The notes under the pieces are model-generated. The model did not search any database. It was given only the letters and a program-made list of their open reading frames with translations, and was not told the DNA's origin. 56,442 nucleotides of DNA, from NCBI GenBank assembly GCA_030592645.1, contig JAUVIR010000012.1:1-56442 (forward strand), given 5' to 3'. This document shows, piece by piece, positions 1 to 56,442 of this stretch (positions within the stretch are counted from its first letter, which is position 1; every line of letters begins with the position of its first letter). The stretch is from Candidatus Fermentibacterota bacterium (GTDB taxonomy: Bacteria > Fermentibacterota > Fermentibacteria > Fermentibacterales > JCC-6). The translations under genes were made by a program, and so were the position numbers.

Positions 1-2633
1 AGGGTCTTGCCCTTCCTGAGCCTTCTGTCCTCGCGGATCCTGTCGAAAACAACTATTGTGTCGTTGATGGAATAACCCACGATCGTCAGGATGGCGGCGA
101 TGATGGTCAGTGATATATCAAGCCTGATAAGCGCCAGAAGGCCTATGGTGATTATCGTGTCGTGGGCAAGCGCGATAACTGCGGCTACGCCCCACTTGAA
201 CTGGAAACGGTACCATACGTAGAAGATAATGAAGATCATGGCCATGAAGATGGCATTGAGAGCCTTTGACTTGAGCTCTTCCCCTACCCTCGGGCCGATC
301 TGTTTGATGAAGGAAAGCCCCTCGGAATCGGCTTCCAGCTCCATCGGAACGCATCCGTTCTCCTGCAGGGAAGTATAAACGAAATCCTTGTCTGTTTCTG
401 AAGTCCTGACAACGAAAGCGGCGGCTCCATCTCCCTCGTAATCCATCAGCTTCTGTATCTGAACATCCTGAAGACCATTGTTTTCCAGGGCTTCCTGCAG
501 CTCCGAGGTACTGGTGGCGGTGTAGCTTACCACATTCGTCTCAAGGCCGCCGGTGAAATCAATTGACAGATCAAGGCCCCCGTTGATGAAGAAGGCGCCA
601 ACCCCTACCAGAATAACCACGGCGGAGATTATGTATGTCTTCTTCCGCATTTCCACAAAGGAGAAATGCCTGTCTCCCAGAAGGGACCATTTCCCGAAAC
701 TGAGATCCTTCTTCTTCTTACTCTTCAGAAGGAGTTCAATAAAGGCCCGCGAGAAGACGAGGGAACAGAACATACTGGCAAGAATACCTATTGAGAGGGT
801 AACGGCGAATCCCTTTATGGGACCCGTTCCGAATTTGTACAGCACCAGGGCTACTATCAGGGTGGTGAGGTTGGCATCGAGGATAGTAACGAAGGCTCTT
901 GAGTATCCGGCCCTTACTGCCGCTCTGACGCCCTTGCCGGACCTCTTCTCTTCCCGGATCCTCTCGTATATGAGAACGCTGGCATCAACAGCCATACCGA
1001 TGGTCAGTATGATTCCGGCTATCCCGGGCAAAGTAAGAGTCGCGTTAAGACCGCTCATCCCTATCTGTGCAAGGGGGCCCGGGAAACTGAGAACGGCCAT
1101 GATGATAAGCATATCGAACATCAGCGCCATAATAGCGACAACACCGCCGGTGCCGTAATAGATGATAATGAATGCAGCCACAAGACATAAAGCTACTATA
1201 CCCGCAATCATGCCTCTGTTAATGGACTGCTGGCCCAGGCTTGGCCCTATGGTCTGTTCTTCCGCTATTACCAGCTCTGCAGGAAGGGAGCCGGCTTTCA
1301 GAACCAGCCTGAGGTCTCTCGCCTCTTCCGTTGAGAACCCGCCTGATAACCTTGTTCCGGACCCGGATATCCGCTCGCGTATTGTTGCAGCGGAGTATAC
1401 GGTACCGTCAAGAACTATGGCTACACGCTTGTCGACGTTGTTCTCTGTAATCTGTTCCCAGTTACTGGCTCCGTCCGAATCGAACTCCAGAATGAGATAT
1501 GGATTATTCGAAAGAGACTGAGCGCTGCCCATGCGGATTCTGACATCGGTGAGGTTCGCTCCTGTTAGAAGGTAATCCTCCATTACCTGGTCTACCTGGC
1601 GATCCCAGCCATGGGTCATGTCTCGTGGAAGAAGATAGAGAGCTCTGAATGTCCCGTCGGGAGTCTCTTCCAGCCTGCCGAAAGTAAATCGGAGATTGAC
1701 CGCAGCCAGTATGGAATCCACATCTGACCGGTTGATGATATCATTCAGCTGATCCATCTTATCTCCGGTATAGACTATCCAGTCTCCCGGTGATATTCCC
1801 CTGGAGCTTCTGGCTATCGCCTCGGGCGCAAGTTCAATAAGGCTTGCAAGACTACCGGGGCGTTCCAGCTCCGGAAGCGCTATTTCTTCGGGGGAACTCT
1901 CTTCTCCGGTTCCCTGCTGCGGAAGCGCAAAACCTTCCTGCATATCGATATGAATTGCCGAGTCGGACTCCGACAGAGATGTTTCAGCTGTTTCCATGAG
2001 ATCGAAAGAATCTTCAAGAAGGCTGTCGAGTGATGCCGGCTCTTCAAATTCATTGCCGACCAGCAGGTTATCAAGTTCCCTTAATACGGGGACACTGGAT
2101 ACGGTGGGATGTTCTTCGGTAGGGTAGGCGATGATTTTGAACTCCAGTAATGCCTGCCGCTCTACAATTGACCTTGCCCGCTCGGGATCACGCACTCCAG
2201 GCAGCTGAACCACTATTCTGTCGCTGCCCTGCCTGGTTATGGAAGGTTCGGATACACCGAACTCGTTTATCCTGTTCCTGATAACCTCCAGAGCCTGATC
2301 AATGGCTTCTTCCTCGTCCAGACCGGGAGTAGGTATTACCATATAGGACAGATACATGCCTCCCTGAAGGTCAAGCCCGAGTTTTATGGTTCCCTCGCTG
2401 GTCCGGTAAAGGGCTCTGTATTCCTCCAGAAGGGTCTCTCCGCCCTGTATCTGCAGGCTGTCAAGCACTGCCCTCAGATGCGGGTTGTCCGTATCCGGCT
2501 GAACACTGGCTTCTGCGCGGTCCCTTTCACTGGCAGGCAGTAGATACCACCGAACAGTTGGCCAGACCATAAATATTGACACTACAAAAAGAGCTATTGA
2601 AGTCCAGTTACGCCATTTGGCGACCTTAGTCAT
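1..2633 (-). CDS. secDF: Fused protein translocase subunit SecDF (C-terminus cut by window edge)
   Basis: Inner-membrane Sec accessory protein that uses the proton gradient to help pull exported proteins across the membrane. The frame is open from ATG 2633 to the left edge (877 codons). SecD occupies about residues 1-655 and ends with the last SecD transmembrane stretch (GFAVTLSIGILASMF). An in-frame SecF begins near Met 662 and contains the typical IDFTGG segment; near the edge it shows VGYSINDTIVVFDRIRE, a SecF signature. No stop lies between the two halves, so this is one polypeptide, as in Bacillus and many Bacteroidetes. Roughly 80-100 C-terminal residues of SecF are missing. The start is supported by GGAGGT eight bases upstream. 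It is alone on this strand after two hairpins. Confidence 0.93.
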   Translation of the reverse strand, partial: MTKVAKWRNWTSIALFVVSIFMVWPTVRWYLLPASERDRAEASVQPDTDNPHLRAVLDSLQIQGGETLLEEYRALYRTSEGTIKLGLDLQGGMYLSYMVIPTPGLDEEEAIDQALEVIRNRINEFGVSEPSITRQGSDRIVVQLPGVRDPERARSIVERQALLEFKIIAYPTEEHPTVSSVPVLRELDNLLVGNEFEEPASLDSLLEDSFDLMETAETSLSESDSAIHIDMQEGFALPQQGTGEESSPEEIALPELERPGSLASLIELAPEAIARSSRGISPGDWIVYTGDKMDQLNDIINRSDVDSILAAVNLRFTFGRLEETPDGTFRALYLLPRDMTHGWDRQVDQVMEDYLLTGANLTDVRIRMGSAQSLSNNPYLILEFDSDGASNWEQITENNVDKRVAIVLDGTVYSAATIRERISGSGTRLSGGFSTEEARDLRLVLKAGSLPAELVIAEEQTIGPSLGQQSINRGMIAGIVALCLVAAFIIIYYGTGGVVAIMALMFDMLIIMAVLSFPGPLAQIGMSGLNATLTLPGIAGIILTIGMAVDASVLIYERIREEKRSGKGVRAAVRAGYSRAFVTILDANLTTLIVALVLYKFGTGPIKGFAVTLSIGILASMFCSLVFSRAFIELLLKSKKKKDLSFGKWSLLGDRHFSFVEMRKKTYIISAVVILVGVGAFFINGGLDLSIDFTGGLETNVVSYTATSTSELQEALENNGLQDVQIQKLMDYEGDGAAAFVVRTSETDKDFVYTSLQENGCVPMELEADSEGLSFIKQIGPRVGEELKSKALNAIFMAMIFIIFYVWYRFQFKWGVAAVIALAHDTIITIGLLALIRLDISLTIIAAILTIVGYSINDTIVVFDRIREDRRLRKGKT

Positions 2634-2684
2634 AAGTAATAACCTCCGAGGAACATTCATCAGATGTCAGATAATCTTGACATA

Positions 2685-2718
2685 CCGAGAAAATGCGGCT
2701 GGTATCGCTAACCAGCCG
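2685..2718 (-). terminator. Possible terminator hairpin downstream of the small membrane protein
   Basis: CGGCTGGT (2696-2703) pairs perfectly with ACCAGCCG (2711-2718) around a 7-base loop. On the minus strand it is followed by CATTTTCTC, a short imperfect T tract. A second hairpin, CGCAGAA/TTCTGCG, lies at 2749-2770. Together they probably separate the small upstream gene from secDF, but the T tract is weak. Confidence 0.35.
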
Positions 2719-2825
2719 TGCTGTGATTTAGTAATCCAGTGCAAATCACGCAGAATATACTAGTTCTGCGGGAACTGATGAATACCGACTGAAATAGAAT
2801 GTGTCAACAACAGAAGTTCCTGTGT

Positions 2826-3224
2826 CTACCTGCTTGTATCGTTCAATTCAAATCGCATAGGTTCTCCGTCAGGCGTATGACAGAGAAACGAAAGGCCTGT
2901 ACCCGGCACAAGATATGTTACAACATGACCAAAACCATGATCGCGAAGGGTTCTGGTTATGTGAAGATTGGCCCTGTGAACCGAAATGGTATCAAGCAGG
3001 TCCATGGACTTCACTATCGTATCCGTCGATGCCGATGGAACGTCTCGCCATCCCGAACCGCAGCATATCTGCGAAAGGTCACGCTCAAGAAGTATCAGAG
3101 GGTCTGTCTCCACCGGAACTTCATCTGTGTATGCAATGGTTTCCTGCCCGCCAGTCACCACAGAGAATAAACCCGTCACTGCAGCGAGCGCAAGAATTAA
3201 CAGACCTATCTCACTCCACTTCAT
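2826..3224 (-). CDS. Small membrane-anchored hypothetical protein
   Basis: A 132-residue protein that I do not recognise. Residues 6-25 form one hydrophobic helix (LLILALAAVTGLFSVV), followed by a mostly polar region with adjacent Cys residues (ICCGSGW). This fits a single-pass inner-membrane protein with the remainder outside the cytoplasm. The start ATG has GGAAAA about 9 bases upstream. Overlapping plus-strand frames read as low-complexity nonsense rich in Arg, His and Pro, so the minus strand was preferred. It is divergent from the outer-membrane protein at 3328, and the pair may share a promoter region. Moderate confidence that it is a real gene. Confidence 0.55.
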   Translation of the reverse strand: MKWSEIGLLILALAAVTGLFSVVTGGQETIAYTDEVPVETDPLILLERDLSQICCGSGWRDVPSASTDTIVKSMDLLDTISVHRANLHITRTLRDHGFGHVVTYLVPGTGLSFLCHTPDGEPMRFELNDTSR

Positions 3225-3327
3225 TTTCTATTATTTTCCTTTGGTACATTCATATTGGAACAATCACAAACCGGAAAAAAGATTTTCTTCAATCGCTTCC
3301 AGGTCAAGGTGAATATAAGGGAGTAAC

Positions 3328-4080
3328 ATGATAAAAGTATTTCTTGCCGTTACTGCTGTTCTGCTGAGCGGATCTGCAGCAGCTGACACTGCTGCGGGGA
3401 CATCAGCAGAGGGCGGACTCAGTGGCTTTGTTTTTCTGCCGGGAACTGCAATTCTGGAGGAGGGCTGCCTGCGTGTTCAGGGCCGCCTGAATTACATAGA
3501 CCTTAAGAACTCCTCCGATACCTATCTTGTTCTTCCCCTGAACGTAACCTGGGGCTGGATGGACGGGTTTGAGATCGGGGGAGAAATCCCTTTCTACATT
3601 GACGATTCGGATGAAGACAGGCTGCTCGGAGATATTACCGCTGGATGTGCCTGGCTGTATGAAACCGCGAGGGGAGGTTCCGCCATTGTTCTTCGAGGCC
3701 AGCTGCGGCTGCCTACGGGACGTGAGGGACGGGATCGTGGTTCCGAACTTGTACTTGGCGCAACCACAAGCACGACCTTCCGGCTGTTCCGCCTTCAGGC
3801 CTCAGCTTCGTACATTCTCAATGGAGGCAGAAACCCTTTCAAGGAGCGGATCAGCGATTATATGGACTTCTCTCTGGGGGGAGCCAGCTACGTAACAGAG
3901 GATATTCAGATAGTCTGTGCGATGGACGGCGACACCAGAGGTAATTTAGGTCTCAGCGGTTCGGGAGCTCTGTACTTCTTCGATGGCGTATCTCTGTTTG
4001 GAGTGCTGAGGGCGGGTCTGGACGGAAGAGAAACGTTCAGTATCTCCGCTGGAGCAGCATGGACGGGATTCGGTTTTTAG
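3328..4080 (+). CDS. Predicted outer-membrane beta-barrel protein
   Basis: A 250-residue exported protein. A signal peptide is clear (residues 1-19, cut near SAAADT). The rest alternates polar and hydrophobic residues in short strands, with aromatic residues at strand ends and a C-terminal Phe, the usual insertion signal for Bam-assembled barrels. Segments such as LRGQLRLPTGREGRDRGSE resemble the DUF3187/transporter-like outer-membrane family; this is a resemblance by eye only. GGGAG lies six bases before the ATG. The stop is two bases from the convergent nifS stop, so no room exists for a separate terminator. Cargo or function cannot be told from sequence. Confidence 0.75.
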   Translation: MIKVFLAVTAVLLSGSAAADTAAGTSAEGGLSGFVFLPGTAILEEGCLRVQGRLNYIDLKNSSDTYLVLPLNVTWGWMDGFEIGGEIPFYIDDSDEDRLLGDITAGCAWLYETARGGSAIVLRGQLRLPTGREGRDRGSELVLGATTSTTFRLFRLQASASYILNGGRNPFKERISDYMDFSLGGASYVTEDIQIVCAMDGDTRGNLGLSGSGALYFFDGVSLFGVLRAGLDGRETFSISAGAAWTGFGF

Positions 4081-4081
4081 C

Positions 4082-5236
4082 CTAACGGTTCGCGTAGGGT
4101 GAGATCTTCCTGAGTTTATCGATTATCGGTGGAAGAACTTCCAACACGCAGTCTATCTCCCTGCCGGTTGTATATCTGCTCAGACTGAACCGCAATGCCG
4201 TATTGGCGTCTTCAGTTCCTATACCCATAGCAGTAAGAACGTAACTGGAGGTTTCTTCCCCGGTACTGCATGCGGAACCCGAAGAAACGCAGATACCCTC
4301 AATGTCCAGAAGGGTCATCACTGCCTCGCTCTCCACACCCTTGAACAGAACCGTTGCTGTATTTGGAAGCCTCGGGGCGCCTGCACTCACGATAATCGCT
4401 CCGGGACATTTTTCAAGGATACCGGCTTCGAGCCTTCCAAGCAGCAGGCCTGTTCTGCCTTTTTCCTCCAGAAGGTGCCCCGCAGCCAGGGAGGCCGCCG
4501 CTCCGAGCCCTACTATACCGGCTGTATTGTAGGTTCCTGCCCGCATCCCGTTTTCCTGGTGCCCCCCGAGCATGAAAGGGGGGATATCTATACCCTCTCT
4601 TATGAAAAGGGCTCCAGCCCCCTTGGGTCCGTGCAGCTTGTGCGCTGAAATACTGAGCATGTCTATGCCTGCTGCTCTCACATCAATCGGAATCTTTCCG
4701 GCCGCCTGAACCGCGTCAGTATGAAAAAGCGCCCCTCTTTCATGCGCTATGCGGGATACTTCCTCAACAGGCATGATAACACCGGTTTCGTTGTTTGCCA
4801 TCATTATGGAAACCAGGCCGGTCTGCTCTGTGATTAAGCTTTTGAAAGAATCCATATTGAGGGTTCCATCATGGTTTACTTCCGAAAACCCCACAGGATG
4901 CCCCCGGCTCCTGATGCACTCTGCCGTTTCAAGAACAGCAGGGTGTTCGATCGTTGACGTAACAAGTCCCGGTTTCAGAGGGTTTATCGATGTAGAGCAG
5001 GTCAGAGCCATGTTGTCACTCTCGGTTCCACCCGATGTGAACACGATCTCTCCTGCATGGGCGCCAAGGAGGGCGGCAACCTTCTCCCTCGCAGCTTCGA
5101 TCTCTTCCATGAGGTCACTTCCAAAGGAGTGGAAGCTGGATGGATTGCCGAACTTCTCTGTAAGGAAGGGGAGCATTGAGTCCAGTACTTCCGGCGCTAT
5201 TCTTGTGGTGGCGTTATTGTCCAGGTACACTTTCAC
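4082..5236 (-). CDS. nifS: Cysteine desulfurase (NifS/IscS family)
   Basis: PLP enzyme that removes sulfur from cysteine and hands it as a persulfide to the NifU scaffold for Fe-S cluster assembly. Its 384 residues match the class I desulfurase length. The N-terminus YLDNNATT is the family signature; the PLP lysine is in SISAHKLHGPKG; the catalytic cysteine is in the mobile loop SSGSACSTG. The start overlaps the nifU stop as ATGA (5233-5236), so translation is coupled. It is the last gene of an Rrf2-nifU-nifS operon. The symbol could equally be iscS; the pairing with a NifU-like scaffold favours nifS. Confidence 0.95.
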   Translation of the reverse strand: MKVYLDNNATTRIAPEVLDSMLPFLTEKFGNPSSFHSFGSDLMEEIEAAREKVAALLGAHAGEIVFTSGGTESDNMALTCSTSINPLKPGLVTSTIEHPAVLETAECIRSRGHPVGFSEVNHDGTLNMDSFKSLITEQTGLVSIMMANNETGVIMPVEEVSRIAHERGALFHTDAVQAAGKIPIDVRAAGIDMLSISAHKLHGPKGAGALFIREGIDIPPFMLGGHQENGMRAGTYNTAGIVGLGAAASLAAGHLLEEKGRTGLLLGRLEAGILEKCPGAIIVSAGAPRLPNTATVLFKGVESEAVMTLLDIEGICVSSGSACSTGEETSSYVLTAMGIGTEDANTALRFSLSRYTTGREIDCVLEVLPPIIDKLRKISPYANR

Positions 5237-5820
5237 AGGATGACCATGACTTCCACTTTTTTTCCGGTACGATTCTGAAGTTCTTTTTCGAGTACTGCAA
5301 CAACGGCTTCCTTATCTCCTCCTGTAAGCCTGATCAATACGCGCACGGGATGGATGTGTTCAATATCGATGCTTCCCTCTGACAGAGCCGCTGCAAGGTT
5401 GGCGGGAATCTCTCTGAGAATCGAATTAAGGTGTTCCGCGGTGTTGTCCCTCCTGTGCCAGAAATCAGCGACCGCCAGCTCAAGGGCTTCCTGCCCCATT
5501 ACGGAACAGTGGTACTTCTCCTCCGGCATTCCTCCGAGGAAAGCAACTATCTGATCGTTGCTTATAGCTCGAGCTTCTTCAAGAGTTTTTCCCTTCGCTA
5601 TTTCAGTCATGGCGGAGGAAGCTGCAATAGCACCCGCGCAGCCGAAGGTCATGAATCTGATTTCAGCAATTCTGTCTTCGTCATCCACCTTTATATCAAG
5701 GGTCATGGCATCACCGCACTGGACGGAACCAACTTCTGAGTGGCAGTCGGGATTCAGCAACTGCCCCGAATTCCTTGGATTCATGAAATGATCCATGAGT
5801 TTCTTTGAATACTTCCACAT
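5233..5820 (-). CDS. nifU: NifU-like Fe-S cluster assembly scaffold
   Basis: A 195-residue scaffold on which the adjacent desulfurase builds Fe-S clusters. The N-terminal IscU-type domain (about residues 1-125) begins MWKYSKKLMDHF and carries the three cluster-ligand cysteines, in SVQCGD, TFGCAGAIA and KYHCSVMG, plus an additional Cys in NPDCHSE. The C-terminal portion (about 140-195) looks like a NifU C-terminal fold (VRVLIRLTGGDKEAVV) but has no CxxC, so it probably cannot bind the usual second cluster. The open frame extends to 5928, but the extension runs into the regulator gene; ATG 5820 has AGGA upstream and gives the family N-terminus. Confidence 0.93.
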   Translation of the reverse strand: MWKYSKKLMDHFMNPRNSGQLLNPDCHSEVGSVQCGDAMTLDIKVDDEDRIAEIRFMTFGCAGAIAASSAMTEIAKGKTLEEARAISNDQIVAFLGGMPEEKYHCSVMGQEALELAVADFWHRRDNTAEHLNSILREIPANLAAALSEGSIDIEHIHPVRVLIRLTGGDKEAVVAVLEKELQNRTGKKVEVMVIL

Positions 5821-5831
5821 TGCTTTATGTC

Positions 5832-6281
5832 CTAGATTTTTCCATCTGTAAGATCTTGCAGCGTATTTTCCTTCATGTATGAATAGTACATGTTCCGAAG
5901 AGTCATCCAGAGAGGTCTGGTTACACATTCGTCCATAAGAGGGCAGGTTGCCAGCTTGAAACCCTCCTCAGGCGAACAGCTCGTTTCCCCGGACATACAG
6001 TTCGTCGGAAGAAAGTCCGCTTCAAGAACATTAACTACATCAAAGAGACTTATTTTCTCCGGAGGTATTCCCAGAACATACCCGCCACCCGGGCCCCTTT
6101 TTCCTTTTACTATCCCGCTGGTCCGAAGCAGACCGAATATCTGTTCAAGGTAACGAACCGAGACCTGCTCCTGCTCTGACAGCAGAGCAAGTGATACGGG
6201 CTGTTTATGGTCCAGATTCATCATTCTGGTCATTCGAGCAAGAACACGCAATGCGTACCGGCTTCGTGTAGAAATGAGCAT
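5832..6281 (-). CDS. Rrf2-family transcriptional regulator (IscR-like)
   Basis: A 149-residue winged-helix regulator that probably controls the downstream nifU-nifS genes according to Fe-S status. The N-terminus MLISTRSRYALRVLARM is the classic Rrf2 start, followed by the helix-turn-helix and the wing with KRGPGGGYVLG. Four cysteines follow at CMSGETSC...CPLMDEC (about residues 97-121), similar in position though not identical in spacing to the three IscR ligands. ATG 6281 was chosen over the longer frame because GGGGGA lies eight bases upstream and family homology starts there. A good promoter ends just upstream. Autoregulation is likely but inferred. Confidence 0.9.
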   Translation of the reverse strand: MLISTRSRYALRVLARMTRMMNLDHKQPVSLALLSEQEQVSVRYLEQIFGLLRTSGIVKGKRGPGGGYVLGIPPEKISLFDVVNVLEADFLPTNCMSGETSCSPEEGFKLATCPLMDECVTRPLWMTLRNMYYSYMKENTLQDLTDGKI

Positions 6282-6313
6282 AAATATATCCCCCTTTTTC
6301 CTGTCGGAATATG

Positions 6314-6341
6314 AGTATATAGAGTTTTGCTGTCTCGTCAA
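6314..6341 (-). promoter_or_regulatory. Sigma-70-type promoter for rrf2-nifU-nifS
   Basis: Minus strand TTGACG (6341-6336), a 16-base spacer, and TATACT (6319-6314). The predicted start near 6307 gives a leader of about 25 bases containing the GGGGGA ribosome-binding site. The -35 overlaps the stop codon of the upstream membrane-protein gene. Confidence 0.65.
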
Positions 6342-6868
6342 GTAACGTGTTTCCGCCTGTAGAATTTTTTCGCCAGTACACTTCCCACAGCAATGGCTGC
6401 TATTCCTGCCATCATAAGGAACAGGGCAAGTCTCATAGCGGCAGGGAGGGGGTCTGCGGTTCTGCCGCTTCCGGCAAAGAACACATCTAGATCAAGTATG
6501 ATAAAAGCGGGACGGTAATTACCCCGATTGCTGATAACAAGAGCGTAGCTGCCCAGCCCCGGGACTTCAATTTCAAACGGACCTGAAGATATTGAGAGAT
6601 AGCCCAGAGTATCAACCGTCCCTGTGCTGGTTCTCCATCTCGTATAATCATCTATATGAAGAAGTATCAGTTCGATCCTTGCGGTATCCGGGGTTATAGT
6701 GAGTTCCCCCTGCAGACTGGCGCTGTCCGACAGATGCGGAGGTATCGCGAATCTAACCGCTCTGTACCTGGCAACAGGAATTTCCATTGTTTCCTGTTTG
6801 AGCAGAGAAACACTTCCCGAATTCAGCAGCCCGGCAACAAGAAGGATAACAGGCATAATAATCTTCAT
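6338..6868 (-). CDS. Exported single-pass hypothetical protein
   Basis: A 176-residue protein that I do not recognise. It has an N-terminal signal-like hydrophobic stretch (residues 3-18), a central beta-rich region (about 25-130) and a C-terminal transmembrane helix (about 143-165) followed by a basic tail, KKFYRRKH. It therefore seems anchored in the inner membrane with the middle domain in the periplasm. The stop overlaps the -35 element of the downstream Rrf2 operon promoter, so it is upstream of, but not obviously co-regulated with, the iron-sulfur genes. Confidence 0.65.
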   Translation of the reverse strand: MKIIMPVILLVAGLLNSGSVSLLKQETMEIPVARYRAVRFAIPPHLSDSASLQGELTITPDTARIELILLHIDDYTRWRTSTGTVDTLGYLSISSGPFEIEVPGLGSYALVISNRGNYRPAFIILDLDVFFAGSGRTADPLPAAMRLALFLMMAGIAAIAVGSVLAKKFYRRKHVT

Positions 6869-6964
6869 AGTCTTTTAGTATAGTACCAGCAGGCAGGAAT
6901 GACACGTGCTGGAAAACCGGGTTGAGGACGGTACCCGGCTCACAATTGAAAAGAAGGTGGAAAT

Positions 6965-7963
6965 CTGTCTCTGAGAGGAACTTATTATCATGCCATATCC
7001 GGTCTGACCGGGATTCTCGGTTACAGAGGTGCCGAGCTGCTGGCTGGAATTCTAGCCACGGTCAGATACTCCGGCAACAGGAAGATGAACAGCGTCTATC
7101 TTGGACACCTTTCAAGAATTTTCCCGGAGAAAAGCGGAACCCAGCTCAGAAGTATTCTCAAAGGATACTGGAGAATACACCAGAGGGCCCTTCTGGGCCT
7201 CTTCTACTCTGGCCGGCTCAACAGGGAGAATGTATCCGGAATGGTATCCTGGGAGAACAGGAACGTTCTGGACGAGGCTGTTCAAGAGGGAAAAGGCGTT
7301 CTCCTCCTGGTTCCTCACTTCGGTGACGAGAGGACTCTTCATATTCTGCTGGCAATTACCGGTTATACGATGCATGTAATATCATCACGGTACGCCGATG
7401 CTCCGGATATTCTGAAAGGGGCAAGGCTGGACGTGAGCCGGAGATGGCACCACGTAGCTTTCCCTGACGAACCTCTCCGCTGGGCATACGATGCAATATC
7501 CAGGGGAGAGATCATTCAAATATCCCCAACAGGGTGGGGCGGGCAGAAGGGACACTGGGTAAATAGTTTCGGGGTCCCTGTTCTTGCTTCCTCCACACCT
7601 GTGAGGCTGGCAAAATCCACAGGGTGCAGGCTCCTGATAGCTTACAACAGAACCCTTCGGGGAATGAAGAGCCGAATAGCGTTTCACAGGTTCGACCCGG
7701 AGAGCCTGGATATCAGCGGTACCGGACAGCTTTTTGCACGGTTCGAATCAATTGCAAAACAGTATCCCGAACAGTACAACTGGATGAATCTCGTAATAAG
7801 ACACAGGGAAACCAATACGATAGCGAGGCTGGGAAACATTCCGAAAAATGAATCAACTGTTGAGATGGCCGCTGTTCATGCTGACTGGGACCCTGCCAAT
7901 ATTCAGAAATTTCAGACGGTTTCTTCCATATCAGCCTCTACGGGGTCAGCCCCGGCGGAGTAG
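6965..7963 (+). CDS. LpxL/HtrB-like lysophospholipid acyltransferase, probable CTG start
   Basis: Predicted membrane-associated acyltransferase of the lipid A late-acyltransferase family. Homology-like sequence clearly precedes the first ATG (7085): the upstream in-frame codons give a hydrophobic helix (residues 15-35, AELLAGILATVRYSGNRK) and lead directly into HLSRIFPEKS, matching the family pattern before LRLAFPE. No ATG, GTG or TTG is available after the last in-frame stop (6947). CTG 6965 has GGTGG four bases upstream and is my best start (332 residues). The active-site region reads VPHFGDER rather than the usual HFGNWE, so the HX4(D/E) motif has Arg at the last position. The 3' end overlaps a convergent gene by 52 bases. 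Confidence 0.75.
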   Translation: MSLRGTYYHAISGLTGILGYRGAELLAGILATVRYSGNRKMNSVYLGHLSRIFPEKSGTQLRSILKGYWRIHQRALLGLFYSGRLNRENVSGMVSWENRNVLDEAVQEGKGVLLLVPHFGDERTLHILLAITGYTMHVISSRYADAPDILKGARLDVSRRWHHVAFPDEPLRWAYDAISRGEIIQISPTGWGGQKGHWVNSFGVPVLASSTPVRLAKSTGCRLLIAYNRTLRGMKSRIAFHRFDPESLDISGTGQLFARFESIAKQYPEQYNWMNLVIRHRETNTIARLGNIPKNESTVEMAAVHADWDPANIQKFQTVSSISASTGSAPAE

Positions 7964-8676
7964 AGCCTTCCCAGAGCGATCCCCTGTATTATCAGGTAAA
8001 CCCCTACAAGCAGAGGAATAAGCCCTATTCCTGCTGCTATCAGCGGAAGTATTGATGAACCCGCGGCATTCTCAATTGCCACGGCAGCTTTTGAGAGGTG
8101 CTGTGTGGCCTCGGTGAAGGCTTCCTCGGTGGAAAAAAGGTCTCCCGCCAGGGAATCAACTCCGTTTGCTACTTCGAAAAGTATCGGCTCAAGGGGCTGC
8201 AGCGTGGCGGAAAGATGCTCCATTTGGGATATCATCTCTCCCGATGAATAGTAAGTATTGTTCAGGCTGGAAATCGCTTCAGAGAAATAGTTCCTGCCTA
8301 TCATCGAAGTCATTGTCGGCGGAAGGTTTTCAAGACTCTCCCCCACAGTGAGAACCAGCCTTCTTATGTCTTCTGTGGTCTCGCTGATATTGTTAACCGT
8401 AATCCAGGTTTCGCGAACAATTTCCTTCGTGCTTCTTATTGAATTGCTAACTTCGCTGACAAGGGAGGAAGATGTCCCGAAATCCTTACCTATCAGCTCC
8501 ACCGCCGCATTAGCGCTGTGAAGCCCTTCCGATATGGATACAAGGCTGTCCCTGACGGGACCCCAGGCTGTGAACGAGAATATGATTATCGCTGAACCGG
8601 CCACAATGGCGATTAATCCAAGAATCCATGAGAGTAAGATGGATATCCTGTGGGATATCAGATTCTTCTTTTTCAT
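7912..8676 (-). CDS. Two-helix membrane protein with long extracytoplasmic helical domain
   Basis: A 254-residue protein without a family that I recognise. One transmembrane helix at about residues 12-35 and a second at about 210-232 flank a 170-residue domain. That domain is rich in Ser, Thr, Glu and Leu heptads (for example EGLHSANAAVELIG and ISETTEDIRRL), suggesting coiled coil in the periplasm, similar in layout to sensor or methyl-accepting receptor ectodomains but with no signalling domain. The C-terminal tail is acidic. Its last 52 bases overlap the convergent acyltransferase. Confidence 0.75.
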   Translation of the reverse strand: MKKKNLISHRISILLSWILGLIAIVAGSAIIIFSFTAWGPVRDSLVSISEGLHSANAAVELIGKDFGTSSSLVSEVSNSIRSTKEIVRETWITVNNISETTEDIRRLVLTVGESLENLPPTMTSMIGRNYFSEAISSLNNTYYSSGEMISQMEHLSATLQPLEPILFEVANGVDSLAGDLFSTEEAFTEATQHLSKAAVAIENAAGSSILPLIAAGIGLIPLLVGVYLIIQGIALGRLYSAGADPVEADMEETV

Positions 8677-8825
8677 TATTTTATGTCCCCCGCCTCTGAG
8701 TGTTCTGAATAGTTAGTATGTTCTGAAAGGTTTGGATTAAAGTATCAAAATGAAGAGGAAAAAACAAGACTGATCCCAACGTGTTCCGAAAAGGTGTCGG
8801 AGTTTTCAGAAAGGCTGACGATCAG

Positions 8826-9599
8826 ATGATAGATGAAATCATACAGGCGGCTCAGGAAGCAGGCTCTATTCTTCTCGATGCCCAGAATAGTGCAGAAGTA
8901 TCAAGAAAGAGCATGCACGAACTTGTAACAACCGCTGATCTGCTCTCAGAGCAGTACCTTAGAACACGTCTTCTGGAAATCGAACCGAAAGCGGGTTTCC
9001 TTGGTGAGGAGAGCTGGGAAGGAGAATTTCCTGCTCCCCCCTTCTGGATAGTGGACCCTCTGGACGGTACTAATAACTACGCACACGGTTATCCTGTCTG
9101 GGCCGTGAGCATAGCGTACTGGAACGGCAGTGATGTAGAGTATGGCTGCGTGCATGACCCGGGCAGGAACGAAACCTTTTCCGCTTCGATGGGGTCCGGA
9201 GCGTGGATGAACGGACATCGGATACTATCTACCGGTGTGAAGGATATTTCTGATTGTATTTTTGCCACCGGCTTCCCGTACCACAGGAAAATTAATGATC
9301 CCGGCATGGATCTTGATGTCCTGCGGTACTTTCTCGAAAGGGTGCAGGGAATACGCAGGGGGGGATCCGCAGCACTTGATCTGGCTTACGTGGCATGCGG
9401 CAGGCTTGACGGTTTCTGGGAAGAACATCTGAAGCCCTGGGATATGGCGGCAGGTTTTCTTCTTGTAATTGAATCCGGCGGGAAGGTTTCTTCATACAAA
9501 GGAGAAGAATGGTCCCCGGCTTCCGGAGGAGTGATCGCTTCGGGAGAACTCATTCACCGCACGATGCTGCAGGGAATTACTCATAGAAAAAACAGGTGA
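8826..9599 (+). CDS. Inositol monophosphatase-family phosphatase
   Basis: A 257-residue Mg/Li-dependent sugar phosphatase (inositol-1-phosphatase, or possibly 3'(2')-bisphosphate nucleotidase). The metal-binding Glu is in FLGEES; the motif WIVDPLDGTNNYAHG supplies the two Asp ligands; the second motif is PWDMAAG near residue 200. The frame starts at 8781, but the conserved first helix begins MIDEIIQAAQEAG, so ATG 8826 is preferred; its ribosome-binding site is weak. Substrate cannot be decided from sequence. The stop codon lies within the stem of the terminator that serves the convergent gene. Confidence 0.9.
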   Translation: MIDEIIQAAQEAGSILLDAQNSAEVSRKSMHELVTTADLLSEQYLRTRLLEIEPKAGFLGEESWEGEFPAPPFWIVDPLDGTNNYAHGYPVWAVSIAYWNGSDVEYGCVHDPGRNETFSASMGSGAWMNGHRILSTGVKDISDCIFATGFPYHRKINDPGMDLDVLRYFLERVQGIRRGGSAALDLAYVACGRLDGFWEEHLKPWDMAAGFLLVIESGGKVSSYKGEEWSPASGGVIASGELIHRTMLQGITHRKNR

Positions 9600-9627
9600 C
9601 ACGGAACATGAATCCCCTGTCACCTGT
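9585..9627 (-). terminator. Intrinsic terminator for the outer-membrane protein gene
   Basis: ACAGGTGACA (9592-9601) pairs perfectly with TGTCACCTGT (9618-9627), loop 16 bases. Read on the minus strand the stem is followed directly by TTTTTT. It overlaps the last codons and stop of the convergent phosphatase gene. Confidence 0.8.
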
Positions 9628-9647
9628 CTATCGATCTATTTTACCGG

Positions 9648-10349
9648 TCAGAATCCCAGGTTCACTCCGGCGTAGAACATACTGATACCGTCCACATCCT
9701 GATCCGATGCTATGGGTTTGGTGTATTTATACTCTCCGAAAACGCTGAAGGGGATCATGGGAGGCTCGAAAACAACCCCTATGACTCCATGAATACCCGG
9801 GTGAACGTGATCGTAGGCATCGATACTCAGGTTGCCGCCCGTTTCCTCATTGACAACCTGCATAAGGATATCGGCGTCGCTGAAAAGTAAGTGGACTCCT
9901 CCTCCTGCGCCTATGTAAGGTTTCAGGGGCAGAACTCCGATAGGTATTTTGATTTTCATGGTAGCGCCCAGATCGATGTCATGGAAAGTAGCTGTGTAAT
10001 CGTTCAGCAGCTGCGAGCTGATACTGTCCGGAGACCATCCCCATTCGTCTTCAAGATACTGGTAAAGACCCGTGGTGTCTCCCTGGTAGTTCTGGCCGTA
10101 CTCATCGTTGATATAGGAGAGAAGGTACTGCTCCATAGTGATATTACTCTCGCTTGAGGCGTACGATCCGCTGATCTCAAGGTCGACAAGGCCCAATAGA
10201 GGAAATGTCAGCTGGCCTCCAAAAACAGCGCTTGAAGCGCTCTGGCCTGTCCTTGGGTCACCTCCGCTGTAGTAGCCGATCCTGCCGCCAACTTTCATGC
10301 CGGCAGTAGCTAAACCGCAAATCAGTAACAGTATAAGAATCTTTTTCAT
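9648..10349 (-). CDS. Predicted outer-membrane beta-barrel protein
   Basis: A 233-residue exported protein. The signal peptide is MKKILILLLICGLATAG; mature sequence begins MKVGGRIGYYSGGDP. Alternating strands, repeated Gly/Tyr/Phe, and a C-terminal GVNLGF ending in Phe fit an outer-membrane protein of the small OmpW/opacity type, with a central loop region (residues about 65-115) rich in Asp, Gln and Tyr. AGGAG lies eight bases before the ATG. It is divergent from the C25 peptidase array and has its own strong terminator. Specific function unknown. Confidence 0.8.
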   Translation of the reverse strand: MKKILILLLICGLATAGMKVGGRIGYYSGGDPRTGQSASSAVFGGQLTFPLLGLVDLEISGSYASSESNITMEQYLLSYINDEYGQNYQGDTTGLYQYLEDEWGWSPDSISSQLLNDYTATFHDIDLGATMKIKIPIGVLPLKPYIGAGGGVHLLFSDADILMQVVNEETGGNLSIDAYDHVHPGIHGVIGVVFEPPMIPFSVFGEYKYTKPIASDQDVDGISMFYAGVNLGF

Positions 10350-10423
10350 TTAAGTCTCCTTTCGGTGTTTTGTTTAATATACTGCATGATCGACAGGGGC
10401 GACTGCCGGTCGGGATGAACGCC

Positions 10424-10452
10424 TTGACTCTCACGGAGTTCTGCTGTTAAAT
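10424..10452 (+). promoter_or_regulatory. Promoter for first C25 peptidase gene
   Basis: TTGACT (10424-10429), 17-base spacer, TTAAAT (10447-10452). The predicted start is near 10459, giving a leader of about 55 bases before ATG 10515, with AAGGAG close to the start codon. Confidence 0.7.
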
Positions 10453-10514
10453 TATTATGGTATCTTACTGTAACCTCTCTTATTCCAAATTCATTTAACA
10501 AGGAGGCATTTGAT

Positions 10515-12809
10515 ATGAAAATAACTTTCTTGATTTTGCTCCTGGCCGTGGCATCTGTTTTCGCCGCGGGACAGGGAAGCGTTTCCGCCTGGCAATCCTT
10601 CGGAGGGGCCATGGGAGAAAGTCCAGAGGTAACGGTTCTGCAATCCGACCAGAACCATATGCTGCTGGAAATCTCCATTCCGGGCTTCTGGCTTTACGAC
10701 AGGCCGGCAGAGGGCACAGCGTGGAGCTGTGTTGAACTGCCCGGATGCAATCCACAGGGAAAAGTAGGTCTGCCTGACCTTCCTTCCGTAGTCGAATTGT
10801 TCGCCCTTCCTTTCGGAACCGGGGCCGTTGTAACTGTTGAGGAAGTTAGTTCAACAACGTATCAGAACATGGAGATCCTCCCCAGACAGACCCCCGATAT
10901 CGATATGGCGCATGCACCCTTCCCCTTTGTCATCTCCGATGAGTTCTATCAGGGAGGCGAAAGCTATCCCTCCGCAAACGTAGAGATCGACAACGAAGGA
11001 ATCTGGGCCGGGCTGAATGTTGCAAGACTCGTGGTTAACCCCTTCAGTTATAACCCTTCAACGGGAAACCTGGAAGTTGTATCCAGTATTACCATCAGGG
11101 TTGATTTCGAGGGCAATGCTGCACAGCTTGCAGGTCCTGTTATTCCCTCCATGGCTCTGGAGATGGAACGGACTGTAATTAACTGGAACGTCTTTGAGGC
11201 AGCCGCCACATCCTCTGGCGGCACCAGGGACGACGGAGTAGAGTACGTTTTTGTCTGCACCGCCAATACTGTAGACTGGGTAACAGAACTCTTCGAAACA
11301 CATCACTATCTTGGGCTTCATGTAAGAGTTGAGGTCCTTCCTGCATCCGGAGCTACCGCTTCCGATGTAAAAATAGCAATAACCGATAATTACACCACCG
11401 GTGTAACCCGCTTCGCGTGTATAGTTGGAAGCCACAGCGACCTTCCTTCGTACAACTATGGAGGCTTCTATGGCGATTACTACTACGCCTGCCTCACCGG
11501 AGGCGATGATCTTCCGGAGATAGCCGTTGGCCGTCTCACCGGTGACCAGGCGCAGATAGAGCTCCAGGTAACCAAGATCTTCGATGGCTATATGAACTTC
11601 GCCTTTGACGATTCATATACAACAGGCATCGCTCCTAGCGAAGCTGTGCTTGCCGCCCACGGAGAACAGTACCCGCTCAAGTACACCCAGTGCTGCAACG
11701 AGATCGCGGCATACCCTTACAGCCTCTGCGACATGTCCTTCATCAAAGTATATCCGCCCGAAGGCGGCACGGCTGCAATGGTTTCCGACGCTATTAACAA
11801 CGATATAGGTACTATTACCTACAGAGGCCACGGAGACGTGACCTACTGGTCATGGGCTCCCGGTTGGAACGCCTCCAACATCAACGCCTTAACCAACACT
11901 TTCATGCCCCCTGCTTTTAACTTCGCATGTCTCTGCGGTGAATATGTGCCAAGCGGCACCTGTCTTGCAGAAGCATGGGCATGGGCATCCAACGGAGCAA
12001 GCGGCAACCTTGCCGCTTACGACCCCTCCTACACCATTCCAAACCATGATCACATCAAGCAGATCTACATAGCTCTTTACGATACCGGGCTTTTCAGAGT
12101 AGCCGAAGCGCACAATGCCGGAGCTGCCTGGATAGTAACCAACCATGGCTCTATCGGTATCACCAACGCGAAAATGTATCTCTGGTTCGGAGACCCTGCC
12201 ATGGATATATGGACCTTCGACACGGCAAGCGAGCCGGGAGTGCTTGCTCTCGCTGCACCAGCTTCGGTAAACCCCGGAACCCAGGACATCACCGTAACAG
12301 TAACCGATGGCGGAAGTCCTGTTGAGGGCGTTAACGTTACGTTGACAGATGGTGTTGATATAGATGACGCGATGTCATGCTACGAAGAAGGTACAACTAA
12401 CGCTTCAGGTCAGGCTGTCATTAATATCACAGTTCCTGCAACCGGTGTAATGCACGTTGGAGCATTCCTCCACGATTACACGTATGACATTGGCGAGATA
12501 ACTATCACAGGAACAGGTATTGCCGGTTCGGAGGGCCCCTCAGCGGCTCTGTCCCTTGACAGACCCTGCCCCAACCCTGTTACCGAAAATGCATCTCTCG
12601 GATTCAACGTTCCCTTCAGCGGAAACGTTGAGATCACCGTTTACGATGTGTCCGGCCGAATGGTCGAGACCATCCTCAGCGGTTCTGTTGAATCGGGTAG
12701 CCACAGTGTAATCTGGGCTCCCGGATCTGAAATTGCCAGTGGTGTCTACTTCATCAGGCTCACTACTGATGGGGGAATTCTTACACAGCAGGCTATGGTT
12801 ATCAGATAA
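10515..12809 (+). CDS. Secreted C25-family (gingipain-like) peptidase, paralog 1
   Basis: A 764-residue secreted cysteine peptidase. Order: signal peptide 1-18; a propeptide-like domain to about 235; the caspase-fold C25 catalytic domain about 240-590; an Ig-like domain about 590-675; and a C-terminal sorting-type domain from about 680 (LDRPCPNPVTENASL...YDVSGRMV...GVYFIRL). The catalytic pair is His439 in YRGHG and Cys472 in FACLCG, 33 residues apart, the same spacing as the gingipain His/Cys pair. The C-terminal domain resembles type IX secretion (Por) sorting and FlgD-like Ig domains, so export to the cell surface is likely. First of three tandem copies; followed by a strong terminator. 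Confidence 0.9.
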   Translation: MKITFLILLLAVASVFAAGQGSVSAWQSFGGAMGESPEVTVLQSDQNHMLLEISIPGFWLYDRPAEGTAWSCVELPGCNPQGKVGLPDLPSVVELFALPFGTGAVVTVEEVSSTTYQNMEILPRQTPDIDMAHAPFPFVISDEFYQGGESYPSANVEIDNEGIWAGLNVARLVVNPFSYNPSTGNLEVVSSITIRVDFEGNAAQLAGPVIPSMALEMERTVINWNVFEAAATSSGGTRDDGVEYVFVCTANTVDWVTELFETHHYLGLHVRVEVLPASGATASDVKIAITDNYTTGVTRFACIVGSHSDLPSYNYGGFYGDYYYACLTGGDDLPEIAVGRLTGDQAQIELQVTKIFDGYMNFAFDDSYTTGIAPSEAVLAAHGEQYPLKYTQCCNEIAAYPYSLCDMSFIKVYPPEGGTAAMVSDAINNDIGTITYRGHGDVTYWSWAPGWNASNINALTNTFMPPAFNFACLCGEYVPSGTCLAEAWAWASNGASGNLAAYDPSYTIPNHDHIKQIYIALYDTGLFRVAEAHNAGAAWIVTNHGSIGITNAKMYLWFGDPAMDIWTFDTASEPGVLALAAPASVNPGTQDITVTVTDGGSPVEGVNVTLTDGVDIDDAMSCYEEGTTNASGQAVINITVPATGVMHVGAFLHDYTYDIGEITITGTGIAGSEGPSAALSLDRPCPNPVTENASLGFNVPFSGNVEITVYDVSGRMVETILSGSVESGSHSVIWAPGSEIASGVYFIRLTTDGGILTQQAMVIR

Positions 12810-12834
12810 CAACTGACTGACATAACTCTCGCGC

Positions 12835-12869
12835 GAGAGGCGGGTTCACAGGAACCCGTCTCTCTTTTT
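12835..12869 (+). terminator. Intrinsic terminator after C25 paralog 1
   Basis: GAGAGGCGGGTTC pairs with GAACCCGTCTCTC (one G-U) around ACAG, followed by TTTTT. It is duplicated almost unchanged after paralog 2. Confidence 0.9.
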
Positions 12870-12875
12870 ACCGTC

Positions 12876-12904
12876 TTGACCTGCATACCCGGGAACAGTT
12901 AGTG
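12876..12904 (+). promoter_or_regulatory. Possible promoter for C25 paralog 2
   Basis: TTGACC (12876-12881), 17-base spacer, TTAGTG (12899-12904). The -10 is weak, but the element directly follows a terminator and is conserved in the copy upstream of paralog 3. Confidence 0.4.
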
Positions 12905-12965
12905 TTTCCTGTATGTTGGTATTGTTGAGAGTTCTTCACTTTTTTAACCAGGGAGATGATTGTCC

Positions 12966-15251
12966 ATGAAATTTGTTTTATCCATCATTCTGATCTGCGC
13001 GTCCGCATTCGCAGTCGGACCGGGAAGCACCGGGAGCTGGCAGTCCTTCGGTGGTACCGAAGGATCCGCTCCGCAGGTGACGGTCCTGGAATCGGACACT
13101 TACCATATGCTCGTTGAAGTGACCCTTCCGGGATTCTGGCTTTACGACAGGCCGGCAGAGGGCACAGCATGGAGCTGTGTTGAACTGCCCGGATGCTTCC
13201 CGCAGGGAAGTGTAGGTCTACCTGACCTTCCTTCCGTAGTCGAATTGTTCGCCCTTCCTTTCGGAACCGGGGCCGTTGTAACGGTTGAGGAAGTTAATTC
13301 AACAACGTACCAGAACATGGAGATCCTCCCCAGACAGACCCCCGATATCGACATGGAGCATGCACCCTTCCCCTTCGTCATCAATGATGAATTCTACCAT
13401 GGAAGCGAAAGCTATCCTTCCGCAAACGTGGAGATCGACAACGAAGGAATCTGGGCCGGACTGAATGTTGCAAGACTCGTGGTTAACCCTTTCAGTTACA
13501 ACCCTTCAACGGGAAACCTGGAAGTTGTATCCAGCATTACACTCAGAGTTGATTTCGAGGGCGATGCTGCACAGCTTTCCGATCCTGTTATTGCCTCCAT
13601 GGCTCTTGAGATGGAGCGGACCGTAATCAACTGGGACGTATTTGAGGCAGCCGCCACATCCTCAGGAGGCTCCAGAGACGACGGAGTAGAGTACGTCTTT
13701 ATCTGCACCGCCAATACTGTAGACTGGGTAACAGAACTCTTCGAAACGCATCACTATCTCGGACTTCATGTAAGAGTTGAGGTCCTTCCTGCATCCGGCA
13801 ACACCACCACCGATGTAAGAAATGCAATAGTAAACAATTACACCTCGGGTGTAACCCGTTTCGCATGCATAGTTGGTACTCACGCTGACTTGCCCTCGTA
13901 CAATTACGGTTCGTACTATGGTGATTTCTACTATACCCTGATGGACGCGGGAAACTACCCGGATCTGGCCGTTGGGCGTTTAACCGGTAACCAGTCACAG
14001 ATTGAACTCCAGGTAACCAAGATCATCAATGGCTACATGGATTACAGCTTCGAGGATTCCTACGAAACCGGCATCATCCCCAGTGAAGCAGTCCTTGCCG
14101 CCCACGGAGAACAGTACCCGCTCAAGTACACTCAGTGCTGCAACGAGATCGCGGCATACCCTTACAGCCTCTGTAACATGACCTTCACCAAGGTATATCC
14201 GCCCGAAGGCGGAACTGCTGCACACGTTTCCAACGCTATTAACAACAATATTGGTACCATTACATACAGGGGCCACGGAAATGTGACCGTCTGGTCATGG
14301 GCTCCCGGATGGAATGCAACCAACATCAACGCCTTAACCAACACTTTCATGCCCCCTGCTTTTAACTTCGCGTGTCTCTGCGGTGAATTCGTGCCAAGCG
14401 GCACCTGTCTTGCGGAAGCCTGGGCATGGGCATCCAACGGAGCAAGCGGCAACCTTTCCGCCTACGACCCCTCTTACACTATTCCGAATCATGACCATAT
14501 CAAGCAGATCTACATAGCCCTTTACGATACCGGGCTTTTCAGGGTAGGCGAAGCCCATAATGCCGGAGCTTCTTACATAATAACCAATCATGGCTCCATT
14601 GGTCTTACCAACGCGAAAATGTACTTCTGGTTCGGAGACCCCGCCATGGACGTATGGAGCTTCGACACGGCGAGCGAACCGGGAATACTTGCTATCGCTG
14701 CGCCAGCATCGGTAAGCCCTGGAACCCAGAACATCACCATAACTGTAACCGATGGCGGAAGTCCTGTTGAGGGCGTTAACGTTACATTGACAGACGGTGT
14801 TGATATGGATGACGCGATGTCATGCTACGAAGAAGGCACAACCAACGCTTCCGGTCAGGCTGTCATTAGCATCACCGTTCCCGCCAGCGGGATAATGCAC
14901 GTTGGCGCATTCCTGCACGATTACAACTACGACATCGGTGAGATTATCATAGGAACAGGTACTGCCGGTTCAGAGGGTCCCTCAGCGGCTCTGTCCCTTA
15001 ACAGACCCTGCCCCAACCCTGTTACCGAAAATGCATCTCTTGGATTCAGCGTTCCCTTCAGCGGAAACGTTGAGATCACCGTTTATGATGTGTCCGGCCG
15101 AATGGTCGAGACCATCCTCAGCGGTTCTGTTGAATCGGGTAGCCACAGTGTAACCTGGGCTCCCGGATCTGAAATTGCCAGTGGTGTCTACTTCATCAGG
15201 CTCACTACTGATGGGGGAATTCTTACACAGCAGGCTATGGTTATCAGATAA
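12966..15251 (+). CDS. Secreted C25-family (gingipain-like) peptidase, paralog 2 (mosaic)
   Basis: A 761-residue secreted peptidase with the same domain order as its neighbours: signal peptide, propeptide, C25 catalytic domain (His437 and Cys470, again 33 apart), Ig-like domain and C-terminal sorting-type domain. The first 55 residues and the upstream region match paralog 3 almost exactly. From PGFWLYDRPAEG onward it follows paralog 1, except around residues 275-375, where words such as GNYPDL, IINGYMDY and GIIPSE match paralog 3. It is therefore a hybrid. ATG 12966 matches the paralog 3 start; an in-frame TTG at 12960 is nearer to GGGAG and cannot be excluded. Confidence 0.9.
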   Translation: MKFVLSIILICASAFAVGPGSTGSWQSFGGTEGSAPQVTVLESDTYHMLVEVTLPGFWLYDRPAEGTAWSCVELPGCFPQGSVGLPDLPSVVELFALPFGTGAVVTVEEVNSTTYQNMEILPRQTPDIDMEHAPFPFVINDEFYHGSESYPSANVEIDNEGIWAGLNVARLVVNPFSYNPSTGNLEVVSSITLRVDFEGDAAQLSDPVIASMALEMERTVINWDVFEAAATSSGGSRDDGVEYVFICTANTVDWVTELFETHHYLGLHVRVEVLPASGNTTTDVRNAIVNNYTSGVTRFACIVGTHADLPSYNYGSYYGDFYYTLMDAGNYPDLAVGRLTGNQSQIELQVTKIINGYMDYSFEDSYETGIIPSEAVLAAHGEQYPLKYTQCCNEIAAYPYSLCNMTFTKVYPPEGGTAAHVSNAINNNIGTITYRGHGNVTVWSWAPGWNATNINALTNTFMPPAFNFACLCGEFVPSGTCLAEAWAWASNGASGNLSAYDPSYTIPNHDHIKQIYIALYDTGLFRVGEAHNAGASYIITNHGSIGLTNAKMYFWFGDPAMDVWSFDTASEPGILAIAAPASVSPGTQNITITVTDGGSPVEGVNVTLTDGVDMDDAMSCYEEGTTNASGQAVISITVPASGIMHVGAFLHDYNYDIGEIIIGTGTAGSEGPSAALSLNRPCPNPVTENASLGFSVPFSGNVEITVYDVSGRMVETILSGSVESGSHSVTWAPGSEIASGVYFIRLTTDGGILTQQAMVIR

Positions 15252-15276
15252 CAGCTGACTGACATAACTGTCGCGC

Positions 15277-15311
15277 GAGAGGCGGGTTCACAGGAACCCG
15301 TCTCTCTTTTT
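15277..15311 (+). terminator. Intrinsic terminator after C25 paralog 2
   Basis: Same hairpin as at 12835: GAGAGGCGGGTTC / GAACCCGTCTCTC with loop ACAG and a following T5 tract. Confidence 0.9.
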
Positions 15312-15317
15312 ACCGTC

Positions 15318-15346
15318 TTGACCTGCATACCCGGGAACAGTTAGTG
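15318..15346 (+). promoter_or_regulatory. Possible promoter for C25 paralog 3
   Basis: TTGACC (15318-15323), 17-base spacer, TTAGTG (15341-15346), identical to the element before paralog 2. Weak -10. Confidence 0.4.
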
Positions 15347-15407
15347 TTTCCTGTATGTTGGTATTGTTGAGAGTTCTCACTTTTTTCTACCAGGGAGATG
15401 ATCGACC

Positions 15408-17693
15408 ATGAAATTTGTTTTATCCATCATTCTGATCTGCGCGTCCGCATTCGCAGTCGGACCGGGAAGCACCGGGAGCTGGCAATCCTTCGGTGGTACC
15501 GAAGGATCCTTTCCGCAGGTGACGGTCCTGGAATCGGACACTTACCATATGCTCGTTGAAGTAACCGTTCCGGGATTCCACCTCTACGATTCTCCTGCCG
15601 GAGGCAGAATATGGGACCTGGCAAAACTGCCGGAGTGCTTTTCGCAGGGCGGCGTGGGCCTTCCTGACTTACCTTCCGTCCCCCGGCTTTTCGCTCTTCC
15701 TTTCGGAACGGAAGCCGTTGTAACGGTAGAAGAGGTCAGCTTCACTGCCTACGAAAATATGGAAATACTCCCAAGGCAGACCCCGGAAATAGATATGTAT
15801 CACGCCCCGTTCCCCTTCGTCATGAACGAAGAATTCTACGAAGGAACAGGCAGTTTCCCGCAGGATTGGGCTTACGTGGATAACGAAGGAGGCTGGTCCG
15901 GGCTTAACGCGGCAAGACTGGTTGTTAATCCCCTGCGTTTCAACCCCGGGACAGGTACACTCCAGGCGGCATCAAGCATAATCCTGAGGGTGGATTTCAG
16001 CGGAGTTCCAGGAGCCCTGGCCCTTCCTGTGAACCCGTCAATGGTTCCTGCAATGAGAAGCAGTGTACTCAACTGGGATGTCTTTGAAGCAGCTGCTGAT
16101 CCTGTGAACGGATCCCGTGATGTCGGTGTGGAATATGTGTTCATATGCACGGAGGACAACGTTGACTGGGTTTCTGAACTCTTTGAAACTCACCATTACC
16201 TCGGTCTGCATACCAGGGTGGAGACCCTGACATCTCCCGCCTCCATCGCCCAGATAAAGGCCGCTATTACCAGCAACTACGTTTCTGGTATTACCCGCTT
16301 TGCGTGTATAGTGGGCACTTACGCCGAATTACCTTCTTACAACTACGGAACGTACGTCGGGGATTACTACTACGCTCAGATCGAATCGGGAAACTACCCG
16401 GACTTATCCGTCGGGCGTATTACTGGTGATTCAGCTCAGATAGTACTACAGGTCGACAAGATCATCAACGGATACATGGATTACGATTTCGAGGATGCTA
16501 ACACCACGGGAATCATCCCCAGTGAAACCATACTTGCAGCACACGGCGAGGATTATCCGGGCAAGTATACACTCTGCTGCAATCAGGTAGCCGCTTACCC
16601 CTACGGTCTCTGCGATATTACTTTCACAAAGATCTACCCTCCTGAAGGCGGCACGGCTGCAATGGTTTCCGATGGTATTAACGGCGGAATAGGCACCGTC
16701 GGGTACAGGGGACATGGCAGTGCTTATGTATGGCAGTGGGCCCCGGGCTGGTCTGCCGGAAGGATCAATCTTCTTGAAAACACTTACATGATGCCTGTTT
16801 TTAATATCGCATGCCTGAACGGTATGTACGAAACAAGCTCAACCTGTCTCAGTGAAGCGTGGCAGTGGGCAACCCACGGCGCAAGCGGCAACCTCGGAGC
16901 AAACGCTCCATCATACACTACTCCCAACCACGATTACATGAAAAAGATCTACATAGCCCTCTTCAACACCGGAACCTTCCGAGTATGTGAAGCTATCATG
17001 GAATCTACGGCCTGGGTTATTACCAATCACGGCTCTCTGGGCCTTACCAACGCTAAAATGTATATCTGGTTCGGTGACCCGGCAATGGATACCTGGACGT
17101 TCGATTCCGCAGACGATCATGGAGAGCTGCTGATCTCGCATCCGGCGAACATCCTTCCGGGAGCCCAGAACATTACCATAACTGTGACCGACGGCGGCAG
17201 CCCGGTCAGTGATGTTAGCGTCACCCTGACTGATGGTGTTGATAATTACGGCAGCGGAATGACCTTCTACGAAGAAGCAAAAACCAATGCTTCGGGAGAA
17301 GCTACCATCAATGTTACAGTGCCTGCTTCTGGAACCGTCTATATAGGGGCGTTTCTTCATAACTACAACTACGACATCAAATGGGTTGTCATAGGCACCG
17401 GAATAGAGGGCTCTCCGGGAAGCGGCCCTGCTCTCTCTCTTGCGCACCCCGTACCGAATCCTCTGACGGCCGGGGCTGCTCTGGCATTCACCGTACCTTC
17501 GGGCGGTAATGTCCGGCTTAACGTTTACGATGTTTCAGGCAGGATCGTTGATACTGTTTTCAACGGACATGTTGAAGCGGGGGCTCACTCGGTTGAATGG
17601 AGTCCCGGCAGCGGTATTGCAAGCGGTCTTTACTTTGTAAGACTGGATACCGAAGAAGGGTCGGTTACGGCACAGGCCATGCTTATAAGATAG
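15408..17693 (+). CDS. Secreted C25-family (gingipain-like) peptidase, paralog 3
   Basis: A 761-residue secreted cysteine peptidase, the most divergent of the three after residue 56. Signal peptide MKFVLSIILICASAFAVG; propeptide to about 235; C25 catalytic domain with His436 in YRGHG and Cys469 in NIACLNG (33 apart); conserved EAWQWATHGASGNL after it; Ig-like domain; C-terminal sorting-type domain (LAHPVPNPLTAGAAL...YDVSGRIV...GLYFVRL). The single Cys in the active-site motif, where the other two have CLC, indicates that the first of the two cysteines is catalytic. GGGAG lies upstream of ATG 15408. A separate terminator follows. Confidence 0.9.
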   Translation: MKFVLSIILICASAFAVGPGSTGSWQSFGGTEGSFPQVTVLESDTYHMLVEVTVPGFHLYDSPAGGRIWDLAKLPECFSQGGVGLPDLPSVPRLFALPFGTEAVVTVEEVSFTAYENMEILPRQTPEIDMYHAPFPFVMNEEFYEGTGSFPQDWAYVDNEGGWSGLNAARLVVNPLRFNPGTGTLQAASSIILRVDFSGVPGALALPVNPSMVPAMRSSVLNWDVFEAAADPVNGSRDVGVEYVFICTEDNVDWVSELFETHHYLGLHTRVETLTSPASIAQIKAAITSNYVSGITRFACIVGTYAELPSYNYGTYVGDYYYAQIESGNYPDLSVGRITGDSAQIVLQVDKIINGYMDYDFEDANTTGIIPSETILAAHGEDYPGKYTLCCNQVAAYPYGLCDITFTKIYPPEGGTAAMVSDGINGGIGTVGYRGHGSAYVWQWAPGWSAGRINLLENTYMMPVFNIACLNGMYETSSTCLSEAWQWATHGASGNLGANAPSYTTPNHDYMKKIYIALFNTGTFRVCEAIMESTAWVITNHGSLGLTNAKMYIWFGDPAMDTWTFDSADDHGELLISHPANILPGAQNITITVTDGGSPVSDVSVTLTDGVDNYGSGMTFYEEAKTNASGEATINVTVPASGTVYIGAFLHNYNYDIKWVVIGTGIEGSPGSGPALSLAHPVPNPLTAGAALAFTVPSGGNVRLNVYDVSGRIVDTVFNGHVEAGAHSVEWSPGSGIASGLYFVRLDTEEGSVTAQAMLIR

Positions 17694-17718
17694 CAGGCTG
17701 ACTACACAGCTGACACCG

Positions 17719-17755
17719 AGAGGCGGGTTCAAGCAACCCGCCTTTTCTTTTTCCC
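17719..17755 (+). terminator. Intrinsic terminator after C25 paralog 3
   Basis: AGGCGGGTT pairs with AACCCGCCT around CAAGC, followed by TTTCTTTTT. Confidence 0.85.
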
Positions 17756-17800
17756 AATTCGCTGTATTGTTCAGGAAACCTGAGCACATCGGAGGGGCAT

Positions 17801-18440
17801 TTGTCTGAAGATCAGAACTTCACTGCTGATATCCTGTGGCGCATACTGGACGTTACCCGGCAGCTCAGCAAACCTGTAGAGCTGAATGATATGCTTGTGC
17901 AGGTAGTTGATGCAGCCCGTGATGTACTCAGAGCGGAACGTGGAACGGTTTTTCTTTACGACAGCGGGAACCATGAGCTTTTCGCAGAAGTCGGTACGGG
18001 GCTGGAAGTTGAGGAAATCAGATTTCCAGCTGATCAGGGAATAGCGGGTATCTGTGCCCGCACATGCCGTATTGTTAATGTCCCTGATGCCTATTCACAC
18101 AAGGGCTTCAATCCGGATATAGACAAAAAGATGGGGTACCGGACACGCTGCCTGACTGTATGCCCGAAATAGAAGGTTATGACATTACCGGATGGAACGA
18201 ACCCGCCGATCAGACCGGGGGGGATATTTCGCTCTTATTTCCGACGGCATCTTCGAGCAGCCGGATGATTCGGAGGAACGGTTCGGTATCGATAGAATTA
18301 TTGATATTGTCCGCGAGAACTCTACCCTTCCGATGAAGGGACTTGTTGAAAAAATACATCAGGCCGTTCTGGCGCATGCTGGAAAAGCTGTTCAGGATGA
18401 CGATATGACCATAGTTCTAGTAAAGAGGGAGCAGAATTAA
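17801..18440 (+). pseudogene. Collapsed GAF + SpoIIE/PP2C-type phosphatase gene
   Basis: Three pieces of one RsbU-like regulator survive in three different frames. The 5' piece (TTG 17801, GGAGGGG upstream) encodes a GAF domain up to GYRTRCLTV, stopping at 18172. A short middle piece from ATG 18160 reads MPEIEGYDITGW...PADQTGGD, the first strands of a SpoIIE phosphatase. The 3' piece from about 18219 reads GGYFALISDGIFEQ to DDDMTIVLVKRE, the end of the same domain. The GAF end, the linker and roughly 140 residues of phosphatase are missing; the second junction falls in a run of seven G. Either a decayed gene or a misassembly. The last stop overlaps the next ATG (TAATG). Confidence 0.75.
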
Positions 18441-19945
18441 TGCGGGTAATCGGATTTGACAACGAAAAATACCTTGACGAGCAGACCAGGGAGATACTTG
18501 CAAGGGTAGAGAGCGCAAAGGGAAGGCTCTATCTGGAGTTCGGCGGTAAACTGATGTTCGACCATCACGCGGCAAGGGTTCTTCCGGGTTATGACCCGAA
18601 CGTAAAAATCCGGCTGCTTGAAAAACTGCGTGACAGGGCTGAGATCATTCTGTGCATCTTTGCAGGAGACATAGAGAAAAGAAAGATTAGAGGAGATTTC
18701 GGCATCACTTACGATGCCGATGCCCTCATGCTGATAGACGGGTTCAGAGCAAGAGGGATACAGCTCAAGGGAGTAGTAATAACAAGGTTTGAAGAGCAGC
18801 CTTCCGCTATCTCTTTCGAGAATCGTCTGAAACAAAGAGGTGTTAACGTATTCAGACACTACTACACCAGAGGCTACCCTACCGATGTTGACCTTATAGT
18901 CAGCGAGGATGGATACGGCAGGAACGACTACATCAAGTGCTCAAAACCCCTTGTGGTCGTAACCGGACCCGGACCGGGCAGCGGTAAGCTGGCCACATGC
19001 CTGTCACAGCTCTACCATGATTACAGGAAAGAAGTCCATGCCGGTTATGCCAAGTTCGAAACTTTCCCTATATGGAACCTTCCGCTCAAACATCCTGCCA
19101 ATGCGGCTTACGAAGCTGCAACCGCTGATCTGCGCGATGTGAATCTCGTAGACCCTTTCCACCTGGAAGCTTACGGGATTACATCAATAAACTACAACAG
19201 AGATGTGGAAGCATTCCCCCTTCTCAACAGAATACTTGGAAAAATCACAGGAGACAGATCCCCTTACGCTTCCCCCACGGATATGGGGGTGAACAGGGTA
19301 GGGTTCGGGATAATCGATGATCATGCTGTTCGCAGGGCTGCTGAACAGGAAATCGTCAGAAGGTATTTCCGTTACAGCTGCGAGTACGTACTGGGCCTCA
19401 CCGACCGGGAAACCGTTCAGAAGGTCGAGTTGCTCATGGATGATTACGGCCTGACCCCGGAGAGCAGGATAGTAGTTGAACCCGCCCGCAGATGTCTTCC
19501 CCTGGCGGAACCGAATGATTCTTCCGATCGGGCTTCCGCCGCTGCATTGATGCTCGAGGATGGCTCTGTTGTTACAGGCAAAAGTTCAGAACTGATGCAT
19601 GCTCCCGCCGCAGTAGTGCTGAATGCTGTTAAGAAGCTGGCGAAAATCGATGATGATGTTCACCTTCTCTCTCCTGCCACGATAGAATCCATAAAGGGTC
19701 TCAAGAGATCCATTCGTGCTTTGCCTCTCCGCCTTGACCTCGAAGAGGTTCTTGTAGCGCTTAGCGTAAACGCCGCTGCCTTTAAGCCTGCATCGGATGG
19801 AATGGAGAAACTTACCGAGCTCCGGGGCTGCGAAGCTCATCTTACCCATATACCTTCATCGGGAGACGAAAGCGGCCTGAGGAGCCTTGGTATATACGTA
19901 ACCTGTGATCCTCTTTTCGGCAGCAGAAGACTCTTTAACAACTGA
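18440..19945 (+). CDS. DUF1846 (UPF0371) family protein
   Basis: A 501-residue cytoplasmic protein of the DUF1846 family, the usual length for that family (about 500). Recognised by IGFDNEKYLDEQ at the start, the FGGKL segment, VVTGPGPGSGKLATCLSQ near residue 175 (a P-loop-like turn), and SPTDMGVNRVGFGIIDD near 280. Structures of the family suggest a nucleotide-related fold, but the biochemical role is not established, and I infer none. The ATG overlaps the end of the broken phosphatase gene, so it was probably co-transcribed with it. Confidence 0.9.
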   Translation: MRVIGFDNEKYLDEQTREILARVESAKGRLYLEFGGKLMFDHHAARVLPGYDPNVKIRLLEKLRDRAEIILCIFAGDIEKRKIRGDFGITYDADALMLIDGFRARGIQLKGVVITRFEEQPSAISFENRLKQRGVNVFRHYYTRGYPTDVDLIVSEDGYGRNDYIKCSKPLVVVTGPGPGSGKLATCLSQLYHDYRKEVHAGYAKFETFPIWNLPLKHPANAAYEAATADLRDVNLVDPFHLEAYGITSINYNRDVEAFPLLNRILGKITGDRSPYASPTDMGVNRVGFGIIDDHAVRRAAEQEIVRRYFRYSCEYVLGLTDRETVQKVELLMDDYGLTPESRIVVEPARRCLPLAEPNDSSDRASAAALMLEDGSVVTGKSSELMHAPAAVVLNAVKKLAKIDDDVHLLSPATIESIKGLKRSIRALPLRLDLEEVLVALSVNAAAFKPASDGMEKLTELRGCEAHLTHIPSSGDESGLRSLGIYVTCDPLFGSRRLFNN

Positions 19946-19967
19946 AGAACTCTTTCTGAATCGGGAC

Positions 19968-19996
19968 TTGACCGAAAGGCTTGACTTTCCGATAAT
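19968..19996 (+). promoter_or_regulatory. Promoter for the rpsF operon
   Basis: TTGACC (19968-19973), exactly 17 bases, GATAAT (19991-19996). Near-consensus. The predicted start near 20003 gives a leader of about 137 bases before rpsF. Confidence 0.8.
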
Positions 19997-20008
19997 TGCA
20001 TGTTGTTT

Positions 20009-20131
20009 GCTGCGCAGGGTAATTGCGCAGCCCGAGTGACGCAGATCACCGGACCGGAAGCAATAATGATCCAGTAACGAGTGCTCCTTCCGGTTGGGTA
20101 ATTGAAGCGTTTTACCCGTGTACGGAAGGAG
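20009..20131 (+). promoter_or_regulatory. Structured rpsF leader with competing hairpins
   Basis: Hairpin A: GCTGCGCA (20009-20016) with TGCGCAGC (20024-20031). Hairpin B: ACCGGAAG (20053-20060) with CTTCCGGT (20087-20094). The segment CTCCTTCCG (20084-20092) is also perfectly complementary to CGGAAGGAG (20123-20131), which is the rpsF Shine-Dalgarno region. B and the SD-blocking pairing cannot form together, so the leader could switch translation. S6:S18 autoregulation through the rpsF leader is known in other bacteria; whether this is the same element is inference. Confidence 0.5.
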
Positions 20132-20139
20132 TTTGTGGT

Positions 20140-20502
20140 TTGCGAGACTACGAAACTGTAATAATCTGGAGTGCCAGCATCCCTGAAGGTGACATCGAAA
20201 AAGGACACGATCGTGTTGTAGAGATCATCAAGGGCGATGGAGGCACATACATCGGCTCCGACAAATGGAGTCGCCGCATTCTTGCCTATCCCATCAGGAA
20301 ACAGACCGAAGGGATATACCATTTCCTTAAATGGAATGGTGGTCAGGACGTCACTGCTGCTATCGACAAGCATCTCAAGATCAACGAAAACTGCCTGAGA
20401 TACCTTACTCTCCGGAGCGACGGAGAAGAGCTCTCCTCCTGGGAGGATAAAATCGATGACGACGATATAGTGGAAGATGATATGGAGAGCGAGGATCAGT
20501 AA
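20140..20502 (+). CDS. rpsF: Ribosomal protein bS6
   Basis: A 120-residue small-subunit protein that pairs with bS18 in the central domain of 16S rRNA. The sequence RDYETVIIW at the N-terminus, DKWSRRILAYPI and YHFLKWNG are typical. The TTG at 20140 is the start: GGAAGGAG lies 8-16 bases upstream, homology begins there, and no ATG is suitably placed; the frame upstream (from 20023) is leader RNA. The C-terminus has the acidic tail common in bS6 (DDDDIVEDDMESED). The stop overlaps the ssb ATG. First gene of a long operon. Confidence 0.95.
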   Translation: MRDYETVIIWSASIPEGDIEKGHDRVVEIIKGDGGTYIGSDKWSRRILAYPIRKQTEGIYHFLKWNGGQDVTAAIDKHLKINENCLRYLTLRSDGEELSSWEDKIDDDDIVEDDMESEDQ

Positions 20503-20960
20503 TGGATCTAAGAATGCCCAGTATCAACAAGGTCATCATCTCCGGAAATCTTGTCCGGGACCCGGACACGAAGATCCTGGAAAACGGAACTCACCTTGCC
20601 AAAATGTCCATTGCCAACAACCAGCGCTACCGTGACAAGAATGGAGAATGGCAGGAAAAGACGTGCTATGTGAATGTTATAGCCTGGAGAAAAACTGCTG
20701 AACTGGTAAGCGAATTCTGCAGCAAGGGTTCTCCTGTCCTGATAGAGGGGGAACTTGTATTCAATTCCTGGGAAGACAGGGACGGCAACAAGAGAAATCA
20801 GCTGGAAGTTAACGCAAGGAGGATTCAGTTTCTCGAGAAAAGGGGTCAGAATTCTTCCTATAGAAATGACTCTACGGAACATTCGGGTAGTGTACAGGAC
20901 AGTAACAAGCACGATTCCGCGCCGGGGCCCATGGCACAGGATGACGATATCCCGTTCTGA
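20502..20960 (+). CDS. ssb: Single-stranded DNA-binding protein
   Basis: A 152-residue SSB. The N-terminal OB fold (about residues 5-108) begins INKVIISGNLVRDPD and contains WRKTAELVSEFCSKGSPVLIEGEL; a Gln/Ser-rich linker follows, and the acidic tip DDDIPF that recruits partner proteins is present. The ATG at 20502 overlaps the rpsF stop; ATG 20514 is an alternative that matches the family N-terminus slightly better. Position between rpsF and rpsR is conserved in many bacteria. Confidence 0.95.
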   Translation: MDLRMPSINKVIISGNLVRDPDTKILENGTHLAKMSIANNQRYRDKNGEWQEKTCYVNVIAWRKTAELVSEFCSKGSPVLIEGELVFNSWEDRDGNKRNQLEVNARRIQFLEKRGQNSSYRNDSTEHSGSVQDSNKHDSAPGPMAQDDDIPF

Positions 20961-20965
20961 TCAGT

Positions 20966-21319
20966 ATGACTGTCTCACAGGAAATTCCCGAGCTTAACTA
21001 TATCGTCCTTACAGGACGAATTGTAGAAAAAGGTGAACTCAGGTCATCCAGCTATGGTATCTTCGTAATAAGGTTCAAGCTGGAAAATTCATCCTCGTAT
21101 TCGACCCGAAGCTCGGAAGAGGGGAAGAAAACCTACATCATCAGCGTTGAGGCGTGGGGAAACCTGGCGGAGAGAATAGACCGCAGCATCAGCAACGGAA
21201 CGTTTGTGCTGCTGGAAGGCAATCTTGTAAGCAGATCCTACGAAGATAGATCTAAAGGATTACACCATAGAATGATCGTTAAGGCTACCGACGTAATGGC
21301 GTTGGGATCCGGATCATAA
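20966..21319 (+). CDS. Second, divergent SSB-like OB-fold protein
   Basis: A 117-residue protein with an OB fold of the SSB family: LNYIVLTGRIVEKGELR, then IFVIRFKLENSS, VEAWGNLAERIDRSISNGTFVLLEGNLVSRSYED and a final strand. It lacks the linker and acidic tip seen in the full-length SSB just upstream, ending soon after the OB fold. In Enterobacteria the primosomal protein PriB, a tail-less SSB derivative, occupies this place between rpsF and rpsR; a PriB-like role is possible by position and architecture but not shown. Starts five bases after the ssb stop, with a weak ribosome-binding site, so translation is probably coupled. Confidence 0.8.
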   Translation: MTVSQEIPELNYIVLTGRIVEKGELRSSSYGIFVIRFKLENSSSYSTRSSEEGKKTYIISVEAWGNLAERIDRSISNGTFVLLEGNLVSRSYEDRSKGLHHRMIVKATDVMALGSGS

Positions 21320-21340
21320 GGACCATCAGGAGGAACCGAT

Positions 21341-21598
21341 TTGGCAGCGAAAATAAGAATGAAGAAAAAGAATAACAAGTTCGGGCGTAAGAAAAAGTGC
21401 CGTTTCTGCATAAATCCGAAGATGGAGATATCGTTCAAGAACGAAAGAATGCTCCAGAGGTATGTTTCTGACAGGGGGAAAATCGTTGCCAGGCGCGTTA
21501 CAGGCAACTGCGCAAAGCACCAGAGAAGAGTTGCCAATGCCATCAAGGTGGCGAGGTTTCTTGCTCTCGTTCCCTATGTTAGAGAACACTACAGATAA
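21341..21598 (+). CDS. rpsR: Ribosomal protein bS18
   Basis: An 85-residue bS18. The TTG start at 21341 has a perfect AGGAGG six bases upstream. KKKCRFC near residue 20 and NCAKHQR near residue 57 retain the zinc-binding type cysteines/histidine (C+ form). The core RGKIVARRVTGNC and the C-terminal ARFLALVPYV are standard. The N-terminus is very Lys-rich. bS6 and bS18 bind each other and are encoded in the same operon here. Confidence 0.96.
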   Translation: MAAKIRMKKKNNKFGRKKKCRFCINPKMEISFKNERMLQRYVSDRGKIVARRVTGNCAKHQRRVANAIKVARFLALVPYVREHYR

Positions 21599-21618
21599 AC
21601 GGGCGGCAGACAATAGCG

Positions 21619-22494
21619 ATGCGAGAGAAGTCAGAGGGAACGGTTAGAGGATTCTTCGGCATTTTTGCTGTGGGAATAATTCTCGTTCTGATGGGGATTC
21701 CATTCGTTGGGACGACTGTTATGACAGTGCTGCTGCTTGCTCCGAATTCAAGGTTCGGTCTGCCTCTGGCTCTGGCAGCGCTTTTCCTCGTTTCTCTGAT
21801 AGGGGACTTCACTGGTGCTCTTATAGCAGCTGCGGGCGCTGGTTTCATAACCGCGTTCATAAGGTCCGGGAGAAGCTTCCGGTTTTCCGTTGCTGCAGCT
21901 GCTGCTGCTGCTGCGCTGGCTTCTGTTTTCGGAACTATCCTGCTTCCCGAACAGTCTCTTCTGTCCGGAAGCAATGTTGAGACCCTTGTACAGTTCTACA
22001 GTTCCGCGGGAATGAGCTCATCGGACATTGTTATGGTAATGGATGTTCTTGTCTACGTTCTCCCCTCTATTCTGGCTCTCTGGGCCGCAGCTGGAGTTAT
22101 CGCCTCGGGAGCGGCAGTTAAGCTGATAAACAGACGAAGAGGCGTTCAGCTTGATCTTCCCGGAGACCCTCCTTTGAGACTGGGCCTGGTTCCCGCCTGG
22201 ATTCTTATAGTTGCGCTGGCGGTAAATCTTACAGGCAGCTCTCTTCCCGGTTTTCTTCAGCAGGCAGCTGTGAATGTTTCTATTTTTCTGGTTCTGCCCT
22301 ACTCCGCAGTTGGGCTCGCGGTATGCAGGAAAGTACTGTCAATGTACCCTCAGGGGCTTATCCTTGCGGTTCTCCCTGTAATAGTGTTTCCGCCGCTTGC
22401 TCCAGGAGTGCTGATGATTACCGGTATCCTTGATACATGGTTCGACTTCAGATTGCGTCTTAGAAAGATACATGAAAGGAAAAATCAACAATGA
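21619..22494 (+). CDS. DUF2232-type polytopic membrane protein
   Basis: A 291-residue inner-membrane protein with about eight hydrophobic helices, an Ala-rich run near residues 90-105 encoded by GCT/GCA repeats, and a basic C-terminus. Its place between rpsR and rplI and its topology match the DUF2232 (YybS-like) family, which often sits here; function unknown. The stop overlaps the rplI start as ATGA, so the two are translationally coupled. Confidence 0.75.
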   Translation: MREKSEGTVRGFFGIFAVGIILVLMGIPFVGTTVMTVLLLAPNSRFGLPLALAALFLVSLIGDFTGALIAAAGAGFITAFIRSGRSFRFSVAAAAAAAALASVFGTILLPEQSLLSGSNVETLVQFYSSAGMSSSDIVMVMDVLVYVLPSILALWAAAGVIASGAAVKLINRRRGVQLDLPGDPPLRLGLVPAWILIVALAVNLTGSSLPGFLQQAAVNVSIFLVLPYSAVGLAVCRKVLSMYPQGLILAVLPVIVFPPLAPGVLMITGILDTWFDFRLRLRKIHERKNQQ

Positions 22495-22943
22495 AAGTAC
22501 TTCTTATTAAAAGTGTAGAAGATCTGGGTCTTGGGGGTGATGTTGTGGACGTAGCCAACGGCTACGCCAGAAATTATCTGTTTCCAAGGAACTTGGCTGT
22601 TAAGGCTACGTCATCGGCAATAAAATCCGCCGAATCGTACAGGTCCAAGGCCCTTGAAGAGCAGGCCAGAATATCCAGCGAGTCTCAGCAGATTGCTGAT
22701 AAGCTCAGGGATTTTGCTGTCGAGATCAAAGCGTCTGCAGATGAGAATGGTCACCTTTACGGAAGCGTAAACGAAAGGCACATTTCTGACATCATAAATG
22801 AGGCCGGTTTCGATATAGATATCGAACAGGTTCTTCTGAGCGAACATCTTAAAGCTATTGGAGAGTTTCCTGTTACTGTTAAGATCTACGGTGACATCCG
22901 AACAGAGGTAGTAGTCAGAATTCTTCGCGAAGAAGAGGAATAG
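22491..22943 (+). CDS. rplI: Ribosomal protein bL9
   Basis: A 150-residue large-subunit protein. The N-terminal domain begins MKVLLIKSVEDLGLGGDVVDVANGY with the conserved YARNYLFPRNLAV, followed by a long connecting helix (about 40-75) and the C-terminal domain with ENGHLYGSV. Standard length. Starts within the stop of the DUF2232 gene. Confidence 0.96.
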   Translation: MKVLLIKSVEDLGLGGDVVDVANGYARNYLFPRNLAVKATSSAIKSAESYRSKALEEQARISSESQQIADKLRDFAVEIKASADENGHLYGSVNERHISDIINEAGFDIDIEQVLLSEHLKAIGEFPVTVKIYGDIRTEVVVRILREEEE

Positions 22944-22948
22944 TCCCT

Positions 22949-23971
22949 TTGAGGATACTGGCTGTGGAAACCTCCTGTGATGATACCGCGGTTGCACTGC
23001 TGGATGGATGCAGTGCAGTCGCGGAACGCGTTCATAACCAGGAAGTTCACTCTCAGCATGGAGGTGTGGTTCCGGAACTGGCATCACGAAGTCATCTGAA
23101 GATACTGCCCGGACTTGTGAGCGATGTTCTTCTTGCAGGGGGAATGAACGGACTTAACAAAATCGATGTTTTCGCCGCAACAGCAGGTCCCGGGCTCACA
23201 GGATCTCTTCTGGTGGGCCTTGCCTGGAGCAAGGCGGCGGCGTGGGCAGCTCAAAAGCCTTTTCTTGCTATAAATCATCTTGCCGCGCACCTCTTTATCC
23301 ACTACGGCCAGAAGCGCCAGGTACTTTTCCCCGCAGTCGCTCTGCTCGTTTCCGGTGGACATACTAGCCTCTTCCGGATGAACTCATGGCAGGAGATCCT
23401 GCTTCTGGGTTCAACAAGAGACGATGCCGCAGGAGAGGCTTTCGACAAAACTGCAAAGCTTACCGGCCTGGGCTATCCCGGAGGAGCGGCTCTGGATATC
23501 GCGGCTGACACCGGCAATCCCGAGAACTGCTCCCTGCCTTCCCCCATGCCTGACCCGGCACAGCCTGAGTTCAGTTTCAGCGGCCTGAAGACAGCTGCGA
23601 AACTCTTGTGGGAGGAGGGCGTAGACCGCAGCGATCTTGCCGCTTCGTTCAGAAAAACAATCGTAGATCTCCTTGTATCCAAACTGATGTTCCAGAGCAG
23701 AAAGCTCGAAGCAAAAAGTGTACTTGCTGCAGGCGGCGTTACCGCGAACAGTCTTCTCAGGAAGGTTCTCAAACAGGAATGCGCATCCGGAAATCTCGAA
23801 CTGTTCCTCCCGGACATAGAACATTCCACCGACAACGCTCTGATGGTCGGACGGGCTGCCGCTGCAATTCTGGAGCAGAACCCTGAGGCTTCCACGCCGC
23901 TCTCCTGTAACGCATTCGCCAGATGGTCCGGTACAAGCCTTTCACCGATCGGTTGCCCCCCACGGCAATAG
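22949..23971 (+). CDS. tsaD: tRNA N6-threonylcarbamoyladenosine transferase TsaD
   Basis: Catalyses transfer of threonylcarbamoyl to A37 of ANN-decoding tRNAs, with TsaB/TsaE. A 340-residue protein with the ASKHA ATPase fold: ILAVETSCDDT at the N-terminus, HGGVVPELASRSH, the metal-binding HLAAH motif (residues about 110-114), GPGLTGSLLVGL, and a conserved LAAGGVTANSLLR near 258. The start is TTG 22949, five bases after the rplI stop, using GAGGAA at the rplI end as ribosome-binding site. tsaB and tsaE are not in the window. Confidence 0.95.
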   Translation: MRILAVETSCDDTAVALLDGCSAVAERVHNQEVHSQHGGVVPELASRSHLKILPGLVSDVLLAGGMNGLNKIDVFAATAGPGLTGSLLVGLAWSKAAAWAAQKPFLAINHLAAHLFIHYGQKRQVLFPAVALLVSGGHTSLFRMNSWQEILLLGSTRDDAAGEAFDKTAKLTGLGYPGGAALDIAADTGNPENCSLPSPMPDPAQPEFSFSGLKTAAKLLWEEGVDRSDLAASFRKTIVDLLVSKLMFQSRKLEAKSVLAAGGVTANSLLRKVLKQECASGNLELFLPDIEHSTDNALMVGRAAAAILEQNPEASTPLSCNAFARWSGTSLSPIGCPPRQ

Positions 23972-24018
23972 TGCAGTATTAATATTTGAACGGTTATCAC
24001 TATTTCGGAGAATATTTT

Positions 24019-24390
24019 ATGCAGCCTGATCTTTGCAGAGGAATTGATATTGTCAGCATTGTTCGCATAGAGAAAGCCCTCGAACGAAGCGGGGATAGTT
24101 TTCTGCGAAGAATATTCGACGGTAGAGAACTGGAACTCCGTGGAGATACAGGTTTCCTGGCAACCCGCTTCGCAGCTAAAGAAGCTTTCTTCAAAGCTCT
24201 CGGAACAGGTGTTTCGGATGGCGTACGCTGGCACGATTTCGTTCTTCCGCCCGCGGAACAGCTTTCTCTTACCCCCGTTATCAGCGGCAGATCCAGCGAA
24301 TTGCTTGCCGATAGAAAAGTTCTTGTAAGTGTCTCCCGTACTCATACAACCGCTGTAGCAGTTGTTTTTCTGCAAGCAGCAGGGGAGTAG
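24019..24390 (+). CDS. acpS: Holo-[acyl-carrier-protein] synthase
   Basis: A 123-residue phosphopantetheinyl transferase that activates acyl-carrier protein for fatty acid synthesis. The Mg-binding motif GIDIVSIVRIE is at the N-terminus and the second motif FAAKEAFFKALGTG near residue 55. ATG 24019 was chosen over the longer frame (from 23986) because GGAG lies about nine bases upstream and the conserved motif follows within ten residues. Its stop is two bases before the next ATG. Confidence 0.93.
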   Translation: MQPDLCRGIDIVSIVRIEKALERSGDSFLRRIFDGRELELRGDTGFLATRFAAKEAFFKALGTGVSDGVRWHDFVLPPAEQLSLTPVISGRSSELLADRKVLVSVSRTHTTAVAVVFLQAAGE

Positions 24391-24392
24391 TT

Positions 24393-25946
24393 ATGAAATA
24401 CTGGGTAACTCCCGAGGAAATGGCTGAATACGACAGGAGAACCATCAAAAAGGGAACTCCTGGCTATGTACTGATGGAGAGAGCTGGAACCTCAGCAGCC
24501 CGGACAGCCATGAAGATGGTAACCGTTGACGACGGTCCGGTTATTGTATTCGCGGGGCCGGGAAATAACGGAGGGGACGGTCTGGTCCTCGCAAGAATAC
24601 TCCGGGAAAGATCCTATCAGGTATGGGTCGTGCTTGCCGCTGTTTCCGAAAAAAGCCTCTCTCCTGACTGCAGAACCAACCTCAGCAGGTACGCTCATGG
24701 CGGAGGAACCGTCCTTTCTACCGGTATGATGCAAAAACTCCCCGATTCTCCGGGTCTGATCGTTGATGCTCTTCTGGGTACCGGGTTCAGAGGGAGTATT
24801 CAGGATCAATTCGCCGAATGTCTTGATAAGATCAGGCAATATGACTGCAGAATCCTCGCTGTAGATACCCCCTCCGGAATCAATGGAAAAACGGGAGAGA
24901 CGGATCCGGCGGCAGTGCCGGCCGATGTTACCGTAACCTTTGCCGCTCCCAAGGCTGGAATTCTGCTCCCTCCCGGCTGCGGCTTCTCTGGAAGCATTAT
25001 CACAGCTGATATCGGCATAGATATCGATGAATCCGCTGACCGCGCCGTACCAGGGCTGAGCGATGTTTCTGCTCTTCTTCCTTCTCGGCCTGCAGGCGGG
25101 CATAAAGGGACATTTGGAAGACTGTTGCTTGTCGGCGGTTCTGAAGCTATGCCGGGCGCGCCCCAGCTTATGTCTCTCGGGGCTCTGCGCGCGGGAGCAG
25201 GACTTGTAACCCTTTCCGTCCCGCTTTCCGCCCTACAGTTTGTAGCAGGACGTATCCCGGAGGTGCTCTCTTCGTACTTTCATCCTGGCGATGCTGACGG
25301 AATTCCTGATCCGGCGGATTTCCAGGCAGCTGCCGCAGGGCCGGGAATGGGAAACAGCACGGCAACGAAAGAAGTCATTACCGGCATACTCAAAAAGTGG
25401 TCTCTTCCTCTGGTGCTGGACGCCGATGCTCTGAATGTAATTGACAACCCGGCTAAAATTTTCAAGAGATACAAAGGGTCGCTGCTAATAACTCCTCATC
25501 CGGGGGAAATGGCAAGACTTGTAAAATGCGACCCCTCAGATATAACAGGCAGATCCATGGCAGCTGCAGAACTTGCAGAATCAGCCGGGATCACCGTTGT
25601 GCTGAAGGGCAGACCAACAGCGGTTTTCACTCATGACGGACGCTCCTGCACAATACCTGCGGGTAACAGCGGACTGGCCACGGGCGGAAGCGGTGATATC
25701 CTTACGGGGATAGTAGCATCCCTTCTCGCTCAGGGCATGGAACCCTTCGATGCAGGGGTACTGGGTGTATACGTTCACGGCCTGGCCGCGGATATGGCAA
25801 TTGAGCATTCCTCAGAAAGGTCTCTTATTCCTTCTGATATAGCTTCCTTGCTCGGAAAGGCTTTTCGCGTAATAGAAAAAGGTGGCAGCAGCGATCTTCT
25901 TACCTCTGGAGGTAAATGGAACAGTGACTATAATTACAAGAGATAA
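24393..25946 (+). CDS. nnr: Bifunctional NAD(P)H-hydrate repair enzyme
   Basis: A 517-residue fusion of an NAD(P)HX epimerase (about 1-215) and an ADP-dependent (S)-NAD(P)HX dehydratase (about 225-510). The epimerase half shows FAGPGNNGGDGLVLAR and DALLGTGFRG; the dehydratase half shows GHKGTFGRLLLVGGS, AAGPGMG, LDADALN, TPHPGEMARL and the catalytic NSGLATGGSGDILTG. It repairs damaged nicotinamide cofactors in the cytoplasm. The ATG has GGGGAG upstream. acpS-nnr adjacency is common across bacteria. The end overlaps the HD gene by 23 bases. Confidence 0.95.
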   Translation: MKYWVTPEEMAEYDRRTIKKGTPGYVLMERAGTSAARTAMKMVTVDDGPVIVFAGPGNNGGDGLVLARILRERSYQVWVVLAAVSEKSLSPDCRTNLSRYAHGGGTVLSTGMMQKLPDSPGLIVDALLGTGFRGSIQDQFAECLDKIRQYDCRILAVDTPSGINGKTGETDPAAVPADVTVTFAAPKAGILLPPGCGFSGSIITADIGIDIDESADRAVPGLSDVSALLPSRPAGGHKGTFGRLLLVGGSEAMPGAPQLMSLGALRAGAGLVTLSVPLSALQFVAGRIPEVLSSYFHPGDADGIPDPADFQAAAAGPGMGNSTATKEVITGILKKWSLPLVLDADALNVIDNPAKIFKRYKGSLLITPHPGEMARLVKCDPSDITGRSMAAAELAESAGITVVLKGRPTAVFTHDGRSCTIPAGNSGLATGGSGDILTGIVASLLAQGMEPFDAGVLGVYVHGLAADMAIEHSSERSLIPSDIASLLGKAFRVIEKGGSSDLLTSGGKWNSDYNYKR

Positions 25947-26484
25947 GGCTCTTAATCTGCTTGAAGATAACCTTAAAAACAGAAACTTGATCCGTCACTG
26001 CCTTGCGTCGGAGGCAGTTATGCGCACGCTCGCTTTCGACAGAGGCGAGGATATTGATCTATGGGGTATTACCGGCCTGCTGCATGATCTGGACTACGAA
26101 AAGACTGTCGATGACCCTGCAAGACACGCGCTGGTCACCGCCTCCATGCTCGACGGGGAGCTTCCGGAGGAAGCTATACACGCCATAAAGTCACATAACT
26201 CTGAGAATAACGGTATCGAAAGGTCTTCGGATTTCGATTACCTTCTTGCGGCCGGGGAATCTATAACCGGCCTGATAGTCGCTGTCGCCCTTGTATATCC
26301 CGATAAGAAAATCCAGCCCGTAAAACTGAAATCCGTCCTGAAAAGAATGAACATGACCGCATTCGCAAGGTCGGTCCCGAGGGAAACCATCAGAGACTGT
26401 TCAAAGGCAGGATACGAGTTGGACGAATTTGCGCGTCTTTCCCTTGAAGCGATGAAGGGAATTGCCTCGGATATAGGTCTTTGA
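25924..26484 (+). CDS. HD-domain hydrolase
   Basis: A 186-residue predicted metal-dependent phosphohydrolase. The pattern is H (LIRHCLASE), HD in GLLHDLDYE, and H in AIKSHNSEN, matching small HDIG-type proteins often annotated as putative nucleotidyl hydrolases. The GTG at 25924 was chosen: GGAGG lies about 11 bases upstream and the next residues begin the first helix; the longer frame from 25882 would bury deeper in nnr. Last gene before the operon ends. The substrate is unknown. Confidence 0.8.
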   Translation: MTIITRDKALNLLEDNLKNRNLIRHCLASEAVMRTLAFDRGEDIDLWGITGLLHDLDYEKTVDDPARHALVTASMLDGELPEEAIHAIKSHNSENNGIERSSDFDYLLAAGESITGLIVAVALVYPDKKIQPVKLKSVLKRMNMTAFARSVPRETIRDCSKAGYELDEFARLSLEAMKGIASDIGL

Positions 26485-26514
26485 CCCAATCCATGCGGTC
26501 AATATCAAAAAAAC

Positions 26515-26610
26515 TTGATATGTAACTGCAACATATCAATCAAACCGCAACAATAGTGTACATATGTTTATGTGCTATTGTCAAGTCATGTCAACTTGAC
26601 AGATTGACAG
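26515..26610. promoter_or_regulatory. Cluster of inverted repeats upstream of brnT
   Basis: An AT-rich gap holds: TTGATATGT (26515-26523) with ACATATCAA (26531-26539); CAATAG/CTATTG flanking an imperfect arm around 26551-26580; GTCAAGT/ACTTGAC (26580-26600); and the near-perfect palindrome TGTCAACTTGACA (26589-26601) followed by a second TTGACA (26604-26609). No T tract follows the first hairpin, so it is not an obvious terminator. Binding sites or remnants of a mobile element are both possible. Confidence 0.45.
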
Positions 26611-26704
26611 CATGATTTACATGATATTGGTTTGTAAGTACATAAAGCAGGCATAGAGATATGGTACTGTTACATAATCATTGTTCGAATCAGGAAATCT
26701 ACAC

Positions 26705-26741
26705 TTGACATGCACCACCACTGAGGTATAAATATTATACC
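26705..26741 (+). promoter_or_regulatory. brnT promoter overlapped by a perfect 17-bp palindromic operator
   Basis: TTGACA (26705-26710), 16-base spacer, TATAAA (26727-26732). The perfect palindrome GGTATAA-ATA-TTATACC (26725-26741) covers the -10 and ends one base before the brnT ATG. The predicted transcription start (about 26739) falls within three bases of the start codon, leaving no space for a ribosome-binding site. Confidence 0.75.
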
Positions 26742-27002
26742 ATGATATTTGAATATGACACTCGCAAGAGCGAAAAGAATGCAGAGAAGCACGGAATTGA
26801 TTTCGAAAAAGCACAGAAGCTATGGGATGATCCTGACTTGATTGAAATTCCTGCAAAAACAGAAGATGAACCGAGATATATGGTCATCGGAATGATCGAC
26901 AGAACCTATTGGTCGGGAATCATCACGTACAGGGAATCATCTATCCGGATCATCTCTGTACGACGATCCCATGATGAGGAAGTGATAATTTATGAAGGCT
27001 AA
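26742..27002 (+). CDS. brnT: BrnT-family toxin
   Basis: An 86-residue RelE-fold ribonuclease toxin. The N-terminal pattern FEYDTRKSEKNAEKHGIDFEKA and the central DEPRYMVIGMIDRTYW, followed by IRIISVRRSHDEE, are characteristic of BrnT, which cuts RNA and halts translation. The start is fixed by family alignment (short sequence before the YD.RK motif) and immediately follows the palindromic operator, so the message is probably leaderless. Overlaps the antitoxin gene by 11 bases. Confidence 0.9.
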   Translation: MIFEYDTRKSEKNAEKHGIDFEKAQKLWDDPDLIEIPAKTEDEPRYMVIGMIDRTYWSGIITYRESSIRIISVRRSHDEEVIIYEG

Positions 27003-27219
27003 GGATTTGGACGGGAAGTTCGACAACGGTGAGAATGTTCTTCAATATCTGGAACTCGCTCAAGCACGACGAGTCGAACAGAAACAGAAGCGAGTAAATG
27101 TTGACTTTCCTATCTGGATGATTCACTCGCTGGACAAGGAAGCCAAGCGCCTTGGTATCCCCAGACAATCTCTGATTAAGATGCTTATTGCCAAACATAT
27201 AGAAGAAGCCAGAGCATAA
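26992..27219 (+). CDS. brnA: BrnA-like ribbon-helix-helix antitoxin
   Basis: A 75-residue antitoxin. The C-terminal half, KRVNVDFPIWMIHSLDKEAKRLGIPRQSLIKMLIAKHI, has the strand-helix-helix pattern of the CopG/MetJ class, so it can bind DNA as a dimer; the N-terminal part would wrap the toxin. Overlap with brnT (11 bases) implies coupled translation. In characterised BrnTA pairs BrnA binds an inverted repeat in its own promoter, which fits the palindrome at 26725. Confidence 0.85.
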   Translation: MKAKDLDGKFDNGENVLQYLELAQARRVEQKQKRVNVDFPIWMIHSLDKEAKRLGIPRQSLIKMLIAKHIEEARA

Positions 27220-27317
27220 TCTGAATTCTAACAACCAAATGCAGCAGAACTGCGTATTGGCTTTTAAAGCATGGTTTTGCAGTCTGCTGATTTGAGGTGT
27301 TACCTGGTTATATAGGT

Positions 27318-27899
27318 CTAGTTTCCGAAGAGTTCCCTGCCCTTCCTGAATGCCTCGAGGTTCACCTTCAGCGCCTTCGGAGGCACACGTTCCTCTATCG
27401 CCTGCGTCCAGTGTGCCTCATCGATAGGCAGATGGGGCGAGACCGCTCCGATCAGTACGACATTCACTACCCTGAGGTTGCCGAGTTCCTCGGCGATCTC
27501 AACTGCGGGAATGAGGGTTACCGGAAGGTTCTCTTTTTCAATTATTTCGTTCACATCCGGATACTCGGCATGCCCTGTATTAACAGTCATGGGAGTGATT
27601 TCAAGATCGCAGGCCACAAGCTTTCCGTGAGGAGCAAGGTAGGGAGACCATCTGAGACTTTCCATCTTCTCCATGGAAAGGATTAGATCCGCGCAGCCTT
27701 TTTCCACCAGGGGACTGTATATCTTTTCTCCGAAACGGACATGGCTCGATACGCTTCCGCCGCGCTGAGACATTCCATGGACTTCGCTCTTCTTGACATC
27801 ATTCCCCGCGCGGAGGGCAGCCGCACAGAGGACTTCGCTGGCAAGGAGTATCCCCTGGCCACCGGTTCCGCAGATGATAACATTGGTTACGGATTTCAT
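27318..27899 (-). CDS. iorB: Indolepyruvate ferredoxin oxidoreductase, beta subunit
   Basis: A 193-residue gamma-type subunit of a 2-oxoacid:ferredoxin oxidoreductase. It contains VIICGTGGQGILLASEVL at the N-terminus, SEVHGMSQRGGSVSSHVRFG, and PHLPI further on, typical of IorB. With IorA it converts aryl pyruvates (from Trp, Phe, Tyr) to aryl-acetyl-CoA and reduces ferredoxin. The ATG at 27899 overlaps the iorA stop (ATGA); the longer frame to 27953 is within iorA and has no family similarity. Last gene of the ptb-buk-iorA-iorB operon. Confidence 0.93.
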   Translation of the reverse strand: MKSVTNVIICGTGGQGILLASEVLCAAALRAGNDVKKSEVHGMSQRGGSVSSHVRFGEKIYSPLVEKGCADLILSMEKMESLRWSPYLAPHGKLVACDLEITPMTVNTGHAEYPDVNEIIEKENLPVTLIPAVEIAEELGNLRVVNVVLIGAVSPHLPIDEAHWTQAIEERVPPKALKVNLEAFRKGRELFGN

Positions 27900-29680
27900 G
27901 ACTGTCCTCCCATGTCCTTGGAGATGGCATCTACAGGGCAAACCTGAACACACATATTGCAGTCAGGCCAGCAGAGGTGTTTGCTGATCTCGGGCTTTTC
28001 GCCGTCCCAGGTTATGGCGGGACAGCCAAGCTTCATACACAGCTTGCAGCTTATACATTTCTCCGGGTCTACCACTGCAATGCCTTTTCTAATCGGCTTG
28101 TAAGCCATTATGCATGGTCTCCTGGTTATTATTACGGAGAGTTCGTCACGGTTCATTTCCTCTTTGAAAACTTTTTCCATTTCCGGCAGATCGTGCGGAT
28201 CAACAACGCATACGTGCTTTACTCCGCATGCTTTAACAAGTTTTTCCAGATCAAGAACGGGAGCGGGTTCTCCTCGGAGATTCTTTCCTGTGGTAGGGTT
28301 TTCCTGTCCTCCTGTCATAGCGGTAAGACTGTTGTCCATGATCATTACTGTACCGGTATTCCCGTTATAGACCATGTCTATAAGTCCGGTTATTCCCGAA
28401 TGGACGAAAGTTGACTCGCCTATGGCGGCAACAAGTTTTCCCATTCCTTCCCTGCCGACGGCCTTTTCAATTCCTGCTAGAACACCAATGGACGCGCCCA
28501 TGCATACCGTTGTTTCAAGCGCGTTATGGGGAGGCATAAGCCCAAGAGTATAGCAGCCGATATCACCTGTTGAACTTCCTCCAAGTTTGCTCAGACAATA
28601 GAAAGCTCCCCTGTGGGGACATCCGGCACAAAGGGCAGGAGGCCTCGCCGGGAGCTGAATCTCGCTGAAGGTGATTTCCTTTGTCGTTCCGGGGTGAACG
28701 GCTTTCCTTACGATCTGGGGGTTCAGTTCTCCCTCAAGCGGAATGATGCTCTTCCCGTCGGCCTCTATGAGGAATCGGGCTTTGATGTTCTCCTCGAGGT
28801 AGGGGTCGTTCTCCTCGACAAAGATAATCCTGTCCACCATGTTTATGAACTTCTCTATAAGATTCCAGGGCAATGGATTAGAAAGACCTATCTTAAGCAC
28901 GCTGGCTTCGGGACTAACTTCTTTGACGTACTGATAGGATATCCCGCTGGTGATTATGCCAAGGGAGGTATCTCCCTCTTCAATTCTGTTCAGAGAACAT
29001 TCCGCACCCCAGGCGGATATATCTTTAAGCCGCTGCTCAACTCTGCTGTGCATCGCTCTGGCGTGGGCGGGAATAGGGACCCTTTTCTTTATATCCCCCA
29101 CATAACCCTTTACGGGCACTTCTTTTCGCGGACCCAGTGTCACCATGCTTTTTGAGTGACAGATCCTTGTTGTCAGCCGCAGAAGAACGGGTGTGTCAAA
29201 GTCTTCGGAGATCTTCAGGGCCTCACCAACCATATCCTTTGCTTCCTGGCTGTCCGAGGGTTCGAGAACAACTACTTTGGCGGCTTTCCCTATCAGTCTG
29301 TTGTCCTGCTCGTTCTGGCTTGAGTGCATCCCCGGGTCATCGGCTGATACTATTACGATACCGCCCGTTGCTCCTATGTAACTGAGCGTGAAAAGGGGGT
29401 CAGCTGCAACGTTCAGCCCCACATGCTTCATTGCCGATAGAACCCTTGCTCCCGCGAACGAAGCGCCGGCAACCACTTCAAGCCCTACTTTCTCATTCGG
29501 GGCCCACTGAGCGTCTATCTCATCGTACTCTTCGGCGATAGTTTCAAGAATCTCGGTTGAAGGTGTTCCTGGATAGGCTGACGCGAAGTGAACACCGTGT
29601 TCCCAGGCCCCTCTCGCCACAGCTTCATTACCAGAAAGAAGAATTGTCCCCTTGTCTATCGTGTTCAGTTTCTTCCTCAT
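27896..29680 (-). CDS. iorA: Indolepyruvate ferredoxin oxidoreductase, alpha subunit
   Basis: A 594-residue TPP enzyme. N-terminal pyrimidine-binding domain (LLSGNEAVARGAWEHGVHFASAYPGTPSTEI), a central domain, and a TPP/Mg domain with ALCAGCPHRGAFY and GDIGCYTLG. The C-terminus carries a 2[4Fe-4S] ferredoxin domain (CISCKLCMKLGCP and CNMCVQVCP) for electron transfer. Works with IorB in amino-acid fermentation. Sixteen bases downstream of buk on the same strand, so it is part of one transcript. Confidence 0.95.
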   Translation of the reverse strand: MRKKLNTIDKGTILLSGNEAVARGAWEHGVHFASAYPGTPSTEILETIAEEYDEIDAQWAPNEKVGLEVVAGASFAGARVLSAMKHVGLNVAADPLFTLSYIGATGGIVIVSADDPGMHSSQNEQDNRLIGKAAKVVVLEPSDSQEAKDMVGEALKISEDFDTPVLLRLTTRICHSKSMVTLGPRKEVPVKGYVGDIKKRVPIPAHARAMHSRVEQRLKDISAWGAECSLNRIEEGDTSLGIITSGISYQYVKEVSPEASVLKIGLSNPLPWNLIEKFINMVDRIIFVEENDPYLEENIKARFLIEADGKSIIPLEGELNPQIVRKAVHPGTTKEITFSEIQLPARPPALCAGCPHRGAFYCLSKLGGSSTGDIGCYTLGLMPPHNALETTVCMGASIGVLAGIEKAVGREGMGKLVAAIGESTFVHSGITGLIDMVYNGNTGTVMIMDNSLTAMTGGQENPTTGKNLRGEPAPVLDLEKLVKACGVKHVCVVDPHDLPEMEKVFKEEMNRDELSVIITRRPCIMAYKPIRKGIAVVDPEKCISCKLCMKLGCPAITWDGEKPEISKHLCWPDCNMCVQVCPVDAISKDMGGQS

Positions 29681-29696
29681 TTGCCGCCCTTCATTT

Positions 29697-30779
29697 CTAT
29701 CTGTATGACTTTACTTCTTCTACCGAATCAAGAACTCTGAGAACACCTCTCATAAGGGCCTCCAGTTCTTCTTCTCCGGGAAAGATAATGATTTTTCCAA
29801 GGTACTCAAGGTTATGTTTCAGCTTGTCGGTCATCCATTTATTGTGTGCTATGCCTCCGGTAATGACAACCGCGTTTACTTTTCCTGCAAGCGCAGCTCC
29901 CATCGCTCCGGCTTCCTTTGTTATCTGATAAGCCATTGCTCGAAGCGCCAGATCACATTTGGAGTCGCCTTCCTCAGCCCGTTTCAGAGCCTCGCCCACA
30001 TGATCGGTACCGGTATAGGCAATAAGGCCTCCGCGCCGGAGCAGCATAACTTTCATCTCGCTCCAGGTGTACTCACCCGACAGGCATAGTTTCGCAAGCC
30101 CTGTTGTCGGGAGTGCCCCGACCCTCTGGGGACTGAATGGGCCGCCATCGTTAGCCTGGCTTGTATCTATCATTCTGCCTTCTCTTATTGCGGTGACGGA
30201 TATTCCGCTTCCGAGGTGAAGTACAACAAGATTCAATTCTCTGAGTTCCAGGCCCAGCATTTGAGCAGCCTTGTAGGCTACCATCCTGATATTCAGTGCG
30301 TGGCTGAGGCTGGTCCGCTGCAGGGCTGGAAGACCGGAGAGCCTTGCCTCATCTATCATTTCATCCACGCAGACCGGGTCAACTATATAGGGTTTAACTC
30401 CGGCTGCTTTCGCTATTCCGTGGGCAAGAAGAGCTCCGAGATTGGACGGGTGGTCTGCCTGAAGAGTCGATCCTTCTCTTATTGCATCGACCAGCGCTTC
30501 GTTCACTTCATAGGTTCCGCTTTCAAGAGATTTGAACGCGCCGCCGCGACCTACAACAGCTGAAAGATCTTTCAGGCTGTAACCTTTTTCCTCTAGAATA
30601 CGAAGTATAAGGTTCCGTCTGAAATCATGCTGCCCGAAAGTAGAATCGAATCGGGCCAGTTCATCTGGAAGATGTCTGATATTTTCTTCGAAAATAAGTT
30701 CGGTTTCCCGGAACAATCCGACCTTTGTTGATGTTCCTCCGGGATTTATCGCGAATATCAGTCTTCCTTTATCAGTCAT
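29697..30779 (-). CDS. buk: Butyrate kinase family acyl kinase
   Basis: A 360-residue acetokinase-family (ASKHA) enzyme that makes ATP from an acyl phosphate. INPGGTSTKVGLF is the first phosphate motif; VVGRGGAFKSLESGTYEVNE, SLSHALNIR, HLGSGISVTAI and VVITGGIAHN are all family motifs. GGAGGG precedes the ATG. The start overlaps the ptb stop by eight bases. Because the next genes oxidise aryl or branched 2-oxoacids, the substrate may be arylacetyl or isobutyryl/isovaleryl phosphate instead of butyryl phosphate; this is inference. Confidence 0.93.
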   Translation of the reverse strand: MTDKGRLIFAINPGGTSTKVGLFRETELIFEENIRHLPDELARFDSTFGQHDFRRNLILRILEEKGYSLKDLSAVVGRGGAFKSLESGTYEVNEALVDAIREGSTLQADHPSNLGALLAHGIAKAAGVKPYIVDPVCVDEMIDEARLSGLPALQRTSLSHALNIRMVAYKAAQMLGLELRELNLVVLHLGSGISVTAIREGRMIDTSQANDGGPFSPQRVGALPTTGLAKLCLSGEYTWSEMKVMLLRRGGLIAYTGTDHVGEALKRAEEGDSKCDLALRAMAYQITKEAGAMGAALAGKVNAVVITGGIAHNKWMTDKLKHNLEYLGKIIIFPGEEELEALMRGVLRVLDSVEEVKSYR

Positions 30780-31674
30780 TTTTCCCTCCTGATACCACTA
30801 CTCCAAGAGCCAGAGAATTTAGTTTAGTGCGTGGAACATCAGATCTTGAAAGCATGACAACAGGCGCCGCAGCGCCGGCTATCAGCCCGCCCAGCTCCGC
30901 GCCTGACATGTACATGAGCCCCTTAGCCAGAATATTGCCGCATGAGATATCGGGGGTTATCAGAATGTTTGCCCTTCCGGCAACTTCTCCAGTAATTCCC
31001 TTTATTGCAGCCGACTCAGGATCCATTGCTCCATCGAGGGCAATGGGACCTGCTACAGCAAGGCCGGGAATTCCCTCTGCGGCAATTTCAGCGAACATTA
31101 CCGTTTCAGGCATTTTCTCGTTCGGGACTTCTACCGCTGCAAGAAGAGCTACAAGAGGCTTTTCCGCTCCAAGTTTCGTTATCACACCGGCTGCGTTCAA
31201 AGCTATCTGGCGGGTTGCTTCCATGTCAGGCCTTATGTTCATTCCTCCGTCGGAGATTATCACAAGTCTGTTCTGACTGGGTACCTGCAGAACCGCTACA
31301 TGGCTGAGTATTCGACCGGTTCGAAGGCCGGTTTCCCTGTTGAGCAGCGCTTTCTGGAAGATGGAGGTTTTCAGCAGACCCTTCATCAGAATATTCGCTT
31401 CTCCTGAACGTACAAGTCTAACAGCCTCCAGTGCAGCTTCTTCAGGATCCCCGGAGTCCACTATCTCGATTCCGTCCGGAAGTTTCCTTCCAAGTTCCCG
31501 AAGAGTTTCTCTGACCCCGGCTGCAGGCCCCACTATTATGGTTGATGCAATGTTCTCTTCGAAAGCTGTTATCAATGCCTCAATAGACGAAGCATCGTGC
31601 CCCATAGGAATGGCGACTCTTGCCTCCGATATCCCTCTCGCGGCCTGTCTGATCTCGTCGAAATTACTGAACAA
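30772..31674 (-). CDS. ptb: Phosphate butyryltransferase family enzyme
   Basis: A 300-residue phosphotransacetylase/phosphotransbutyrylase that swaps CoA for phosphate. Motifs include VAIPMGHDASSIEALITA, LMKGLLKTSIFQKALLN, SHVAVL and DGGMNIRPD. The TTG at 31674 was chosen because AGGGAGG sits six bases upstream and family homology (FSNFDEIRQAARG) starts there; the frame extends to a GTG at 31701. First gene of the ptb-buk-iorA-iorB operon. No convincing promoter was found in the 157-base divergent gap to the HAD gene. Confidence 0.92.
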   Translation of the reverse strand: MFSNFDEIRQAARGISEARVAIPMGHDASSIEALITAFEENIASTIIVGPAAGVRETLRELGRKLPDGIEIVDSGDPEEAALEAVRLVRSGEANILMKGLLKTSIFQKALLNRETGLRTGRILSHVAVLQVPSQNRLVIISDGGMNIRPDMEATRQIALNAAGVITKLGAEKPLVALLAAVEVPNEKMPETVMFAEIAAEGIPGLAVAGPIALDGAMDPESAAIKGITGEVAGRANILITPDISCGNILAKGLMYMSGAELGGLIAGAAAPVVMLSRSDVPRTKLNSLALGVVVSGGKND

Positions 31675-31831
31675 AAGAACCTCCCTGATGTATGAAACCA
31701 CTTCTGCAGAAATTCAGTACACTTGATCAGTTAAGAGTATGATTGGAGTGGTCTCAGTCCTGTCATTTTTTGTATTATGTATATTGATTCTGCGGCAGCC
31801 AAGGTCACCTTTGTCAGTATGGTGGTAAAAT

Positions 31832-32533
31832 ATGACCAAGCAGCTTGTTAAGCACTCTTTTATCAAGGTCCTGGATGCAGCTGTTGCGCTTCTTTTCGAT
31901 TTCGACGGTGTACTTGCGGACAGCGAGCCGCTCTTCAGAAGATCATGGAATATCGCTCTTGAGCCCTGGGGTCATGAAATATCACCTGAGGATTACTGGA
32001 AATACTGGTCTTCTCTTGGAGAAGGTCTTGAAGGCGAGATCAGAAGATACGGACTGAATGGCATTGATGTTTCCATTGCAAGGAAAAGACAGAAAACTAT
32101 ATACGAAAATTTCGTGAATGACGGCCTTGTTCCCCTGTTTCCCGGGACAGTCCGGCTTCTTGAAACTTTTTCTTCAAATGAGGCCGCTTGCAGATGGCAA
32201 TTCTGTATTGCGTCCAATACCCCTGTCAGACTTATTCGGAACATTCTCCTTGCGGGAGGAGCGAAGATTCCTCTTATAGTAGGGGGAGATAACCTTGAGA
32301 AAAAACCCGCTCCGGATATTTTTCTCCGCGCATCTTCGCTGCTTGATGTCAGACCCTCATCAACCCTTGTCTTCGAGGACTCCTGGAAAGGAGTAGCGGC
32401 GGCAGAAAAGGGTGGGTTCGTCAGTGTTCTGGTACTTAACAGTCATAACGGAAGGCTTGATATTAAAAGCGAATTCGTTATTGATAGCATACAGTCTGTT
32501 CTTGATCTTCTTACAGAAAGGAGCTTGCAATGA
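31832..32533 (+). CDS. HAD-superfamily phosphatase (beta-phosphoglucomutase-like)
   Basis: A 233-residue haloacid-dehalogenase hydrolase. Motif I is FDFDGVLADSE, with nucleophile and acid Asp; motif II is CIASNTP; motif III Lys is in KKPAPDIF; motif IV is VFEDSWKG. A helical cap lies between motifs I and II as in phosphoglycolate phosphatases and beta-phosphoglucomutases. The exact substrate is open. GGTGG stands seven bases upstream of the ATG. The stop overlaps the next ATG. Confidence 0.88.
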   Translation: MTKQLVKHSFIKVLDAAVALLFDFDGVLADSEPLFRRSWNIALEPWGHEISPEDYWKYWSSLGEGLEGEIRRYGLNGIDVSIARKRQKTIYENFVNDGLVPLFPGTVRLLETFSSNEAACRWQFCIASNTPVRLIRNILLAGGAKIPLIVGGDNLEKKPAPDIFLRASSLLDVRPSSTLVFEDSWKGVAAAEKGGFVSVLVLNSHNGRLDIKSEFVIDSIQSVLDLLTERSLQ

Positions 32534-33108
32534 ATCTTATTCTGGATGGACAGGTATTTGCATTACCCTACATCAGTTTTATCGCAGGCTTGCTGTTCTG
32601 TTTTCTTGGAAGGAAGCTGCTTGGAGTAATCGTCATACTTTTCGGATTGATCATAGGATACACATGGGGAGCCTCTCTGCTTGCTGGCGTTATGAACACG
32701 ACCATTGCATCTTCTCCATGGATACAGTGGGCTGCGGGCATCACCGGCGCTATTCTCGGGCTTGTTGCCTGGAAACTATCCATGTTCCTGATCGGAACCG
32801 TGATAGGTCTCTTCATTGCAAGGGGACTTCTCCCGGCCGTACCCGGAATAGCTCACGCAGGAATAGCTCTCACATGCGGTATCCTGGTACACCTTTACAG
32901 GGAACCTGTAATTGCTCTGCTTACCGCTGTATCAGGGGCATATATAGCTGCAGGTTCTGCTGTTATACTTATGGACATGGTCGGTTTTCTTAGTGCGGTC
33001 GGCATCTCTTCTATATATTCGAACAACGCTGCCCTCTTGGTTATCATTCTGACCGGTATATTCGCATTGACAGGTTACAAGTTCCAGACGCGCGACATCA
33101 ATGCTTGA
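32530..33108 (+). CDS. Polytopic membrane protein (DUF4203/TMEM198-like topology)
   Basis: A 192-residue protein with about seven hydrophobic helices containing small Gly/Ala-rich pairs (GLLFCFLGRKLLGVIVILFGLIIGY). The arrangement resembles the DUF4203 group, a guess from topology only. ATGA-type overlap with the upstream HAD gene shows co-translation. Function unknown. Confidence 0.75.
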   Translation: MNLILDGQVFALPYISFIAGLLFCFLGRKLLGVIVILFGLIIGYTWGASLLAGVMNTTIASSPWIQWAAGITGAILGLVAWKLSMFLIGTVIGLFIARGLLPAVPGIAHAGIALTCGILVHLYREPVIALLTAVSGAYIAAGSAVILMDMVGFLSAVGISSIYSNNAALLVIILTGIFALTGYKFQTRDINA

Positions 33109-33172
33109 GCTGCTGGAGCGAGGGTGGTATATTTTTAAATTCTGCTGATGTTTTCCTTATTTGGAGGTGCAA

Positions 33173-33697
33173 TTGAGCCAGAGACTGATAGACTACGCGA
33201 TGGTTGCCATCGTAATACTGACCGTTTTCGGGCTCTTCAGGCTTTCAAGAGTACTGATGCAGCGGCTTATCGGGAAGCTGAGAAACAGATATCCTCTTTT
33301 CGGAGCTGACCGGATGCTGGTCACAGGACTGCTCTTTCTTCTTACCGGCCTGCTGTTTCTACCTCTGTTCACATCTCTTCTTGCCGTGATAAATCGCGCG
33401 CACCTTACCGGCGGCATAGCGCTTCATCTTGTGCTGGTTGCTATCTCTATCATACTTTTCAGTATAGCTGAGGATCTTTTCAGAGATTTCTCATTGTGCC
33501 GCTCGGAAAAATACTGGTCGATCGGTAAACATTTCAAATGTGTATCTCTGCCATTCATTCTATTCTGGTCGGCGGGTTCTCTATTTATCAGTCCGCTCTT
33601 CTATTCCGGTCTGACTCTCGTTCTGGCGCTTTTTTACCTTTTCGCTCTCTCGTGCAGATCCGGTACATGCAGCAGGATCGGGGATAAATCAGGCTGA
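33173..33697 (+). CDS. Hypothetical membrane protein
   Basis: A 174-residue protein with four or five hydrophobic helices (about residues 8-27, 47-70, 80-105, 125-145 and 147-165). I do not recognise it. TTG 33173 was chosen because GGAGG lies five bases upstream; an in-frame TTG at 33161 overlaps that site. The C-terminal tail is Cys- and basic-rich. Its last base is the first base of the next gene's ATG, so it belongs with the glycan-related operon. Confidence 0.7.
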   Translation: MSQRLIDYAMVAIVILTVFGLFRLSRVLMQRLIGKLRNRYPLFGADRMLVTGLLFLLTGLLFLPLFTSLLAVINRAHLTGGIALHLVLVAISIILFSIAEDLFRDFSLCRSEKYWSIGKHFKCVSLPFILFWSAGSLFISPLFYSGLTLVLALFYLFALSCRSGTCSRIGDKSG

Positions 33698-36510
33698 TGG
33701 AGGGAAAACAACCTCGAATTCTCCACATTATCACCAAGCTCGCTGTTGGCGGAGCTCAATACAACACTCTTATCTCCACCAGAGATGTAACCGAAAAAGG
33801 ATATCATTCCGATATTCTTACAGGCTCCGAGAAGCCTTCCGAGGGAGATCTTTTCGCTCTTGCGGAAGAATGGAACCTGAATATCATTACCGCTCCTCAT
33901 CTAAAGAGGAATATCTCCCCCTTCAGTGATTTTCTTGCACTTTTTGAAATCAGGAAAACTATCAGCAGGGGCGGGTACAATATTGTTCATACCCATGGAT
34001 CAAAGGCACGCTTCCTTGGAAGGATCGCTGCTGCCGCATCCAGGGGAGTGTTCGTAGTACAGACTGCTCACGGCTGGCCTTTCTACGCCTCTATGAACCG
34101 GTTGAAGGAGAAATTCTACGTTAATCTCGAAAAACTTGGCTTCAATCTGGCTCACATAAATATCTGTGTAAGTCCCAAAGATCGTGACAAAGCCCTGGGG
34201 CATGGATTAGGTCATTTCGATGATTACAGAATAGTACGCAGCGGAGTGAACTTCGATGAGTTCCGTACCGCAAAAGGCAGCGGTATTGAAGCCAGAGCAA
34301 AATTGGGCATTCTCCCCGATGCGAAAGTAATCGGTTCGGTTATGCGTTTCTGCCCGGAAAAGGCTCCTGATATTTTCATAAAGGTCGCGGCAGAAGTAAT
34401 AAAAACTAAGCCTGACTGCCTCTTCATCCTTGTAGGAGATGGTCCTCTCCGAGAACAGACGGAGGATCTGATCAATTCGATGGGACTCAATGATAACATT
34501 ATCCTTCTTGGAAGCAGAAAAGATGTTGCCGGTATCCTTCCGGCTTTTGATGTTTTTCTGATCACTTCCCGTACCGAGGGCCTTCCCAGAGCGCTTCTGG
34601 AATCTCTTGCTGCCGGGATTCCTGTTGTTTCCACAAATGTTGGCGGAATAAATGAACTGATCTGTGACGGCCGTAATGGTTTTCTTTCGGATGAAGGTGA
34701 CATTGATTCCCTTGCCGCAGATGTGAACAGAATCCTGGACTATCCGGCCGTAACAAAAGAAATGATGGCTCATACAGATGAAAATCTTGAGCCCTTCTCT
34801 GCAAAACAGATGGTTGCTGATCTCTATTCATTGTATACACAACTGATGTCACCATCGATGAACGTTGTGTTTTTGTGTGATGATGAACCTTTTAACATCC
34901 CAAGGACAATTGCACGAGTTATCAGGAAGAGACCATTTAACAGGTATACACTGGTGTCTCTCCGTGGGCATGGTTCTCTTGCGAAACCTGTTCAGAATAT
35001 CAGACGATACATGAGTCTCTATGGCCGCTTCGGATTTTTTGTTCAATTATTCAGATTCGCTGCTCTGAAGATATCTGGTATGTTATTGGTGCCAACTAGA
35101 TTCTCCCACTCTCTGCGGCAGACTGCAAGACGAGAACACGCCGATTACATCGCTCTTGGCAAGCTCAATTCAAAGAAATCCAGAGATTACCTCAGATCAC
35201 TTGACCCGGATGTATTTATATCGGTAGCCTGCCCGCAGATACTAGGGAAGAAAATCCTGCAGATTCCCCAGCGCGGAGCCTGGAACGTACACTCGGCCCT
35301 TCTTCCGCGAAATAGAGGTATGCTGCCGACTTTCTGGTCTCTGGTCAACGGAGATACCCCCGGTGTAACTCTCCATAAAATGGTTCCGAAACTCGATGCG
35401 GGCAAGATTCTGCTCCAGAGAAGCATTGACTGTTCAATAAACGACACTACTCTTCATCAGCTCCTCGATAGAACAAAGCATCTTGCCGCCGATGTAATAT
35501 CTGAGGGCCTTGATCTTCTCGACAAGGACGACTATACGCTCATTCCAAATCCTGCTGAGGATGCCACTATGAATAGATTCCCATCGAGGGAGGATATTCA
35601 GAGATTCGAATGGCTGGGCGGGAAGGTTACCGGTATCAGGAAAGAGCGTCCGAAAGTTGCTGTTTCATTCGATGTTGAGGAATGGTTTCAGACGCATGCA
35701 GCTAGAAAGTGGTATCCCCACGACAAATGGGACCAGCTAGACAGCAGGATAGACCATATCCTGGATAGGATTCTCGGCATCCTCGATGACCATAAAGCCA
35801 GGGCCACTTTCTTCTTTCTGGGTTGGATAGTTGAGCGTCATCCTGATCTTGTGCTCAGGATTCTCAGCAAAGGTCATGAAATAGGCTACCATGGATACAA
35901 TCATGTTGAGCTTACATCACTGACAAAGGACGAATTCAAGGATAACCTTGATAGATTCTTGAAACTGGTCGATTCTCTTTCTATTCCTGTTCCTGTCGGT
36001 TTCAGGGCTCCAAGTTTTTCCATGAAAGGAGAAACTTCCTGGGTCATTGATGATATAGTAGCCAGTGGTTTCAAGTATGACAGCAGTGTATATCCTATGT
36101 TTAAGATGCGCTATGGGATACCGGAAGCTCCACAGATACCGTTCAAACTCATTGGAGAGCGAAGCTCTATCGTAGAGCTTCCTCTTGCATCAGTATCTAT
36201 TGCCGGGCTGAAGGTCCCTGTTGCAGGAGGCGCATATTTCAGGTTCTACCCCGGGGTTATACATAAAATGCTGCTTGGGTCTGTAGCCAGTACCAATAGA
36301 ACGCCTGTCCTGTATTTTCATCCATGGGAAATCGATTCAATCAATATTTCCAGCAGGATGAACCTTTTTCAGAGGATCAGGCAGCATCACAATTCCGGTC
36401 AGAACACCATTTCAAAACTGCACGAAATACTTAAACGCTACAGGGGCATTACTTTAAAAGAACTTGCAGAGGGTCTGAGGGAGACTGACCTGCCTGATTT
36501 CAAACTGTGA
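33697..36510 (+). CDS. Three-domain fusion: GT4 glycosyltransferase, formyltransferase, polysaccharide deacetylase
   Basis: A 937-residue protein with three enzymes in one frame. Residues 1-383: GT4 glycosyltransferase (HIITKLAVGGAQYNT; TSRTEGLPRALLESLAAGIPVV with donor-binding Glu). Residues 384-640: formyltransferase fold with the catalytic triad Asn530 and His532 (NVHSALLP) and Asp567 (LDAGKIL), as in methionyl-tRNA or sugar formyltransferases. Residues 650-937: NodB-type polysaccharide deacetylase of the XrtA/DUF3473 kind, with Asp659 (SFDVEEW), His732-x3-His736 and RAPSFS, ending in YFHPWEID. No signal peptide, so cytoplasmic. Probably builds and modifies a cell-surface glycan carrying N-acyl amino sugars; this role is inference. 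A perfect terminator starts at the base after the stop. Confidence 0.9.
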   Translation: MEGKQPRILHIITKLAVGGAQYNTLISTRDVTEKGYHSDILTGSEKPSEGDLFALAEEWNLNIITAPHLKRNISPFSDFLALFEIRKTISRGGYNIVHTHGSKARFLGRIAAAASRGVFVVQTAHGWPFYASMNRLKEKFYVNLEKLGFNLAHINICVSPKDRDKALGHGLGHFDDYRIVRSGVNFDEFRTAKGSGIEARAKLGILPDAKVIGSVMRFCPEKAPDIFIKVAAEVIKTKPDCLFILVGDGPLREQTEDLINSMGLNDNIILLGSRKDVAGILPAFDVFLITSRTEGLPRALLESLAAGIPVVSTNVGGINELICDGRNGFLSDEGDIDSLAADVNRILDYPAVTKEMMAHTDENLEPFSAKQMVADLYSLYTQLMSPSMNVVFLCDDEPFNIPRTIARVIRKRPFNRYTLVSLRGHGSLAKPVQNIRRYMSLYGRFGFFVQLFRFAALKISGMLLVPTRFSHSLRQTARREHADYIALGKLNSKKSRDYLRSLDPDVFISVACPQILGKKILQIPQRGAWNVHSALLPRNRGMLPTFWSLVNGDTPGVTLHKMVPKLDAGKILLQRSIDCSINDTTLHQLLDRTKHLAADVISEGLDLLDKDDYTLIPNPAEDATMNRFPSREDIQRFEWLGGKVTGIRKERPKVAVSFDVEEWFQTHAARKWYPHDKWDQLDSRIDHILDRILGILDDHKARATFFFLGWIVERHPDLVLRILSKGHEIGYHGYNHVELTSLTKDEFKDNLDRFLKLVDSLSIPVPVGFRAPSFSMKGETSWVIDDIVASGFKYDSSVYPMFKMRYGIPEAPQIPFKLIGERSSIVELPLASVSIAGLKVPVAGGAYFRFYPGVIHKMLLGSVASTNRTPVLYFHPWEIDSINISSRMNLFQRIRQHHNSGQNTISKLHEILKRYRGITLKELAEGLRETDLPDFKL

Positions 36511-36543
36511 AAAACCGCCTGATTAAAGACATCAGGCGGTTTT
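36511..36543. terminator. Perfect bidirectional terminator
   Basis: AAAACCGCCTGAT (36511-36523) pairs with ATCAGGCGGTTTT (36531-36543) with no mismatch; 7-base loop. A and T tracts flank both sides, so it can end the fusion gene on plus and the ferredoxin gene on minus. Confidence 0.92.
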
Positions 36544-36566
36544 CATACTTTAAGATCAGGTCAGCT

Positions 36567-36755
<189 letters not shown>

Positions 36756-36817
36756 TTATAGATATTGAATATTCACTGCTGCATTACGAGCGATTATATC
36801 CGCTCTATTAATAATGG

Positions 36818-37699
36818 TCAATATTTTCCGTTTCTGGCTTCTGCCCCTGATCTGATAATAATAAGAATCCTGTCCAGCTCATCAAGATTGTGATAGCTGA
36901 TCTCTATTCTGCCAGCTTTGTTTTTTCCCTTTATTCTAACCTTTGTTTTCAGAATTCTCTGCAGATTTTCCTGAAGCTTTCTGATTTCAGCCGTTTCCGT
37001 CATTGAAAACTTTTTTATCGCTTTTCCCTTTTTCGAATTCAGCTTTCGAACCTTCTCTTCGATCAGCCGTACGGATATTCCTCTCTTAACCGCGAAAGCC
37101 GCCACCCGTGATACAAGCGCTTTATCTGAAAGCCCCAGTAGCGCTCTTCCGTGCCCCATACTCAGCTGACCGGTCCTCAGAAGATCGAGCACCTGGTCCG
37201 GAAGGTCCAGAAGTCTCTGATAATTCGCCACCGCAGAACGGCTGATGCCTACTATTTCTCCCATTTTTTCCTGGGTGAGGCTGAACTCTGAAGAAAGCCT
37301 CTGAAACGCCTCAGCCTTCTCTACGGGACCAAGATCCTGGCGCTGTATATTTTCCACCAGAGCAAGCGCAAGCATCTGCTGGTCATCAGCTTCCCTGATG
37401 ACAACCGGTACTTTCTTTAAACGCGCTTCGTGCGCTGCTCTCAATCGCCGTTCTCCGGCAATCAGCTGATATCGTCCTTTTCTCCTTCTTATTACAAGCG
37501 GCTGAAGTATCCCCTGAGAAATTATGGATCTTGCCAGGGATTCAATATCTTCTTTATTCCATTGTTTCCTGGGCTGAAAAGGATTTGGATCTATAAGATC
37601 TATATCAACTTCCCCTGGATTCAATTTAGCATCATCGATGATACCTGGAAAGATCTCTTCCATACCCTTCCCAAGCGCTCTTCTTTTTCGCTTTGTCAT
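36818..37699 (-). CDS. parB: Chromosome-partitioning protein ParB
   Basis: A 293-residue CTPase and parS-binding protein. Order: N-terminal CTP/ParB domain with NPFQPRK, the arginine patch GERRLRAA and ENIQRQDL (to about residue 125); helix-turn-helix that reads parS (SLTQEKMGEIVGISRSAVANYQRLL); and a Lys-rich linker and C-terminal dimerisation domain. Cognate sites are present at 39135 and 40367. The start overlaps the parA stop by four bases (ATGA). Confidence 0.95.
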   Translation of the reverse strand: MTKRKRRALGKGMEEIFPGIIDDAKLNPGEVDIDLIDPNPFQPRKQWNKEDIESLARSIISQGILQPLVIRRRKGRYQLIAGERRLRAAHEARLKKVPVVIREADDQQMLALALVENIQRQDLGPVEKAEAFQRLSSEFSLTQEKMGEIVGISRSAVANYQRLLDLPDQVLDLLRTGQLSMGHGRALLGLSDKALVSRVAAFAVKRGISVRLIEEKVRKLNSKKGKAIKKFSMTETAEIRKLQENLQRILKTKVRIKGKNKAGRIEISYHNLDELDRILIIIRSGAEARNGKY

Positions 37700-38457
37700 C
37701 TGTTCATCACCTCCCTGGCCAGATCAAAGTAACTTAAAGCTCCTTTCGACTTAGCGTCGTACATAAGCGCTGGAATTCCATAACTAGGTGCTTCACTAAG
37801 CTTTACGTTCCTTGGGATATATGTGTTGAAAAGAGTGGACCCCATAAATTCTCTAACTTCCTCCTCTACTTCACGGCTGAGTATAAGCCTTCTGTCAAAC
37901 ATCGTGAGGACAACTCCGCTTATTTTTAATCCGGGATTCCAGAGCTGCCTGATATTCTTCACTGTGTCCATCAGGTGTGAAAGACCTTCCAGAGCATAGT
38001 ACTCGCTCTGAAGTGTTACAAGAACCTCATTTGATGCAACCAGTGCATTGATGGTAAGTAAACCCAGCGAAGGAGGACAATCAATAAGTACGTAATCGAA
38101 CTTGTCCGTACTTTCCTCCAGAGCTTCCTTCAGGAGATACTCTCTCTCCTCAGCGCTCGCGAGTTCAATCTCCAGACCGGAAAGATCTCTGGATCCAGGA
38201 ATAATCATAAGTCCATCAACACCTGTAGGTTTCACAACTTCATTAAGACTGCTTTCTCCGAGAATAAGCGAATTTATGTTGTTTCCCTGCGTTTCGCGTA
38301 TCCCCAATCCTGAAGTTGCATTAACCTGAGGATCAAAGTCTATCAGAAGGACATCGCAGTCGTTCATTGCAAGGCTTGCCCCGAGGTTGATAACCGTAGT
38401 TGTTTTTCCTACGCCGCCTTTCTGGTTAGCCACTGCTATTACCCTGGATGCCGTCAT
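37696..38457 (-). CDS. parA: Chromosome-partitioning ATPase ParA
   Basis: A 253-residue Soj/ParA P-loop ATPase. The deviant Walker A is KGGVGKTTT, Walker A' is LIDFDPQ, and Walker B LIDCPPSLG. It moves ParB-parS complexes away from the origin. AAAGGA precedes the ATG. Operon parA-parB, downstream of rsmG, the common origin-region order. Confidence 0.96.
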   Translation of the reverse strand: MTASRVIAVANQKGGVGKTTTVINLGASLAMNDCDVLLIDFDPQVNATSGLGIRETQGNNINSLILGESSLNEVVKPTGVDGLMIIPGSRDLSGLEIELASAEEREYLLKEALEESTDKFDYVLIDCPPSLGLLTINALVASNEVLVTLQSEYYALEGLSHLMDTVKNIRQLWNPGLKISGVVLTMFDRRLILSREVEEEVREFMGSTLFNTYIPRNVKLSEAPSYGIPALMYDAKSKGALSYFDLAREVMNR

Positions 38458-38527
38458 GAAATTCCTTTACTGAGTAATGGTATCTGAAGTAGATATGTTC
38501 TTATAAAATGACCTTTGATAATACGAA

Positions 38528-39103
38528 TCAGACTCGATACTGCACCAGAAACCCACCGCGGTCAAGCGGTGGACAATTGAGTTCAACATAACTTTCAAAT
38601 TCCTCATTACCAGATATTTCTGGTTGCCTGTATACAAGGATAGAGCCCTTTCCGGAAATTACTCCTATTCTCGCAAGCAACGAGGCAGGAGGGGCTACAG
38701 CCCTGGCTACGAATTGCTTCACGTCTTCTTCCGGATCGAAATCCTCAAGTCTGATCAGAACTGTCTTGCAGTTTTCAAGACCAAGTTCAGATGAAGCGTA
38801 ATCAAGGAACAGATACCTCTTTCTCCTTGGTTCAAGAAGTATCATGCGAAATCCCATGATCGCAAGGATCATTCCGGGGAATCCGTTCCCGCTTCCTATA
38901 TCGACAACTGCATCATCCTTATTAAGCAGAAGGGCATACTGTATTGATTCCAGGAAATGCCTTCTCCACAACCTGCCTCTTTCCCGCGGTCCAATCAGAT
39001 TGATTCTTGCAGATCTATCAAGAAGTATCCCGGCGAACTTTCCGAAAAGTTCAAGTTGTTTTCCGTCTACAGCGGCGTTCAGTTCTTCAATGTCTTCTAT
39101 CAT
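38528..39103 (-). CDS. rsmG: 16S rRNA (guanine-N7) methyltransferase RsmG
   Basis: A 191-residue SAM enzyme that methylates G527 of 16S rRNA. The SAM motif is VDIGSGNGFPGMILAI, with LEPRRKRYLFLDY and VARAVAPPASLL following. ATG 39103 was selected because family homology starts there; the open frame extends to 39271 inside mnmG, and the codons FHVKQ in that extension are made by a parS site. No clear ribosome-binding site precedes 39103, so a start further upstream or coupling with mnmG is possible. Confidence 0.9.
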   Translation of the reverse strand: MIEDIEELNAAVDGKQLELFGKFAGILLDRSARINLIGPRERGRLWRRHFLESIQYALLLNKDDAVVDIGSGNGFPGMILAIMGFRMILLEPRRKRYLFLDYASSELGLENCKTVLIRLEDFDPEEDVKQFVARAVAPPASLLARIGVISGKGSILVYRQPEISGNEEFESYVELNCPPLDRGGFLVQYRV

Positions 39104-39134
39104 AGCGTTGAATGGGGGAAACGAAAGGGGAAAT

Positions 39135-39150
39135 TGTTTCACGTGGAACG
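39135..39150. promoter_or_regulatory. parS site 1 (ParB binding)
   Basis: TGTTTCACGTGGAACG matches the reverse complement of the Bacillus-type parS TGTTCCACGTGAAACA at 15 of 16 positions. The mnmG stop codon (39139-39141) lies inside it. Confidence 0.88.
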
Positions 39151-40944
39151 CTGCCTGCCCAGATATATCAGAAGCCCGTGCAGGTCGGTCGGTCTTATTC
39201 CCGGGATTCTCTCCGCTCGCGCAAGGGTTTCCGGTCTTTCCCTTTCCAGAACTTCCCTTGCCTCCCAGCATATTTCATCTATCTCCATGTAGGAACTGAT
39301 TTCTCTGAGGTCGATCCTGTCCAGGTTTCTTCTGGATTCATGCCTCCTGAGGTTTCTCTCTATATAGCCTCTGTATTTTTCGTCCAGAAGTACTGACAGA
39401 AGGACTTTCTGATCCCGTTCAGCCAGAGATTCAGCCCGGGCACCAACAGCTTCAACGGTTACTCCTGGTCTTCTGCACCATTTGGAGAGCCTCATCCCGT
39501 CAGCCGTCTCGCTTTCGAGTATGCTGCAGATAAGTTCGGCTTCCTTCAGATTGGCTGACAGGAGTTCTTTCTTGTCTTCAGACAGTATCCCGAACCGGTT
39601 TCCCAGAAGGTAAAGCCGCCTGTCTGCATTGTCCTGTCTTAAATGAAGCCTGTTCTCAGCTCTTGATGAAAACATTCTGTAAGGCTCGTCCGCTCCCTTG
39701 CTTACTATATCGTCTATCATTACCCCTATGTACGAATTCATTCTGGATAGCTTCAGCGGTTCACTTTTTTTTGCGGTTCGAGCGGCGTTGGCTCCGGCAA
39801 CCAATCCAAGCCCCGCGGCTTCTTCGTATCCGGAAGTTCCGCATATCTGCCCGGCTGCAAACACATTATCTGTTTTTCTCAACCTGAGCGTATCATCAAT
39901 TTCAGAGAAGTGAAAGTAAGAATACTCAACTGCATAACCGTAATCAGATATTTCAGCGCTTTTAAATCCCCTCAGCGATCTAACCATTTTTATCTGCGCT
40001 TCCCTTGGAAGGCTGGTTGAAAGCCCGTTCAGGTAGAAATCTCTCGACTTGTATCCCATCGGTTCAACGTATATTCTGTGTCTCTGTCTATCAGGAAATT
40101 TGACAACCTTATCCTCGTAACTCGGACAGTACCTTGGTCCTGTACCCTCTATTCTTCCCGCCATCAGTGGAGATAGATGAAGATAATCCTTTGCTATATT
40201 CATCGTGTTTACGTCGGTATACGTTATGTAGCACACCTCTCCCTCCCTGTCCGGCATACCTTTTCCGAAACTGAAAGTGAAATCCGTATCTTCTGACCGC
40301 TGTACTTCAAGTTCTGAGGTATTCACCGTGCTTCTTACGATTCTTGCGGGAGTACCCGTCTTAAATCGTTCCACGTGAAACATTCTTTCTGCGAGGTCCC
40401 GCTCCAGCGCATCTGCAGAGATATCTCCTATTCTCCCGCCTTTCCAGTGTTCATCTCCTCTGAAAAGCCTGCCCCGGAGGAATGTCCCTGCGGCCAGTAC
40501 TACTGTTTTTCCCTTAACGATCCCGCATCCTCTGCACTTTACTCCAGAAACTCTTTCTGTGTCACCGCTGAGGCCCGTAACAACGTCCTCTATAATTTCT
40601 ATTCCGTTATTTTCTATGTATAACTGCTGTGCCCTTGCATACTCCGCAGCATCCGATTGAACTCTCGGACCCCACACAGCAGGTCCCTTTCTTCTGTTCA
40701 GCATCCTAAAATGCAGCGATGTGGCATCGGCTGATCGTGCCATTGATCCATCAAGCGCGTCGATTTCGCGGACGATAGTCCCCTTGGCGATTCCTCCAAT
40801 TGCGGGATTACACGACATTTCACCTATCCGGCTTGCCTTCGCTGATATCAGAACAACTCTGCAGTCTGCTCTTCTTGCTGCGAGCGCAGCTTCAATTCCT
40901 GCATGTCCCCCGCCGACTACAATTACATCAGGGGTGTCGATCAT
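39139..40944 (-). CDS. mnmG: tRNA uridine 5-carboxymethylaminomethyl modification enzyme MnmG (GidA)
   Basis: A 601-residue FAD enzyme that with MnmE modifies the wobble uridine of several tRNAs. The FAD motif is VIVVGGGHAGIEAALAA; MSCNPAIGGIAKG, RYCPSYEDKV and TSGYEEAAGLGLVAG are conserved. ATG 40944 overlaps the mnmE stop as ATGA. Contains one parS site in its coding region and a second across its stop. Normal length. Confidence 0.96.
   Translation of the reverse strand: MIDTPDVIVVGGGHAGIEAALAARRADCRVVLISAKASRIGEMSCNPAIGGIAKGTIVREIDALDGSMARSADATSLHFRMLNRRKGPAVWGPRVQSDAAEYARAQQLYIENNGIEIIEDVVTGLSGDTERVSGVKCRGCGIVKGKTVVLAAGTFLRGRLFRGDEHWKGGRIGDISADALERDLAERMFHVERFKTGTPARIVRSTVNTSELEVQRSEDTDFTFSFGKGMPDREGEVCYITYTDVNTMNIAKDYLHLSPLMAGRIEGTGPRYCPSYEDKVVKFPDRQRHRIYVEPMGYKSRDFYLNGLSTSLPREAQIKMVRSLRGFKSAEISDYGYAVEYSYFHFSEIDDTLRLRKTDNVFAAGQICGTSGYEEAAGLGLVAGANAARTAKKSEPLKLSRMNSYIGVMIDDIVSKGADEPYRMFSSRAENRLHLRQDNADRRLYLLGNRFGILSEDKKELLSANLKEAELICSILESETADGMRLSKWCRRPGVTVEAVGARAESLAERDQKVLLSVLLDEKYRGYIERNLRRHESRRNLDRIDLREISSYMEIDEICWEAREVLERERPETLARAERIPGIRPTDLHGLLIYLGRQRST
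40367..40382. promoter_or_regulatory. parS site 2 (ParB binding)
   Basis: CGTTCCACGTGAAACA differs from the Bacillus-type parS TGTTCCACGTGAAACA only in the first base. It lies within mnmG and encodes the residues FHVER. Confidence 0.92.
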
Positions 40945-42200
40945 TTTCCCACACACATACCGGACAGCGCCCGCTCAACGCTCAACTGTATGTTCTCTCC
41001 CCTGCCGAGAATTCGTCTGGCTTCGATCTCGGCTTCGCTCAGAAGTTCTGCCGCAAGTCCATATTCCCCGGATGATATGAAATTGAAAGACTCTTCTATG
41101 CTGCCAGCTATCCTGTCTGCGGCTCCTGAGAGAGACATGCTCCCTGGAATTCTTGACAGGATCGTCTTCAGTTCCTCCAGTCCCTCACCTGAGATCGCCG
41201 ATACGTTCAGGAAATCGGCTGTTTCCCTTTTAACGGTCAGATCACTTTTAGCGGCGATTTCAATTATCTCTCCGGCTCTTTTTCTTACTTTACCTGGAGG
41301 CGGTGTCTTGGCTCCAACTGACATCCAGATAACTCTTTCCGTTCCATCAAGTCCGTCGATAACTGCTTCCGATGCCGTTCTGTCCAATCCAAGTCCATCC
41401 GTTCCGGCAGTATCGCAGAGCTGCATTTTTCGGCCGCTGATTTCAATAATACAGCTCGATCCGTCTCGCGTGGTGCCCGGCTCCCCGGATACCAGAGCTC
41501 TGCCTTTTCCGCTCAGCAGATTGAAAAGCGTGGATTTTCCCGAATTCATCGGACCCATAAGCATTACTCTGCCCCTTTTCTCAATGGATGCAGCTTCTCT
41601 TTTAAAAACTCCCGCTCTGCCTGTCAGCTCGTCGAATATTCTCCCGATTACGTTGTCATCTCCGTCCAGATGCGCTTCACCGAATTCAATAATACCTTCA
41701 ACAGTTTCCCTTGCTCTTTCTATCCCGGAAAGGAGTTCCATGCAGCTGATTTCCGTTTCCCCGTTGAAGGTTGTCTGTTCCCTCTCTGTATCCCATAATG
41801 CTGCAAGTGCTATTATTTGAACGGCGCTAAGTTTTCCATTACCGAATGCCCTTCTCGCGAACTCACCCGGCTCGGCTTTTCTTGCACCGTTCTTTATCAG
41901 TATTTCCATTATTGTTCTGATCGATCGCGGTATTCCGTGACAGATGATCTCGACCATCTCTTCTCCGGTGAAACTGCTTCCCCGGGGCCAGGAAACAGCG
42001 ACGACCTCGTCAACGGTTCTGCCTTCCTCGAAAATCCTTCCGACCTTTCTTCGCATTCCCCTCAGCCGGTTCTTTTCTAAGGACATGATGTTTTCCAGAA
42101 GTTCAAAGGATCCGCTACCGCTGATCCTTATGACAGAAAGCGCGGATGTTCCCTCTGGTGTTGCAACCGCACAGATGATCTCGGGTGACATTGTATTCAC
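40941..42200 (-). CDS. mnmE: tRNA modification GTPase MnmE
   Basis: A 419-residue GTPase, somewhat shorter than the usual 450 or so. N-terminal tetrahydrofolate-binding domain (ICAVATPEGTSALSVIRISG), helical domain with inserted G domain, and the conserved C-terminal CVGK. G1 is GPMNSGKST, G2 GTTRD and G3 DTAG, but the G4 position reads AAKSD instead of NKxD, so the Asn that selects guanine is missing. The region between G3 and G4 is also unusual. GGAAGAG lies six bases from GTG 42200; ATG 42191 is an alternative. Partner mnmG is next. Confidence 0.9.
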   Translation of the reverse strand: MNTMSPEIICAVATPEGTSALSVIRISGSGSFELLENIMSLEKNRLRGMRRKVGRIFEEGRTVDEVVAVSWPRGSSFTGEEMVEIICHGIPRSIRTIMEILIKNGARKAEPGEFARRAFGNGKLSAVQIIALAALWDTEREQTTFNGETEISCMELLSGIERARETVEGIIEFGEAHLDGDDNVIGRIFDELTGRAGVFKREAASIEKRGRVMLMGPMNSGKSTLFNLLSGKGRALVSGEPGTTRDGSSCIIEISGRKMQLCDTAGTDGLGLDRTASEAVIDGLDGTERVIWMSVGAKTPPPGKVRKRAGEIIEIAAKSDLTVKRETADFLNVSAISGEGLEELKTILSRIPGSMSLSGAADRIAGSIEESFNFISSGEYGLAAELLSEAEIEARRILGRGENIQLSVERALSGMCVGK

Positions 42201-42239
42201 ATCTTACTCTTCCATGCAGAACATATCACTGAGAATACT

Positions 42240-43829
42240 TCAGCTCTTAACGGCCTCGAGCTTTTTCTTGATAAGCTGCTGCTGCCATATTGTCAGCAGG
42301 CTGTTGCTGAACCAGTACATGGTCAGGCCTGCCGGGAACCTCATGAAAAGGAATGTCATGAATATCGGCATCATGTACATCATACCCTTCTGGCTCTGAT
42401 CGGTCATGGTCATCTTCTGCTGAAGGAACATCGCTATTCCCATTAGAAGAGCAAGTATGCCGACGCCATGAAGTCCCAGTATCGGAGTCTGGAATGGAAT
42501 CAGTATTTCCGGTTTTGACAGATCTTGAATCCATAGCATGAATGGTGCTCCCCGCAGCTGCACAGAATTGGCAAGAACACGGTACAGAGCAAAGAATACA
42601 GGCATCTGCATAATGAGTGGAAGGCATCCTCCAAGGGGATTCACTCCTTCCTCGCGGTAAAGTTTCTGCATCGCGCTCTGCAGAGCCTTCGGGTCGTTCT
42701 TAAACTTTACCTGCAGTTCCTTCATCTTGGGCTGTACCTGTTTAAGCATTGCCATCGATTTGAAACTCTTAGTCGTAAGCGGCATTAGAACAAGTTTAAG
42801 CACTATTGCCAGCAGTATTATCTTGATCCCCCAGTTGCTGACGAACGATAGCACTGATGTGCAGAACCAGAAAAGCAGTCTTCCTATATCCCTGATTATC
42901 GGCCAGCCGAAATCCACCAGCCTGCTTGTGTCCCTGCCCAGCGCTCTCAGTCTGCTGTAATCAAGAGGTCCTGCGTATACAAATATCCTGTTATCCTGCA
43001 GGCCTATTGATGGAGATTCATCTTCCTCCGATGCGTAGAGGAATCCATACGCTCTATCGTAGGATTGGGGCATCATAATAATCGCAAAATACTGTGATCT
43101 CGCTGCAATCCACTCTACATTACCTACTTGTGCGTCCTCTGTAATGCTGTTCGAGCCTTTGCTTTTTACCTTCTCCGCGTTCCATTGAGCTTTGAAATAT
43201 CTTGAAAGATTGGAATTCATTTCGCTTACAGGGAGAATTCCAGCGTTCAGCGTTGTTGTTTCTGTTAAGCCCTCTGTCTCGTAAAGGAAACCGTACTGCC
43301 CGGGAGTGAATGTATACTTTACCTCCGTTTCGCCTGAGGGGTCGATGAATACAAGCGTCTGCGGAATTTCTCTGATAAGAACAGTATCTTCCGAAAGGGT
43401 TTCAAAAAAGGTGCTGTTACGTATCCAGCGGTTTCCGTTGAAGTTGATGCTTTCCCCGCTTCCGGCACCCGGGATGTCTTCATACTGGGGTAATTTCCAT
43501 CCTGTTACAGTTCCACCTATGGTTGAAATATCGGCTTCAACTATTACATTATCACCATCATATATGATAACCTTAATTACTCTTTCGTCAGGTAATATTT
43601 CTTCTATATCAGTATTATGTGTTTTATCAGAAGCTATCTCATCGTTTTGTTTATCAACAGATGCCGAGTCGTCCAGCACCGGCAGTTGTTCCTGCTGAAC
43701 GTATTCAATCGGCTGCGGCGAGGTCTGCGAACTGTCCGGTGTTCTCGATTTCCCCATGAACTGCCAGCTGATAAACAGCACCGCTGCCATTAATGCGGCA
43801 GCAAGAAGTAGCCTCTTTTGATCACTCAT
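42240..43829 (-). CDS. yidC: Membrane protein insertase YidC
   Basis: A 529-residue insertase of the Gram-negative type. One N-terminal transmembrane helix (residues about 8-25), a large periplasmic beta-domain (about 60-320) and the five-helix insertase core at the C-terminus, with PLTTKSFKSMAMLKQVQPKMKELQ and NPLGGCLPLIMQMPVFFALY. The long periplasmic domain supports a diderm host. Basic C-terminal tail. Start overlaps yidD stop (ATGA). Confidence 0.95.
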   Translation of the reverse strand: MSDQKRLLLAAALMAAVLFISWQFMGKSRTPDSSQTSPQPIEYVQQEQLPVLDDSASVDKQNDEIASDKTHNTDIEEILPDERVIKVIIYDGDNVIVEADISTIGGTVTGWKLPQYEDIPGAGSGESINFNGNRWIRNSTFFETLSEDTVLIREIPQTLVFIDPSGETEVKYTFTPGQYGFLYETEGLTETTTLNAGILPVSEMNSNLSRYFKAQWNAEKVKSKGSNSITEDAQVGNVEWIAARSQYFAIIMMPQSYDRAYGFLYASEEDESPSIGLQDNRIFVYAGPLDYSRLRALGRDTSRLVDFGWPIIRDIGRLLFWFCTSVLSFVSNWGIKIILLAIVLKLVLMPLTTKSFKSMAMLKQVQPKMKELQVKFKNDPKALQSAMQKLYREEGVNPLGGCLPLIMQMPVFFALYRVLANSVQLRGAPFMLWIQDLSKPEILIPFQTPILGLHGVGILALLMGIAMFLQQKMTMTDQSQKGMMYMMPIFMTFLFMRFPAGLTMYWFSNSLLTIWQQQLIKKKLEAVKS

Positions 43830-44089
43830 TTACGCTTCTCCCATTTGTCCGGAACAGGATCGTATCCGCCTTGTCTGAATGGATGGCATCGGAGCAGGCG
43901 CAATGTCGCCAGTTTCAGTCCTCTGATGACTCCGTACCTCCTTATAGCAGTTTCCGCATAAACACTGCAAGTCGGGTTGTATATGCAGCTCGACGGGAAC
44001 GCCGGCGATATGAATCTCCTGTATCCTTTGATTGTAGCTATTAGTAAAGACGCTGTCGCTCGTTTTATTCTGCAGCCTTTTTCACTCAT
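43826..44089 (-). CDS. yidD: Membrane protein insertion efficiency factor YidD
   Basis: An 87-residue small protein that assists YidC. Family signature: ISPAFPSSCIYNPTCSVYAETAIRRYG and RLLRCHPFRQGGYDPVP. The three conserved cysteines are kept. Twelve bases after the rnpA stop and overlapping yidC, in the usual order rpmH-rnpA-yidD-yidC. Confidence 0.94.
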   Translation of the reverse strand: MSEKGCRIKRATASLLIATIKGYRRFISPAFPSSCIYNPTCSVYAETAIRRYGVIRGLKLATLRLLRCHPFRQGGYDPVPDKWEKRK

Positions 44090-44101
44090 TACATTTTCTT
44101 T

Positions 44102-44578
44102 TCAGCGGGTATCGCTTTCTATTGCGGACACCATCTTCTCATAATCAGCTTTTATGTCCGCCCATCTTGCATCCCGCAGCTTTCCTGCCGGTAATATAAC
44201 AATATCCGCTCCGACACTTTTAGCACTCTGTGCCGCAGCAAGGCCTTTAATCCTTCTTCTCAGCAGGTTTCTCTTCACCGCATTTCCGCTTTTTGCGGAT
44301 AGTGAAAACCCCAGACGTATATTGCCCAGGGTATTCTTAATATATACAGCCCTGAATGATACACCCCTGAAAGCTTTACCTTTCCTGAAAACTCTTCTGA
44401 ACTGGTAACCTTTTTTCAGGGTTCTCTCTATCTTTATCAGGGAATCAATTTCTTTCTTCCCTTTCTCCTTCTTGCATTGATCGTTCTTCTGCCGCTCTTG
44501 GTCGACATTCTCTTCCGGAATCCATGTCTTCTTGCTTTCGAGAGGTTGCTTGGCTGAAAGGTTCTTTTCATTAATCAT
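44102..44578 (-). CDS. rnpA: RNase P protein component with N-terminal extension that encloses rpmH
   Basis: A 158-residue protein subunit of RNase P (usual length 105-125). The core begins at about residue 53 ([20 protein letters not shown]) and has the RNA-binding motif [12 protein letters not shown] near residue 115. Between the ATG at 44578 and the core there is no ATG, GTG or TTG in this frame, so the protein must carry about 50 extra residues, very rich in Lys, Glu and Gln, encoded by the DNA that also codes L34. AGGA stands seven bases upstream. GTG 44581 is one codon earlier. This architecture is known from Thermus. Confidence 0.88.
44437..44571 (-). CDS. rpmH: Ribosomal protein bL34, nested out of frame within rnpA
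   Basis: A 44-residue protein beginning MKRTFQPSN and ending GRKKLIP, with [15 protein letters not shown] in the middle: unmistakably bL34. ATG 44571 is separated from the rnpA ATG (44578-44576) by the four bases ATTA; both depend on the single AGGAAAGAG upstream. The stop (44437-44439) falls just before the conserved RnpA core. Every base is shared with the rnpA 5' region in another frame. Confidence 0.96.
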
Positions 44579-44590
44579 CACTCTTTCCTG

Positions 44591-44617
44591 AATCCCCGCC
44601 TTGACGGCGGTGGGATT
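44591..44617 (-). promoter_or_regulatory. Leader hairpin before rpmH/rnpA
   Basis: On the minus strand AATCCCACCGCC pairs with GGCGGGGATT around GTCAA, a ten-pair GC-rich stem with a two-base bulge. It ends just before the shared AGGA ribosome-binding site. There is no T tract, so it is a leader structure and not a terminator. Confidence 0.6.
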
Positions 44618-44673
44618 ACTGCATCAGTTTCAACGGTCAGGTAAATATCTATCTCTGGAGTCAACGATTGTGA

Positions 44674-44702
44674 AAGTTAGCCAATATAATCATATATGTC
44701 AA
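44674..44702 (-). promoter_or_regulatory. Probable promoter for rpmH/rnpA
   Basis: Minus strand TTGACA (44702-44697), 17-base spacer, TAACTT (44679-44674). Perfect -35, weak -10. The predicted start near 44667 gives a leader of about 90 bases that includes the hairpin. Confidence 0.55.
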
Positions 44703-44893
44703 GTATTTGAGTGCACTCTTTTCAGATACCGCAAGGTTTTCAACATTATGTGCTCGCTTGAAATGCGTTTTTTCTTTAAGTTGCTGGATTTCATAAAGTT
44801 ATCGTATATACCAGGTGTTGATATCCCTGTTGATAAGTATCGTTGTTTGCTGCATGCTATCACTTTACGCTGCATTCTTTGATTGGAACATTA
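44703..44893. other. Divergent AT-rich region upstream of dnaA
   Basis: With the two preceding features this fills the 312-base gap between rnpA and dnaA. It contains TTATCAACA on the minus strand (44828-44836), one mismatch from the DnaA box, and a similar ATATCAACA nearby. No convincing dnaA promoter and no RNA gene were seen. Confidence 0.4.
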
Positions 44894-46237
44894 ATGGATA
44901 ATTTCAATCCCACTGACTTATGGAACATGTGTCTTCTGGAGGCCGAAAAAAGACTTGAATCCACCGAATTCGAAGCATGGCTGAAGAATTCAACCTACGA
45001 AGACATCAATGGTACAAGACTTGTTATCAGGTTCCGAAACTCTTTTGTCGCAGGACATGCCAAAGACCGCTTCGGAAGTATGCTGGAGGAAATTATCCGA
45101 ACTATTTCCCAAAGGAGCGAACTTGCTCTTCAGTTCATAGGAGATCCTGCTGAACCGGGTCCTTCGGGTACAGAAAGGCTTACCCTTAATAGAGAGCCTC
45201 CTTCTTCCAATTACAGTTTCCTTCGCTCTAATTATACTTTCGATCATTTCGTCGTAGGTCCCAGTAATCAGCTGGCTCATGCGGGAGCTCTTGCGGTCAG
45301 TCGCGATATCGGTTCTACAAATTATAACCCTCTATTCATTTACGGAGGTGTCGGCCTCGGTAAGACTCATCTTATCCAGGCTATAGCGCATCGCCTGAGA
45401 CAGGAAGGCTCAAAGAGAACTTTCAGATACATTTCTACTGAGCTTCTTGTTGAAACTTTCATTAAGTGTGTGCTGCAGAATGACTATACTCTATTCCGGA
45501 AGCTCTTCCATGGTATCGACTATTTTCTTATGGATGATATACAGTTCCTCAAAGGAAAGGTTGAAACACAGGAGGCGTTCTTTCATCGTTTCAACGAGCT
45601 TCATCAGCAGGGGAAACAAATCGTTCTCACATCGGACAGACCTCCACACGAACTTCCCGATCTTCCCGAAAGGCTGATAAGCCGTTTTCAGTCCGGGCTT
45701 GTCGCGGATATCAAACCTCCTGAATATGAGACACGTCTGGCTATCCTTCAGCTTCTTGTAAGAGACGAAGAGCTGGAAGTAAGCCTGGATGTGCTTGATT
45801 TCATAGCATCTTCAATAAGGAAGAATGTTAGACAGTTGTCCGGTGTGATCCACAGACTCGCCGCAATGTCCAGGCTTACCGGGTGCAAGGTGGATATGGA
45901 TCTTGCTCAGAAGGAAATCCGTTCTTCACTTGGCACCATTACAAGAAGGCTGACTGCTGGTACTATTACTTCTGTTGTTGCGGAAAGTTTCGATGTTTTG
46001 CCAAAGCAGCTCAAAGGATCGGATAGAAAACATAATGTTCTTATACCAAGACAGGTGTCAATGTCACTTATTCGGGAACTTACTTCCTTGTCTCTTATGG
46101 AGATAGGTTCATTTTTCTCTGGAAGACATCATTCCACTATCCTTAATTCAATAGACAGGATCAAGGAACTCAAAGAGAACGATCCAGAACTCGAAAGAAA
46201 AATTGAAGAAATACGAAGTAAACTTATTTCAATCTGA
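44894..46237 (+). CDS. dnaA: Chromosomal replication initiator DnaA
   Basis: A 447-residue AAA+ initiator that binds DnaA boxes and melts the origin. Domain I (about 1-80) begins NPTDLWNMCLLEAEKRL; a short linker; AAA+ domain with Walker A GGVGLGKTHL and Walker B FLMDDIQFLKGK; and domain IV with the DNA-reading SLMEIGSFFSGRHHSTILNS. ATG 44894 starts domain I correctly; the longer frame from 44843 is less likely. The ribosome-binding site is weak, which may be a control point. Confidence 0.96.
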   Translation: MDNFNPTDLWNMCLLEAEKRLESTEFEAWLKNSTYEDINGTRLVIRFRNSFVAGHAKDRFGSMLEEIIRTISQRSELALQFIGDPAEPGPSGTERLTLNREPPSSNYSFLRSNYTFDHFVVGPSNQLAHAGALAVSRDIGSTNYNPLFIYGGVGLGKTHLIQAIAHRLRQEGSKRTFRYISTELLVETFIKCVLQNDYTLFRKLFHGIDYFLMDDIQFLKGKVETQEAFFHRFNELHQQGKQIVLTSDRPPHELPDLPERLISRFQSGLVADIKPPEYETRLAILQLLVRDEELEVSLDVLDFIASSIRKNVRQLSGVIHRLAAMSRLTGCKVDMDLAQKEIRSSLGTITRRLTAGTITSVVAESFDVLPKQLKGSDRKHNVLIPRQVSMSLIRELTSLSLMEIGSFFSGRHHSTILNSIDRIKELKENDPELERKIEEIRSKLISI

Positions 46238-46463
46238 AAATATCTAAACTGTCTATCGAAAGTTGTGTAAAACCATCTATTCCGGAATGTAGAAAACCCT
46301 CTTCTGTGGAAAAGTCTTATTTCACTATCACGTTTTCAACATTTCTTCAACACTAACATTAACTCCTGTCTTTTCCGCATGTGACATGTCCACATATCCA
46401 CATGTATAATAACTATCATTATTGTTCTAAAATTACTGTATTCATAAAGCTGGAGGATATCCC
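46238..46463. other. Putative replication origin (oriC) between dnaA and dnaN
   Basis: A 226-base AT-rich gap with four 9-mers resembling TTATCCACA: TTTTACACA (minus, 46264-46272), TTTTCCACA (minus, 46305-46313), ATGTCCACA (plus, 46386-46394) and ATATCCACA (plus, 46394-46402). The last two are in tandem and are followed by an AT-rich stretch to 46447 that could unwind. Gene orientation and nearby parS sites fit. Confidence 0.6.
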
Positions 46464-47585
46464 ATGATTAAACTTCTTGTTAACCATTCCGACTTGCTAA
46501 AAGGTCTTAATTGTGTAGCAACTGCCCTCCCTACAAGAAGCAGTCTTCCTTACCTCACTAACGTTCTTCTTGAAACAGATGGAGAAACACTTCGGTTATC
46601 AGCAACCGATCTGGATACTACGGTTATTACAACAATTCCAGCGTCAATTACAACTTCAGGATCAATTACACTTCCGGGAAAGAAACTGCACGAAATAGTA
46701 CGTGAACTGTCTGAAGAGGAAGTTCGTTTAAGCGGTACAGGCAATAGAATAACAATAAGCTGCGGAAATGGTTCTTTCACACTCAGCGGTAATTCCAGCG
46801 AGCAATTTCCATCCCTTCCATCAAAAAGTGATGTTGAGCCGGCATCAATTCCTGTCGACATCTTTGCTGACGCAATAAGGAAAACGTCTTATGCGGTAGC
46901 AAGAGACGATTACAGGGCAACTCTGAATGGCGCACTTCTTGACATCGATGAAAATGGATTTGAAATGGTCGCTACCGACGGACACAGGCTCAGCTGTATT
47001 ACTCTTGGAAGTATTACCGCTCCCGTTAATATCCATGCTCTTGTCACACAGAAAGCTCTTAACCTTTTCGCAAAATTAGCTTCCGAAGGTGACGTTCTTA
47101 TAAGTTACAAGGGTTCTCAGATTTCTTTTGAATTTGGTAATACTGTAATTTTCAGCAGAACAATAGACGGAGAATACCCTCCATACAAAAAAGTTATTCC
47201 CCAGGATAACGACTCTGTTCTCTCTACAGATAGAAGTGATCTGATATCGGTACTCAGAAGAGTCAAGACTATGGCAAACCCGACAACACACCAGATAAAA
47301 TTCTCACTTGAACCGGGTAAGGTTCTCGTTCATTCGGAAAGCGCTGACGCAGGAGATGCCCAGGAAGACCTTGCTGCTGAGTATGCGGGAAGTCCGTTTC
47401 AGATAGGTTTTAATGGAAATTTCCTCATGGAAATACTTCGAAACATGAGTTGCTCCAGAATATCGATGATGATGAAAGACAGCAATACGGCGGTGGTGAT
47501 AAAGGACGAGGAGGAATCAGATGATTCCGATTCATATCTCGCTCTGATTATGCCCGTCAAACTGTCAAAGGTTGCTGAAGAATAG
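46464..47585 (+). CDS. dnaN: DNA polymerase III sliding clamp (beta subunit)
   Basis: A 373-residue three-domain clamp. The start ATG has a perfect GGAGG eight bases upstream. LPYLTNVLLETDGETLRLSATDLD in domain 1, ATDGHRLSCITL in domain 2, and the C-terminal LALIMPVKL that closes the hydrophobic pocket are typical. It tethers polymerase and many other enzymes to DNA. Next to dnaA as usual, but recF is not the following gene. Confidence 0.97.
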   Translation: MIKLLVNHSDLLKGLNCVATALPTRSSLPYLTNVLLETDGETLRLSATDLDTTVITTIPASITTSGSITLPGKKLHEIVRELSEEEVRLSGTGNRITISCGNGSFTLSGNSSEQFPSLPSKSDVEPASIPVDIFADAIRKTSYAVARDDYRATLNGALLDIDENGFEMVATDGHRLSCITLGSITAPVNIHALVTQKALNLFAKLASEGDVLISYKGSQISFEFGNTVIFSRTIDGEYPPYKKVIPQDNDSVLSTDRSDLISVLRRVKTMANPTTHQIKFSLEPGKVLVHSESADAGDAQEDLAAEYAGSPFQIGFNGNFLMEILRNMSCSRISMMMKDSNTAVVIKDEEESDDSDSYLALIMPVKLSKVAEE

Positions 47586-47599
47586 TATCCGGTACTGCA

Positions 47600-47875
47600 G
47601 TGAAGAAAATAGACAGCCTTCTTCCGGATGTATTGAGAAATTTCAGTCTGGATATATACCAGAAAAGAAACAGTGCTGTCAGTATGTGGAAAGATATAGC
47701 GGGAGTCGAATTAGCATCTTTTGTAAAGCCTGTGGGCTTCGACGGATCTGTGCTTCTGCTGAAAATCATTCATCCGGCGGCATCAATGGAGATTGTACTG
47801 AGAAAGAAGGAAATACTGCACAAACTGAATTCAGTGCGGGATGAGGAACTGTTCACCGATCTGAAAACAGTGTAG
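47600..47875 (+). CDS. dciA: DciA-type (DUF721) protein
   Basis: A 91-residue protein with the DUF721 pattern: LPDVLRNFSLDIYQKRNSAVSMWKDIAGVELASFVKPVGFDGSVLLLKIIHPAASMEI. DciA proteins in other bacteria assist loading of the replicative helicase DnaB. It starts at GTG 47600, 14 bases after dnaN, and ends 23 bases before the gyrB start. In many genomes recF precedes this gene; here it is absent between dnaN and dciA. Confidence 0.8.
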   Translation: MKKIDSLLPDVLRNFSLDIYQKRNSAVSMWKDIAGVELASFVKPVGFDGSVLLLKIIHPAASMEIVLRKKEILHKLNSVRDEELFTDLKTV

Positions 47876-47898
47876 CGGGAAAGGTGGAAGGTAACAGT

Positions 47899-49824
47899 TT
47901 GACCGAGAACAATACAAATTATGACGCGAACTCGATCAAAGTTCTGAAGGGACTTGAACATGTCAGAAAAAGGCCGAGTATGTATATCGGCTCAACATCG
48001 CAGACATGTCTTCACCACCTGGTCTGGGAGGTAGTTGATAACAGTATTGATGAGGCTCAATCAGGTTTCTGTTCTTCAATAGATGTGATGCTGTACGCTG
48101 ACGGTTCGATCTCAGTTAACGACAACGGACGAGGAATTCCGATAGAGATGCACGAAAGCGGCAAGACAGCGCTTGAAGTGGTTATGACGACCCTGCATGC
48201 CGGAGGGAAATTCGACAATACAGCGTACAAAACATCAGGAGGGCTTCACGGTGTCGGCGTAAGCGTTGTCAACGCTCTGTCGTTATGGCTGTCCGTTGAG
48301 GTTCATAAAGGCGGGAATATATATCGACAGAGTTTTAATCGCGGGGAACCTGATGGACCGCAAGAGAATATAGGCAAAACGGATATTACGGGAACAATAA
48401 TCAGGTTCATGCCGGATTACGAAGAGATCTTCGAAACCTCTATGCTTAACTTTGAAACGTTGTCCGGCAGACTTCGCGAACTCGCGTATCTGAATAACGG
48501 ATTGAAGCTAACTATTTCCGATAAAAGACGAACGAACGCGGAAAGGCTGGAGGAGTACTGCTTCGAAGGAGGTCTGAGTTCGTTCGTATCGTATATAAAC
48601 GAAGCTCATACCACACTTCATGATCCTGTGAGAATTAGCGGAGAGTTCGATCTTGATGAGGATGGACTTATAATTATTGATGTAGCGCTTCAATACAATA
48701 AAGCCTTCCAGGAAGACATTTTCTCTTTTGTGAACAACATCAATACAATTGATGGCGGTACGCACCTGTCTGGAATGAAATCGGCTCTCACAAGAACCCT
48801 GAATGAATATGCCACATCAAACAGCATGTTCAACAGCAAGGATGATACATTCTCCGGAAGTGATGTAAGAGAGGGTCTGGCGGCTGTAATAAGTGTAAAG
48901 ATCCCAGATCCGCAATTCGAGGGTCAAACGAAAACCAGGCTTGGGAACAGAAATGTTCAAGGAGCTGTACTTTCCCACGTAAGCAGGGGGATATCAACTT
49001 TCCTCGAAGAAAACCCCTCTATCGCCAGAAACATCATTCAGAAATGCCTTCTTAACCATAGCTCCCGACAGGCCGCAAAAAAAGCCAGGGAACTTACAAG
49101 AAGGAAATCCGCACTTGAAACAGCAGCTCTTCCGGGAAAACTGGCCGATTGCTCCGTGAACAACCCGGAGGAAGCAGAGCTTTTCATTGTAGAGGGAAAT
49201 TCTGCCGGAGGTTCAGCGAAACAGGGCCGTAACAGACACTTCCAGGCTATACTTCCACTAAGAGGAAAGATTATCAATGTAGAGAAAGCACACCTTGCAA
49301 AAGTACTGAAGAACAACGAAATAAGGACCATCATCACTGCAGCCGGAACGGGTATCGAAGAGGATTTTGATATAAGCAACCTCAGGTACCATAAAATAAT
49401 CATCATGACAGATGCCGATGTTGATGGATCTCACATAAGAACTCTACTTCTTACGTTCTTTTACAGGCACATGATAGAACTGATAGAAAACGGATATATC
49501 TATATTGCGCAACCGCCACTGTACCTTCTGAAGAAGGGGAGTGTAAAGAGATACGCATATAATGAAGCAGAGAGAATAGAAATAGCAGAGGAGCTCGGAA
49601 ATACCGGCATCACAATGCAGAGATACAAAGGACTGGGTGAAATGAACCCGGATCAGCTATGGGCAACAACGATGGATCCCGAAAGACGGGTCCTTCTGAA
49701 GGTAAGGCTTGAGAACGTAATGGAGGCCAGTCATATTTTCTCCGTTCTCATGGGAGATGATGTGGAGCCGAGGCGTGAGTTCATACAGCAGCATGCAGCT
49801 GACGTGATGAATCTTGATGTATAG
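47899..49824 (+). CDS. gyrB: DNA gyrase subunit B
   Basis: A 641-residue ATPase subunit of gyrase. GHKL ATPase domain (SIKVLKGLEHVRKRPSMYIGS; NDNGRGIP; GGLHGVGVSVVNAL), transducer, and Toprim domain with EGNSAGGSAKQGR and DADVDGSHIR; the C-terminus has RYKGLGEMNP. TTG 47899 was preferred over GTG 47884 since GGAAGG lies eight bases before it and the residues after it match the family. Introduces negative supercoils with GyrA. Confidence 0.96.
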   Translation: MTENNTNYDANSIKVLKGLEHVRKRPSMYIGSTSQTCLHHLVWEVVDNSIDEAQSGFCSSIDVMLYADGSISVNDNGRGIPIEMHESGKTALEVVMTTLHAGGKFDNTAYKTSGGLHGVGVSVVNALSLWLSVEVHKGGNIYRQSFNRGEPDGPQENIGKTDITGTIIRFMPDYEEIFETSMLNFETLSGRLRELAYLNNGLKLTISDKRRTNAERLEEYCFEGGLSSFVSYINEAHTTLHDPVRISGEFDLDEDGLIIIDVALQYNKAFQEDIFSFVNNINTIDGGTHLSGMKSALTRTLNEYATSNSMFNSKDDTFSGSDVREGLAAVISVKIPDPQFEGQTKTRLGNRNVQGAVLSHVSRGISTFLEENPSIARNIIQKCLLNHSSRQAAKKARELTRRKSALETAALPGKLADCSVNNPEEAELFIVEGNSAGGSAKQGRNRHFQAILPLRGKIINVEKAHLAKVLKNNEIRTIITAAGTGIEEDFDISNLRYHKIIIMTDADVDGSHIRTLLLTFFYRHMIELIENGYIYIAQPPLYLLKKGSVKRYAYNEAERIEIAEELGNTGITMQRYKGLGEMNPDQLWATTMDPERRVLLKVRLENVMEASHIFSVLMGDDVEPRREFIQQHAADVMNLDV

Positions 49825-49883
49825 TGTCCCTTCAGTTGAAAGGACAGAGAACAACCTATGAATAAACCAGAAGGAACCTCAGT

Positions 49884-52367
49884 ATGACCGAAAAGGTTGA
49901 AGAAGATCAGTTGAACAGCAGTCATATAGGCAAACCGGATATCATTGATATAGAAGAGGAAATGAAACGCTCATACATGGATTATTCCATGAGCGTAATA
50001 GTTTCAAGAGCATTGCCGGATGTAAGAGATGGACTGAAACCGGTACACAGAAGAATTCTCTATTCGATGTACGAACAGAAACTGACCTACAAAAGGGCGT
50101 ACAGGAAATCAGCTACGGTTGTTGGTAATGTTCTGGGTAAATATCATCCTCACGGGGACTCCGCAGTTTACGACGCAATGGTTAGAATGGCACAGGATTT
50201 CTCATTACTGCACCCTCTTGTGGATGGACAGGGTAACTTCGGATCAATAGATGGCGATCCGGCAGCAGCATACAGATACACTGAGGCAAGAATGTCCAGG
50301 ATAGGTGCGGAAATGCTTCGTGATATCGACAAAGAAACCGTCGAGCTGGTTCCCAATTTCGACGATCGTCTGAAGGAACCGTCCATACTTCCATCCGGAA
50401 TACCGAATCTTCTTGTTAACGGCTCGTCCGGTATTGCGGTCGGAATGGCTACAAACATCCCCCCGCATAACCTTCGAGAGATAGTTGACGCATGCTGCAG
50501 CATCATCGAGAACCCGGACCTAACCGAAGAGGAGCTTTTCAGCATAGTAAAGGGTCCGGATTTCCCGACCGGCGGTATCATTATGGGTATGAGGGGCATC
50601 AGGGATTGCTACAGGACAGGAAAGGGGTCTATCCGTGTCCGCGGCAAAGTCAGTATCGAAGAAGCCCCAAGGGGCAGGGAAGCCATAATCATTACTGAGA
50701 TACCGTATCAGGTGAACAAGACCAGGCTCATAGAGAGTATAGCAGACCTTGTAAAGCAGAAAAAAATCGTATCCATAGCTGATCTCCGCGATGAGTCCGA
50801 CAGAGAGGGCATGCGCATAGTCATTATTCTGAAGAATGATGCTCTTTCCGAAGTGGTTCTGAACCAGCTTTACAAGCATACCACTCTTTCAAAGACATTC
50901 GGGGCAAACTGCCTTGCGCTCTGCAGCGGAAGGCCGCTGAGGCTTACGCTGCGCGATTTTCTGGACCATTACATTGACCACAGACATGATGTTATTGAGA
51001 GGCGTGTTAAGTTCGATCTTGCGAAGGCGGAAGCGAGATCCCACATCGTGGAAGGCTTGCTGAAGGCGCAGGATTCAATAGAAGAGGTTATCAGGGTCAT
51101 AAGGGAATCCGATAATACTGATGAAGCCAGATCCGCGCTGGTTGAAGGGTTCGGATTCTCCGAGATCCAGGCCCAGGCGATACTTGATATGCGCCTGAGA
51201 AGACTTACGGGTTTAGAACGGGATGAGCTGGAGAAAGAGTACAGCGAACTCAAAACCCTTCTGGCAGAACTCAAGGAAATCGCAGCAAGCAAATTGAAAA
51301 GGATGAGGATCATTGCTGACGAACTCTCGGCTGTCGCCGAAGAGTACGGCTGCTCCCGAAAAACGGAAATATTACCTTACGCACCGGGAGAAATTGATAT
51401 AGAAGACCTGATCCCGGACGATGAGATGGTAATCACCGTTTCGCGAGAGGGTTACATCAAAAGACTCTCGTCGGATACGTACAAAATCCAGCACAGGGGC
51501 GGCAAGGGTATTACCGGGGCAAAAACCCGGGAAGAGGATGCCCTGGAACAGATATTCATTTCTTCAAATCACAGCTATATCCTGTTTTTCACCAACCAGG
51601 GAAGATGCTACTGGCTCAAAGTGTACAGGATACCCGAAGCGGGCCGCATAAGTAAAGGAAAAGCTATAGTTAACCTTCTGGACCTTGAGCCGGAGGAAAG
51701 ACCGGTTGCCAACGTCTGCGTGAAGGAGTTCGATGAGGATCGATTCATCGTTATGGCAACCAGCAATGGTCTGGTGAAGAAGACGCCTCTATCCAGCTAC
51801 AGCCACCCGAGGAGAAATGGAATATGGGCCATCAAACTTGATGACAACGCCGAATTGGTCTCCGCCTCTCTCACAGACGGCAGCAGCAGGATCCTTCTTG
51901 CCCTTGCAGGCGGTAAAGCCAACAGGTTTTCCGAGATGGAAATCCGTGCCACCGGCAGGCATACAAGGGGAGTAATGGGCATCAGGGTGAACAAGAGCGA
52001 CAGGCTGGTCGGCATGGTTGCCATGGAGAGGCCGGGAAGCCTGCTAACAGTGACGGAGGGCGGGTACGGCAAAAGGACGCCATCTGAAGAGTACAGATTA
52101 ACCCACAGGGGAAGCGGCGGCGTTATAAACATTCGTAATATCGATAGAAATGGACCGGTTATTTCAATAATGCCGGTCTCCGAAGACGATGAGTTGATTC
52201 TTATCTCCGCACTTGGAATGATCATAAGGCTTCCAGTCGAGCAGATAAGGGAGATGGGACGGAGCACGATGGGCGTCAGACTGATGAACCTGCCGGAAGA
52301 AGACAGGGTCGTAGACGCAGCTATTATGCATCCCGGTGATAACATGGACCAGGGAGAATCGGAATAG
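49884..52367 (+). CDS. gyrA: DNA gyrase subunit A
   Basis: An 827-residue DNA-cutting subunit. The catalytic Tyr is in [12 protein letters not shown] (about residue 131), preceded by [20 protein letters not shown]. The C-terminal beta-pinwheel contains QHRGGKG, a gyrase-box variant (usual QRRGGRG), supporting gyrase over topoisomerase IV. AAGGA precedes the ATG. The stop TAG overlaps a possible ATA start of the next gene. Confidence 0.96.
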
Positions 52368-52441
52368 ACGTTCAGGAAGCAGTAAAGAAAATAGAAGCCT
52401 GGAGTCAGGAGAACCAACTCCGCTCCGAGAATCCTCCCGAG

Positions 52442-55400
52442 GTGGGCAAGGGTTTCAGCCTTCCGGATAAGAACCTTGATACATCGATCGTCTCCCCCGA
52501 GACAAAGGCCAGGGTTCTATCAATTCCTCTTTTTTCCGAGGATTGGACAACCGCCGGAGACGCACTGTCATATCTCCTTACAACAATGAAAGATAGAGAA
52601 GTAACGAAAGTACTTCATAACTTGAGAAGTATGAGTACTCCTCCTCCTATCATGGAAGATTCAGCGGTAAAGTGGTTCATGGCCCTGACCAACCTCCCGT
52701 CTGATGCTACAGTTGTTGCAATTCAGGAGTTTTTTCATCTCAGCTGGGTATGGAATCAGATAGGTCCACGCACGGGACTGGTATTCAGCGATCTTATGTC
52801 GTTGTTATACAAGGTTTTTTATATTCTTGCGGAGAACTCTGAAGATCTGTTCCTTGCAGGTATACTTGTTCAGAACGGGATCAGATGGCCGGAACGATTC
52901 GGCTTCATGCTGGAGCGGACGCGGATAGGAGGAGGAAATATCATTCGTGCTCTTCAGCGAGCAACTGATATCATGGTCGATGCCCCCCCTGCCGTACACG
53001 AGACTCTTATTGATTTTGCTGTCGAGACCGGATGGTACCTTCTTTCGGAAGAAGATCTTCCGGTCTGGAGATCGGTAGGCAGGAACGGGGAATCTCTATT
53101 CAGAAAGATGAGAGGATTCTCTATCAAGATGGAAGCTATCCGAACTCTTTCAGGCTTTCTTGGAAAACTGGAAGAATCGGGAGAACTAAGTGCGCTGCTT
53201 GATGATACGATGAAGGAGGTCATCACCGATATAGTAGGCAATCTTGCTGAACCGGATATGAATGAAGTTCTTCACAGCATTTCTGAACGATCTATGGAAG
53301 CCCTGAAAAGAAGAGCCGAGAGAAATATTAACTTTGATATCATAGATCTGCCTGTTACAAACAACGCGATTTCCGCAGAATACGGGAGAGCCATCGCGGA
53401 AATAATTCTGTTCGCCGGGGCGGGCAGAGCCAGTTATAACTGTTTCCGGGAAGCGTATTCCATAGCAATAGAAACGAATAACAACAGCCTGATTGTTATG
53501 ATATCCAGGCTTGCACGCGAAAGAAGCGGGTACGACTATCTGGAGAACAACAAAACCGAATTCTACATTGATTTCATCCCAATAATACTGCAGTTTCTAA
53601 AAGGGAAGACCAGCTCCGCAGAGATCAGGTGGATCGTTGATTCAGCAGGACGTCTTATGGACTCGATTCTTGGCCAGGAAGACCCGGAAGCTGCAATAGA
53701 AGCCATGAACATCTATCTGGAGAATATTGAGATCAGCAATGACAAATTTCTGCCCACACTGGTACTCCTCCTCCGATCGACCAGACAAGTAAGGTTTCAT
53801 GATCTTATCTTGAAAAGCGAGGTATTCGCAGGGATACTTGATCTGGTGACCGCCATTCACAGAAAAAGGTTGCTGGAAGGTGAACAGACAGAATGGCTTA
53901 CACCTCTGGCGGAGGAGCCGGTAGAATCCGCGCAGCTTATTGAGCGCGCTCTTGGAAATATAAACAGCATAGATCTCCGCGGAAGATTTCTGGATAAGGT
54001 TATCGCTCCTTTGTTGCAGGGAACGGATACAGAGGACCCAATTTTCGCAGAACTCATCTCAACAGCTGTTTCCAGCTATAACAGAGAAATGAGCATTGAT
54101 CAGCTCCGGAAAGAGGAAACATCCATCCTGGGCAAGCTATTCCGCGCAGAGGACAGAAGCAAGGCACTCAAGACAACAATGGAAAACCTGCTCAGGATAC
54201 CGGGTATAGAGGAAAAGAAAGCCAACGACCTCATATATTCCTCAAGAGCGCTCTGCGAGATCCTTTCCCAGCAGGCTGTCTGGATAGAAAAGACAGGACA
54301 CAGGATCTTCAGCAAATTTCTCTCCTACGGTCTTCGGTCGTTCGTAAACACACTTGTGGAACATCCTGATATTGCCGAGCGGATAACAGGAAGTTTCATG
54401 AGACACCTGATCGACACCATTATTCCTTCAAAGGAGACTGAGGATAGCGATGTTGCTCTATGGCAGCTGAAGACCGCAGCACTGTTCTTCGGGAAGACCA
54501 TCCCCCTCGCGACCGAGCTTATTGCAGACTCACCAGAGACTCTCATCCCCTACTTCACCGAGATTTCTGAACTCTCAGTAGCTTCCAAGTATGGTGAACC
54601 TGCCGGAGCCGCATTCCTTTCATGGATGTCTCACAGACTGGAATCAGAACTCATCAGTGAGTTCGCCAGAAAGCTGAGTGAGGACACTCCGTTCGCAGAA
54701 TTCAATGAGAAATTCAATGCCGCAGACCTTATGAGAAAATGGCGCAGTATAAGAGACTCATCCTCCGAAATAATGAAAGAGATGTCGGGGTCGCTTCAGA
54801 TGCTTTCCAGCAATCCTCTTTATCGCCAGATACTACTCCGCGAAGGGCGCAAACTCATAGAGGGTTTCATCGAGAACGGCTGCATTGACATCATTACCGG
54901 ATACTCGGGGCTGACCTCCCGAACTGAAATAGAGAAACTCAGAAGAATAACAGAGGGCAGCGACATAGTCGACATTTTCAGAGCTATGGAATATGAAGGG
55001 GAAGAAAGAGAAACTGATGTGGTGACCGAGGACGTAAGAAACTACTTCCTTGAGAGATCCTGCCCACCAGGAGAGAATGCGTGCAGGTATTGGCGAAAGA
55101 AGGTCTTTTCTACGCTTGAAAACGTTCTTCTTGACATAATACTGCTTTGCACAGATAAGAGAAGTCTGGAAATCATGGAACGCATGATCGATGATTTCGT
55201 GAAGATAATAGGGTATCTGGGTACTGATGATGACTTCAAACCTGATATAATTCTTACAGCCCTTGAAAAATCACTCTCAGGATCCGAAGGCACCAGGAAA
55301 ATGACTGTTGATATCGCCGCGAAGAATCTTGATAAGAATGTGTATAAGCTTATGTGGCTCAGGAAAGCCACAAGAAAAGCTGCGGAATCAGTTGCCGGTT

Positions 55401-56017
55401 ACGTTCCCGGAAGAAAGATATCCATCAGACTGTTCGACAGGATCTCAAGAGAAAAGTCCGCTCAGCAGCAGATACTTTTCATGAAGAATTTTGGAAGGAT
55501 ATTCTCTTCTCTGGAAAGCGAGATCATGAGGAGGAAAACGGCAGAGATAAAATCTGTCAGGTCAGTTCTGGAGCATATCTGGATATTCAACCCGGATGCA
55601 CCAAAACCTTCCTCTGCAGTTGACACCGCACGGGATGCTGTGGAAACTATTACGCAGTTCTTCCTTGAGATCGGAACCCGGACAGGTGCGGTCAGCGCAC
55701 CTGAAGCCGGCGCGATAAGCCTCGGTATGCGCCGCAAGTATAGAGATAACGCGAACACAGTTGCAATTCTGATTAAATGGACACAGGATTCATCCCGCTC
55801 TGACCTTCTCGCTCTTGTTGAGGCGCACCAGCCGTTGCTTGAAGCGGTCAGCAGGGACAGCGAGCTCATAAACATGATAGATAATCTCTGGAGCATCGGT
55901 AAGGCGAGGCTGTATATCAGGTCCCTTGCGGACAGACCTGATAAACTGAAGAAACGGCTGGTCCGTTTCACAGGTGCAGATACGGCTGGAAATAATGACG
56001 GCATCCAATACATCTAA
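52442..56017 (+). CDS. Large orphan helical protein (1191 residues from GTG; may start earlier)
   Basis: I do not recognise any domain. The sequence is almost wholly alpha-helical with amphipathic, Leu/Ile-spaced helices, many Glu, Arg and Lys, no signal peptide and no transmembrane helix; a HEAT-like solenoid is plausible. The first standard start is GTG 52442 with a poor ribosome-binding site. The same frame reads on upstream to a stop at 52340 with protein-like sequence ([18 protein letters not shown]), and an ATA at 52364 overlaps the gyrA TAG and follows AGGGAG, so a rare ATA start adding 26 residues is possible. It overlaps the asparaginase ATG by 23 bases. Codon use resembles its neighbours. 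Confidence 0.8.
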   Translation: MGKGFSLPDKNLDTSIVSPETKARVLSIPLFSEDWTTAGDALSYLLTTMKDREVTKVLHNLRSMSTPPPIMEDSAVKWFMALTNLPSDATVVAIQEFFHLSWVWNQIGPRTGLVFSDLMSLLYKVFYILAENSEDLFLAGILVQNGIRWPERFGFMLERTRIGGGNIIRALQRATDIMVDAPPAVHETLIDFAVETGWYLLSEEDLPVWRSVGRNGESLFRKMRGFSIKMEAIRTLSGFLGKLEESGELSALLDDTMKEVITDIVGNLAEPDMNEVLHSISERSMEALKRRAERNINFDIIDLPVTNNAISAEYGRAIAEIILFAGAGRASYNCFREAYSIAIETNNNSLIVMISRLARERSGYDYLENNKTEFYIDFIPIILQFLKGKTSSAEIRWIVDSAGRLMDSILGQEDPEAAIEAMNIYLENIEISNDKFLPTLVLLLRSTRQVRFHDLILKSEVFAGILDLVTAIHRKRLLEGEQTEWLTPLAEEPVESAQLIERALGNINSIDLRGRFLDKVIAPLLQGTDTEDPIFAELISTAVSSYNREMSIDQLRKEETSILGKLFRAEDRSKALKTTMENLLRIPGIEEKKANDLIYSSRALCEILSQQAVWIEKTGHRIFSKFLSYGLRSFVNTLVEHPDIAERITGSFMRHLIDTIIPSKETEDSDVALWQLKTAALFFGKTIPLATELIADSPETLIPYFTEISELSVASKYGEPAGAAFLSWMSHRLESELISEFARKLSEDTPFAEFNEKFNAADLMRKWRSIRDSSSEIMKEMSGSLQMLSSNPLYRQILLREGRKLIEGFIENGCIDIITGYSGLTSRTEIEKLRRITEGSDIVDIFRAMEYEGEERETDVVTEDVRNYFLERSCPPGENACRYWRKKVFSTLENVLLDIILLCTDKRSLEIMERMIDDFVKIIGYLGTDDDFKPDIILTALEKSLSGSEGTRKMTVDIAAKNLDKNVYKLMWLRKATRKAAESVAGYVPGRKISIRLFDRISREKSAQQQILFMKNFGRIFSSLESEIMRRKTAEIKSVRSVLEHIWIFNPDAPKPSSAVDTARDAVETITQFFLEIGTRTGAVSAPEAGAISLGMRRKYRDNANTVAILIKWTQDSSRSDLLALVEAHQPLLEAVSRDSELINMIDNLWSIGKARLYIRSLADRPDKLKKRLVRFTGADTAGNNDGIQYI

Positions 56018-56442
56018 CCCCGTAAATAGACCCCGAGCGAACATAGCGCTTGTTTCCACAGGGGGAACAATAGAAATGGTGTCGGATCAGGGAAGAATTG
56101 ATATCGCCAAACAGTACAGTCCCCTTCCATTACAGGAAAATGTAATCCCCCCTTTTGTCAAGGTTGATCATACCAGATTCTGCAGCCTTCCAAGTCCGGC
56201 GATAACGCCCGGAATAATGGCAGATCTCTGCCTTAAGCTGGAGAATATCGCCGCCTGCGGAAAGTACCACGGAATCGTAGTTACGCACGGAACAGACACA
56301 TTGGAAGAAAGTGCTTTCCTTGCGGATATATATCTGCGGAGCACAATTCCTGTCGTTTTCACGGCTGCTATGAGAAGCCAGTCGGAAATGGGTGTTGATG
56401 GCCCTAGAAATGTAAGGGGAGCGTTGCTGACCGCCTCCAATC
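55995..56442 (+). CDS. L-asparaginase family (C-terminus beyond window)
   Basis: The first 149 residues of a cytoplasmic-type asparaginase (or the asparaginase-like GatD subunit). The first catalytic Thr is in STGGTIEM (near residue 24); the second motif is THGTDTLEESAF (near 99), followed by VFTAAMRSQSEMGVDGPRN. It hydrolyses asparagine to aspartate and ammonia. The start ATG lies within the end of the large orphan gene, 23-base overlap, suggesting coupling. The rest runs off the right edge. Confidence 0.92.
   Translation, partial: MTASNTSNPVNRPRANIALVSTGGTIEMVSDQGRIDIAKQYSPLPLQENVIPPFVKVDHTRFCSLPSPAITPGIMADLCLKLENIAACGKYHGIVVTHGTDTLEESAFLADIYLRSTIPVVFTAAMRSQSEMGVDGPRNVRGALLTASN

Follow-up and report, generated by a model that had tools for sequence, protein, structure and literature searches.

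The question raised by this locus is where translation of rnpA, the gene for the RNase P protein, begins. In the window, by which we mean the whole stretch of 56,442 nucleotides that was analysed, rpmH (44437..44571, reverse strand) encodes the 44-aa ribosomal protein bL34 (PF00468 E 1.4e-19; TIGR01030 E 2e-18), runs from an ATG at 44571-44569 to a terminal CCC TGA with the stop at 44439-44437, and lies wholly, out of frame, inside an rnpA frame that is open down to its own stop at 44104-44102. This extended frame (44102..44581, reverse strand) would give 159 or 158 aa from GTG44581 or ATG44578, and the Pfam Ribonuclease_P match occupies residues 52-153 of the 159-aa version. The core scores above the cut-offs of both RNase P protein profiles, PF00825 (E 1.8e-19; 70.2 bits against 22.3) and TIGR00188 (E 4.7e-17; 62.2 bits against 38.35), and is thus a member of that family. 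GTG 44581-44579 and ATG 44578-44576, both 5′ of rpmH, are the only canonical codons in the rnpA frame ahead of the conserved core; the near-cognate codons further downstream are ATT44575, ATT44521, ATT44449, CTG44440, ATA44437, ATA44431 and CTG44419. ATG44578 and the rpmH ATG are four bases (ATTA) apart, and the AGGA of the leader (44586..44589, reverse strand) stands 7 nt before the former and 14 nt before the latter. The nested layout, the lack of any ATG, GTG or TTG between the first codons and the RnpA core, and the sharing of one AGGA by two ATGs four bases apart had all been claimed in the sequence-only reading of this DNA, and the coordinates and profile matches bear them out. No signal was obtained from RNA folding across the region (z -0.24), and an Rfam search of positions 40000-50000 gave no match. 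An 87-aa ORF 3′ of rnpA (43826..44089, reverse strand) is presumably yidD, a name given by its position; gyrB, dnaN, rplT and rpmI are likewise names that we take from sequence or position. The order rpmH-rnpA-yidD-yidC has been reported for many bacteria (PMC10941002).

A comparable arrangement is described for Thermus in a report of 2022 (PMC9841429), which calls it the only described case. As presented there, the Thermus rnpA-rpmH locus resembles ours in that an open rnpA frame encloses the whole of rpmH out of frame and two close start codons follow one Shine-Dalgarno-like element. It differs in that the starts are one base apart in Thermus and the two ATGs four bases apart here, and in that here the frame is closed in near relatives that have RnpA all the same, downstream near-cognate codons are available and the extension is putative. 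Among the open-access papers listed by our searches, judged by titles and the openings of abstracts, we found neither a near-cognate rnpA start nor nesting outside Thermus.

The genus of the window has Candidatus Aegiribacteria / Fermentibacteria as its named relatives, and our phylum set yielded 39 rnpA matches in 42 genomes, every one of which was inspected. Within this set, the clade that holds the window comprises ten rnpA-bearing species (gyrB tree support 97/97) and an eleventh member, G014, without an rnpA match. The upstream rnpA frame is open across rpmH in 8 of the ten (the window and seven further species), where in-frame GTG/ATG codons stand at -10/-7 relative to the rpmH ATG, G013 having only the GTG of the pair, so the nesting does extend beyond a single genome, as had been suggested. 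The leader is similar across the clade (G018 has GGGA instead of AGGA) and in part of the remaining genus. An open frame says little on its own, because the equivalent relative frame is also open across rpmH in 16 of the 29 other phylum genomes; given this background, at least 8 of 10 open frames have a binomial probability of 0.10, relatedness aside, which is not clearly beyond chance and makes the openness weak evidence.

What is unusual is that the ordinary start downstream has been lost. No canonical codon follows the rpmH start ahead of the core in 9 of the 10 clade members, as against none of the 29 other phylum genomes, all of which have an ATG, GTG or TTG downstream of the rpmH start. 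An ATG three codons 5′ of a conserved ACC is found in all 8 genus members outside the clade and in G011 within it; at this old start position, the other nine clade members carry ATA (5), AAA, ACA, TCG or ACT, and the comparison with the genus places an ATA there in the window (44429..44431, reverse strand). Seven of the nine members that lack a downstream canonical start keep the nested layout, and G003 and G018 do not.

These two species bear directly on the claim that RnpA must be extended by about 50 residues in the manner of Thermus. Closure of the rnpA frame by a stop within the rpmH of relatives, which had been proposed as the observation to look for against that claim, was found twice: there are three TAGs in G003 and one in G018, all arising from wobble changes that leave L34 unchanged, and the two closures fall on separate branches of the gyrB tree. 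No ATG, GTG or TTG remains before the RnpA core in either species, and their RnpA is conserved, intact and present in a single copy. Since the frames of G003 and G018 are closed and without a canonical start, RnpA is intact and TAG acts as a stop, RnpA can apparently start at a downstream non-AUG codon; judging from these genomes, RnpA synthesis in this clade can dispense with the upstream start and with canonical starts altogether, and the necessity of the extension falls. Three other accounts of the closed frames were considered and set aside. For recoding of TAG, TAG was found to terminate 1 of 14 long ORFs in G003 and 4 of 12 in G018, where the genes of their kin stop, the evidence being thinner for G003. 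For a pseudogene or a second rnpA copy, one intact match was found per genome. An assembly error in G003 is unlikely, in that its three TAGs are silent in L34 and occur also in L053. The latter contig, JAUWSQ010000006.1, has the identical three TAGs and is probably from the same assembly as G003.

The extension could nevertheless exist where the frame is open. On this reading rnpA would be translated from ATG44578 (or GTG44581) with a Lys/Glu-rich extension of about 50 residues, and G003 and G018 would have switched starts later; we regard it as unlikely, though by no means far-fetched. The eight open frames with their in-frame GTG/ATG ahead of rpmH and the AGGA close to ATG44578 speak for it, and the occurrence of three TAGs on the single G003 branch resembles relaxed constraint. 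At wobble sites where a T would create a stop, the eight open species have T at 0 of 80, compared with 31 of 99 at other T-capable sites; however, T is also uncommon at stop-creating sites outside the clade (10/95 and 14/212, or 24/307), where the frame is often open as well. The rpmH:gyrB ratio of synonymous change is 0.56 in the eight open species and 0.99 in 7 outside relatives, and at sites where T gives no stop it is 0.50 in the eight and 1.00 in 8 outsiders. But rplT (0.68) and rpmI (0.67) of the eight are slow too (0.81 and 0.68 in the seven outside relatives), and the additional slowing of rpmH over rplT and rpmI is not significant (p 0.08), with an open/closed split that is partly circular. 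The slow change of rpmH is thus compatible with an extension that is translated under loose constraint and does not show one. An AlphaFold model of the extended RnpA was too poor to interpret (mean pLDDT 42.8). Against the extension stand, above all, the two closed species with their RnpA, and also the persistence of the leader GTG: it is conserved in all ten clade members, G003 and G018 included, where it is unable to serve RnpA.

Which downstream codon might then be used? After the last TAG, the candidates common to all ten clade members are CTG44440 and CTG44419. The reading that we hold to be probable, if only just, is that rnpA of this clade lost its ancestral ATG and now begins at a near-cognate codon in the 3′-terminal part of rpmH, the likeliest being the CUG at 44438..44440 (reverse strand), which overlaps the rpmH stop UGA at 44439-44437 as CUGA. 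Under this proposal, rnpA (44102..44440, reverse strand; start codon inferred) would encode an ordinary RnpA of 112 residues, and residue 6 of the CUG-started protein does align with residue 7 of PDB chain 1d6t_A, an ordinary N-terminal length. The ribosome that terminates L34 at the UGA would restart one base back, in the -1 frame, on the overlapping CUG. A start this weak, drawing on an abundant upstream gene, would hold RnpA to small amounts compared with L34. The nesting would be a by-product, because the start-stop overlap forces rnpA into a frame that is often open across rpmH. The codon, the termination-reinitiation step and the role in dosage are all three deduced rather than observed.

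Several patterns of conservation point to CUG44440. The rpmH end CCCTGA is kept in 10 of 10 clade members and in 9 of the 29 other phylum genomes (Fisher p 1.5e-4, relatedness ignored); the nine comprise 5 of the 8 in the remaining genus and 4 of the 21 beyond it, and within the genus only, 10/10 against 5/8 gives p 0.07. A start that shares bases with the upstream stop (CTG 44440-44438, TGA 44439-44437) would accordingly, if CUG44440 is the start, be kept throughout the clade. The wobble C of the final rpmH proline is the only invariant one among the 12 four-fold sites of rpmH. In gyrB, 12 of 169 four-fold sites are invariant and none is an invariant C; in nine clade members, 14 of 43 are invariant in rplT, five of them C, and 4 of 20 in rpmI, none of them C, while the rpmI TAG is kept in 9/9. 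The invariant proline wobble C is therefore suggestive of CUG44440 and not proof of it, ribosomal genes being conserved anyway. In addition, the distance from the rpmH stop to the core ACC is 14 nt in all ten clade members, whereas six different distances between 13 and 183 nt occur among the 8 remaining genus members. Two of the latter, G008 (L031) and G015 (L049), have 183 nt between the rpmH stop and the rnpA core, and the others have 13-20 nt.

The proposed junction can be compared with overlaps of the AUGA type, which couple translation (PMC6728339). The likeness lies in a four-base overlap of stop and start, the -1 frame and, here, an abundant upstream gene; the difference is that the proposed start is CUG here (CTG or TTG in family f100, described below) and not AUG, GUG or UUG. 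CUG initiation is inefficient with the E. coli initiator tRNA, as stated in PMC11497404. By analogy, poor initiation would fit a low output of RnpA, yet it is the main argument against CUG44440. Also counting against this codon are its weak Shine-Dalgarno match, the equal invariance of CUG44419, the ATG at the old place in G011 and the upstream GTG in all ten members.

The duplex energies in the window, calculated without regard to spacing, are -3.3 kcal/mol for CUG44440, -6.9 for AUU44449, -5.7 for ATG44578 and -6.3 for GTG44581. Another near-cognate codon, perhaps one that depends on the species, could accordingly be the start, namely AUU44449, CUG44419 or ATA44431, and we judge this to be distinctly unlikely. 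AUU44449 (44447..44449, reverse strand), which lies inside rpmH, is better matched to the Shine-Dalgarno sequence than any other downstream candidate in the window; the position reads ATT in 8 of the ten clade members, including both closed species, and family f23 (below) seems to use AUU, but it is GTT in G009 and TTT in G016. CUG44419 (44417..44419, reverse strand), at the edge of the core, is CTG in 10/10, and its counterpart is well matched to the Shine-Dalgarno sequence in G013, G018, G009 and G011 (-6.0 to -7.3 kcal/mol); however, it would give an N-terminus shorter than those from the ATG starts of the genus and would leave the fixed 14-nt spacing unexplained. ATA44431 is replaced by AAA, ACA, TCG or ACT in four species.

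Two further readings deserve mention. In one of them, both starts would be used in the eight open species, AUG44578 giving an extended RnpA and a near-cognate codon a short one, and the overlap would be a stepping stone to Thermus-like nesting that has been taken more than once. The route would be that the overlap locks rnpA in the -1 frame, which is often open, that an upstream AUG then captures the gene, and that the old start decays; we find this combination rather unlikely. The other, a programmed -1 frameshift from rpmH that would yield an L34-RnpA fusion, is highly improbable. Relative to rpmH, rnpA does occupy the -1 frame in all ten clade members and in the 15 f100 and f23 genomes read, but this frame already follows from the start-stop overlap. 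No conserved slippery heptamer was seen by eye between the G018 TAG and the rpmH stop, and two f23 genomes, G317 and G414, have stops directly 5′ of the AUU.

Other lineages bear on whether a near-cognate start at the end of rpmH, the reading preferred above, is confined to this clade. A wider survey searched 388 genomes, of which 370 had a match, and among the matches listed 33 loci with a long frame and 60 with a shorter frame were fetched. Two of the 33 came from the phylum search, the long-framed G046 and G048 were omitted, and the long-frame set is biased to the -1 frame by choice; rpmH was recognised in 29 of the long-frame set and 46 of the shorter-frame set, and 18 loci were dropped. 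ATG, GTG and TTG are all absent between the rpmH start and the core in 8 of the 29 and 3 of the 46, respectively, and all 11 are in the -1 frame; five of these 11 have in-frame canonical codons upstream. Family f100 gave 8 matches in 9 genomes; here the codon that overlaps the rpmH TGA, at the same position as CUG44440, is CTG in 6 and TTG in 2 of the eight. The upstream frame of G138 is closed, and a canonical start is missing from both G138 and G408. In-frame canonical codons do stand upstream in G410, G409, G261, G374 and G413, which speaks against the proposal. Family f23 (L215-L222; 8 matches in 9 genomes, rpmH recognised in 7) has an ATT within the final two sense codons of rpmH in 7/7; the frame is closed inside rpmH in 5, 6 are without a canonical start, and the rnpA start of f23 appears to be this AUU. 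One f23 genome, G317, has AGGTGA 6 nt 5′ of the AUU. Given the exchange of CTG and TTG at one position in f100 and the AUU in the closed frames of f23, it is credible that a near-cognate rnpA start at the end of rpmH is a device that recurs.

The order of G343 (L223-L232) departs from this pattern. Of its 10 genomes, 9 have rnpA in the -1 frame relative to rpmH; in 8 of the 9 this frame crosses the whole of rpmH without a stop, and ATG, GTG and TTG are all missing after the rpmH start in those 8. Five have a GTG just 5′ of the Shine-Dalgarno-like (A)AGGAG/GGGAG stretch of rpmH, and no near-cognate codon common to L223-L232 was found at the rpmH stop; for this latter reason the CUG-overlap proposal does not cover every start-less genome, and this order may have real nesting. 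Two single loci are worth recording. G404 (L182) has an rnpA without an ATG, GTG or TTG start; at the edge of its core, an ATA follows AAGGAG at a distance of 6 nt. G036 (L044), of the same phylum as the window, has an in-frame ATG at -7 of an rpmH GTG and a frame open over rpmH, and a TTG at +68 is also present.

Taken over the genomes compared, a near-cognate start that overlaps the rpmH stop is likelier than an obligatory Thermus-like extension; in the eight open species an extended RnpA may be made in addition, and the L34:RnpA ratio may then be fixed. If the near-cognate start is correct, several bacterial lineages begin an essential gene on CUG or AUU where the neighbouring gene ends, and gene finders limited to AUG, GUG and UUG would misplace or extend rnpA, here to an apparent Thermus-like nesting. 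The supply of a scarce enzyme protein would also be coupled to that of an abundant ribosomal one, and full nesting would have a plausible evolutionary route.

A known parallel is infC, whose AUU/AUC start has a role in autoregulation. The likeness is that it, too, is a translation-related gene with a near-cognate start, and infC of the same genus seems to be started on ATC or ATT; the difference is that infC has GGAGG-like sequence close by, whereas the rnpA candidate is weakly matched but overlaps the upstream stop. Among the infC loci of the genus (L129-L146), 18 in number, the apparent start is ATC (10) or ATT (5) in the 15 whose 5′ end was found; these apparent starts are mostly preceded by the GGAGG-like sequence, and four of the 15 have a GTG eight codons further in.
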